A stretch of 45,209 nt of DNA from Flavobacteriales bacterium (GTDB taxonomy: Bacteria; Bacteroidota; Bacteroidia; Flavobacteriales_D; Crocinitomicaceae), in contig CANCQX010000007.1 in assembly GCA_947380375.1 (NCBI GenBank), positions 1-45,209 on the forward strand, in the 5' to 3' direction. A program made the position numbers and the translations under genes. Under the pieces are notes generated by a model that was not told the DNA's origin, made no database searches, and saw nothing but the letters and a program-made list of their open reading frames with translations. Within the stretch, counting starts at the first letter, position 1, and each line of letters opens with the position of its first letter. Of the stretch, positions 1 through 45,209 are shown piece after piece.

Positions 1-173
1 ATGATCAAATTGAATAACTCTTATTATTTTCATAAAAGTTTTATTTCATTACTTTCTTCAAAGGAATGTTTCTAAAATGGATATTTTATATATTAATTAA
101 TATAAAGAAATTAAAAAAAATGATTTATAAATAATAAATTAAATATTTCATTTAACAAAGAAATGTTCATGAT

Positions 174-2672
174 TTATCTCCAATAATACTGTAATTGATT
201 CAAATTGAAATCTTCATTTTTATATTTTATTTCAATAACATGATTACCAGGTAATAAGTCTAAAAAATTATCAGATAAACTAACTCCTAAAACATCACTT
301 GAAACCCAAAAATCTTGAATGAATTTTGAATTTTCTACTTTTAAGTTAATAGTCTTTTTTTCTTTATTTTGATCCTCTAAATTAAATTTTACATCACAAT
401 GATTTGCTTTTTTATGATCTTTTGAAATATGAGAAAACCATCTTTCTTTTAAAACACCATTATTGTCATTCCATTTGAAATGAACTACATACTCTTTATT
501 TTTAATTTCTTCAGCTATATTATAATCAATTATTTTTTGAGAGGTTTCATTCAAATTATTGTAATCTTTTAATTTTTCGAGTAAAATTTCACCCTTTAAA
601 TCATAAATAGTATATTTCAACTTACATAAAAATGAATCTACAATATCTGAAACTAAATAATACTCTTCTTCACCAATCTGTTCAATTTTGGAAACAACAG
701 CAATATCTTCATAATCTTTTTTAATGGTATATTGTAAAGCTTTCCAATTTCCAAAATAATCAACACTTGACCAAGTTGGTGCTTGCCAGCAATCGTTTAT
801 TTGCCAATAAAGAGTTCCCATACAGCGAGGCTTATCTACACGATGTGAAGAAACAGCAATACTAACTGCTTTTGCTTGAGTTAATTGAGATAAATAAACA
901 AAATCTTTAAAATCTTTTGGTTTCCCATATAGGTATGTTGCTTGTTTTAAAATCATCCCATTTCCAACATAACTTTTTTGATGATTTTTCATAACTTTCG
1001 ATTCTAAATCCCAGTCTGTTTTTTTTGAAAAAGTTGAAAGAGTAGAAAATTCCGGGAATGATTGAAAACCATATTCAGCATTAAATCGCCCTGACTTTTT
1101 TCCGAAATCTTCAATTGGATCTTTCCCATGCCAAACTCCCCAATAATGCATTGTACCATGATTATAATATTCATCTTTTCCCCAATTACTTAATGGAGAG
1201 GTATGGATATAAGGTGAATTAGTAAATTTTGAAATTACTTCGGGAGCTAATTTTTTGAATAAATTATCATAATCGTTCTCAACTTTTTTTGCATCATCAC
1301 CATATATTCCATATTTTAATTGAAATCCCCAATTTTTCCAAGCTACATCTACCTCATTATTTCCATTAAAAAGTGTAAGACATGGGTGAGATGCAATTCG
1401 AGGTATTTGGTATTCAAATTCACCCTTTAGATTTTCTAAAAATGAAGAATCTCCTGGATACATAGCACATGCAAACATTAAATCTTGCCAAACCATAATT
1501 CCTTTTTCGTCACAGGATTCATAAAACACATCATCAGGATAATACCCACCTCCCCAAACTCTAACCATATTAAAGTTACTTTCAGACATTAATTCAACCA
1601 TTTTTTTTATATCGGTATCTTTTACTCTACTAGGGAAAATATCTTGCGGGATATAATCACCTCCTTTACAGAAGATTGGACGATCGTTTATTTTTACAAA
1701 ATAACTTGTTCCCCATTTGTCAGGTTCAATAATTAATTCAGATTTTCGAACTCCAAAAGTCACATCAATTTCATCTATTACTTTCATTGGGTTAGATGCA
1801 TCAATTAAAATCCAGTGATCTTTATATAGAAATGGATCACCTTGACCTCTTGGCCACCACAATATCGGTTGTTTTAACAAATCTGTTCTTTTTATTGAAT
1901 TACTATTTGTTGGATTTATAGTAACATCTCCAAATAATTTACTTCTCCAAATAATCGGCTCTTCAATAGGTTTTGCTATAGATATTTCAAAATCTAAATA
2001 TACACTTGAATCGTTAAAGCTTTTGGTAGTAGTGTTTTTTCCAATTATTCGATTATCATTATAGGAGTGAATAACAACTGGTTTTAAAAAACCAATAGTA
2101 TTCATTCGAATCGCCCAATCCCAACCAAATTGATATTGTGGCTTTCTGGTATAAGGAGCTATTGCAATTTTTCCAACATCATTTGTAGCTGGATAATGAA
2201 ATTTTTCGTTTTTATACCTTTCAGCATGATACATTGTAGGTGGTGTAAATTCAACTCTTAAGATATTATTTTTTAATTTAACTAAATTTCGAATTTGAAA
2301 TCGATAAGGTTTAAAATTATTTTCAGCTGTAATAATTAACGAATCATTTAAATAGACTTTAGCATATGTATCTATTCCTGGAAATTCTATTTCTAAAAAA
2401 TTAATGGTTGCTTCTTTCTCATTTAAGTCAAACTCAGATTTAAATTCCCATTTATATTCTTCAATCCAACCAAATTTCTCTTCGTTTAAACCATAAAAAG
2501 GATCAGGTAATTCACCAGATTCAATCAATTTTTCTTGAACAGAACCATGCGAACCAGCATCAATCCATGTTTTATTTATTGGGTGAAAAAATTTCCAAGA
2601 AAGTTTGTTTGACTGACTATATGATGTTGACGAGATGATAAAAATCAATAATAATAAAAAGTTACCCTTCAT
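174..2672 (-). CDS. Secreted beta-mannosidase, glycoside hydrolase family 2
   Basis: An 832-residue GH2 enzyme expected to remove terminal beta-mannosyl residues from the non-reducing ends of manno-oligosaccharides. Residues 1-20 form a signal peptide ending in SYSQ, so it acts in the periplasm or outside. The sugar-binding and immunoglobulin-like GH2 domains precede a TIM barrel that carries VRVWGGGYYPDD. The acid/base is E440 in NGNNE and the likely nucleophile is E533 in NAEYGFQS; the more common family context is SEFGFQS. Length fits the beta-mannosidase branch. There is no T9SS C-terminal domain and no SusC/SusD or other sugar-use gene beside it, so it is not in an evident polysaccharide locus. 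The ATG at 2672 is followed directly by the signal peptide. The family call is firm; mannose specificity rests on the mannosidase-like active-site motifs. Confidence 0.9.
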   Translation of the reverse strand: MKGNFLLLLIFIISSTSYSQSNKLSWKFFHPINKTWIDAGSHGSVQEKLIESGELPDPFYGLNEEKFGWIEEYKWEFKSEFDLNEKEATINFLEIEFPGIDTYAKVYLNDSLIITAENNFKPYRFQIRNLVKLKNNILRVEFTPPTMYHAERYKNEKFHYPATNDVGKIAIAPYTRKPQYQFGWDWAIRMNTIGFLKPVVIHSYNDNRIIGKNTTTKSFNDSSVYLDFEISIAKPIEEPIIWRSKLFGDVTINPTNSNSIKRTDLLKQPILWWPRGQGDPFLYKDHWILIDASNPMKVIDEIDVTFGVRKSELIIEPDKWGTSYFVKINDRPIFCKGGDYIPQDIFPSRVKDTDIKKMVELMSESNFNMVRVWGGGYYPDDVFYESCDEKGIMVWQDLMFACAMYPGDSSFLENLKGEFEYQIPRIASHPCLTLFNGNNEVDVAWKNWGFQLKYGIYGDDAKKVENDYDNLFKKLAPEVISKFTNSPYIHTSPLSNWGKDEYYNHGTMHYWGVWHGKDPIEDFGKKSGRFNAEYGFQSFPEFSTLSTFSKKTDWDLESKVMKNHQKSYVGNGMILKQATYLYGKPKDFKDFVYLSQLTQAKAVSIAVSSHRVDKPRCMGTLYWQINDCWQAPTWSSVDYFGNWKALQYTIKKDYEDIAVVSKIEQIGEEEYYLVSDIVDSFLCKLKYTIYDLKGEILLEKLKDYNNLNETSQKIIDYNIAEEIKNKEYVVHFKWNDNNGVLKERWFSHISKDHKKANHCDVKFNLEDQNKEKKTINLKVENSKFIQDFWVSSDVLGVSLSDNFLDLLPGNHVIEIKYKNEDFNLNQLQYYWR

Positions 2673-2771
2673 TTTTTATAATAATTTCGTAATTTAAAAA
2701 GTTACGTAGCATTTATAACATAAAGATACTAAACTTCTTTTTTATTTAATCAGACTATACTATATGTTTCC

Positions 2772-2802
2772 TTGGTATTTAAAGATTTAAGCTCTACTTT
2801 TA
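2772..2802 (+). promoter_or_regulatory. Candidate promoter for the YciO-like gene
   Basis: TTG at 2772-2774 is followed after 20 bp by TACTTTTA at 2795-2802, one mismatch from the Bacteroidota -7 box TAnnTTTG. The start codon lies 21 bp further on. The last mismatched base lowers confidence. Confidence 0.4.
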
Positions 2803-2823
2803 TAAATCTTAAAAAATAATAGA

Positions 2824-3441
2824 ATGTTACTCGAAATAAATCCTGATAATATTGATTTTAGATCAATTAATAAAGCTGTAGAGATATTAAAAAATGGAGG
2901 GATCATGATATTTCCTACCGATACTGTTTACAGTATGGGCTGTGATTTAAAAAATAAAAAAGCACTTAATAATTTAGCAAAACTTAAAGATTTAAAATTG
3001 AGTAAGGCTAATTTTTCTATTATTTGCAATGATTTAAGTAACTTATCGGAATATGTAAAACATATTGAAAGACCTGTGTTTAAACTTTTAAAACACAATT
3101 TACCTGGTCCTTTTACATTTATCTTAAATGCTACGACAGAGGTTACTAAGATTTTTGATTCTAATAAAAAAGAAATTGGAATTAGGATTCCAGATAATAA
3201 AATTATTCTTTCTATAGTTGAAATTTTAGGTAATCCAATTGCAACAACTTCATTAAATAATCATGAAGATTCTGTTACAGAGTATTTTGCTGATCCTAAA
3301 ATAATTTTTGAAAAGTTTGAAAAATCTGTCGACTTGATTATTGATGGTGGATATGGGAAATTAGAACCTTCAACCATTGTTGATTGTACTAAAGAAGAGC
3401 CGGAAATTATCCGTCAAGGTTTAGGTGTTTTAAAATCATGA
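2824..3441 (+). CDS. YciO-like protein of the Sua5/YciO/YrdC family
   Basis: A 205-residue single-domain protein with the family fold signature FPTDTVYSMGCD near residue 32. Family members TsaC and Sua5 make threonylcarbamoyl-AMP from threonine, bicarbonate and ATP for the tRNA modification t6A. Several stretches look closer to YciO than to TsaC: NFSIICNDLSNLSEY, TFILNATTEV, the IGIRIPDN segment, a TTSL segment and VDLIIDGGYG. The KxR...SxN pattern expected of active TsaC/Sua5 is not evident. The cellular role of YciO is not settled, so I would not assign t6A synthesis from this alone, although database pipelines commonly do. The stop overlaps the start of the next gene by 4 bp, so the two are probably translated together. 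Confidence 0.8.
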   Translation: MLLEINPDNIDFRSINKAVEILKNGGIMIFPTDTVYSMGCDLKNKKALNNLAKLKDLKLSKANFSIICNDLSNLSEYVKHIERPVFKLLKHNLPGPFTFILNATTEVTKIFDSNKKEIGIRIPDNKIILSIVEILGNPIATTSLNNHEDSVTEYFADPKIIFEKFEKSVDLIIDGGYGKLEPSTIVDCTKEEPEIIRQGLGVLKS

Positions 3442-4022
3442 TATTAATAATCGATTGCGGAAGTCAAAAAACGCAGTATATTGAAGAGTCTGTTGATGAA
3501 TTCATGGATTTTGAAACAATTTCAATTCATGATATTTCAGATGAATATTTTAATAACAAAAAAGGTGTTATTATTTCAGGTGCACCAATATTAATTACTG
3601 AAATAGATATTTCAACCTATTTAGAAAAATTTAAATGGATTAAAACAATTGGTTTGCCAATTTTAGGTATTTGCTTTGGTCATCAAGTGATTGGTTTAAC
3701 ATTTGGTGCTTTTGGTTCTAGAATGAAGGAAGATAGAGATTGGCAAACAATTGAGATTTTTGAACAAAGTGATTTATTTAAAAAATTACCTACAGAAATT
3801 GAAATGATGGAAGACCATTGTGAATCTATTTCAATACCTAAAGATTTTACATTGATAGCTGCTTCTGATTTTTGTATTAATGAAGCTATGGAACATAAAG
3901 ATTTACCTATTTATGGAGTTCAATTTCATCCAGAAGTTTCGGGTAATCATGGCCGTATTTTATTTGATAATTTTATTCAAATCTGTGAAAATAATAATTC
4001 TAAATCACTAGATTCTATTTAA
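3438..4022 (+). CDS. Class I glutamine amidotransferase, GuaA N-domain-like
   Basis: A 194-residue stand-alone glutaminase domain. The triad is visible: nucleophile C79 in GICFGHQ, and H164 and E166 in QFHPEVS. The opening ILIIDCGSQ resembles the start of the amidotransferase part of GMP synthase. Such domains hydrolyse glutamine and pass ammonia to a synthetase partner, but no ATP-pyrophosphatase or other synthetase domain is fused or adjacent. It begins inside the last codons of the YciO-like gene (ATGA overlap), which suggests coupled expression with an ATP-binding protein. It could be the separate GATase subunit of a split GMP synthase, or an enzyme with its own acceptor. The 3' end overlaps the convergent FAH-family gene by 8 bp. 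Confidence 0.82.
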   Translation: MILIIDCGSQKTQYIEESVDEFMDFETISIHDISDEYFNNKKGVIISGAPILITEIDISTYLEKFKWIKTIGLPILGICFGHQVIGLTFGAFGSRMKEDRDWQTIEIFEQSDLFKKLPTEIEMMEDHCESISIPKDFTLIAASDFCINEAMEHKDLPIYGVQFHPEVSGNHGRILFDNFIQICENNNSKSLDSI

Positions 4023-4626
4023 TATTTAGTTCGAACATTTTTTCCTCATGAATATATCCTGTTAATTTATCACCAATTTTTATAGGTCCAACTCCTGCTG
4101 GGGTTCCAGTATATATTAAATCTCCTGTTTTCAGAGTCATAAATTTTGAAACATAGGAAATGATTTGATCTATTGAAAAAATCATATCTTTTGTAGATCC
4201 AAATTGTACAATTTCATCATTTTTTCTCAAAGAAAATTCTAAATTACTCCAATCCAATTGTTCTTTTGGAATAAATTCTTTAGATATAGGCGAGCTATGT
4301 TCGAATGATTTTGCAATTTCCCAAGGCAAACCTTTTGCTTTACATTGTTCCTGTAAATCACGAGCAGTAAAATCAATTCCTAAACCAATTTCATTGTAGT
4401 ATTTATGCGCAAATTTTTCAGAAATATTTTTACCTACCTTACAAAGTTTAACTACAATTTCACATTCATAATGTATATCTTTTGAAAAAGAAGGATAAAA
4501 AAAAGGGTTACCAGGTTTTAAATAAGATGTGTCAGGTTTAAGGAAAAAAATAGGTGAAGAGGGAAGCTCTGATTTCAATTCTTTAGCATGGTCTGCATAA
4601 TTTCTTCCAATACAAATTATTTTCAT
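4015..4626 (-). CDS. Fumarylacetoacetate hydrolase family protein
   Basis: A 203-residue protein with the compact FAH fold found in acylpyruvases and oxaloacetate decarboxylases of the FAHD1/YcgM type. It opens with IICIGRNYADHAKEL. The expected divalent-metal ligands are visible: E54 and E56 in HYECEIVVKL and D85 in GIDFTARDLQ. The TYTGTPAGVG-like segment near the C terminus (here IYTGTPAGVG) is also typical. The family cleaves C-C bonds in 3-acylpyruvates or decarboxylates oxaloacetate; substrate cannot be read from sequence. It lies 2 bp downstream of the exonuclease gene and so is likely the last gene of the OmpA-exonuclease-FAH transcript. Confidence 0.87.
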   Translation of the reverse strand: MKIICIGRNYADHAKELKSELPSSPIFFLKPDTSYLKPGNPFFYPSFSKDIHYECEIVVKLCKVGKNISEKFAHKYYNEIGLGIDFTARDLQEQCKAKGLPWEIAKSFEHSSPISKEFIPKEQLDWSNLEFSLRKNDEIVQFGSTKDMIFSIDQIISYVSKFMTLKTGDLIYTGTPAGVGPIKIGDKLTGYIHEEKMFELNIK

Positions 4627-4628
4627 TT

Positions 4629-5516
4629 CTATTTGAATTTATTTTTTAAAGCTTCTAATTTATCCTCAATAGATTCATTTTCAATTTTGTTAGTTACATT
4701 GTTAATTTTCTTTCTCTCTTTATTTATATTTTGTTCTTTTACCTGCTCTTTTTTTATCTTTTCCATTTCATTTTTCAGACATTGTTTTGTATATAAGGGG
4801 AAATCTGCATTAAGCATCCATCCATAATATCCTGGTTCTGATATTGAAATTTCTTTAATAGTTTTACCTTTATTTTTTCCGAAATTATAGATTCCTTCTC
4901 CATCTTCATTAATAGCAAGTCTTCCTGCAAAATCTAAAAGATTATAATTTCCAGCCTTTGAAAAATCAGATAAGAAATCTATATTTTTTTCTAAAGTATC
5001 GTATTTAGAAATTTGAGCTTTTAAAACTTCCCATGTAGCAGTAGTATCAGCAAGAGCATTATGTGCATTTTCAATCGGTTTATTACAATAAAAAAGATAA
5101 GCTGCGGCTAAAGTTCTTTGTTCCATTTTGTGAAAAATGTTTTGTACATCAACAAATTTCCTATCAGAAACATTAAAATCATTTCCTACTCTTAATAATT
5201 CCTCCGATAAAACGGGGATGTCAAATTTGTTTGAATTGTAACCTGCTAAATCAGCATCACCAATAAAAGCGACGAGTTCATCAGCTATTTCTGAAAAAGT
5301 TGGTTCGTTAATAACGTCGATATCATAAATACCATGTATCAAACTTGTTTCATTTGGTATTGGTATTTCAGGATTTATTCTTTTCGAAAAATATTCTTCT
5401 GACCCATCAGGAAAAGCTTTAATTATTGCAACTTCAACAATTCTATCTTTGGTAATATTTAACCCAGTTGTTTCTAAATCAAATATTGCTAAAGGTCGTT
5501 TTAGTGATAATGACAT
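4629..5516 (-). CDS. DEDDh 3'-5' exonuclease (DnaQ/Pol III epsilon-like)
   Basis: A 295-residue protein with an N-terminal DnaQ-type exonuclease domain (about residues 8-165). All five acidic/histidine residues are in place: D13 and E15 in FDLETTG, D99 in NSNKFDIPVL, and H152 and D157 in HNALADTTA. Residues about 205-250 form a small second domain (YNFGKNKGKTI...GYYGWML) like the one at the C terminus of exonuclease X-type proteins. The last 45 residues are a charged, probably helical tail. The domain is also used by repair exonucleases and RNases, so it need not be the replicative proofreader; the extra domain argues for a stand-alone nuclease. The start is 5 bp after the stop of the OmpA-family gene. 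Confidence 0.85.
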   Translation of the reverse strand: MSLSLKRPLAIFDLETTGLNITKDRIVEVAIIKAFPDGSEEYFSKRINPEIPIPNETSLIHGIYDIDVINEPTFSEIADELVAFIGDADLAGYNSNKFDIPVLSEELLRVGNDFNVSDRKFVDVQNIFHKMEQRTLAAAYLFYCNKPIENAHNALADTTATWEVLKAQISKYDTLEKNIDFLSDFSKAGNYNLLDFAGRLAINEDGEGIYNFGKNKGKTIKEISISEPGYYGWMLNADFPLYTKQCLKNEMEKIKKEQVKEQNINKERKKINNVTNKIENESIEDKLEALKNKFK

Positions 5517-5521
5517 ATTTT

Positions 5522-7675
5522 TTATTTCTTTTTAAGAATTATAAATTCTGTTCTTCTATTAAGTTGATGCTCTTCTTCTGAACAAGTTGATTCAACTTCA
5601 TCTTCGCATTTACAATCATTCTTTAGTTTAGATTCACCATAACCTTTTGAAGTAATTCTCTTAGGATTAACAATTCTCTTTTTAATATAGGCTGAAGAAG
5701 CCTTTGCTCTACTAGATGATAAATTTAAATTGTATTTTTTTGAACCCCTACAATCCGTATGAGACCCCAACTCTAAATAAATAGATGGATTATCATTCAA
5801 AATTTTAACAATTTTATCTAGTTCTAATGATGCATCTTCACGAATTTTAGACTTATCTAAGTCAAAATAAATTGGGTTTATTGAAATTATATCTGATAAA
5901 TCAGTTCCGAAATTCACTTCTTTTATTTCCTCATCGCTAATTCTAACATGAGCTTTTTTACTTTCTCTTAGTTTGAATTCATCATAATTTACACCAATTG
6001 TATCTTGTTCTATTACGAATCTCATATTGTCAGCATCTAATATTGATTCCCTATAAATTTCATCATAATCTGATTCACAACTAGTAGAAAAGGTTTCTTT
6101 GAAAAAAGATTTAGTTTCATTATCAATACGATATGAAGCTTCGTAGGTTTTACAAGTTTCTAATGTTTGGAAAAAAGAGCCATCTCTTTGCTTAACATAC
6201 GTTATTTTTTCTGTTTTATCGGCGCAATCAATACATTTTGTTGTGATTGATATATTTGAAGGGAGTTGCTTATTAAAAGCTGTTTTAATAGATCCTTTTA
6301 AGGCTGAAATATTTTTAACTCCTAATTCATCATTTTCTATTTCATAAATATCCTTTTCGCCAATTCCTCCTTTTCTGAAAGAAGAGAAGTACCCTCGTTT
6401 TCCATCAATGGTAGTTGTAAAGAAAATATCATCACCGGCACTATTTATTGGATAGCCCATATTTACGGATAATGACCAATTGTTATCTTCATCTCTCAAT
6501 GATAAAAAAAGATCAAAACCTCCCATACTTTCAGTTCCATTACTTGCAAAATATAAAGTTTTATTATCAGCACCAATGAAAGGAGCGTCCTCATCAAACG
6601 CTGTATTTATATTTGGGCCTAAATTTTTTGGTTCACTCCAACTTCCATTTGGTAATTTAACTATTCTATAAATATCTCTACCACCAAAACCTCCAGGTCG
6701 ATCTGAGACAAAGTACATGTTTAAACCATCAATTGTCATTGTACAATGTGTTTCCCAATATTTTGAATTTACATTTTTTAATCCTAATGGTTGAACCTGT
6801 TGAAATGAATTTGAACTAAAATCAGAATAAAAAATATCACCTCCACCAGTAATATCTTGATAAACATAGATAATTCTTTCATCAGGACTAATAGCAATAG
6901 TTGCTTCATTTCTTTCTTTCTCACAAAAACTTAGCTTTTCAGGTGTTGTCCAACTCTCTTTATTTTTATTATCTCTATAGCTTACATATATGTCTTCAGG
7001 ATAATTATTTAAAATAGGGTCTTTAAATTTTTCAGTTTCTCCGTATTTCCAAGGTCTTCTAGATGTGAAATATAATGCTTGTCCATCCAAAGATATAACT
7101 GGTGCATAATCAGGATATTGTGAATTAATTATAGAGCCAACATTATTTATCTTAGTTTTTTTAGGGGATTCTAACAATCTTTTAGCGACATCACACTGCA
7201 TTAAATTACGAGTAGCATTTTTAACAATATCTGATGTTTTATCATTAAAGTTTATTACAATCCTGTAATATTCCTTTGCTTTGTCAATTTGTTCTTCTAA
7301 ATGGTAACAATTTGCAAGATAAAAGTAAACATCATTAGAACAAGTAGTGTCGGTTATTGAAAAGAAATCATATTCTTTATCAGCAAGTGGTAAAGCTTTA
7401 AGAAAGTAAGTTTTAGCTTGTACGTAATCTAAATTAGAATTTAACAGAAGTAATCCTTTTCTGTAATTATAATTAGCACTATTAGAATCTATTTCTAATA
7501 AACGATCTACAATTATTTCAGCTAAAAAATATTTTTTCTCCAACATTAAACTTGAACTTTCAATTATTAATTCAGGTTCTGTTGCAGTTTTAGACATTCT
7601 CCTAACATCTGACTCAGTCATTTGTGAAAAACTGATAAAAGGTAATGTTATTAATAGAAATAATATAGCTTTCAT
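5522..7675 (-). CDS. OmpA-family envelope protein with TPR and PD40 propeller
   Basis: A 717-residue exported protein. I start it at the ATG at 7675 because the signal peptide MKAILFLLITLPFISFSQ begins there; an in-frame ATG 25 codons upstream would bury it. Order of parts: TPR-like helices (about residues 25-165), PD40/WD40-like beta-propeller blades (about 185-455, with LYFTSRRPW, MYFVSDRPGG and LYFASNGT), a cysteine-containing carboxypeptidase-regulatory-like domain (about 460-560), and an OmpA C-terminal peptidoglycan-binding domain (about 600-717) with YFDLDKSKI and SHTDCRG. The layout matches PorE, which anchors the type IX secretion machine to peptidoglycan in Porphyromonas. Unlike PorE it shows no lipobox. 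Many Bacteroidota paralogues share this layout, so PorE identity is an inference. Confidence 0.87.
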   Translation of the reverse strand: MKAILFLLITLPFISFSQMTESDVRRMSKTATEPELIIESSSLMLEKKYFLAEIIVDRLLEIDSNSANYNYRKGLLLLNSNLDYVQAKTYFLKALPLADKEYDFFSITDTTCSNDVYFYLANCYHLEEQIDKAKEYYRIVINFNDKTSDIVKNATRNLMQCDVAKRLLESPKKTKINNVGSIINSQYPDYAPVISLDGQALYFTSRRPWKYGETEKFKDPILNNYPEDIYVSYRDNKNKESWTTPEKLSFCEKERNEATIAISPDERIIYVYQDITGGGDIFYSDFSSNSFQQVQPLGLKNVNSKYWETHCTMTIDGLNMYFVSDRPGGFGGRDIYRIVKLPNGSWSEPKNLGPNINTAFDEDAPFIGADNKTLYFASNGTESMGGFDLFLSLRDEDNNWSLSVNMGYPINSAGDDIFFTTTIDGKRGYFSSFRKGGIGEKDIYEIENDELGVKNISALKGSIKTAFNKQLPSNISITTKCIDCADKTEKITYVKQRDGSFFQTLETCKTYEASYRIDNETKSFFKETFSTSCESDYDEIYRESILDADNMRFVIEQDTIGVNYDEFKLRESKKAHVRISDEEIKEVNFGTDLSDIISINPIYFDLDKSKIREDASLELDKIVKILNDNPSIYLELGSHTDCRGSKKYNLNLSSSRAKASSAYIKKRIVNPKRITSKGYGESKLKNDCKCEDEVESTCSEEEHQLNRRTEFIILKKK

Positions 7676-7770
7676 ATATAGATATTTTTTTTTTATGGTC
7701 TTGTGGAATAAGCCTTTTATATTTTCATCATTGCTTGTGTATCCAATCATGGCTATTAAATATATGTTGT

Positions 7771-7811
7771 TTAAAAAATAAAGCTCTCTTAAAATAATTC
7801 AAGAGAGCTTT
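7771..7811 (-). terminator. Intrinsic terminator of the E2 gene
   Basis: An 11-bp perfect inverted repeat (AAAGCTCTCTT / AAGAGAGCTTT, at 7780-7790 and 7801-7811) with a 10-nt loop. Read on the minus strand it follows the E2 stop codon by 21 bp and is followed by an A/T run rich in T, so it fits a rho-independent terminator. Confidence 0.75.
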
Positions 7812-7832
7812 ACGAAAATAGTTATTTTTTTA

Positions 7833-9194
7833 TTACAATTCTCTGTTTACATCAAATTGCTCTAAATAATCAGCAACTCTTCTAACAAATTTACCACCCA
7901 ATGCGCCATCTACAACTCTGTGGTCATAAGAATGTGATAAGAACATTTTTTGTCTAATTCCTATAAAATCTCCATCTGGAGTTTCAATAACTGCAGGGAT
8001 TTTTCGAATAGCTCCAAGTGCTAAAATTGCAACCTGCGGTTGATTTATAATAGGTGTACCCATTACATTTCCAAATGTACCAACGTTTGTTACAGTGTAC
8101 GTACCACCCTGAATATCTTCTGGCTTCAATTTATTATTTCTAGCTTTGTTAGCTAACTCATTTACTGCTTTAGCTATACCCGTTAAGTTTAAACGGTCTG
8201 CATTTTTAATAACTGGTACTATTAAATTTCCAGATGGAAGTGCTGTTGCCATTCCTAAGTTAATGTCTTTTCTTACAATTATGTTTGTTCCACTAACAGA
8301 AACATTAACCCCAGGGAAATCTTTAATTGCTTTTGCAATAGCCTCCATAAAGATTGGAGTGAAAGTTAAACTTTCTCCTTCTCTTTTTTCAAATTCCTTT
8401 TTAACTTTATTTCGCCAATTAACAATATTTGTTACGTCAGCTTCAACATAAGAAGTAACGTGAGGTGAAACGTGAACAGACATTACCATATGATCAGCAA
8501 TTAGCTTTCTCATACGGTCCATTTCAACGATTTCATCTCCTGGATTTAAGGTAATTACGGGTTCTTTAATTCCTGAAATTGTTCCCCCTCCTAATTGTGT
8601 AGTAGAAGTTGTAGAAATTGCAACAACTGGTTGTGAAACTTCTACAATTGAAGATGTAGTTGAACCATTTCCTAAATTTTTAACATAGTCTAAAATGTCA
8701 GTCTTTGTAACACGACCATCTTGACCAGTTCCTTTCAAAGTATCCAATTCTGACATTGAAATATTTTCTTTTTCAGCAATACTTCTAACTAAAGGTGAAT
8801 AGAATTTACCTGAAGCTCCATTTTTTTCAATGATTTCAGAATTTAAATTAGCCGTAGTAATCGCATTATCAATTGATTTTGTAATTTCTTCAACACTAAC
8901 CGATGGAGTTGAAACTTCTTTAATTGGTTCTGAAGCAGCAGATCCACCATCACCATCAGTTGAGATAATTGCAATTACATCTCCAACTTGTGCAACTTGA
9001 TCTTTATCAAATAATTGTTTTATCAATATACCTGCAGCTTCTGATGGAAGCTCATTGTCTACTTTGTCAGTTGCAACTTCAACCAAAGGCTCATCTAAAT
9101 TAACAGTATCACCAATGTTTTTTAACCAATTTGTAATGGTTGCTTCCGTTACACTTTCTCCCATTTTAGGAAGTCTAATCTCAATTTGTGCCAT
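7833..9194 (-). CDS. 2-oxoacid dehydrogenase complex E2 (dihydrolipoyl acyltransferase)
   Basis: A 453-residue E2 subunit that moves an acyl group from E1 to coenzyme A by way of a lipoyl arm. Parts in order: a lipoyl domain with lipoyl-lysine K44 in EVATDKVD; a linker; a peripheral subunit-binding domain (about 135-175, SPLVRSIAEKENIS...GRVTKTDILDYV); and the catalytic domain ending in the HxxxDG motif with H425 and D429. The lipoyl and catalytic domains look most like the branched-chain type, but pyruvate or 2-oxoglutarate cannot be excluded. I start at 9194, at MAQIEIRLPKMGES, since an in-frame ATG six codons earlier lies close behind the promoter and adds nothing recognisable. E1 and E3 genes are not in the window. 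Confidence 0.92.
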   Translation of the reverse strand: MAQIEIRLPKMGESVTEATITNWLKNIGDTVNLDEPLVEVATDKVDNELPSEAAGILIKQLFDKDQVAQVGDVIAIISTDGDGGSAASEPIKEVSTPSVSVEEITKSIDNAITTANLNSEIIEKNGASGKFYSPLVRSIAEKENISMSELDTLKGTGQDGRVTKTDILDYVKNLGNGSTTSSIVEVSQPVVAISTTSTTQLGGGTISGIKEPVITLNPGDEIVEMDRMRKLIADHMVMSVHVSPHVTSYVEADVTNIVNWRNKVKKEFEKREGESLTFTPIFMEAIAKAIKDFPGVNVSVSGTNIIVRKDINLGMATALPSGNLIVPVIKNADRLNLTGIAKAVNELANKARNNKLKPEDIQGGTYTVTNVGTFGNVMGTPIINQPQVAILALGAIRKIPAVIETPDGDFIGIRQKMFLSHSYDHRVVDGALGGKFVRRVADYLEQFDVNREL

Positions 9195-9224
9195 AGTTCT
9201 GAATGGTATCAATTATTTACGGTG

Positions 9225-9254
9225 CAAAAGTAGTTTAATATTCGTTTACTCCAA
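9225..9254 (-). promoter_or_regulatory. Promoter of the E2 gene
   Basis: On the minus strand TTG (9252-9254) is separated by 19 bp from TACTTTTG (9225-9232), a full match to the Bacteroidota TTG / TAnnTTTG consensus. Transcription would start about 25-30 bp before the chosen ATG at 9194. Confidence 0.7.
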
Positions 9255-9406
9255 CAATCTACACATAGTAAAAATTAATTTTGTGTCAAGTTTTTTAGAA
9301 ATGAATGAAAGTATCATTTATATTCAGTTGATTTCAGTATTATTAAGTTTAATAAATAGTATTTTTTGGTCAAATTGATTATTTTTCAGTGAGTATAAGG
9401 TTAGGG

Positions 9407-9441
9407 CTGAGTTTGTCAAACGATAACTGAGCTTGTCGAAG
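9407..9441. repeat. Two tandem CTGAG(C/T)TTGTC copies
   Basis: Two near-identical 15-mers, CTGAGTTTGTCAAAC at 9407-9421 and CTGAGCTTGTCGAAG at 9427-9441, repeat with a 20-bp period. The second is the short sequence whose complement, CTTCGACAAGCTCAG, is often seen in intergenic repeats of Bacteroidota and other bacteria. It sits in the 392-bp gap before the LRR gene. A 70-codon reading frame across it is not a gene. Confidence 0.7.
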
Positions 9442-9461
9442 TTGAGGTCTTGGAATATCTT

Positions 9462-9503
9462 CTCCCTTTGGAGGTCACGAAAACTTTCGGGAGATAGGGA
9501 GGA
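9462..9503 (+). repeat. Left copy of a 40-bp repeat flanking the LRR gene
   Basis: The segment contains TTTGGAGG, then CGAAAACTTTCGGGAGA, then GGGA. It recurs in the same orientation at 10597-10637. The core CGAAA-A-CTTTCG is nearly self-complementary, and the outer CTCCC/GGGAG can also pair, so a transcript could fold. The rest of the gap 9255-9586 holds only the neighbouring short repeats and A+T-rich sequence. Confidence 0.75.
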
Positions 9504-9586
9504 TTTTTGAAATTTAATTTTTAAATATAAACTCAATTATTTTTCTTACTTTTAATAATACTATGGATTTAAACTGATTGCATACG

Positions 9587-10588
9587 ATGAGAAATTTGTT
9601 TTTGATTATCACTTTTATATTAAGTATTTATAGTTCTCATTCTCAATCTAATGATCCAGTTCAGGTTTTTGGATTGAAAATTGAAGGTACTGAAAATATT
9701 AAACAGTTTACTTCTATCAAAGAAGCAATTAAAAATCCAAATGAAGTATATTGGCTTGAATTATCAGACACCAAATTAACTAGAATTCCTAAAGAAGTTT
9801 ACTCATTTAAAAATCTTACTTATTTGTTTTTTTATTCTAACAGAATTACAGAAATAAATGATTCAATTGGTTTGTTGAAAAATTTAGAATTGCTTTGTTT
9901 TGATCGTAATCCTATTATTTCAGTTTCTCCTTCAATTGGAAAACTCAAAAAAATGAAATATTTGGCTCTAGGACATACTAAGATTTCAGTTTTGCCGAAT
10001 GAACTCTCAAATTTAACTCAATTGAGGGCTATTACTTTTGAAGGCGGTGAAATTGAAGTAATCCCAGGGTGGTTTCAAAATTTTAAAGAGTTAGAAGTTT
10101 TAGTATTGGAAAACAATAAAATTAAAGTGCTTCCAGATGTTTTTCAAAGTTTAAACAAATTAAAGTATTTTAATTGTACTGAAAATGAGTTAACTGATTT
10201 GCCTAATACATTTGAAACTTTAACTAATCTAGAAATTCTATATCTCGATCATAATTCTTTTAGTGTACTTCCTAAACAAATTTGCAGTTTAAAAAAACTT
10301 GAATATTTAGATATGTCTCAAAATCAATTAACAAAATTGGATGAGTGTACGACAGAATTAAAAGAAATTGAATATTTAAGATTTTCGTCGAATCAATTAT
10401 CACTTTTACCTGAAAGTATAGGTAGAATGACTAATTTATTAGAAATAGATTTTTCAAATAATAATTTAACACAATTACCTATTTCAATGGAAGATTTAGA
10501 GTTAATTAAAGTTGTAAATTTTAATCAAAATGAGTTAATATTACCTCCAAAGTTTCCGAAAGCAAAAAGATTTGTAAAAATTGATTAA
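9587..10588 (+). CDS. Secreted leucine-rich-repeat protein
   Basis: A 333-residue protein with a signal peptide (residues 1-20, ending SSHSQ) and then about a dozen leucine-rich repeats of roughly 23 residues with the LPxxIxxLxxLxxLxLxxN pattern (for example LPESIGRMTNLLEIDFSNNNL). The repeats run to the C terminus, which has no membrane anchor and no obvious T9SS sorting domain. LRR arrays bind proteins; no ligand can be named. I start at the ATG at 9587 because the reading frame's earlier start candidate at 9578 is TTG and only adds three residues before the signal peptide. The gene is bracketed by direct 40-bp repeats and followed by a broken copy of itself, so the locus has undergone duplication. 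Confidence 0.85.
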   Translation: MRNLFLIITFILSIYSSHSQSNDPVQVFGLKIEGTENIKQFTSIKEAIKNPNEVYWLELSDTKLTRIPKEVYSFKNLTYLFFYSNRITEINDSIGLLKNLELLCFDRNPIISVSPSIGKLKKMKYLALGHTKISVLPNELSNLTQLRAITFEGGEIEVIPGWFQNFKELEVLVLENNKIKVLPDVFQSLNKLKYFNCTENELTDLPNTFETLTNLEILYLDHNSFSVLPKQICSLKKLEYLDMSQNQLTKLDECTTELKEIEYLRFSSNQLSLLPESIGRMTNLLEIDFSNNNLTQLPISMEDLELIKVVNFNQNELILPPKFPKAKRFVKID

Positions 10589-10596
10589 TCATTTCT

Positions 10597-10637
10597 TCTT
10601 TGGAGGGTTCCGAAAACTTTCGGGAGAGATGGGAAGA
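10597..10637 (+). repeat. Right copy of the 40-bp repeat flanking the LRR gene
   Basis: This is a direct repeat of 9462-9503, sharing TTTGGAGG and CGAAAACTTTCGGGAGA with small differences around them. It begins 9 bp after the LRR stop codon and abuts the start of the decayed LRR copy. Confidence 0.75.
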
Positions 10638-10640
10638 CTG

Positions 10641-10841
10641 TCGAAGGTTTTGAAGAGATTAAAATATTTACTTGAATTGAAGAAGCAATTAAAACACTTA
10701 AGAACTTTATTGGCTTGAATTAGGAGATTCTAAATTAACAAGAATTACAAAAGAAGTTTATACACTCAAAAATATTAAATAATTTATTATTAGATTTTAA
10801 TCAAATACGACTTCAAGCCTTGATCCATATTTTTCAATATT
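10641..10841 (+). pseudogene. Remnant of a second LRR gene
   Basis: The DNA aligns with the 5' part of the intact LRR gene (about 9682-9825). Its broken translation reads EGFEEIKIFT, stop, IEEAIKTLKN, frameshift, YWLELGDSKLTRITKEVYTLKN, stop; the intact protein has EGTENIKQFTSIKEAIKNPNEV then YWLELSDTKLTRIPKEVY. After a gap, LLDFNQIRLQAL at about 10787-10822 looks like one further repeat from deeper in an LRR gene. At least two in-frame stops, one frameshift and a large internal deletion are visible, and the signal-peptide end is missing. It cannot make a protein and is best read as a decayed tandem duplicate. Confidence 0.8.
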
Positions 10842-10859
10842 GTTATATTAAAAAAAAGA

Positions 10860-10956
10860 GGGGTAAGCTACTTATATCGCACCGCTCAACTTCCGACCTT
10901 TGCTACGTTCCCGTCCTGGAGGAATTGGAAGGAGCTGGTCGTACAAGACTTACCCC
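10860..10956 (-). ncRNA. ffs: Signal recognition particle RNA, small bacterial type
   Basis: A 97-nt RNA that with Ffh forms the signal recognition particle, which delivers nascent membrane proteins to the translocon. On the minus strand the ends pair perfectly (GGGGUAAG / CUUACCCC). Moving inward, CUUGUA pairs with UAUAAG, CGACC with GGUGCG around a bulge, GCUC with GAGC, CUUCC with GGAAG, and CCU with AGG. The apex carries the Ffh-binding domain IV: CAGG on the 5' side, a GGAA tetraloop closed by ACG/CGU, and AGCA on the 3' side. A run of T follows the last stem (10852-10858 on the plus strand is A-rich), giving a natural terminator. A consensus promoter ends a few bases upstream. The protein partner Ffh is not in the window. 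Confidence 0.93.
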
Positions 10957-10960
10957 GCCA

Positions 10961-10990
10961 CAAAAATAGTTAGTTTTTCGAGAATAGCAA
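10961..10990 (-). promoter_or_regulatory. Promoter of the SRP RNA gene
   Basis: On the minus strand TTG (10988-10990), a 19-bp spacer and TATTTTTG (10961-10968) match the Bacteroidota housekeeping consensus exactly. The first base of the folded RNA, 10956, lies 5 bp beyond the -7 box, where initiation is expected. Confidence 0.85.
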
Positions 10991-11076
10991 CCTAATTATT
11001 AAATATTTTTTGTTTATTGAATTAGCACTCGTAAAAATGTTAATTTGATTGTTTAATTTATAAATTAAACCAAACA

Positions 11077-11105
11077 AAAAAAGCCCAACCTAATTGGATG
11101 GACTT
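11077..11105 (-). terminator. Probable terminator of the ferredoxin gene
   Basis: Minus-strand sequence 20 bp after the ferredoxin stop can form an imperfect hairpin (AAGTC-ATCC with GGTTGGGCTT around AATTA) followed by seven T. The stem has a mismatch and a bulge, so the call is tentative. Between here and the SRP promoter (10991-11076) I see only A+T-rich sequence. Confidence 0.5.
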
Positions 11106-11125
11106 AATTTCAATTGATATTTATT

Positions 11126-11485
<360 letters not shown>

Positions 11486-11511
11486 TTATTAATATTATTA
11501 TTTTCAAAGTG

Positions 11512-11519
11512 CAAAGATA
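11512..11519 (-). promoter_or_regulatory. -7 box upstream of the ferredoxin gene
   Basis: TATCTTTG on the minus strand matches TAnnTTTG and lies 38 bp before the start codon. No TTG is found at the expected upstream distance, so this rests on the -7 box alone. Confidence 0.5.
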
Positions 11520-11647
11520 AGAACCTAAAATGGATTTAGATATTCATTTCTATTAAAAATATTCTATAATATTGATAGTTTACTCTTTTTTATAATAAAA
11601 AACTTAAATAATTCTTGGAATTGATTATAAGAAGCTAATTTTACAAT

Positions 11648-12691
11648 GTGAAAAGAGAAAATGAAATTAGTGGATTTGTTCAATTAGGGAAATTGATGTC
11701 TGCTTTAGGAAATGAAGAAATTTGGACTAATTATTCAATCGGAGCAACTGAAATTGAATATCAAAAACTTCAGGGAATAATAGGAAAACAATTCGTTTTA
11801 AATGGTTGGTTTTCTAAAGAAAATGTATTACAATCTTTATTATCCCTAGGTAATCAATTGACTGAAAATAATTTAAACAATTGGTTAAAAGACTACACCT
11901 ACTCTACTTCAACTAAAAGAATTGGAATAATAATGGCGGGAAATATTCCTCTTGTTGGATTTCATGATTTTCTATGTGTATTATTATCTGGGAATAGTGT
12001 TGTGGCAAAATTAAGCTCTGATGACAATACACTTTTACCCGCTTTAGCAGAACAATTAATTCAATACACACCATCCTTAAAAGAAAGAATTAATTTTTCT
12101 TTTGGAAAACTTGGTGAAATAGAAGCAATAATAGCTACAGGAAGTAATAATTCAACCAAATATTTTGAACAATATTTTGGTCATTACCCCCATTTATTTA
12201 GAAAAAATAGAACATCGATTGCTATTTTAACAGGTGAAGAGACAAAAGAAGAATTAACAGCTTTAGGAAAAGATATTTTTAGTTATTTCGGTTTAGGTTG
12301 TAGAAATGTATCCCATTTATTAATTCCAAAAGATTTTAATTTAAACCGATTTTTTGAAGCAATTGTAGACTATCATCCCATTGTAAATCACCATAAATAT
12401 GCTAATAATTACGATTATAACAAAGCGGTATATCTAATGAATTTAATGGAGTTATTGGATAATAATTTTGTCTTACTTCGTGAATCTGAAGAATTATTTT
12501 CACCGCTTTCAATGGTTCATTATCAAAGATATGAGACTAAAAATGAAATTGAAAGTTATTTGAAATTACATAGCGATAATCTTCAAGCAATTGTTGGTCA
12601 AAACTATATTCCATTTGGTGAAGCGCAAGCTCCTAAATTAAATGATTATGCTGATGGAATTGATGTAATGCTTTGGTTAAATAACTTTTGA
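11648..12691 (+). CDS. Acyl-CoA reductase, LuxC-like family
   Basis: A 347-residue member of the LuxC-type acyl-CoA reductase family, related to aldehyde dehydrogenases, which reduces acyl thioesters to aldehydes with NADPH. The motif YFGLGCRNVSH supplies the likely catalytic cysteine C218. GRIGIIMAGNIPLVGFHDF-like sequence near residue 90 (here IGIIMAGNIPLVGFHDF) marks the nucleotide-binding part. The start is GTG at 11648: an in-frame stop lies at 11636-11638, no ATG is available before residue 17, and the N-terminal segment looks native to the family. No luciferase genes are nearby, so bioluminescence is not implied; the substrate could be a fatty acyl-CoA used for lipid or wax precursors. 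It converges with the J-domain gene, 16 bp away. Confidence 0.83.
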   Translation: MKRENEISGFVQLGKLMSALGNEEIWTNYSIGATEIEYQKLQGIIGKQFVLNGWFSKENVLQSLLSLGNQLTENNLNNWLKDYTYSTSTKRIGIIMAGNIPLVGFHDFLCVLLSGNSVVAKLSSDDNTLLPALAEQLIQYTPSLKERINFSFGKLGEIEAIIATGSNNSTKYFEQYFGHYPHLFRKNRTSIAILTGEETKEELTALGKDIFSYFGLGCRNVSHLLIPKDFNLNRFFEAIVDYHPIVNHHKYANNYDYNKAVYLMNLMELLDNNFVLLRESEELFSPLSMVHYQRYETKNEIESYLKLHSDNLQAIVGQNYIPFGEAQAPKLNDYADGIDVMLWLNNF

Positions 12692-12707
12692 AAATAAAAT
12701 TAAAAGA

Positions 12708-13499
12708 TCAAGATTTAATTATACATTCATACGCTTCTTGAATTTTTAAAAATCGTTCTTGAGCTAATTTCAATTGTTCTTCACCGTCCATTGAAAATTT
12801 ATCTGGATGATTTATCATTGCTAATTTTCTATATGCTTTTTTTATTTCTTTTGGGGTTGCATTTTGGTTTAACCCTAAAACATTCAATGCATTTTCTTTA
12901 TTTGATAATTTAGAATTTGAAAAATTTGATTTTTGATCTTCTTCAAAATAAAAAGATAAAATTGTGTCTAAATCTTTTTGTTCTAATTTTAATTGTCTAA
13001 TTAATTCTCTTAAAAGCCATAATTCATTTTTAACCAAACTACCATCTACCATTGAAATACCAATCAATAAATTGATGATTTGGAGTTTTACCCTATTATC
13101 TGTAATATGAAGATTTAACCAATATGAAACGGTATCAATCTGAATAGGATATTTTAAAGAAAAATTTAGTGAACTTGAATAATCAATTGATGTATCCGAA
13201 AACTCTCTTTTAAAAAAAGTTTTTACATATACTTTTTTCATTGATAAATTGCGGTTATCTCTTCGCATCATATTCGCCGACAAGCAAATATATGCTTTCA
13301 GAAAGTTATCTCTTTCAAAAGGTAGAGATGAAGGAAAAATCCCTTTTTTCCATTCGCTATTTTTACAATAATCTTTGATAAGAAAAAAAGATAACACTAA
13401 TATTCCAATCATAATAAAACCAAGCAAATAGCTTCCTATTTGCACCTCCAATTCACTTGGTTGTCTTGGAATATCTGGAAGTAAAAGAAGTTTTATCAT
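12708..13499 (-). CDS. Membrane-anchored TerB-like/J-domain protein (DjlA-like)
   Basis: A 263-residue co-chaperone-like protein. It has one N-terminal membrane helix (about residues 22-41), a central helical TerB-like region (about 60-190), and a C-terminal J domain (about 203-263) with the essential HPD at 231-233. J domains stimulate the ATPase of a DnaK-type Hsp70. The order membrane helix, TerB, J domain is that of DjlA, so a role in envelope stress or DnaK recruitment at the inner membrane is reasonable but unproven. It follows the yidC terminator and so probably has its own promoter, which I cannot identify in the 64-bp gap. Confidence 0.8.
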   Translation of the reverse strand: MIKLLLLPDIPRQPSELEVQIGSYLLGFIMIGILVLSFFLIKDYCKNSEWKKGIFPSSLPFERDNFLKAYICLSANMMRRDNRNLSMKKVYVKTFFKREFSDTSIDYSSSLNFSLKYPIQIDTVSYWLNLHITDNRVKLQIINLLIGISMVDGSLVKNELWLLRELIRQLKLEQKDLDTILSFYFEEDQKSNFSNSKLSNKENALNVLGLNQNATPKEIKKAYRKLAMINHPDKFSMDGEEQLKLAQERFLKIQEAYECIIKS

Positions 13500-13513
13500 C
13501 GATATAGAAATAA

Positions 13514-13545
13514 CAAAAAAAGCTACTTCAACTGAAGTAGCTTTT
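13514..13545 (-). terminator. Terminator after yidC, possibly bidirectional
   Basis: A 9-bp perfect stem (13522-13530 with 13533-13541) around a 2-bp centre, so the true loop opens a few bases. On the minus strand it is followed by seven T, 18 bp after the yidC stop. A shorter T run lies on the plus strand. Confidence 0.82.
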
Positions 13546-13563
13546 CAAATTTAATGTTTTATT

Positions 13564-15420
13564 TTATTTTTTACGCGCATTTTTTTGCTCTTGTTGTAGT
13601 TTTTGCATTTGCTCTAAACGTTCTTGAAATTTAGATTTTTTCTTAACCGTAGTAGATTTTTCTAATTTCTTAGCTGCCATTTTTGCCTTCAATTTTTCTT
13701 CGTCAACAAAAAACTGTTTAATTGCAACCATCATTAAAATTGAAATCAAAGTAGAAATAAAATAATAGTAACTTAAACCTGCTGAATAATCATTAAAAAT
13801 AAAAATCATCATTACAGGAAAAATATACATAATAACTTTCATATTAGGCATACCTGGTTGTTGTGGTTGTTGAACGTTACCACTATTCAAATACGTATAC
13901 ACTAATGTTGTTGCTGCCATTAATAAAGTAAATAAACTCATGTGATCACCATAAGGCCAAATGCTTACACCAAAATTCCAAATAGAATCGTAAGATGATA
14001 AATCTTCTGCCCAAACAAATGATTTTTGTCTCATCTCAAATGCCGCAGGAAAGAAACGGAAAACGGCTAATAAGATTGGCATTTGAATCAACATAGGAAT
14101 ACAACCCGCTAAAGGGCTTGCTCCCGACTCTCTATACAAAGCCATCATTTCAACTTGTTTTTTCATTGCATCATCCTTGTTAGGGAATTTCGCATTTAAC
14201 TCATCGATTTCTGGTTTTAAAATTCTCATTTTGGCTGATGAAACATACATCTTCCATTGAATAGGCATCAAGATTAATTTCAATACTAATGTTAACATTA
14301 ATATAGCTATTCCAATCCCCATTCCTGTATTTGCAAACAAACTAAAGATTGGTTCAACAGCATACATATTAATCCAACGGAATAATCCCCATCCGAAATT
14401 GATTATATCATCGTATCCTTTTCCATAAGATTTCAATACTTTAAAATCATTCGGTCCGAAATACCAATTCATTTTTACTGAAGCATTTCCTGCATTTTTA
14501 ACATCTAAATTTAAAGTAGCAGAATAATCTTTCAAATGAGAATATATTTTCTCATCATTTTCTTTGTATGTTTTAATATTGAACTTAGACCCTGCTTTAC
14601 CAAAACCATTTTCAGGTCTTAATATTGAAGAGAAATAACTTTGTTTGAAAGCTACCCATTCAATATTTTCTTCAGCTTCCTGGTAATCATCAGCAGTTTC
14701 ACTTAAATAATCTAGACCTTTCTCTCCATTCATAAAACAAACAGTAGAAACCATTCTTTGAGATTTAAATAATCTTTCTGTTTTTCTGAATGAAGTATTC
14801 CATTTTAAAGCGATATTTTGAGGAGTTACTTTTCCATCAAAACCTTTCAAATTGACCGTATAATCTAAATCGTAGGCATCTTTTTTTAGTTTATAAACGT
14901 ACTCAATAGTTTGACCTTCATTTGGAGAAACAGTAAGAATAATTGAATTTTTCGTTTGCTTAACAACTTCAAAACCTAACTTACCCGTTCTGAAATCTTT
15001 TCCATTGATCGGAAAAACTAATTCGTTTGAAGCATCTCCCTCTTGAAATAATTTTAAAGGAATTTTCTTACCTTTTTTCTCAGCGAAATCATTATAAGAC
15101 TCAAATTCTTTCAAATAAACTGCAGCTACTTTACCCCCTTGAGTAGAAAAATCAACAATCAATTTTTCATTTTCCAAACGAATTAATTCACCTTTCTCAA
15201 TAACTAAAGGACTTACATGTTTTGTTTGAACTTTTGAACTTGAAGTATTAGCTGCTTGTTTTTTCTCAGTAACTTTTGATTTTTCATCAATTTTAACTTC
15301 TTTTTTCGCAGCTTCTTTCGCTAATTTAGCTCTTTCTTCAGCTGTTGGTTGATTTAAAATTGTAAAGACAGAAAGAATTAAACCAATCAGTACTAAACCG
15401 AATATACTTTTTTTATCCAT
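13564..15420 (-). CDS. yidC: Membrane protein insertase YidC
   Basis: A 618-residue inner-membrane insertase that places proteins into the membrane alone or with SecYEG. Helix 1 spans about residues 5-22, followed by a large periplasmic domain (about 70-340) typical of Gram-negative YidC. The conserved insertase core starts near residue 358 (FANTGMGIGIAILMLTLVLK) and continues through ASPLAGCIPMLIQMPILLAVF to SYYYFISTLISILMM. The C-terminal tail of about 50 residues is strongly basic (KKKSKFQERLEQMQK), suited to ribosome contact. The gene starts 2 bp after the pyrG stop, so the two are co-transcribed and probably translationally linked, an arrangement I recognise from other Flavobacteriia. 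Confidence 0.97.
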   Translation of the reverse strand: MDKKSIFGLVLIGLILSVFTILNQPTAEERAKLAKEAAKKEVKIDEKSKVTEKKQAANTSSSKVQTKHVSPLVIEKGELIRLENEKLIVDFSTQGGKVAAVYLKEFESYNDFAEKKGKKIPLKLFQEGDASNELVFPINGKDFRTGKLGFEVVKQTKNSIILTVSPNEGQTIEYVYKLKKDAYDLDYTVNLKGFDGKVTPQNIALKWNTSFRKTERLFKSQRMVSTVCFMNGEKGLDYLSETADDYQEAEENIEWVAFKQSYFSSILRPENGFGKAGSKFNIKTYKENDEKIYSHLKDYSATLNLDVKNAGNASVKMNWYFGPNDFKVLKSYGKGYDDIINFGWGLFRWINMYAVEPIFSLFANTGMGIGIAILMLTLVLKLILMPIQWKMYVSSAKMRILKPEIDELNAKFPNKDDAMKKQVEMMALYRESGASPLAGCIPMLIQMPILLAVFRFFPAAFEMRQKSFVWAEDLSSYDSIWNFGVSIWPYGDHMSLFTLLMAATTLVYTYLNSGNVQQPQQPGMPNMKVIMYIFPVMMIFIFNDYSAGLSYYYFISTLISILMMVAIKQFFVDEEKLKAKMAAKKLEKSTTVKKKSKFQERLEQMQKLQQEQKNARKK

Positions 15421-15422
15421 AA

Positions 15423-17099
<1,677 letters not shown>

Positions 17100-17222
17100 C
17101 TAATCCGCTTTTTTTAACTTTTATTTTTTAGGTTTTATTAACAATCTTAAACAAAAAATAATGTTTAATTTTAGAAATAGCAAATTTAATCACTGACTAT
17201 CAATACATTAAAATCAAAAAAA

Positions 17223-20200
17223 ATGAAAGTACTTACTGTTTTACTTATAGGATTTTCTATACCGCTTTTTACTTTTTCACAAAATTTTAATTGCACTTAT
17301 CAAAGTAGCGGACCGAATCCAGAAACACCCTCCCCTCTTATTGCTGTGAATTTATCTTCTGGTCCTTCAGCATCTTCAACGGTACAAATTAACATCCCTT
17401 CAAATGGATTTGGACAATGTTGTGGTTATGGTTCAAACTATAACTGCCTCACTTTAGAAGTTTCTATTCACCCTAATTCAAGCGGTATCTCTTTCAAAGT
17501 TAATGGAGCAAACGGAAATACTTATATCCGACTAAATGACTGTAATTCTACTGTTTATGATGCAGGACATACATTTTGCCCATCAGGTACTGGACCCTAT
17601 TATTTTTCATTTTGCAGAACAGGTTCAACAGATTATGCGATAACTATTACTTCTATAGCCTCTCCAGTAGGACCTGAAAACATTATTACTGCTGATGGTT
17701 GCTCTAAACAATTAAGTGTTTCTGGTTTAGAGCCAAATTCCGTTACTTGGAGTTCGATTGCACAAAATGGTTATAATTCGAATTATTACAATGACTATTT
17801 ATCGAATGTAAACGGAGGACAAATAGGTACCTCAAGTATACTTTACGAACAAAATATTTCAACAGTTTCAGTTACTCCCAAACCTAATTATCCGCCAAAA
17901 ATCACATTTGAAGTTTGCGGAAATCCATTGATTAATACAACTTGTCCAGGCACTACTTTATCAAAATGGTGCGCTACATCGTTTGTATCAATTTACCCTA
18001 CACTTTTCGCTAAAGCTGGTCCAGATATAGCACTTTGTGAAGGTGGTAATGTAACAACTTTTGGAGCTGCAGTTGGAGGAACAGCTCCATATACTTATAC
18101 TTGGACAAATTCATTAGGTAGGATTATATATTCAATTGTAAGTCAAAATGATACCGTACCTATTACGTTTTCTGAAATTGGAGAATATTCACTTTCGATT
18201 AGTGATATTTCTGGGTGTCCTTCAGCATCGGACATTATAAATGTTTCTTCATTTGTTTACGTTCCAACCGCAAACGCTGGAATTGATATTACGACTTGTG
18301 GAGCCTCAATTCCTACTATTCAAATAAATGCTAAAGTATCTCAAACCAATTCAGGACTTTGGAGTGGTGGTCTTGGAACTTTCAAAACAAGTAGAACAGA
18401 TCTTAATTTAGTATATATACCATCTCTAGATGAATTAAATACTGGAATAGCAAAACTTATCTTGACACCAACTAATACTCTTGGTTGTCCTTTTATTGAA
18501 GATACAGTGAAAATTAGCTTAACTAAATTTACATCTTCTATATCTGCAATACCATCAAATATAACTTGCAATGGACTAAAAAACGGATCTATAGACCTTA
18601 CAATAACTCTAGGTTCACCAAACTACGCTATTAAATCTATTTTATGGTCTACTAAAAATACTTCTGAAGACCTATTTAATCTTGGAGTAAATACATATAG
18701 TGTAATTGTAACCGATATAAACGATTGTAAAGATTCGACTTCAGCAACTATTTCTGAACCTTTGATTTTATCAGCTCCAATTACCTCACTTTCAAATATA
18801 AAGTGTTTTGGTGAAAATACTGGTTCATTGACAATTGAGGCAAATGGAGGAACGCCAAATTATAGTTATTCAATAGATAATGAAGCACCTCAAACTACCG
18901 GAATATTTTCCAATTTAATAGCTGGAACACATATAATTACTACAACTGATTCAAAATTATGCACTATCAATCAACTAATTTCAATTTCACAACCAAAAGC
19001 ACCTCTTTCACTTTCAATTATCAAAAAAAACATCTTATGCAACGGCGAAAACTCTGGATCAATTGACCTTACAGTTCTTGGGGGAGCTTCTGGATTTACT
19101 TATATATGGACAGAAATGAATGGGAAATTTATAAATTCAAACGAAGATTTTTCCTTATTAAAAAAAGGTCTGTACAATGTCAAAATTAAAGATTTAAATG
19201 GTTGCGAAATTGACGCAAGTATTCAACTTATTGAACCTTCAAAATTAGAAGGATTTACTAATGTAATTTCAAATTATAACGGACAAGATGTAAGCTGTTT
19301 TAATTCAACAGATGGAAAAATAACTGTTACACCAAATGGAGGAACACCAAACTATTCCTATTTATGGACGGATATTAGTGGCAATACTATTTCAAAGAAT
19401 CAGACCGTAAATAATGTTGGAACTGGAACATATAAGGTAAATATTACAGATTTTAATGGATGTAAATTCAGTAAAGATATAATTGTATCGCAACCATCAC
19501 TTTTAATTTCCGAAACTAAAATACTTTCTAATTACTCTAATAAAGGTGTAAGTTGTGAAGGAGCTTTTGATGGAGAGATAGAAGCAAATGCAATTGGAGG
19601 AACACCTAATTACAGTTTTTCTTGGAATACTTCACCAATTCAAACTTCAAATCGACTGACTAAATTAGGCGTTGGAAACTACATTGTTACTATTTCTGAT
19701 GTTAATGGCTGTCAAACCATAAACTATATTGAACTGACAGCCAATCTATTACCGAAAATAGAATTACCACTTCCAATTAATGTATGCAATGGAAAAAACA
19801 TTTTAATAGATTCTAAAAACATCAATGCGGAAGAATGTACTTGGAAATTTTCAGATGGTAAAAAGATACTAAATTGCAAACCTTTTTTAACCTCTTTTGA
19901 AAATGAGGGATGCGTAGACTTAGAACTAGTCATCAAAAACCGTCAAGGTTGCACCGCTTCAATTACTTCAAAAAATTTCGCATGCATACTCCCTAATCCA
20001 GTAGCAAATTTCAATGCTGATGAATATGAAATATCAAATCTCAAAAACGATGTTTTATTTTCTAATAATTCAATATTAGCAAATACATATAGATGGGATT
20101 TTGGAGATGGGACAGAGGATAATTCACCTTCAAATGTTGAGCACAAATTTAATATCAACGATGATTTCAATAAAAAAACTTATCGAGTTATATTGTATGC

Positions 20201-20543
20201 CTATTCAGAAAATGGATGTTTCGACTCTATTGTAAAACCTATAACTTTTTCTCCTCAATTAATTTATTATGTTCCAAACACTTTTACACCAGACTTTGAC
20301 GAATACAATAACATTTTTAAACCCATCTTTTCATCAGGTTATAATAGCAAAAAATATTCTTTTATGATTTTTAATCGATGGGGGGAGATTATTTTTGAAA
20401 CAAATCTAATAGAAGATGGATGGAATGGAAATTACCAAGATCTTAAATCGCCAGATGGAGTATACACGTGGAAATTAACAATTACAAATTCATTTAATTC
20501 TCAAAAACATGAAGATATTGGACATGTGACATTAATAAGATGA
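17223..20543 (+). CDS. Large secreted SprB-repeat protein with type B T9SS sorting domain
   Basis: An 1106-residue surface or secreted protein. It starts with a signal peptide (MKVLTVLLIGFSIPLFTFSQ) and a cysteine-rich N-terminal domain (about 20-240). Around residues 440-850 there are five SprB-type repeats, each beginning with a cysteine segment such as SNIKCFGENTGS or KNILCNGENSGS, several containing GGTPNY and ending in a D-x-x-G/D-C strand. A PKD-like domain follows (about 925-1000, YRWDFGDGT). The final ~90 residues are the gliding-motility-associated C-terminal domain: VPNTFTPD, FMIFNRWGE, W-x-G-N-Y and the end GHVTLIR, used for export by the type IX system. SprB itself is a gliding adhesin; this shorter protein may be an adhesin or matrix component. 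Its stop is 12 bp from the convergent TIGR02117-type gene. Confidence 0.88.
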   Translation: MKVLTVLLIGFSIPLFTFSQNFNCTYQSSGPNPETPSPLIAVNLSSGPSASSTVQINIPSNGFGQCCGYGSNYNCLTLEVSIHPNSSGISFKVNGANGNTYIRLNDCNSTVYDAGHTFCPSGTGPYYFSFCRTGSTDYAITITSIASPVGPENIITADGCSKQLSVSGLEPNSVTWSSIAQNGYNSNYYNDYLSNVNGGQIGTSSILYEQNISTVSVTPKPNYPPKITFEVCGNPLINTTCPGTTLSKWCATSFVSIYPTLFAKAGPDIALCEGGNVTTFGAAVGGTAPYTYTWTNSLGRIIYSIVSQNDTVPITFSEIGEYSLSISDISGCPSASDIINVSSFVYVPTANAGIDITTCGASIPTIQINAKVSQTNSGLWSGGLGTFKTSRTDLNLVYIPSLDELNTGIAKLILTPTNTLGCPFIEDTVKISLTKFTSSISAIPSNITCNGLKNGSIDLTITLGSPNYAIKSILWSTKNTSEDLFNLGVNTYSVIVTDINDCKDSTSATISEPLILSAPITSLSNIKCFGENTGSLTIEANGGTPNYSYSIDNEAPQTTGIFSNLIAGTHIITTTDSKLCTINQLISISQPKAPLSLSIIKKNILCNGENSGSIDLTVLGGASGFTYIWTEMNGKFINSNEDFSLLKKGLYNVKIKDLNGCEIDASIQLIEPSKLEGFTNVISNYNGQDVSCFNSTDGKITVTPNGGTPNYSYLWTDISGNTISKNQTVNNVGTGTYKVNITDFNGCKFSKDIIVSQPSLLISETKILSNYSNKGVSCEGAFDGEIEANAIGGTPNYSFSWNTSPIQTSNRLTKLGVGNYIVTISDVNGCQTINYIELTANLLPKIELPLPINVCNGKNILIDSKNINAEECTWKFSDGKKILNCKPFLTSFENEGCVDLELVIKNRQGCTASITSKNFACILPNPVANFNADEYEISNLKNDVLFSNNSILANTYRWDFGDGTEDNSPSNVEHKFNINDDFNKKTYRVILYAYSENGCFDSIVKPITFSPQLIYYVPNTFTPDFDEYNNIFKPIFSSGYNSKKYSFMIFNRWGEIIFETNLIEDGWNGNYQDLKSPDGVYTWKLTITNSFNSQKHEDIGHVTLIR

Positions 20544-20555
20544 AATTGAAATCTT

Positions 20556-21224
20556 TCATCTATACTTATGAAATATTCCTGAATTCATTGATGTCCAATA
20601 ACATGCTGGTAGATTTGCTTTTATTAACCCCGTATTAATCCATGTATTACATGTGTTGAAAAGTCCGTAACTACCATTCGTTTCATAAAAAGAATCCGTA
20701 TCCCAATAACCTCTATTTTTAATACATAGATACTTACCATTTATGTTTTTTTTCATAGAATTTAATATGTAATTGCAAAGTGTTAAATACTGTTTGGAAG
20801 AAATAACAAGTTTTACATGTGTATATTTAAAATCTAACTCTTTTAAATAATTCGTGTGTAAAGCGGACTTCCCTAAATAAAAAAAGGCATAAAATATAGT
20901 AGATGCTTTTACATCTGACCATTCAGGAGTATTTAAAAAAAAGCCTTGATCACCCCAACCAATTGAAATAAAATTATTCGTTGAATCTTTCCCTCTAGTA
21001 TTGTTTGGAGAGATTATTTTAGTCCAATTAAAATATTTTGTTTGAACAGGAAAAACATAATCCGTATGAATATAATCTGATTTCATATAAATTGTAACTT
21101 CTCCTTGGGCTGGCTTCTCCCCTATTTGAATTGACATACATATCAAAGAAAGGGTTAAGTATAATAAAATAAATGCTAAAAGGAACTCAGCAGAATACAA
21201 AACAATTTTCAAAATATATTTCAT
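20556..21224 (-). CDS. TIGR02117/DUF2459-type membrane protein
   Basis: A 222-residue protein with one N-terminal membrane helix (about residues 8-33) and a domain facing the periplasm. The motifs fit the TIGR02117/DUF2459 family: SDYIHTDYVFPV near residue 49, SIGWGDQGFFLNTPEW near 87, DSFYETNGSYGLFNTCNTW near 178. The conserved C192 in NTCNTW, with conserved His and Asp/Glu residues, resembles a papain-like cysteine hydrolase, but no activity is established. Its start overlaps the WD40 gene's stop by 4 bp, so it is the last gene of a coupled operon that also holds comA-like and WD40 genes. Confidence 0.75.
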   Translation of the reverse strand: MKYILKIVLYSAEFLLAFILLYLTLSLICMSIQIGEKPAQGEVTIYMKSDYIHTDYVFPVQTKYFNWTKIISPNNTRGKDSTNNFISIGWGDQGFFLNTPEWSDVKASTIFYAFFYLGKSALHTNYLKELDFKYTHVKLVISSKQYLTLCNYILNSMKKNINGKYLCIKNRGYWDTDSFYETNGSYGLFNTCNTWINTGLIKANLPACYWTSMNSGIFHKYR

Positions 21225-22114
21225 TTGTTACTTTTTCCCCAGATAATTACTTTTTTATCATCTCCAACTGACGCAAAAGAATTCTCTGATATTTTAGAAA
21301 TATTATTTACCGAATGTTTATGACCTCCTGATTTTTGATCTAAACGCTGAACAACTTCTAAAGATTCTGTATTCCAGATTTTAATCGATTTATCCCTACT
21401 TGCGGTAATAAATTTTGTATTGTTTTCTATAAAACAGATATCATATAAAACGTAGTTATGAGCAGGAATACTTTTAATTAATTCTGAAGTTTGCCAATTC
21501 CAGATATTTAAATGAGCATCTTTTCCTCCTGTTAATAAGAGACTTGGATTTAGAGGGTAGAAATGCGAAATTGTCGCTCCTCCAACGTGGGTGTTCAAAG
21601 TTATTATTTCGTTGAATCCTACCGTTTCAAAAATTCGAGTTGTACCATCTTGGCAACTTACCACAAATAAATCTCCCTGTTCTGAAACATGAATATTTCT
21701 AATTTTACCGCAATCTAAGGGAAGATAAATTAAAAGTTCAAATGTTTTCGAATTCCAAATTGATAAATTACCATCAGCATCACCAATATAAAATTGAGAT
21801 TTATTTTTATTATACGAAATCGAGAAAACTGCTTTGATATGTTGCTTAAAATTTTTAATCTCCTTATTCAATTGGAGATCAAATATATGCACTGAACCAT
21901 TTGATAAACCAACAACAATTATTTTTTCATCAATAAAATCAATCGAATAAACTGATTGATCCATTTTAATTGCAAATTTATCTTGAATAGCTTCATCTAC
22001 TTTCCAACGAGTGACAAAATGATCAGCACTTCCTGTATAAATAAAATTTCCATCAAAACAACTTGTATAAATTGCTCCAGAATGACCCGAAATCTCTTTT
22101 ATTTTTTTATACAC
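21221..22114 (-). CDS. Seven-bladed WD40 repeat protein
   Basis: A 297-residue protein made almost wholly of seven WD40 repeats, one complete beta-propeller. Repeat ends are clear: VTRWKV, VHIFDL, LSIWNS, TRIFET, LNIWNW, IKIWNT and VIIWGK, most preceded by a GH-like turn and a D in the tight turn. There is no signal peptide, so it should be cytoplasmic and act as a protein-binding platform. The start codon is GTG at 22114; no ATG lies between the upstream in-frame stop and residue 52, and the first blade begins at once. It starts 4 bp after the comA-like stop and overlaps the TIGR02117-type gene by 4 bp. WD40 proteins this small and unfused are uncommon in bacteria. Confidence 0.88.
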   Translation of the reverse strand: MYKKIKEISGHSGAIYTSCFDGNFIYTGSADHFVTRWKVDEAIQDKFAIKMDQSVYSIDFIDEKIIVVGLSNGSVHIFDLQLNKEIKNFKQHIKAVFSISYNKNKSQFYIGDADGNLSIWNSKTFELLIYLPLDCGKIRNIHVSEQGDLFVVSCQDGTTRIFETVGFNEIITLNTHVGGATISHFYPLNPSLLLTGGKDAHLNIWNWQTSELIKSIPAHNYVLYDICFIENNTKFITASRDKSIKIWNTESLEVVQRLDQKSGGHKHSVNNISKISENSFASVGDDKKVIIWGKSNK

Positions 22115-22118
22115 TGAA

Positions 22119-22937
22119 TTAAGCTTCTTCCTCTTCTTCTATTTCGTCATTCACTTGTTTCAAACGATCAGAATAATCAGAAGGTAAAAATTCAAAAAAT
22201 GTATCTCCTCTTAGACCTAAACGAAGACATTCCAAAGGAATCATTTCATTTGGACCAATATTTCCAAGGTTAACATTTGCACCAAACAGCTTAATAAACC
22301 AAACTTGTTGATTTTTTTGAGGTGCTTCCCAAAGAATATCTCCTGGGTCAACTTTTGAAATTATTTTATTGATTAAATAGGTATGAGCAGTTCCATTTGG
22401 TCTAAAAACACCAACGTTTCCAGCTTCACGACCTTCAGCAATGACCTTCCATGAACCAGCTTCTAGTTCGGTACTCATCATCTTCACCCATTTACTCGGT
22501 GAAACAATAATTCCAGAATCTTTAGAACCAACCTCAGACATTATGGTTCTTTCTTTAGAAAATCGATGAATCAATTCACATTTTTCAGAATGATTCATAA
22601 TTATAGAACCATCAGAAATTTCAGCTAATTCAAGATTGTATTTATCAAGTAAACGTAGATAATCATCTACAAGTCCTCGAGCATAAAAAGCTTCAAATAA
22701 AGTACCACCGAAATAAGGCTTTATACCAGCCTCTTTATATAGATCAATTTTTTTCTGTAAATCATTTGTAACGAAAGCTGTACCAAATCCAAACTTTGCA
22801 ACATCTGTTAAATGACCAGATGCAGATATAAAATCTTCAGTCTCTCTAAAACTAAGACCTTTATCCATCATCATTGTCAGCCCTTTTTGACGAGGCTTAT
22901 TTGTTCTTTCTGGTATATAAGGTAATTCGAAATTCAT
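22119..22937 (-). CDS. Phosphosulfolactate synthase (ComA family)
   Basis: A 272-residue (beta/alpha)8 protein of the ComA family, which joins sulfite to phosphoenolpyruvate to give (R)-2-phospho-3-sulfolactate. Typical segments are KFGFGTAFV, YFGGTLFEAF, LELAEISDGSI, SEVGSKDSG and LRLGLRGDTF. In methanogens the reaction opens coenzyme M synthesis; in some Bacillus it leads to sulfolactate. Bacteroidota have neither full pathway as a rule but many make sulfonolipids, so a sulfonate product is a reasonable guess only. ComB and ComC partners are not in the window. The C terminus ends in an acidic run (NDEIEEEEEA). It is the head of a coupled run with the WD40 and TIGR02117-type genes. Confidence 0.87.
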   Translation of the reverse strand: MNFELPYIPERTNKPRQKGLTMMMDKGLSFRETEDFISASGHLTDVAKFGFGTAFVTNDLQKKIDLYKEAGIKPYFGGTLFEAFYARGLVDDYLRLLDKYNLELAEISDGSIIMNHSEKCELIHRFSKERTIMSEVGSKDSGIIVSPSKWVKMMSTELEAGSWKVIAEGREAGNVGVFRPNGTAHTYLINKIISKVDPGDILWEAPQKNQQVWFIKLFGANVNLGNIGPNEMIPLECLRLGLRGDTFFEFLPSDYSDRLKQVNDEIEEEEEA

Positions 22938-22957
22938 TTCTTTTATATTTCTGAAGG

Positions 22958-22965
22958 CAAAGATA
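22958..22965 (-). promoter_or_regulatory. -7 box upstream of the comA-like gene
   Basis: TATCTTTG on the minus strand lies 20 bp before the start codon, in the 78-bp gap after the TPR gene. It suggests the comA-like operon has its own promoter. No TTG is found at the proper distance. Confidence 0.5.
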
Positions 22966-23015
22966 ATAATATTAAAACTATTATTCTATCATTTTAGTCA
23001 AATAGAAAAAAAGCT

Positions 23016-24422
23016 TTAATCTTCAGCCAATTCATTAAACTGAGATATCTTCAAGAATTCAGGATATAATTCAAATAATTCCTTAGCATTTTCCTTGTTA
23101 TTATTAGTACAATCAGCAAATAGACTTAAAGATTCTTTTTTCAAACCTAATTTCCAAAGAATATTGACTTTCAATAACGGAGCAATTTCATTTTCTGAAT
23201 TAGAAATTATAAAATCGGAAATATATTTATTAGCTTCTTTCAAAGAATGTTTAATTAATAAGTTTACATAACTAGTTAAGCATTCCTCATCTGTAGAATC
23301 AATCCCTAATGCCATTAGATAATATTCTTTAGCTAAATCAATTTCATCTAATTTCTCGTGCGCTCCTGCTAACACAGAATAAATACCAGCATTTTCAGGA
23401 TCTAATTCAACCGCTTTATTAATTAAAACTATTCCTTCTCTTGTTCTACCTTCTAAATCCTCAACAATACCTAGACCTAACCAAGCATCAGGAAGTAAAG
23501 GAGCTAATTCTAAACTTTGTTTGTAAAATTCTTTTGCTAAAGCTAATTCACCTAATTGTTCGTGTGCCTCTCCGATATAACATAAAGCAACAGGATCTTC
23601 GCCATCCAACTCCATACATTTATTAAAATTATCTATTGACAATTGATATTTGTCTGTAGATAAATAAGCATTACCTAGATTAAAATATACTGGGCCAAAA
23701 TCTTCATTAATTAAAACACAATAATCATAAGCCCAAATCGCTTTATCAAAGTCCTCGGATTTAGAAAAAGCATTACCTAAATTGTACCAAGCAGTGAAAG
23801 AATATGGATTTTCATCAATAAAATCGGAGTAACATTTAATAGCCTTTTCATAATCTCCTAATTGATCATAACAAAAAGCAAGTTCATAAATTGCACCTTC
23901 ATTCTTCGGATTGTATATAATTGCATCTTTCAAAACAACTAAGGCTCCTTTATAATCATTTAAATTTTCATATTCCATTGCTAAATCTAGAAATATTTCA
24001 TCTCTATCTTCAGGTTCTGATAATAATAATGATTCTTTAAAATATTTAATAGCACTTTTAGAATCTCTTAATTGACTAAAAATTGAAGCTTTTGTTAATA
24101 ATATTTCACAATTAGGTTGTTCCATTTTCTCAATTTGAGAAATAACATTCAATGCTTCTTTCAATTGTCCCATAGCTGACATAGCTTGAGCAAGTCGTAA
24201 TGAAAAAACAATATTAAAAGAAAATTGAGATATAGCATGCTCAGCACAAAGCTTCGCTTTATTATACTGACTAGCAATCAAATAACTATCAATTATCCCT
24301 TCTAATCTATCACTATCTAGGAAACCAATTTCACCACCTTTTAAAAAAGAATCAAAACGCTCTATATCCTCATTTAGATTCCCTTCAAAGTATCCATCTT
24401 CTTCTTCTTCATCGTCAAACAT
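23016..24422 (-). CDS. Tetratricopeptide repeat protein
   Basis: A 468-residue protein composed mostly of TPR helices (about residues 40-440, ten or more units). The central units are canonical, for example AWYNLGNAFSKSEDFDKAIWAYDYCV and PVYFNLGNAYLSTDKYQLSIDNF read as 34-residue blocks. The N terminus is very acidic (MFDDEEEEDGYFEGN) and there is no signal peptide, so it is probably cytoplasmic and serves in protein-protein contacts. TPR proteins of this layout are widespread in Flavobacteriia without known role. It lies between the typA terminator and the comA-like gene and may be part of the same transcript as the latter. Confidence 0.88.
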   Translation of the reverse strand: MFDDEEEEDGYFEGNLNEDIERFDSFLKGGEIGFLDSDRLEGIIDSYLIASQYNKAKLCAEHAISQFSFNIVFSLRLAQAMSAMGQLKEALNVISQIEKMEQPNCEILLTKASIFSQLRDSKSAIKYFKESLLLSEPEDRDEIFLDLAMEYENLNDYKGALVVLKDAIIYNPKNEGAIYELAFCYDQLGDYEKAIKCYSDFIDENPYSFTAWYNLGNAFSKSEDFDKAIWAYDYCVLINEDFGPVYFNLGNAYLSTDKYQLSIDNFNKCMELDGEDPVALCYIGEAHEQLGELALAKEFYKQSLELAPLLPDAWLGLGIVEDLEGRTREGIVLINKAVELDPENAGIYSVLAGAHEKLDEIDLAKEYYLMALGIDSTDEECLTSYVNLLIKHSLKEANKYISDFIISNSENEIAPLLKVNILWKLGLKKESLSLFADCTNNNKENAKELFELYPEFLKISQFNELAED

Positions 24423-24503
24423 AATCTTGTATATTGATATCTAAAGTTACAAAAAAAATAAGTAATATAATATGACTATTATTACAATTAAAAATAGAAT
24501 CCA

Positions 24504-24549
24504 CAAAAAATCCCCTAGCTATCTATTAATATATAGAAACTAGGGGATT
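24504..24549 (-). terminator. Terminator after typA
   Basis: A 10-bp perfect stem (AATCCCCTAG / CTAGGGGATT at 24509-24518 and 24540-24549) encloses an A+T-rich loop that can itself pair weakly. On the minus strand six T follow the stem. It lies 17 bp after the typA stop. Confidence 0.82.
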
Positions 24550-24565
24550 AAGATTTAAAATAAAA

Positions 24566-26362
24566 TTATTTACCAGATCTTTTTCTATCTGATTCTTTCA
24601 AGAAAATTTTACGAATTCGTAAGCTTTCTGGCGTTACTTCAACGTATTCATCACCTTGGATATATTCTAAACATTCTTCTAAACTGAATTTGATAGGTGG
24701 AATTAATTTCACTTTATCATCAGCTCCTGAAGAACGCATATTTGACATTTTTTTCGTTTTTGTAACGTTTACAACCATATCACCAGCTCTTGAATTTTCT
24801 CCAATTACTTGACCTTCGTAGATGCTTTCATTTGGCGCTACAAAAAATCTACCTCTCTCTTGTAAGTTATTGATTGAGAAAGGAATAGAAGTTCCTTGTT
24901 CCATTGATATTAAAGAACCATTTTGACGTCCTGGAATATCACCTTTGTAAGGTTGGTATTCTAAGAAACGGTGACTCATAATTGCTTCTCCAGCAGTTTG
25001 TGTCAATAAATAGTTTCTTAAACCAATAATACCTCTTGATGGAATCTGGAATTGAATAGTCATACGAGTTCCTTTTGGCTCCATGTTTGTCATGTCTCCT
25101 CTTCTCATAGAAACTGCTTCAATAGCAGTACCACTGAATTCTTCCGGTAAATCGATAGTTAATTCTTCGATTGGCTCACATTTTTTACCATCGATTTCTC
25201 TGATGATAACTTGTGGCTGACCAACTTGTAATTCATATCCTTCACGACGCATTGTTTCTATCAAAACTGATAAATGCAATACACCACGACCAGCAACTAA
25301 CCATTTATCTGCTTTGTCAGTAGAAGAAACTCTCATTGCTAAGTTTTTCTCTAATTCTTTCGTTAAACGATCTTGGATGTGACGAGAAGTAACTTTTTTA
25401 CCTTCTTTACCGAAGAAAGGAGAATCATTGATAGAAAACAACATATTCATTGTTGGCTCATCAATAGTAATTGAATCTAAAGGCTCAGGATTTTCTGCGT
25501 CACAGATAACATCACCAATTTCAAATCCTTCAATACCTGTTAATGCACAAATATCTCCAGCTTGAACTTCAGTTACTTTAATTTTTTCGATACCTTCAAA
25601 AACAAACATCTCTTTGATTTTATGTTTTTCTTGAGTACCATCTCTTTTACCTAAAATGATATTTTGACCTTCTTTCAAAGTACCTCTATGTAAACGTCCA
25701 ATAGCAATTCTACCAACGAATGTAGAGAAATCCAAAGATGTAATCAACATTTGAGTATTTCCTTCTTCAATTACTTTTGGTGGAAAATATTCTAAAATAC
25801 GATCTAATAATGGAGCAATAGTTGTAGTTGGTTGTTTCCAATCTTCTGACATCCAACCATTTTTAGCTGAGCCATAAATAGTAGCAAAATCTAATTGATT
25901 ATCATTTGCATCTAACTCAAACATTAAATCGAAAACTTTTTCATGAACTTCTTCAGGAGTACAATTTTCTTTATCTACTTTATTGATAACCAATAATGGT
26001 TTCAATCCTAATGCTAACGCTTTTCCTAATACAAAACGTGTTTGAGGCATTGGACCTTCAAAAGCATCCACTAACAAACAAACACCATCAGCCATATTCA
26101 ATACACGCTCAACCTCACCACCGAAATCGGCGTGACCTGGAGTATCAATAATATTGATTTTTGTTCCTTTGTATAAAACTGATACGTTTTTAGACACGAT
26201 AGTGATTCCTCTTTCACGCTCTAAATCGTTATTATCCATGAATAATTCTCCTTTCGGTTTTTCATGTTTTTTTGCGTCAGTTCCTGACTCGATCATTCTA
26301 TCAACTAATGTTGTTTTTCCGTGATCGACATGGGCAATAATTGCAATGTTTCTAATTTCCAT
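24566..26362 (-). CDS. typA: Translational GTPase TypA/BipA
   Basis: A 598-residue ribosome-binding GTPase involved in large-subunit assembly and in growth in the cold or under stress. The G motifs are clear: AHVDHGKTTLVDRM (G1), RERGITI (switch I region), DTPGHADFGGEV (G3) and NKVDKE (G4). The EF-Tu-like domain 2, the EF-G-like domains III and V (GRGVLHLSVLIETMRREG) and the BipA-specific C-terminal domain (about residue 480 onward) all follow, and the length is standard. It starts 19 bp after the stop of the upstream DEAD-box helicase gene, so the two are probably co-transcribed, consistent with a shared role in ribosome assembly at low temperature. Confidence 0.97.
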   Translation of the reverse strand: MEIRNIAIIAHVDHGKTTLVDRMIESGTDAKKHEKPKGELFMDNNDLERERGITIVSKNVSVLYKGTKINIIDTPGHADFGGEVERVLNMADGVCLLVDAFEGPMPQTRFVLGKALALGLKPLLVINKVDKENCTPEEVHEKVFDLMFELDANDNQLDFATIYGSAKNGWMSEDWKQPTTTIAPLLDRILEYFPPKVIEEGNTQMLITSLDFSTFVGRIAIGRLHRGTLKEGQNIILGKRDGTQEKHKIKEMFVFEGIEKIKVTEVQAGDICALTGIEGFEIGDVICDAENPEPLDSITIDEPTMNMLFSINDSPFFGKEGKKVTSRHIQDRLTKELEKNLAMRVSSTDKADKWLVAGRGVLHLSVLIETMRREGYELQVGQPQVIIREIDGKKCEPIEELTIDLPEEFSGTAIEAVSMRRGDMTNMEPKGTRMTIQFQIPSRGIIGLRNYLLTQTAGEAIMSHRFLEYQPYKGDIPGRQNGSLISMEQGTSIPFSINNLQERGRFFVAPNESIYEGQVIGENSRAGDMVVNVTKTKKMSNMRSSGADDKVKLIPPIKFSLEECLEYIQGDEYVEVTPESLRIRKIFLKESDRKRSGK

Positions 26363-26381
26363 CTTCTATATATACTATAAC

Positions 26382-28406
26382 TTAAAAACTACTTTTCCCT
26401 TTGTTAAATGGTTTTCCAAAACCACCTCTGTTTCCGCTTCTTTCAGATCTATCGCTTCCACTACCGAAACTGCTGCTTCTTTCACTTCCACTTCTTTCTG
26501 GTCTTTCTGATCTGAAACCACCGTCACGAGTTGAACCAGCGTTTCCGCCGTCTCTTCCTCTTCCACCACCGAAGCTAGCGCTTCCATGACTATCACGACT
26601 TCTTGGTCCATCATCTCTTCGTTGACCGCCACCGAAGCCACCTTCACGACGTTGGCCTCCGGCAAAACCACCTTCTCTTCTTTGTCCGCCAAATCCTCCT
26701 TCACGACGTTGACCGCCGCCAGAACCTCCTTGACCTCTTCCACCACCAGATTTCTCTTTTGTGATTTCGATGTTTACAGTTGTTCCTTCGTATTCAGAAC
26801 CATTTACTTTTCGTAAAATATTATCTGTTTCTGATTGATCAGCTTCGAAGAAAGAAAATGCAGGCATGATATCAATTCGTCCGATACTATCTGATTTTAA
26901 ACCAGTATTATCACAAATCAATCTCAATAAACCACCAGGATTTAAACCATCACGGTTACCAACACTTACAAAGAAACGTTGTTTTCCAGATTCAGCTCCA
27001 CTTTCATTTCTGTCTCTACGACGAGGTCTATCGAAATTATCAGCTCCATCACGATCTCTTCCTCTATCGCGATCTCTATCTTCTTTCGCATTTAAATCAC
27101 CAGCATTACTGTAGTAATTAATAAAACGATTGAATTCAGCAGAAACGAATTTTTTAACTACTTCTTCTTTAGAAAGTTCTTCAAATTCAGCCATAATTTG
27201 AGGCATGAATTTTTCAATTTCTTTCTCTTTAACTTCAGTTTCAATTACACCTTGAATCAATTTCGTCAATTGAATAGCACAAATATCTTCCGGCTTAGGA
27301 AGAACACCTGCTTCAAATGTTACACGAATTTGTTTTTCAATTGTTTTGATTTTATAGTTTTCACGAGTATTTATCAATACAATAGATTGACCTTTTTTAC
27401 CTGCACGAGCTGTACGACCTGAACGGTGCGTGTAATTCTCAATATCATCAGGTAAATTATAGTTTAATACATGTGTAATATTATCGATATCTAATCCACG
27501 AGCTGCAACATCTGTTGCTACCAAGATTTGAATGTCTTTTTTACGGAAACGATCCATTACTCTATCACGCTGAACTTGAGACAAGTCACCATGTAATGGC
27601 TCTGCACTATACCCTTCTTTTCCTAATTTATCAGCAACCGCTGCAGTTTCCATACGAGTACGACAGAAAATTAATCCGTAAATATCTGGATTAAAATCAA
27701 TTACTCTTTTTAAAGCTGCATAACGATCTCTTTCTTTTACAGAATAATAGATGTGCTCTATGTTTTCATTACTTTGGTTTTTGTGACCTATAGACACTTC
27801 CAAAGGTGAAACCATATATGTATTAGCAATACGCGCTACTTCTTTTGGCATTGTTGCTGAGAACAACCAAACATTACGTTGTTTTGGAGTAGATTCAAGT
27901 ATCAAATCGATATCTTCTTTGAACCCCATGTTCAACATTTCGTCTGCTTCATCAAGCACCACATACTTCACTTCTTCTAAAGAAAGTGATCTACGTTTAA
28001 TCAAATCCACCAAACGACCTGGTGTGGCAACAACAATTGAAACTCCTTTATTAATTTGAGTTATTTGTCTACGGATATCCGCTCCACCATATACAGCTAC
28101 CACGTTTACGTCGAGGTATTTTGAATATGTTTCTAAATCTTTTGTGATTTGTAAACACAACTCACGAGTAGGACAAACAACTAATCCCTGAGGGAATCTT
28201 GTTCTTTCACCTACTTTATTCACTAATGGTAAACCGAACGCTGCGGTTTTACCTGTTCCTGTTTGGGCCAAACCAACAAGATCACTATCACTACCTAATA
28301 GGTGTGGAATAGCTTCAAGTTGGATCGGAGTAGGTACTTCAAACCCCATTTCTGTTAACGACTTCAGTACCTCACTCTTCAACCCTAGTTCCTTAAATGT
28401 CATCAT
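26382..28406 (-). CDS. DEAD-box RNA helicase with RNA-binding domain and RGG-rich tail
   Basis: A 674-residue ATP-dependent RNA helicase of the DeaD/CsdA type. The core (about 1-370) has the Q motif, AQTGTGKTAAF, VLDEADEM, SAT and HRSGRTARAG. A DbpA-like RNA-binding domain lies at about 473-547 (RFFVSVGNRDGLNPGGLLRL). The last ~125 residues are disordered and built from GGQRREGGF units, then RS/GS-rich sequence, a typical RNA-binding RGG tail. Such enzymes unwind structured RNA during ribosome assembly and cold growth. Two ATG codons are adjacent at the start; either may be used. The repetitive tail creates long false reading frames on other frames. A -7 box lies 20 bp upstream. Confidence 0.95.
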   Translation of the reverse strand: MMTFKELGLKSEVLKSLTEMGFEVPTPIQLEAIPHLLGSDSDLVGLAQTGTGKTAAFGLPLVNKVGERTRFPQGLVVCPTRELCLQITKDLETYSKYLDVNVVAVYGGADIRRQITQINKGVSIVVATPGRLVDLIKRRSLSLEEVKYVVLDEADEMLNMGFKEDIDLILESTPKQRNVWLFSATMPKEVARIANTYMVSPLEVSIGHKNQSNENIEHIYYSVKERDRYAALKRVIDFNPDIYGLIFCRTRMETAAVADKLGKEGYSAEPLHGDLSQVQRDRVMDRFRKKDIQILVATDVAARGLDIDNITHVLNYNLPDDIENYTHRSGRTARAGKKGQSIVLINTRENYKIKTIEKQIRVTFEAGVLPKPEDICAIQLTKLIQGVIETEVKEKEIEKFMPQIMAEFEELSKEEVVKKFVSAEFNRFINYYSNAGDLNAKEDRDRDRGRDRDGADNFDRPRRRDRNESGAESGKQRFFVSVGNRDGLNPGGLLRLICDNTGLKSDSIGRIDIMPAFSFFEADQSETDNILRKVNGSEYEGTTVNIEITKEKSGGGRGQGGSGGGQRREGGFGGQRREGGFAGGQRREGGFGGGQRRDDGPRSRDSHGSASFGGGRGRDGGNAGSTRDGGFRSERPERSGSERSSSFGSGSDRSERSGNRGGFGKPFNKGKSSF

Positions 28407-28426
28407 TTAATGTTAAAAATTGGGTG

Positions 28427-28434
28427 CAAAGATA
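28427..28434 (-). promoter_or_regulatory. -7 box upstream of the helicase-typA operon
   Basis: TATCTTTG on the minus strand lies 20 bp before the first ATG. The -33 TTG is not evident. The leader would be short. Confidence 0.5.
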
Positions 28435-28580
28435 CAGATAAAAAGAGGAATTAAAAAAAAAGAGTTGCTTTTTTATGTTAATATTCTGATAAAGTGATGA
28501 TTTAGTAACAATTTAACAACATTAAAGAGAGAATAGAGCTATTTAACTAGATTTAATTCTAGATGAGGTTAAAAACATAA

Positions 28581-28614
28581 TTGATGAGAATAAAAACATA
28601 TTTAACTATTTTTG
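28581..28614 (+). promoter_or_regulatory. Promoter of bshC, predicted to give a leaderless mRNA
   Basis: TTG at 28581-28583, a 23-bp spacer and TATTTTTG at 28607-28614 match the Bacteroidota consensus, the spacer being at the long end. The ATG begins at 28619, 5 bp after the -7 box, about where transcription should start. Confidence 0.6.
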
Positions 28615-28618
28615 CTTT

Positions 28619-30202
28619 ATGAGTATTTCAAAATTCAACAGAGAAGAAACAGGATTGTTTACATCAATTAGCAATCAACTTTCATACGATCAGATTAATT
28701 TATCGCAATTTATAAATCAACCATTTTCTAAAGAAGCATTTGAAAAGCAGATTATTGAGAAAGAAAAATACTTTTCAGAGTCTAAAAGAAAAATCCTTTT
28801 TGATGTACTTTACGAGAATTATAAAAACACACTAATTAGTAGTGAAACATCTAAAAATATAAATTTACTTCTAGAAAAAAATACGTTTACTGTGACTACA
28901 GGTCATCAACTTTCTATTTTTACAGGTCCAGTTTATTTTATATACAAAATCCTTCATACAATTCGATTAGCGAATGAATTAAAAGAATTGTATCCTACTT
29001 CTAATTTTGTTCCTGTTTTCTGGATGGCTTCTGAAGATCATGATTTTGAAGAGATTCAATCAGTCAATCTATTTGGTAAAAATCTAAAATGGGACACAAA
29101 TCAGAAAGGACCTGTCGGGAGGTTTGAAATGGATTCATTTGAAAATATAAAAAATGAATTTAAAGAATTCTTCGAAAACAATCCAGAAAGCGAAGTTCTA
29201 AATACGTTAGCACATTATTCAGGAAAAACATTAAGTGAAGTAACTTTTAATATTGTTAATCAACTATTTAAAAAATATGGACTTGTAATTATTGATGGTG
29301 ATAATTCAATTCTTAAAAAAGAATTTTCACCTATTATTAAACAAGAATTAGAGACTCAATTTTCATATAATGAAGTTTTAGAAACAAACAAAATCCTTCA
29401 AGAGGAAAATATAAAACTTCAAATAACACCAAGAGAAATCAATTTATTCTACATTGAAAACAATCTTCGTTCACGAATACAACTGCATGAAAAAGGATAT
29501 TTCATAGAAGAAAAAGGGATTTTCACGAAAGATGAACTATTTGATTTATTGGAAAAATCACCAGAATGTTTCTCGCCAAATGTTGTATTAAGACCTCTTT
29601 ATCAAGAAACTATTCTACCCAACCTTTGCTACTTAGGTGGCGGTGGCGAAATAGCTTATTGGCTTCAACTAAAAGGAGTTTTTAATAAAACAAACACACC
29701 GTTTCCTCTTATTCAAGTAAGAAACTCATTTCTTTTTGTTGATAATGGTACTAGAAAGAAATTAGATAAACTTAATTTAACACTTACAGATCTCTTTAAT
29801 TCTACTGAAGAATTGAAAAAGAAATATGTTTTATCAAATTCCTCAGAAGAACTTAACTTTAACAATATAGATAACTCATTTAAAGAGTTTTGTAGTGCAA
29901 TAACTAAACAAATAAATCAAGTAGATTTAAACTTGAAAAGTTATGGTGAAGCTGAAATTTCTAGACTTGAAAAACAATTAATATCTATTAAACAGAAATT
30001 GATTAAAACAGAGAAAAACAAGCACGAGGCCAGCTTAAATCAAATTGAGCAAATCAAAAATAAAATATTTCCAAACGGAGGATTTCAAGAAAGATCTATG
30101 AATTTTTTCTCACTTTGTGCTGACGGAAATATTGAAAGTCACTTAAACGAAATCTATTCTGCAATAGATACTTTTGGTAATGACTTGATTGTTATTAGTT
30201 GA
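28619..30202 (+). CDS. bshC: Putative cysteine ligase BshC (bacillithiol synthesis)
   Basis: A 527-residue enzyme assigned to the last step of bacillithiol synthesis, joining cysteine to glucosaminyl-malate. Bacillithiol is the low-molecular-weight thiol of Firmicutes and many Bacteroidota. Family segments seen are VTTGHQLSIFTGPVYFIYK (H96), VFWMASEDHDFEEI and LGGGGEIAYWLQLKGVF. A long charged coiled-coil (about residues 410-490) precedes the C terminus, as in known BshC structures. The length is normal. BshA and BshB genes are not in the window. The start ATG lies only 5 bp after a strong -7 box, so the message is probably leaderless. Confidence 0.93.
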   Translation: MSISKFNREETGLFTSISNQLSYDQINLSQFINQPFSKEAFEKQIIEKEKYFSESKRKILFDVLYENYKNTLISSETSKNINLLLEKNTFTVTTGHQLSIFTGPVYFIYKILHTIRLANELKELYPTSNFVPVFWMASEDHDFEEIQSVNLFGKNLKWDTNQKGPVGRFEMDSFENIKNEFKEFFENNPESEVLNTLAHYSGKTLSEVTFNIVNQLFKKYGLVIIDGDNSILKKEFSPIIKQELETQFSYNEVLETNKILQEENIKLQITPREINLFYIENNLRSRIQLHEKGYFIEEKGIFTKDELFDLLEKSPECFSPNVVLRPLYQETILPNLCYLGGGGEIAYWLQLKGVFNKTNTPFPLIQVRNSFLFVDNGTRKKLDKLNLTLTDLFNSTEELKKKYVLSNSSEELNFNNIDNSFKEFCSAITKQINQVDLNLKSYGEAEISRLEKQLISIKQKLIKTEKNKHEASLNQIEQIKNKIFPNGGFQERSMNFFSLCADGNIESHLNEIYSAIDTFGNDLIVIS

Positions 30203-30360
30203 AATTTTACGATAAAATAATCATATTTAACTTAATTACAATAATTTAAATATTTAATTCATTTTCTTTAAATAATTTTATTTTTCAAGTATTTTCTTTT
30301 CAAAATCTAAAAATCACAATAATTCACCTATATTCACGTTTGTAAATCTCACTTGTATTT

Positions 30361-33000
30361 ATGCGCTTTCTTTTATTTTTTCTTACTTTTTTAAATATTT
30401 CATTTTCTTTTAGTCAAGAAGTAAGATTAACTGGTCGTTGCATTGATAAATCAGGGGACCCAATCGAATTTGTATCTGTATTTTGTGAAAAAGCGAAAAC
30501 AAAGCAAGTAACTACCAATGAAAAAGGTGTTTTTGAGTTACTAGTACCAACTGAAGAACAAATAGAAATCAAATTTAAGATCAACGAATTTGAAGAAATA
30601 AGATCAATTAAAACTTCAAATAAATTAACGTATAGCATTGATAATATTAAATTTAACTATTCTCAAATAAAGATAGTAACGATTACAGCTGAAAAATCTG
30701 ACCCTTTTGAAATTCCTAAATTAGCACCTATTGATCTTCAAACAATTCCGATGGGAAGTGTAGAAAGAGCTTTAATTTACACCACTTCTGCTTCTTCCAA
30801 TAACGAATTAACTTCTAATTACAATGTAAGAGGTGGAAACTACGACGAGAACTTAGTATATGTGAACGGTTTCAATATTAACCGACCATTTCTAACACGT
30901 TCTGGTCAGCAAGAAGGAATGAGTTTTATTAATTCAGCACTGGTAAAAGATATTCGTTTTTCTGGAGGCGGATTTGATGCTCAATATGGTGATAAACTCT
31001 CATCTATTCTTGATATCACCTATAAAACACCCGATAGTTTAAAAGGTTCAGCAATGGCTTCATTAATGGGTGTTGAAACTCATTTAGAAAATAAAATTGG
31101 GAGTCGATTTGATTATTTGATTGGAGCAAGGTATCGAAATAATGGTTATTTATTAAATTCTTTACCAACAAAAGGAAGTTACAATCCAATTTTTATGGAT
31201 GGGCAATTTTTAACCAACTTTCATATCAACGAACGTTTGAAATGGTCATTAATAGGTCATTTTTCATCCAACAGGTACCGATTTTCTCCTCAAACTTCAG
31301 AAACAGACTTTGGAGTTGCTAATGAAGCCTATCGATTTAAAATCTATTTTGACGGACAAGAAAATACTTATTTCCAAACATTTACAGGTGGAAGTTCATT
31401 AAAATGGGAAGTTTCAAAAAAGACTAAACTGGATTTTTACGCAACAGTATTTAAGAGTAACGAACGTGAAAAATATGATATTCAAGGTCAATATTTCATT
31501 AATCAATTAGAAACTGATCCTTCAAAAGAAAAATACGGTGATTCAATCGCTGTTTTAGGGGTTGGTACATTTTTAAATCACGCTAGAAATGAGCTAAATG
31601 CTACTATTATTTCGGTTTATCATAATGGAGAACATATTTTCAAAAAAGGATTTAAAGATTCTCTTAAAACTAAATATGATAGCCAAAAACTTATGTGGGG
31701 TGTAAATTTTCAACGGGATTTATTCAATGATGTTTTAAGTGAATGGAAAGTTTTAGATTCTGCAGGTTACAACCTTCCCCATTCAACTGAAGATGAAATA
31801 CGCCTTTTTCAAACCATTAAAAGCGATTTAAATCTTTCAACTTTTAGAGTAACTTCTTTCCTTCAAATGAATTCTATTTGGTCTAAAGTTCAACGTAATA
31901 AAATTATATCAATAACTAAAAAAACGAAAGACTTAAATAAACAAAAGACATATATCAAATATACTGACACATTAAAAGAATCATCTACTAGACTAGCTTT
32001 AAACTATGGATTAAGAAGTGGCTATACTCAAATCAATAATGACTTTTTTGTAACACCAAGAATATCAATTACTTATTTTCCGAGGATTTTCATGATTGAA
32101 AAAGGAAAATTGGTACGAAGGGATGTTAAATACCGCATGTCTTCAGGTTTATACTACCAACCTCCTATTTATAGAGAATTTAGAACAGCTAATGGAACAC
32201 TTAATACAGATGTAAAATCTCAAAAATCGGCTCATTTTGTAGCTGGTACGGATGTTTATTTCAATATGTGGAACCGTGAATCTCCTTTTAAATTTACAGC
32301 CGAAGCCTATTATAAATATTTATGGGATGTAAATCTTTATCAAATTGACAACGTGAGAACCATTTATTATGCAAATAACAATGCAACTGCATATGCTTAC
32401 GGTCTAGATTTAAATATTCACGGACAATTCATAAAAGGAGTTGAATCTTTTTTCAAAGTAGGCTTATTAAACACGAAAGAAAAACTTTCTACTGATATTT
32501 ATTATAAATATTACAACAAGGAAGGAGAATTAATTCAACCATTAGTTAATGTCGATCAAATTCCAACTGATAGTCTTAGGATTGATCCTAAATACATACC
32601 AAGACCAACAGACCAACTTCTAAATTTTGGTGCTTTAATCCAAGATAAAATGCCTGGTTACGAGAGTATAAGCGTACAAATGGGAGTTCAGTTTGGAACA
32701 CCCTTACCTTATGGACCACCCAATATGAAACACTATCAAGATACTTTACGCTACAAACAATCCTATTTCAGAGTAGATTTAGGAATGTCATATGATTTGT
32801 TATACAAGCAAAAGGTAAATTTCAAAACAATTAGAAAATACTTCAGCGATGCAATTGTTTCATTAGAAGTATTTAATCTGCTAGGATTCAACAACATACT
32901 TTCCAAGCAATGGATTCAAGATGTAAACGGAAGGTATTATTCAATTCCAAATTATCTAACACAAAGGAGGGTTAATTTAAAAATGATTGTTCGGTTTTAA
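30361..33000 (+). CDS. TonB-dependent outer-membrane receptor
   Basis: An 879-residue outer-membrane transporter. It has a signal peptide (ending SFSFSQ), a carboxypeptidase-regulatory-like domain (about 22-105, VRLTGRCIDKSGDPIEFVSV), a plug domain (about 120-215, YNVRGGNYDENLVYVNGF) and a beta-barrel to the C terminus, which ends in an aromatic strand (VNLKMIVRF). No SusD gene follows, so it is not a SusC/SusD pair, and the substrate is unknown. The barrel's dense aromatic strands and the length fit the family. The 158-bp gap after bshC is A+T-rich and shows no exact TAnnTTTG box. Confidence 0.9.
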   Translation: MRFLLFFLTFLNISFSFSQEVRLTGRCIDKSGDPIEFVSVFCEKAKTKQVTTNEKGVFELLVPTEEQIEIKFKINEFEEIRSIKTSNKLTYSIDNIKFNYSQIKIVTITAEKSDPFEIPKLAPIDLQTIPMGSVERALIYTTSASSNNELTSNYNVRGGNYDENLVYVNGFNINRPFLTRSGQQEGMSFINSALVKDIRFSGGGFDAQYGDKLSSILDITYKTPDSLKGSAMASLMGVETHLENKIGSRFDYLIGARYRNNGYLLNSLPTKGSYNPIFMDGQFLTNFHINERLKWSLIGHFSSNRYRFSPQTSETDFGVANEAYRFKIYFDGQENTYFQTFTGGSSLKWEVSKKTKLDFYATVFKSNEREKYDIQGQYFINQLETDPSKEKYGDSIAVLGVGTFLNHARNELNATIISVYHNGEHIFKKGFKDSLKTKYDSQKLMWGVNFQRDLFNDVLSEWKVLDSAGYNLPHSTEDEIRLFQTIKSDLNLSTFRVTSFLQMNSIWSKVQRNKIISITKKTKDLNKQKTYIKYTDTLKESSTRLALNYGLRSGYTQINNDFFVTPRISITYFPRIFMIEKGKLVRRDVKYRMSSGLYYQPPIYREFRTANGTLNTDVKSQKSAHFVAGTDVYFNMWNRESPFKFTAEAYYKYLWDVNLYQIDNVRTIYYANNNATAYAYGLDLNIHGQFIKGVESFFKVGLLNTKEKLSTDIYYKYYNKEGELIQPLVNVDQIPTDSLRIDPKYIPRPTDQLLNFGALIQDKMPGYESISVQMGVQFGTPLPYGPPNMKHYQDTLRYKQSYFRVDLGMSYDLLYKQKVNFKTIRKYFSDAIVSLEVFNLLGFNNILSKQWIQDVNGRYYSIPNYLTQRRVNLKMIVRF

Positions 33001-33052
33001 ATTTGATTTTTTGCGATAATTAAAAACGAATCTAACTATACTTTTCATTTAT

Positions 33053-33060
33053 TATATTTG
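33053..33060 (+). promoter_or_regulatory. -7 box upstream of the DUF7935-like gene
   Basis: TATATTTG matches TAnnTTTG and lies 13 bp before the start codon at 33074. A TTG is not found at the correct upstream distance. Confidence 0.45.
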
Positions 33061-33073
33061 TAAAAAAAATACT

Positions 33074-33595
33074 ATGGACATCTTATTACAATTAGCACTT
33101 ATTATTTTACCGGCTGGTGGAATTTTTATAACAGTTAGTTTATTTTTAAAAAAACAAGGAGAAAGAGAAGTTCGTAATCTTCAAATTGAATTAAAAAAAG
33201 AACGCCAAAACTTCTTTTTACCAAGTCGAGTAGAATCTTATCAAAGAGCAGTACTTTTAATGGAGCGAATTCATCCAAATAGTTTGCTAATGCGTCTTCA
33301 CAAACCTAGCTCAACTGCTAAAATGTTTCAAGCAGACTTATTAAAAGCTATTCGTGAAGAATATGACCATAATGTTGCTCAACAAATTTTCATTTCTTTG
33401 CAAGGATGGAAAATGGTAAAAGATTCAAAAGAAGAAACTATTAAAATCATTAATTTAGCAGGAAATCAAATGGGATCAATTGCTAGTTCTACTGATTTGG
33501 CTTCTAAAATATTTGAAATTGTAGGAGAAGTTGGAACATTACCGACTGAAATTGCAGTAGATTACTTGAAAAAAGAATTACAAGAATTGTTTTAA
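33074..33595 (+). CDS. Conserved membrane-anchored protein, DUF7935-like
   Basis: A 173-residue protein of unknown function. One N-terminal membrane helix (about residues 4-26) is followed by a charged linker (KKQGEREVRNLQIELKKERQ) and a compact helical cytoplasmic domain with LPSRVESYQRAVLLMERI and HNVAQQIFISLQGW. It resembles a small protein often seen in Flavobacteriia, which I recall as DUF7935. Its context, between a TonB receptor and a convergent M23 peptidase, gives no clear functional hint. The reading frame, start and coding character are solid. Confidence 0.78.
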   Translation: MDILLQLALIILPAGGIFITVSLFLKKQGEREVRNLQIELKKERQNFFLPSRVESYQRAVLLMERIHPNSLLMRLHKPSSTAKMFQADLLKAIREEYDHNVAQQIFISLQGWKMVKDSKEETIKIINLAGNQMGSIASSTDLASKIFEIVGEVGTLPTEIAVDYLKKELQELF

Positions 33596-33606
33596 TTTTA
33601 TCTCAA

Positions 33607-34566
33607 TTAATCTACTCGTAAATTCCTTCCAATCTGCAATGAAGTAGATTGTCTAATCCCATTCAATTGACAGATTTTTGATATTGTAGTTCTATTTTTT
33701 GTTGCAATTTCAGATAAAGTATCACCAGATCTAACCTTATAATATTTACGCGTATTTCTAACAACTATAGGTTTAGTAGGTAAAGCGTTAGTTGATTCAC
33801 CATGTTCTCCAAAATCAGAAGGTTTTGCTCCAGGTCTAAACAAGTCCTTGTGTACTAACAAATTTTGATCTTTTAATCTTAAATTATCAAAATCTATTAC
33901 TTCTTCAGGATTCATCGGTGCATCGTAAAAACGTAATTCAAAATGTAAGTGTGCCCCAAAGGAATGACCTGTATTCCCTCCTAAACCAATCGGATCACCT
34001 GCTTTTACATCTTGATTAGGAGCACATAAATGCTCATCTAAATGAGCATAAAAAGATTCTAACCCGTTGTAATGTCGAATGATAACTAAATTTCCAAATC
34101 CACCTTCATTGAATTTAGCATATCGAACTTTTCCTGACCATGCTGCTCGAATTGTATCACCTACTTTCAAAGCTATATCGATTCCATTGTGATAACGTCC
34201 TTTTCTAAAACCATAACGAGAAGTTACATTACCATGAAACGGAATATGAAAACCATCATCATGATCCTCATTCACACAAAGCCATAATGTATCTTTAAGT
34301 TTACCTAAATCATTTGTTCGATCAGAAGTATAGCAAACTTCATTGTCCCAACTTTGAATATAATTTAATGTAGGATCTGAAGAAATTAAAGAATAAACGT
34401 GTTCATTTAAAATACCATTGAATTCGCTGTCTTTTACGTATTCCCAAGTTCTATTAGAATACAATATCATCTTCCCTCTTTCTGTTTCTATTGTATCCAA
34501 AACAACTTGACTATTTAAACAATAGAATGATCCAAAAAAGAAAAGTACTAAATAAAATTTAATCAT
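33607..34566 (-). CDS. M23 peptidoglycan endopeptidase with C-terminal LysM
   Basis: A 319-residue exported zinc endopeptidase expected to cut peptide cross-links in peptidoglycan. It has a signal peptide (residues 1-19). The M23 domain spans about 105-230; the zinc ligands are H126 and D130 in HNGID and H208 in HLHFE, with H206 as the catalytic histidine. A LysM domain (about 275-319, YKVRSGDTLSEIATKN) binds glycan. LysM is more often placed before M23; here it follows. All active-site residues are present, so it should be an active enzyme rather than a regulator of amidases. It faces the DUF7935-like gene tail to tail, 11 bp apart. Confidence 0.92.
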   Translation of the reverse strand: MIKFYLVLFFFGSFYCLNSQVVLDTIETERGKMILYSNRTWEYVKDSEFNGILNEHVYSLISSDPTLNYIQSWDNEVCYTSDRTNDLGKLKDTLWLCVNEDHDDGFHIPFHGNVTSRYGFRKGRYHNGIDIALKVGDTIRAAWSGKVRYAKFNEGGFGNLVIIRHYNGLESFYAHLDEHLCAPNQDVKAGDPIGLGGNTGHSFGAHLHFELRFYDAPMNPEEVIDFDNLRLKDQNLLVHKDLFRPGAKPSDFGEHGESTNALPTKPIVVRNTRKYYKVRSGDTLSEIATKNRTTISKICQLNGIRQSTSLQIGRNLRVD

Positions 34567-34679
34567 ATAGACTTATTCGTTTGACAATAAAAACTAAAAA
34601 TAAATCATTAAAAATAATGATATCAATCCTTTTTAATTTCTAAATTTTAATCTCGATTTTCAAATATAAGAATTTCAAC

Positions 34680-35561
34680 TTATTTTTCAACTACATCCAT
34701 CACTAAGATATTGTAAAATAAATCTTCATTGGGTTTCACAAAACCTTCCGACCCCTTTTGTCCATAAGCTTCTGATGAAGGAATCACTACAAACATTCTA
34801 TCTCCTTTTTTAGCATTAATTAACGATTTTTTCAATCCTGGAATAATTCCTTTATCAGTCATAAAAAGTTTATAAGGTGAATTTGTTCTGTATGAATTGT
34901 AATACATAGGATTTGATTCACTACTTATCATACTATGAAACAAAATTGCATTACTAGTATTAAATTTTAATTTATTCGCTTTATTTTCTTCAAACAACCA
35001 AACTTTAGAACCATCAACAATTCTAGTAGGCTTTTGTTTTTTTATAATATGAATAGTTAAATAATTTACCGAATTAGGTGGTACGAACCATCCTTTTTCT
35101 CCTTCCTTTTTAATTCCTTTTTCTCCTCGTGCTAATTCTGCAGGAATTAAAACACGTGCAAAATCTCCAACTTTCATGTTTTTAATTGCAAAGTCCCAAC
35201 CTTTAGTTTGCATTTGATAGCCAACAACAAAAGGAAAATATTCTTTTTTCCATAAATGATTACCATCTACTATTGCGCCATTTTCAAGAGTAACTTTATA
35301 ATCGATTAGTATAACATCTCCTATTGAAACCTTTTCTCCTTTACCATGTTTAAGCCATGAAATAATAATTCCATTCTCAAATTTTTTAGTAGAGCTAATT
35401 TCATCATTATCAGAATCCAAAGCTGTTTTAGTCTTTTTTTCTGACTTTTTAAATTCACTTTTTATAATTAGTTTATCTTGTTTTTTTGTTTTTTTAACAC
35501 CCTCTGTTGAGCAAGAAATTGCTAAACAATAAATACTTGTGAGAAGAATTATTTTTTTCAT
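34680..35561 (-). CDS. Lipoprotein with two FKBP-type prolyl isomerase domains
   Basis: A 293-residue lipoprotein; the lipobox AISC puts the lipidated residue at C17. Two FKBP modules are visible: one at about 75-185 (VSIGDVILIDYKVTLENG, GWDFAIKNMKVGDFARVLIP) and a second, more diverged one at about 195-293 (GIIPGLKKSLINAKKGDRMFVVIPSSEAYG). They would speed prolyl isomerisation of periplasmic or outer-membrane proteins. A lysine-rich linker joins lipid anchor and domain 1. It overlaps the upstream FKBP gene by 4 bp, so the two are made together. The FKBP lipoprotein GldI is required for gliding in Flavobacterium johnsoniae; these are related in type, but orthology is not shown. Confidence 0.87.
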   Translation of the reverse strand: MKKIILLTSIYCLAISCSTEGVKKTKKQDKLIIKSEFKKSEKKTKTALDSDNDEISSTKKFENGIIISWLKHGKGEKVSIGDVILIDYKVTLENGAIVDGNHLWKKEYFPFVVGYQMQTKGWDFAIKNMKVGDFARVLIPAELARGEKGIKKEGEKGWFVPPNSVNYLTIHIIKKQKPTRIVDGSKVWLFEENKANKLKFNTSNAILFHSMISSESNPMYYNSYRTNSPYKLFMTDKGIIPGLKKSLINAKKGDRMFVVIPSSEAYGQKGSEGFVKPNEDLFYNILVMDVVEK

Positions 35562-36073
35562 CTTAAAATTTCAATTACATGTAAATCTACAACAATAGGA
35601 GTTAAAGGTGGAATCTTATCCATATCTCCCGTTAATCCATGTGCTAAATGACTTGGAATAATCATTTTTGCTTTATCTCCTTCTTTCATTTTTTTTAAGC
35701 ATTCTTGAATACCAGTCTCGACTTGACTGTGGTCAACAACAATTTCAACCACTTTATCATTTGATGTTTTATAACATAAAGTTCCATCTAATTTACTTAC
35801 AGAATACTCTACATCTATTACTGAACCAACGGTAACTTTTGGACCAATCCCTTTTTCGTAAATAAAATACTGTAAACCTGAACCAGACTCAATTATTGAC
35901 CAATTTTGATGCTGTGCTAAAAATAATTTAATTGCTAACTTTTCTTCTAAAGCAATTGCTTTATTCAATTCTATTGAATTTTCTTTCGTCCATTTAATGT
36001 TCACTTTTGGATTCTCTTCTTTCTCAGCACACCCTATGAACATTGTAATAATTAGCAAGTAATAAAATTTCAT
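35558..36073 (-). CDS. FKBP-type prolyl isomerase lipoprotein, GldI-like
   Basis: A 171-residue lipoprotein with lipobox FIGC (C15) and one FKBP domain (about 60-171). Segments such as GSVIDVEYSVSKLDGTLCY, GIQECLKKMKEGDKAKMIIPSHLAHG and the IPPLTPIVVDLHVIEI end are typical. It is the first of two coupled FKBP lipoprotein genes. The size and layout are those of the gliding protein GldI, but many Bacteroidota have several such lipoproteins. A -7 box TACATTTG lies 18 bp upstream of the ATG. It probably assists folding of exported proteins in the periplasm. Confidence 0.87.
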   Translation of the reverse strand: MKFYYLLIITMFIGCAEKEENPKVNIKWTKENSIELNKAIALEEKLAIKLFLAQHQNWSIIESGSGLQYFIYEKGIGPKVTVGSVIDVEYSVSKLDGTLCYKTSNDKVVEIVVDHSQVETGIQECLKKMKEGDKAKMIIPSHLAHGLTGDMDKIPPLTPIVVDLHVIEILR

Positions 36074-36091
36074 AGAATAATAGCTTTTTTA

Positions 36092-36099
36092 CAAATGTA
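36092..36099 (-). promoter_or_regulatory. -7 box upstream of the FKBP lipoprotein pair
   Basis: TACATTTG on the minus strand matches TAnnTTTG and is 18 bp before the start codon at 36073. No convincing -33 TTG is present. Confidence 0.5.
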
Positions 36100-36158
36100 A
36101 ACGTTCTTTTTAAATTTTGTTGTGTTTTAACACTCAACATGAGAAACTAAGGTATATA

Positions 36159-38720
36159 TTATCTAATCAAATTTAATACTCCTTTATTATAATATTTTTT
36201 ATCTGTTTGACTATCTTTTAATATAATTGTCCAAAAATAAGCCCCCGTAGGTACTTTTTGGGATTTATAGCTACCATCCCATTCTTCTGTTGAATCATTT
36301 GACTCCCAAATTATTTGTCCCCAACGATTAAAAACAGATAACTCAAAATCTTTTTCAGAATAGCCTAGTACACTAACTTTCCAAGTTTCATTTATACCAT
36401 CTCCATTAGGAGTAAATGAATTAGGAGGAAAAAAATATAATCCCGATTTAATTTTAATTATTTTGGTTAAACTATCTGTACAATTTTGATCGGTTTTTGA
36501 AATTAATGTTACACTAAATTCACTTAAATTATTATTTATAAAACTAGTTGAAAAATCTTTTTGAGTTGACATTTCTGGAATTGATACAGGGATTTTCCAC
36601 TCATAACTTTTTGCTCCAACTGATAAATTTATTAGATTAAGTTTTACAGAACTTGCATCACCGTATGTTACTGAATCTAAGAAATTTACAATAGGTTTTG
36701 GAAGAACTACTAAAGCATTTAAAACATTTATAGAATCCAAACACCCATCAATTGTTTCTACCAATAATTTAACATCGAAACTACCATTTTTTAAAGAATT
36801 AAGAGCAACATCATTTTGATTTTTTATAATATCTCCATTTGAAATTTTCCAAACCGAACTTTTAATCAAACTTGGATCCATTGTATTTGTTAATCTAAAA
36901 ATTGCTGGTTCACATTGTTTTGCATTATCGATACTAAATGTTGGGGAAATCCCTATTGATTTCGATACATTTATCGTTAAAGGTATCATTGCAGGTGTAT
37001 TACAAGCATCTCTAATTACCACAACATAGGTTCCTTGAATATTTGTAGTAAAAGAAGTGCCTATTCCAACTGGATTCATATTATTTGTCCACACAACTGT
37101 ATATGGAGATTTACCTCCATTAATATTAGAAACACTAAGTTTAACTGATTGATTTGAACAGGTTGAAACATCCGGAGAAGCGGTAGCTGATAACGGATTT
37201 AAAACTGTAACTAAAATACCTGATTTTACAGATTCACATCCATCTTGATTGACAGCTTTCACACCATATGATTTTGTTTGTATTGGAGTAAAATTTTGCG
37301 AAGAATTTGTTGAAGTAAAATCATCCCATACATAGGTAAAACTATTCCCCCCAATAGCTGTAGCTGTAAAATTTACAATTTCATTTTGACAAACAGTAAC
37401 ATCATTTGATACTGTTAACGTAATAGGAATTGTATTTCCTGTAAGATTAACAGTTGAAGAAGTTGTACATCCAGCAGAATTTCTTGAAAGAACAGTATAC
37501 GTTCCAGGTAACATATTTAATTTAGAATTTGAATTTCCCCATGATGAACCACCATCAAAACTATAATCTACTGCTGTTGGAGAGTTAATTAAGATGGAAC
37601 CGTTACCACTCCCAAAACAAGCCGTCGAATTGATTGAGGTTACTGTTTGTGTCGGAGATGTAACCAAACTAGGTAAGGTTACAGTTTGTGAAACGGAACA
37701 ACCGCCTGAATTTCTTGACATTACTATATAATCACCTGCTGCTAATCCTGATTTTGAATTTATTACACCCCATGTAGATCCTCCGTCAAAACTATAATTT
37801 ACTGCTATTGAAGTAATTGAGATGGAACCGTCATTAGTTCCAGAGCAATTAGTTGATGGGGTAGTTGTTATTGTTTGGGTTGGTGCCGCAACTGATATTA
37901 TAATTTCATCTGTTTTTTTACAAACAGGTTTAAATGTAATATCATCTATTGCAAAATCATTTCCTGTATTAACGGTATTTTGATTATAAATACTTAATAT
38001 AGCAGATGTACTTGAACCTGAATTCCAAGTATTTGTAAACTGTTCCCAAATATCTTGAGTGGGATTTGCATTAAAAACAGAACCAATTTGCACACCGTTA
38101 ATAAAGAATTGTAAATTGGCCACGGCGGGATCGGATTTTGCTGTCATAATCCAAGCGCCTAAAATATAATCAGAATTTGGACTGACAATAATTGTTTGCG
38201 ACCAAACCATCGAATTAGGTGAACCTGATCCATTTACAACCATCATTTTAGTTCCTGAAACAGTATGATCTTTATATTTAGGAAAATTTACATGCGCCTT
38301 ATTTGGATCATCCGTTACAATATAACTACCTGCAGAAATTAAAGGTCCATAATTAACTCCCATATAAGTTCCCAATCCACTTCCTAAAGTATAACTACTT
38401 GTAAAACTTGCATTTTCAAATTCAAATTCACCATTTATTACTAAATTCTTGGTACTAATATTTCCAACTTCAACTGAATATGTTCCAGATGTATTTACAG
38501 AAATAGTCTTTCCATGAGTGTTATTTGACCAATTATAAAATCCATAACCTGAAGGGGCTGATAATATTAATGAAGAAGAAGGACAAATAGTTTGGTCATT
38601 CCCTAAAAAGTCATTCCCTAAAAATAAAACAGGATCAGTTGCTTCGCATTGCGAAAATGAAAAATTAAAAAAGGTAGCTACAAAAGAATATATCAGAAAT
38701 ATTTTTATATTTTTTTTCAT
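36159..38720 (-). CDS. Secreted protein with type B T9SS sorting domain
   Basis: An 853-residue cargo protein of the type IX secretion system. I start at the ATG at 38720; the longer frame would use TTG two codons upstream. A signal peptide (ending FNFSFSQ) is followed by a short Ig-like strand region, a domain at about 90-265 resembling carbohydrate-binding modules (LVINGEFEFENASF...AIDDITFKP), and two tandem 77-residue repeats with NYSFDGGSTWG / DYSFDGGSSWG. Further Ig/PKD-like domains lead to the final ~90 residues: PNSFTPNGDGINETW, FNRWGQIIWES, GTYFW-like GAYFW and the end GVLNLIR. It is probably a surface adhesin or matrix-binding protein. Confidence 0.87.
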   Translation of the reverse strand: MKKNIKIFLIYSFVATFFNFSFSQCEATDPVLFLGNDFLGNDQTICPSSSLILSAPSGYGFYNWSNNTHGKTISVNTSGTYSVEVGNISTKNLVINGEFEFENASFTSSYTLGSGLGTYMGVNYGPLISAGSYIVTDDPNKAHVNFPKYKDHTVSGTKMMVVNGSGSPNSMVWSQTIIVSPNSDYILGAWIMTAKSDPAVANLQFFINGVQIGSVFNANPTQDIWEQFTNTWNSGSSTSAILSIYNQNTVNTGNDFAIDDITFKPVCKKTDEIIISVAAPTQTITTTPSTNCSGTNDGSISITSIAVNYSFDGGSTWGVINSKSGLAAGDYIVMSRNSGGCSVSQTVTLPSLVTSPTQTVTSINSTACFGSGNGSILINSPTAVDYSFDGGSSWGNSNSKLNMLPGTYTVLSRNSAGCTTSSTVNLTGNTIPITLTVSNDVTVCQNEIVNFTATAIGGNSFTYVWDDFTSTNSSQNFTPIQTKSYGVKAVNQDGCESVKSGILVTVLNPLSATASPDVSTCSNQSVKLSVSNINGGKSPYTVVWTNNMNPVGIGTSFTTNIQGTYVVVIRDACNTPAMIPLTINVSKSIGISPTFSIDNAKQCEPAIFRLTNTMDPSLIKSSVWKISNGDIIKNQNDVALNSLKNGSFDVKLLVETIDGCLDSINVLNALVVLPKPIVNFLDSVTYGDASSVKLNLINLSVGAKSYEWKIPVSIPEMSTQKDFSTSFINNNLSEFSVTLISKTDQNCTDSLTKIIKIKSGLYFFPPNSFTPNGDGINETWKVSVLGYSEKDFELSVFNRWGQIIWESNDSTEEWDGSYKSQKVPTGAYFWTIILKDSQTDKKYYNKGVLNLIR

Positions 38721-38785
38721 AGACAAATTTCATTGTTTTATTAAAAAGCTAGACGAGCTAAAATAATGAATAGTTGCTTTATAAA

Positions 38786-38793
38786 CAAATATA
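38786..38793 (-). promoter_or_regulatory. -7 box upstream of the type B cargo gene
   Basis: TATATTTG on the minus strand, between the ywbE-like stop and the cargo gene, 65 bp before its ATG. It suggests separate transcription of the cargo gene. No -33 TTG at the right spacing. Confidence 0.4.
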
Positions 38794-38802
38794 ATCTAAA
38801 AT

Positions 38803-39003
38803 TTAATCCTCTTTTATAATTTCTTTAACTCTTCCAACCTCACCGGTCTCTAACATTACCTTTATTCCATGAGGATGAAAAACTGAATTTGTCAAAATCT
38901 TTTTTACATATCCATTGGTTAATTCTCCTGAACGTTGGTCTTCTTTTAAAACAATATTAACTTCTAAACCAATAAAAATATTTTTTCTTGTCTGACCTTC
39001 CAT
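38803..39003 (-). CDS. YwbE family protein
   Basis: A 66-residue protein with the full YwbE (TIGR03833/DUF2196) pattern: GLEVNIVLKEDQRSGELT, VKKILTNS, HPHGIKVMLE and GEVGRVKEI. The predicted fold is a small beta-barrel, and the GLEVNIVLK/GIKV strands recall KOW-like RNA-binding barrels; function is unknown. It starts 2 bp after the stop of a DEAD-box helicase, so it is tightly linked to RNA remodelling by position. Confidence in the family is high despite the small size. Confidence 0.9.
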   Translation of the reverse strand: MEGQTRKNIFIGLEVNIVLKEDQRSGELTNGYVKKILTNSVFHPHGIKVMLETGEVGRVKEIIKED

Positions 39004-39005
39004 TC

Positions 39006-40340
39006 TTATCTTTTTTTCTTTTTCTTAACAACTATTGGGCTCGGAGCAACTTCTGGTTTTGACTGCAAAACTTGATTAGACAATAATTTATCTATTAATT
39101 CATCTTTTGATAAATGTTGAAAGACCGATTTTATTTTATCTTTAAAGGCAGGTGACAAGTCGTGATTAATTTTTGTTTTAAAAATTCGCTTTGCCCATAA
39201 ATAAGTATTATTCTCTTCAACACTTTCCTGACTTGGCTTAGTTAATTCCTCAAAATTCAACCCTAATTCTAATTGAAATTCAGCCAATTCTTTTAATTCT
39301 TCTTGTTGAATCACAGTTAAAGCAAACCCCTTTGCTCCTGCTCTAGCAGTTCTTCCACTTCGATGTATATACGTTTCGAAAGTTTCGGGTAAATGGTAAT
39401 TAACAACATAGGCTATATCTTTCACATCGATTCCTCTAGCGGCTAAATCTGTTGCGACCAAAATAGAAATATTTCCATCTCTAAATTGCTCCATTATTCT
39501 ATCTCTAATGGGCTGAGACAAACTTCCGTGTAAAGCACCTGATGAAAATCTACTTATGGCTAAATTTTTAGATAATTTATTTACAGCTGCTTTTGTTCTA
39601 CAAAAAATTATTCCTTTCTGTCCTTCACGCTCATTTAAAAAATGAGTTAGTACATCTAATTTTTGAATTGGGTCAACTAAAATATATCTGTGATCAATTG
39701 CATCGTTTCCCGCAACCTCCATATCGACAATCACCTCAGTGATGTTTTTTGACATGTAATTATGAACGATATTTTTAACTTCACTTGAAAGTGTCGCAGT
39801 AAATAAAAATGTTCGCTGGTCTTTTGGGAGAATTTTGTGTATTTCTAAAAAATCATCTTTGAGAGCAGTTAACATTTCATCCGCTTCATCAAGAACTAGG
39901 TATTTTATTTTTGAAAGAACTACCGCTCCTTTTTCAACCAAATCTAATAGCCTTCCTGGTGTTGCAACTATAATTTGAGCACCTTCTTCTATTTGTTTAA
40001 TTTGAGATTTAATTGGTACTCCTCCATAAGCAACTACTACTGAAACTAAATTTGTAGAATAGGTTTCAATTACAGAACTTACTTGTTGCCCAAGTTCTCT
40101 TGTTGGAACTAAAATTAATACTTGAGTATCTTTATTTTTCTGATCTATTAATTCGAGTAAAGGTAAACCGAAAGCCAAAGTTTTACCTGTACCTGTTTTA
40201 CCAATTCCAACAAAATCATTTTTAGATTCTAAAATTACAGGTATTGCTTTTGATTGAATTTCTGTTGGGACAATTATACCATTTTGACTTAACAAAGATG
40301 CTATTTGGGTTGAAATTCCTAATTCTATAAATTGATTCAC
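39006..40340 (-). CDS. DEAD-box RNA helicase (GTG start, motif III TAT)
   Basis: A 444-residue ATP-dependent RNA helicase. Motifs: Q motif IVPTEIQSKAIP, GKTGTGKTLAF, PTRELGQQ, VLDEADEM and HRSGRTARAG. Motif III reads TAT (T181-A182-T183) in place of the usual SAT, a conservative change. After the core is a linker and a short basic end (KKKKKR) that likely binds RNA. The start codon is GTG at 40340; no in-frame ATG exists before the upstream stop, and MNQFIELGIS fits the family's N terminus. A strong inverted repeat lies in the gap to the upstream helicase. Position between another helicase and the YwbE gene suggests an RNA-remodelling operon. Confidence 0.93.
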   Translation of the reverse strand: MNQFIELGISTQIASLLSQNGIIVPTEIQSKAIPVILESKNDFVGIGKTGTGKTLAFGLPLLELIDQKNKDTQVLILVPTRELGQQVSSVIETYSTNLVSVVVAYGGVPIKSQIKQIEEGAQIIVATPGRLLDLVEKGAVVLSKIKYLVLDEADEMLTALKDDFLEIHKILPKDQRTFLFTATLSSEVKNIVHNYMSKNITEVIVDMEVAGNDAIDHRYILVDPIQKLDVLTHFLNEREGQKGIIFCRTKAAVNKLSKNLAISRFSSGALHGSLSQPIRDRIMEQFRDGNISILVATDLAARGIDVKDIAYVVNYHLPETFETYIHRSGRTARAGAKGFALTVIQQEELKELAEFQLELGLNFEELTKPSQESVEENNTYLWAKRIFKTKINHDLSPAFKDKIKSVFQHLSKDELIDKLLSNQVLQSKPEVAPSPIVVKKKKKR

Positions 40341-40367
40341 TTTCTGTTTTTTTAATTTATTTAATTC

Positions 40368-40393
40368 TCTTGCTTTACCAATTTAAAGCAAGA
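40368..40393. repeat. Inverted repeat between two helicase genes
   Basis: A 10-bp perfect stem (TCTTGCTTTA / TAAAGCAAGA) with loop CCAATT. It begins right after the stop codon of the upstream helicase and ends 27 bp before the GTG of the next one. On the minus strand there is no immediate T run, so it may be an RNA-processing or stabilising hairpin, or a weak terminator. Confidence 0.7.
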
Positions 40394-41512
40394 TTATTTA
40401 GCAATTATTCGCTTAAAAGTAATATTCAACGATTGCTCAATTTGTCGAATTCTCCTCACTTCTTTAGGGTCAATAATACTTAACGAAACTCCTTTTTTTC
40501 CAGCTCTAGCAGTCCTTCCGCTTCGATGCGTATAATATTCTATTTTTTCAGGTAAATCATAATGAACAACGAAACATAAACTATCTACATCTATACCCCT
40601 TGCAGAAACATCAGTAGTGACTAGTAATTGAATTTTATGATTTTTAAATGCTCTCATTGCTTTCTCTCTTTCACGTTGTTGTAAATCTCCATGAATCGCA
40701 TCTGCAACAAATTTCTTTTCTTGTAAGAATTCAACTAATTTTTGAGTACTCGCTTTGGTTCTACAAAAAATAATACCACTATCTCCACCCTGAACATTTA
40801 AAAACTGAACTAAAGTTTGATTTTTAAATCTAGGATCACACGTTACAAACTGATGTTCAATTGATTGATTTACAACATTTCTTTTATTAACTTGAACCTT
40901 ATGAGCGTCATCAGCCATATATTTTCCGATAATCTCTTTCAAGTTTTCTGGTAATGTTGCTGAAAATAACCACGTATTTCTACTTCCAATAGTATGTTTC
41001 AATATTGTATCCAATTCTTCTTTGAATCCCATACTTAACATTTCATCTGCTTCATCAAGTACAATTGTTTCAACCTGACTAAGATCAATCGCTTTTTTTT
41101 CTAATAAATCAATTAAACGTCCAGGTGTAGCAACAACAATATGAGTAGGTCTACTTAATGCTCTAATTTGATTTTCAATTTTATCTCCTCCATAAACGGC
41201 TTCGATGAAAATTTTATCTGAAAACTTCGTTAATTTAAATAACTGTTTTTGAATCTGTTGACCTAACTCTCGAGTTGGTGAAAGTATTAAGGCTTGAATA
41301 CGGCTATCATTCGTATCCATTCTTTGTAATAAAGGTAAACCAAAAGCTGCAGTTTTACCTGTACCCGTTTGCGCTTGACCTATAAAATCAGTTCCAAACT
41401 CTAGTAGATAAGGTATTGCTTTTTCTTGTATTTCTGTAGGCGATTCAATATTAATCTCTTTAAGAGCTTTAATAAATACATCTTTTACACCTAATTCTCT
41501 GAACGTTTTCAA
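40394..41512 (-). CDS. DEAD-box RNA helicase, minimal form (TTG start)
   Basis: A 372-residue helicase consisting of the two RecA-like domains and almost nothing else. Motifs: ESPTEIQEKAIPYL, AQTGTGKTAAF, PTRELGQQ, VLDEADEM, FSATLP and HRSGRTARAG. Lacking a C-terminal RNA-binding tail, it may depend on partners for target choice. The start is TTG at 41512 giving MKTFRELGVKD, which fits the family; no in-frame ATG lies upstream within the leader. A -7 box TAACTTTG lies 23 bp upstream. The next helicase gene begins 53 bp after its stop. Confidence 0.93.
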   Translation of the reverse strand: MKTFRELGVKDVFIKALKEINIESPTEIQEKAIPYLLEFGTDFIGQAQTGTGKTAAFGLPLLQRMDTNDSRIQALILSPTRELGQQIQKQLFKLTKFSDKIFIEAVYGGDKIENQIRALSRPTHIVVATPGRLIDLLEKKAIDLSQVETIVLDEADEMLSMGFKEELDTILKHTIGSRNTWLFSATLPENLKEIIGKYMADDAHKVQVNKRNVVNQSIEHQFVTCDPRFKNQTLVQFLNVQGGDSGIIFCRTKASTQKLVEFLQEKKFVADAIHGDLQQREREKAMRAFKNHKIQLLVTTDVSARGIDVDSLCFVVHYDLPEKIEYYTHRSGRTARAGKKGVSLSIIDPKEVRRIRQIEQSLNITFKRIIAK

Positions 41513-41535
41513 ACTGTTGAATTTTAATTGAGCAA

Positions 41536-41543
41536 CAAAGTTA
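41536..41543 (-). promoter_or_regulatory. -7 box upstream of the helicase-helicase-ywbE group
   Basis: TAACTTTG on the minus strand matches TAnnTTTG and lies 23 bp before the TTG start at 41512, in the 58-bp gap after the aminotransferase gene. The -33 element is not apparent. Confidence 0.5.
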
Positions 41544-41570
41544 CTTCAATTAAATGAAGAAAGAGATAGA

Positions 41571-42437
41571 CTAAAAACTATTCTCTAAAACATTTTCCCA
41601 ATGATCATTCAAATATGCAACTAATTTTCTAGATGTATTATTGAAATAACGTTTTGTTCTATAACCACTTACCCACGTAATACCTCTAACTGCATTTGTT
41701 AAAAATATTTCATCGGCTGCTATGATGTTTTGAGGGAAAATCGTACATTCATAGACTTTAATCCCATGAGATACAGCGAGGTTAATAATTTGCATACGCA
41801 TTGTACCTGCTAAACAACCTTCATCTAATCCTGGAGTATAAAGAACACCATTACTCACTACAAATAAATTTGAACTTGAACTTTCTAAAATAGCACCTTT
41901 CTCATTTACGATTAGCACTTCATCTAATTGCCTTTCAGATGCATTAATAGCAGCCATTACATATAGTAAACCATTTTTAGTTTTATAATTGGATAAGCTA
42001 TTTTTAACTTTTTTAAGATCAGAATATAAATCTATTTCCCATCCTTTAGAATTCAAATCAAAACTATTATTTTCAATCGGGTAAACTTCGATAAAATAAA
42101 CCGCTTCATTTGATGTAGGTGCATATGTTCCACCAGCTATTCTATCAAGTGAAATTCTACATTTTCCACCCTCCCTAATTTCAGACTTATCAATTAAATA
42201 TTGAACTCTTTCCTCAAAAAAAGTTACATTAAAAAAAACGGATGGTCTCATTTTTAATGCAGAAGCTCCTTCTAATAACCGTTGAATATGATTGGCCATA
42301 TTCAACGGTTTACCATTCATTATTCGAATGCTTTCAAAAACGCCATCTCCATATAAATGGGCACGATTTCCCGCCTGAATAGTTGGCGTGTCATTGGATA
42401 AAATTGTACCATTTGAATTAACAAATAATTTTGCCAT
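41571..42437 (-). CDS. Class IV PLP-dependent aminotransferase
   Basis: A 288-residue fold-type IV PLP enzyme. This fold includes branched-chain aminotransferases, D-amino-acid transaminases and aminodeoxychorismate lyase. The PLP lysine is probably K152 in NYKTKN, whose KTxN context resembles the lyase and D-amino-acid branches. Further conserved segments are GDGVFESIRI near residue 32, ILESSSSNLFVV near 185 and GCLAGTMRMQI near 207. The exact reaction (for example 4-aminobenzoate formation for folate) cannot be decided from sequence. It lies 3 bp after the rhomboid gene and is probably co-transcribed with it. Confidence 0.88.
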   Translation of the reverse strand: MAKLFVNSNGTILSNDTPTIQAGNRAHLYGDGVFESIRIMNGKPLNMANHIQRLLEGASALKMRPSVFFNVTFFEERVQYLIDKSEIREGGKCRISLDRIAGGTYAPTSNEAVYFIEVYPIENNSFDLNSKGWEIDLYSDLKKVKNSLSNYKTKNGLLYVMAAINASERQLDEVLIVNEKGAILESSSSNLFVVSNGVLYTPGLDEGCLAGTMRMQIINLAVSHGIKVYECTIFPQNIIAADEIFLTNAVRGITWVSGYRTKRYFNNTSRKLVAYLNDHWENVLENSF

Positions 42438-42440
42438 AAT

Positions 42441-43052
42441 CTAAAATACTAAATTCAAAATATCTTTTCCCTTTTCAATATTAATAATTAATATGAAAAA
42501 AATCCCAAAAATTGCGCCTCCAATGTGTGCATCATGTGCAACAATAGTTCCTCCCCTTTTATCTAACCAAATTTCTAATGCTAAATAAAGAATCCCAAAA
42601 AGCCATGCCTTCATAGGAATTATCATAACAACTAAATCAGCAAAAGGATTCCAAATAACAAATGCAAAAACTACTGCAGAAACGGCTCCAGAAGCCCCTA
42701 AAGATCTATAATTAGGATTGTCATGATTTCTATAATAAGGAATTAAGGTTGAAAATAAACCACCTAAAAAATATAAAGTTATAAAATGAATTTCGCCTTT
42801 AATTAAACCAAAATGTTGTACAAGTTCTGCCTCTAGAATATTCCCTAAGAAATAAAGAGAAAACATATTAAAAGCTAAATGCTGAATATCTGCATGAATA
42901 AATAGATGGGTAAAAATTCTATAACTCTGATTATGATTTTTTGATAAAAAAGGAACGAACATCATACGATTTTTTAAATCATCTTTATTCATAGCATTTA
43001 ACGACAATCCTATTGTTGCTATCAAAATAACTGTAAGTGCCGAAAATATCAT
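42441..43052 (-). CDS. Rhomboid-family intramembrane serine protease
   Basis: A 203-residue polytopic membrane protein with about six transmembrane helices. The catalytic dyad is S121 in GASGAV and H176 in HIGGAIFG, and the loop-helix segment FTHLFIHADIQHLAFNMFSLYFLG is characteristic. Rhomboids cut transmembrane helices of other membrane proteins; the substrate is unknown. It is divergent from secD(F), with operator-like palindromes in the 202-bp gap, so the two may share regulation. No clear TAnnTTTG box serves this gene; TACTTTCG at about 43100-43107 on the minus strand is the nearest. Confidence 0.92.
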   Translation of the reverse strand: MIFSALTVILIATIGLSLNAMNKDDLKNRMMFVPFLSKNHNQSYRIFTHLFIHADIQHLAFNMFSLYFLGNILEAELVQHFGLIKGEIHFITLYFLGGLFSTLIPYYRNHDNPNYRSLGASGAVSAVVFAFVIWNPFADLVVMIIPMKAWLFGILYLALEIWLDKRGGTIVAHDAHIGGAIFGIFFILIINIEKGKDILNLVF

Positions 43053-43117
43053 TTAAATATGAATATACCCTTTATAATATCATTAAAATATCCCTTACGA
43101 AAGTAACCAAAAAACAG

Positions 43118-43134
43118 TTACATAAGTTATGTAA
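43118..43134. promoter_or_regulatory. 17-bp perfect palindrome, operator-like
   Basis: TTACATAA-G-TTATGTAA, two perfect 8-bp half-sites around one base. It sits between the divergent rhomboid and secD(F) genes, 66 bp and 121 bp from their start codons. The size and symmetry suit a dimeric transcription factor; the factor is unknown. Confidence 0.6.
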
Positions 43135-43158
43135 AAAATAATAAATAGTTAATTTGTT

Positions 43159-43191
43159 AATAAACTTAGTAAAACCTTTTGCAAGTTTATT
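43159..43191. promoter_or_regulatory. Inverted repeat overlapping the secD(F) -33 element
   Basis: AATAAACTT (43159-43167) and AAGTTTATT (43183-43191) are perfect complements, with AAAA-CC-TTTT centred between them. The right arm runs into the TTG of the secD(F) promoter (43190-43192), so a bound protein could block or contact RNA polymerase. Confidence 0.55.
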
Positions 43192-43220
43192 GATAGTATT
43201 AAATTGAAATTCTATATTTG
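43190..43220 (+). promoter_or_regulatory. Promoter of secD(F)
   Basis: TTG at 43190-43192, a 20-bp spacer and TATATTTG at 43213-43220 match the Bacteroidota consensus fully. Transcription would begin near 43225, leaving a leader of about 30 nt. Confidence 0.75.
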
Positions 43221-43254
43221 CGCCTTATTTAATATAATTAATTGTTTTACGAAT

Positions 43255-45209
43255 ATGCGTAATAAAGGATTTTTTTGGTTTTTAACGGTATTATTGACGG
43301 CAGTTTGTGTCTATCAACTATCGTTTACATGGGTAGCTACTTCAACTGAGAACAAGGCGGACAAAGAGGCTGATGTACGTTTAGAAGAGTTAATTGCTGA
43401 AGCAAATAAAAATGGCGGCATCGCTTATTTACCTAATAATACGAAAGTTGATTTTTCTCAACCTGAAGCAAGAGAAATAGCTAAAGGTGCTTTTGTAAAT
43501 CAAATATTAAAAGAAAAAGCTGAAACACCAGTTTATCCAATTTTCGGATCAACATTTCAAGATGTTAAGAAAAGAAGTTTAGCTTTTGGTCTTGATTTAG
43601 TGGGTGGTATGAGTGTTACTCTTGAGATTTCAATTCCTGACTTAGTTAAAAGTTATGCAAGAAATGAAAGAGATACTCAATTCAAAAAACCTTTTGATAG
43701 AGCATTAAGTCGTCATAATTCTACAGGTGGAGATTTTATTTCTTTGTTTCAAGAGGAAAATGAAAAAATTAATGGAAAACTTCCTTTGGTTAGATTATTA
43801 TCAATTGAAGAAGTAAGTGAATTAAACATTAACTCTTCAAATAGTGATGTAATTAAATTCTTAAGAGAAAAAGCTGCAAGTTCAATGGATGGTGTTGAAC
43901 AAATCATGGAGCGTCGTATCAATCAATTTGGTGTTGCTCAACCAAACATTCAAAAAGACCCTCTTAAAAATCGTTTATATATTGAATTACCTGGTGTTCA
44001 GGATGAAGCTACAGTTGCTGACAGATTACAATCTACAGCAAATCTTCAATTCTTTGAAACATACCAAGCAAATGAAATTGGTGCTCAATGGAAACAAGCT
44101 GCTGACATATCTAAACAAAAAGAAATTTCTGAAGATGATTTAGCTAAAATTGAATCTGATACATTAAGTAATGATTCTATCAAAAAAGACTCTTCTAAAG
44201 TTGAATCTCTTGAATCTTTGACTAGTAACTTAAATTCAACAACAAAAGGATTGGGTGATTTGGTTAAAAATGCAGGAAACTATTCAATTGGATATGTAAC
44301 TGCTGAAAATAAATCTGCGGTTGATGTTTTATTAAGAAGAAACGATGTATTGGCTGTATTTCCTTCAGATTTAAAATTCATGTGGTCAGCAGAATTAGAA
44401 TCTATTTCTACTAAAACAAAAGAAATGGCTTACACATTGTATGCTGTTAAAATACCTGATAATGGAAAAGCTAGAGTTGGTGGAACAGATATAAAATCTG
44501 CGTCAACTGGTTTTGACCAAGGAAGTTCATTAATTACTGTTGATCTTTCAATGTCTGAAGCAGGTGCTGAAAAATGGGGACAAATGACTTCTGAAAATGT
44601 TGACAAAATTATCGCTATAACAATGGATAATGTTGTTTACAGTGCACCAAGAGTTATCAATGCGATTACAGGTGGAAATACTCAAATTTCAGGAAGTTTT
44701 ACAGTTGATGAAGCAAAAGGATTGGCTGGGTTATTAAACGGCGGTGCTTTACCTGCTCCATGTGTTATTAAAGAACAAACTAAAGTAGGACCAACAATCG
44801 GAGCTGAAAACTCAAGAGCAGGTTTAATTTCTTTTGGATTTGCATTTTTAGCAGTATTAATATACATGTATTTTTACTATGGAAAAGCAGGTATGGCAGC
44901 AAATATTGCTTTAACAGTAAACGTAATTTTAATTTTCGGTTGTTTAGCATCTTTTGGAGCTGTTTTAACTTTAGCGGGTATTGCTGGTATCGTTTTAACA
45001 ATTGGTACTGCGGTAGATGCAAATATCTTGATTTTCGAACGTATTCGTGAGGAACAAGCTAGAGGAGTTGGAATAGACGACTCTTTAAATAGAGGTTTTA
45101 GTAAAGCACTTCCTGCAATTATTGATGCTAACGTAACTCACTTATTGGTTGCGATTATCTTGAAAGTTTTCGGAAAAGGTGAAATTGAATCATTTGCAAC
45201 TACATTGAT
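43255..45209 (+). CDS. secD: Protein translocase subunit SecD(F), 3' end outside the window
   Basis: The first 651 residues of a SecD-type protein, still open at the window edge. SecD and SecF use the proton gradient to pull proteins through SecYEG. Helix 1 (about 5-27) is followed by the P1 domain with LAFGLDLVGGMSVTLEI near residue 118, an extended periplasmic insert rich in K, S and D (about 295-345), and VVYSAPRVINAITGG near 462. Helices then begin at about 523, and TIGTAVDANILIFERIREE carries the conserved D and N of the proton path. In Bacteroidota SecD and SecF are usually one polypeptide of about 1000 residues, so a SecF half probably follows. The ATG at 43255 is preceded by a consensus promoter. 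Confidence 0.95.
   Translation, partial: MRNKGFFWFLTVLLTAVCVYQLSFTWVATSTENKADKEADVRLEELIAEANKNGGIAYLPNNTKVDFSQPEAREIAKGAFVNQILKEKAETPVYPIFGSTFQDVKKRSLAFGLDLVGGMSVTLEISIPDLVKSYARNERDTQFKKPFDRALSRHNSTGGDFISLFQEENEKINGKLPLVRLLSIEEVSELNINSSNSDVIKFLREKAASSMDGVEQIMERRINQFGVAQPNIQKDPLKNRLYIELPGVQDEATVADRLQSTANLQFFETYQANEIGAQWKQAADISKQKEISEDDLAKIESDTLSNDSIKKDSSKVESLESLTSNLNSTTKGLGDLVKNAGNYSIGYVTAENKSAVDVLLRRNDVLAVFPSDLKFMWSAELESISTKTKEMAYTLYAVKIPDNGKARVGGTDIKSASTGFDQGSSLITVDLSMSEAGAEKWGQMTSENVDKIIAITMDNVVYSAPRVINAITGGNTQISGSFTVDEAKGLAGLLNGGALPAPCVIKEQTKVGPTIGAENSRAGLISFGFAFLAVLIYMYFYYGKAGMAANIALTVNVILIFGCLASFGAVLTLAGIAGIVLTIGTAVDANILIFERIREEQARGVGIDDSLNRGFSKALPAIIDANVTHLLVAIILKVFGKGEIESFATTL

Follow-up and report, generated by a model that had tools for sequence, protein, structure and literature searches.

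A ComA homologue encoded in a tightly spaced run of genes probably acts with an unlinked ComB to supply sulfolactate-derived cysteate to SulA, and the WD40, DUF2459, and TPR genes that surround it are, on this reading, mere neighbors. Sulfonolipids have been tied to gliding, gut inflammation, and choanoflagellate rosette development (PMC10191378). Most of the SulA-bearing genomes that we sampled carry neither of the two known cysteate synthases. If our assignment is correct, ComA and ComB are the named genes of this missing supply branch, and a use has been found for an orphan “coenzyme M” enzyme that is common in non-methanogens. No statement linking ComA and ComB to sulfonolipids was found in the open-access papers searched, and priority for the link is not certain.

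Gene Arrangement at the comA Locus

The window, by which we mean the whole stretch of 45,209 nucleotides that was analyzed, is contig C7 of a 3.05-Mb Flavobacteriales genome that is 96% complete. The genes considered here lie on its minus strand:

20556..21224, minus strand: DUF2459/TIGR02117 membrane-anchored protein, 222 aa (PF09601 and TIGR02117 matches)
21221..22114, minus strand: stand-alone seven-bladed WD40 propeller, 297 aa, GTG start (WD40 matches and model)
22119..22937, minus strand: ComA homologue, 272 aa (PF02679 match)
23016..24422, minus strand: TPR protein upstream of ComA, in the same run, after a 78-bp gap

The initial annotation had described the first three of these genes as a closely packed group comprising a ComA homologue, a seven-bladed propeller, and a membrane protein with an NTCNTW motif, and this description is accurate. 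The open reading frame coordinates give the order ComA-WD40-DUF2459 with a 4-bp gap (22115-22118) and a 4-bp overlap (21221-21224), the WD40 protein is modeled with 28 strands in seven sets of four (AlphaFold2, 27-row alignment, pLDDT 97.3), and the motif occupies residues 190-195 of the membrane protein. The upstream TPR gene was absent from that group. A scan of the locus for promoters and terminators gave no signal above that of shuffled sequences, and a PADLOC search for a defense association returned generic repeat matches only.

The DUF2459 protein exceeds the cut-offs of both family models (PF09601, 163.3 bits versus 27; TIGR02117, 134.6 versus 131), and its residues C192, H53, and H123 are invariant in 18 homologues. 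One N-terminal helix is predicted with fair confidence. Its fold model was poor (pLDDT 42) and was left out of use, and a profile search of the PDB found no solved relative (best E value 0.2). Convergent to this gene in the window is a gene for an SprB-repeat protein with a type IX secretion sorting domain (17223-20543). An SprB-repeat protein is also encoded near DUF2459 in genome G087 (locus L357), and in G029 the DUF2459 gene directly adjoins pyrG.

The Three-Gene Grouping Is a Local Arrangement

The initial annotation had further proposed that the three genes form a dedicated sulfonate pathway unit in which the membrane protein processes the product. The tight spacing in the window favors such a unit, as does the presence of DUF2459 beside ComA-WD40 in seven of the eight complete loci from the same genus (one lacks it). 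However, a survey of ComA neighborhoods, which that annotation had suggested, largely refutes the proposal. The outcome that the annotation had named as refuting, ComA-like genes in relatives without the other two, is what the survey shows. Of 30 ComA loci belonging to the family's other genera, none has DUF2459 beside ComA, and where DUF2459 is present in family genomes outside the genus, it lies at other sites. The WD40 gene directly follows ComA in 28/78 named loci, nearly all from close relatives and mainly from the same family; outside the family, ComA mostly occurs without it. In loci that lack WD40 at this position, a rhodanese gene most often comes next (39/78 loci), then DUF368 or DedA, and then AroE. 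In addition, ComB and SulA are encoded elsewhere in the genome. Because DUF2459 is a genus-level neighbor and WD40 a family-level neighbor, the three-gene unit is best viewed as a local arrangement. We rejected it as a functional unit, given that the linkage is not kept beyond the genus, and a dedicated three-gene pathway now seems extremely improbable.

The TPR gene shows a different distribution. It precedes ComA in 77/78 loci (76 directly, with a median gap of 2 bp), and the TPR-ComA order recurs in several further families within the class. Its orthologues are present in many ComA-negative genomes, and for this reason we take the TPR-ComA order to be ancient and not the mark of a dedicated pair, and we rejected the TPR protein as a dedicated partner of ComA. 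Thus, the WD40, DUF2459, and TPR genes are probably bystanders, and we propose that they are co-transcribed with ComA or are its neighbors by chance. The rhodanese found in half of the named loci is a possible link to sulfite.

Several other features of these neighborhoods were observed. The closest named ComA loci are from Crocinitomicaceae and Fluviicola metagenome-assembled genomes (MAGs), and DUF2459 also lies beside ComA-WD40 in one named relative, L092. This locus and five others (L106, L116, L119, L141, and L170) come from MAG records titled Chryseobacterium gleum, Chitinophaga pinensis, or Sphingomonadales. The genes around ComA in these records are Crocinitomicaceae-like or otherwise Flavobacteriales-like, and the species labels look wrong. 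Downstream of ComA in L122-L171, DUF368 (PF04018, undecaprenyl phosphate translocase-like) and DedA (VTT domain) share one slot in different lineages, between ComA/rhodanese and AroE, in what appears to be a swap of two lipid-carrier translocase families.

ComA and ComB Are Predicted to Yield (R)-Sulfolactate

The ComA homologue matches PF02679 over its full length (positions 1-243 of 243) with 287.7 bits versus a cut-off of 25.2. It also aligns at full length with Bacillus subtilis YitD (1U83; E value 1.6e-52, ~41% identity) and with Methanocaldococcus jannaschii ComA (MjComA, 1QWG; E value 5.6e-47, ~42% identity). The three proteins share 68 identical positions, including K139 (K137 in MjComA). 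Polar or charged residues account for 31 of the common positions, among them K48, E82, E106, E135, K139, E168, R170, E171, E204, K208, R239, and R243. The score against the archaeal ComA equivalog TIGR03849 is 239.1 bits, below the cut-off of 280, which a bacterial member may miss. Based on these sequence similarities, we infer that the protein acts as a phosphosulfolactate synthase, using phosphoenolpyruvate and sulfite.

Almost all genomes of the family carry ComA: 114/120 overall and 93 of the 95 good ones. In another family, f35, ComA adjoins a glycogen-synthase-like gene (L062, L069, L077, L079, L085-L088, and L091), and several f35 genomes carry two ComA copies. The ComA of genome G538 is divergent (127 bits).

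The initial annotation had noted that neither ComB nor ComC is present. This holds for the window, but the genome does encode a ComB:

G000:C34:3930-4562: ComB (PF04029), same genome, unlinked; 250 bits versus a cut-off of 26.4

The closest solved chains to this protein are 2yyv and 1vr0, both probable 2-phosphosulfolactate phosphatases. Within a sample of 392 Bacteroidota genomes, ComB accompanies ComA in 99 of the 100 genomes whose ComA is over the cut-off, and it is found in 118/292 genomes without ComA (Fisher P = 5e-30, a value that ignores shared ancestry). Its presence in these 118 genomes indicates that ComB has other roles too. A ComC-type dehydrogenase (Ldh_2, PF02615) was found neither in this genome nor in any of 40 relatives, and a search of the ComB and SulA neighborhoods for a sulfolactate dehydrogenase found none. 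Because ComB is present and a ComC-type dehydrogenase is absent, the predicted product is (R)-sulfolactate rather than coenzyme M.

Plant HSA32 is a protein of the ComA fold that is not known to have an activity, which raises the question of whether the homologue studied here might be a stress protein of this kind instead of a sulfonate enzyme. This is very unlikely, given that the polar residues common to YitD and MjComA are retained and that ComB accompanies ComA almost without exception.

SulA Co-Occurs with ComA or, in Other Genomes, with CapA

The genome also encodes SulA, the enzyme of the committing step in sulfonolipid synthesis, at an unlinked site:

C4:11420-12697: SulA, alpha-oxoamine synthase, same genome, unlinked; 594 bits to 7u7h

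In addition to its match to 7u7h, which we regard as the structure of SulA from A. finegoldii, this protein scores 574 bits to 28eh (“Cysteate-C-fatty acyltransferase”) and only 217 bits to serine palmitoyltransferase. The active sites of SulA and Spt differ at Lys281 of SulA, which is Ala in Spt (PMC9304779). This diagnostic lysine is present in the SulA identified here and in 53/53 aligned SulA rows, whereas Ala is found in 4/4 SPT-type paralogues. Proteins scoring at least 367 bits were counted as SulA orthologues, with paralogues scoring 248 bits or less.

A known route obtains cysteate through CapA, a cysteate synthase that uses phosphoserine and sulfite (PMC10191378). Next to sulA, several genomes without ComA encode a PALP enzyme that fits CapA. 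We use the name CapA on the basis of this adjacency, kinship to cystathionine beta-synthase, and the cited review, rather than a published CapA sequence. In a tree of the best PALP matches, 14 proteins form one CapA clade apart from cystathionine beta-synthase (support 100/100); a ComA genome with only a distant PALP match, G528, was left out of this tree. CapA adjoins sulA in 12 of these 14 genomes. The best match from the genome under study falls in the cystathionine beta-synthase clade, and no CapA was found there.

We drew 80 genomes from the phylum sample so as to spread over families; 40 of them carry ComA and 40 lack it. SulA is present in 34/40 genomes with ComA and in 19/40 without it (53/80 in total), and the genes are distributed as follows:

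ComA, ComB, and SulA, without CapA: 34/80 genomes
CapA and SulA, without ComA or ComB: 14/80 genomes
SulA without ComA or CapA: 5/80 genomes, three with ComB
ComA and ComB, without SulA: 6/80 genomes
ComB alone: 13/80 genomes
None of ComA, ComB, SulA, and CapA: 8/80 genomes
ComA and CapA together: 0/80 genomes

Fisher tests on this table give P values of 1e-9 and 5e-9, in which relatives are counted many times; these values overstate the case because the source label (ComA or CapA) changes only a few times on the SulA tree. There, the CapA users and two rows without a source make up one clade nested among ComA users, and therefore the swap from ComA plus ComB to CapA may have occurred once. 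In genus g72 of family f14, two genomes lack ComA, ComB, and SulA, and sampled sister genera retain SulA and ComB. The SulA genomes with neither source are two from f18 and three from f14 g87 (G599, G696, and G708), which keep SulA and ComB. What is left is a coherent pattern that rests on a small number of events: a single swap, a triple loss, and the exceptions. An archaeal-type cysteate synthase (TIGR03844) was rejected as an alternative source, as it is over the cut-off in no SulA genome and only in G423, which lacks SulA.

Another interpretation is that the (R)-3-sulfolactate formed by ComA and ComB is itself an end product (a solute or an excreted sulfonate, as in Bacillus spores) unrelated to sulfonolipids, and that the co-occurrence with SulA reflects shared ancestry. 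B. subtilis, a control genome, encodes both the ComA and ComB families, and the failure to find a ComC-family dehydrogenase is in keeping with an end product. Moreover, six of the 40 ComA genomes (G343, G388, G485, G538, G639, and G647) carry ComA and ComB without SulA, so sulfolactate needs another use in these organisms. Nevertheless, we think that this interpretation is unlikely. It leaves the 34 ComA genomes that have SulA without a known cysteate source, with no CapA and with TIGR03844 below its cut-off, and both ComA and ComB are missing from 14/14 CapA genomes.

A Proposed Route to Cysteate for Sulfonolipids

Because ComB and SulA are present together with ComA, and CapA is complementary to it, this set of unlinked genes suggests that, in many Bacteroidota, the sulfonate head of the membrane sulfonolipids is drawn from phosphoenolpyruvate and sulfite rather than from phosphoserine. 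In the proposed route, ComA would join sulfite to phosphoenolpyruvate to form phosphosulfolactate, which the unlinked ComB would dephosphorylate to (R)-3-sulfolactate. Two further steps that we infer would follow: oxidation to sulfopyruvate by a putative dehydrogenase and transamination to cysteate by a putative aminotransferase. The unlinked SulA, a cysteate acyl-ACP transferase, would then use this cysteate to start sulfonolipid (capnine) synthesis. ComA and ComB would in this way take the place that CapA holds in other Bacteroidota that make sulfonolipids. The homologies, the presence of ComB and SulA, and the distributions were computed, whereas the activities of the enzymes, the two steps between sulfolactate and cysteate, and the incorporation of the product into lipid are predicted.

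Several observations count against cysteate supply by ComA and ComB: the Ldh_2 family is found in 0/40 relatives, comA, comB, and sulA are unclustered, six ComA genomes lack SulA, and among the SulA genomes there are five that lack both ComA and CapA, three of them with ComB. Even so, the initial suggestion that ComA serves a sulfonate or sulfonolipid route survives in another form. The co-presence of ComB and SulA and the complementarity of ComA and CapA speak for it, whereas the three-gene unit and product processing by the membrane protein have fallen away; the operon is not the pathway, and ComA and ComB as a cysteate supply for SulA is the probable one. For the phylum at large, the balance tips slightly toward many Bacteroidota making sulfonolipid cysteate via phosphosulfolactate, by a route older than CapA, with the f16/f17/f18 lineage having swapped to CapA.

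Relation to Known Systems

The DUF2459 protein of the window belongs to the DUF2459/TIGR02117 family by both cut-offs. Like the ComA/YitD phosphosulfolactate synthases (PF02679; 1QWG and 1U83), the ComA homologue is matched at full length and shares the 68 identical positions, but it misses the TIGR03849 cut-off, and comB and comC do not lie beside it. The genome has ComA and ComB in common with the coenzyme M route (ComA-ComB-ComC-ComDE). It differs in that the ComC family is absent from the 40 relatives and there is no methanogenesis context. With the capnine/sulfonolipid route CapA-CapB(SulA)-CapC (PMC10191378, PMC9304779, PMC11211663), it shares a SulA/CapB orthologue bearing the diagnostic lysine, and the difference is that CapA is replaced, as we propose, by ComA and ComB. 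These two enzymes would constitute a third source of cysteate, in addition to CapA and the archaeal-type cysteate synthase found in Alistipes.
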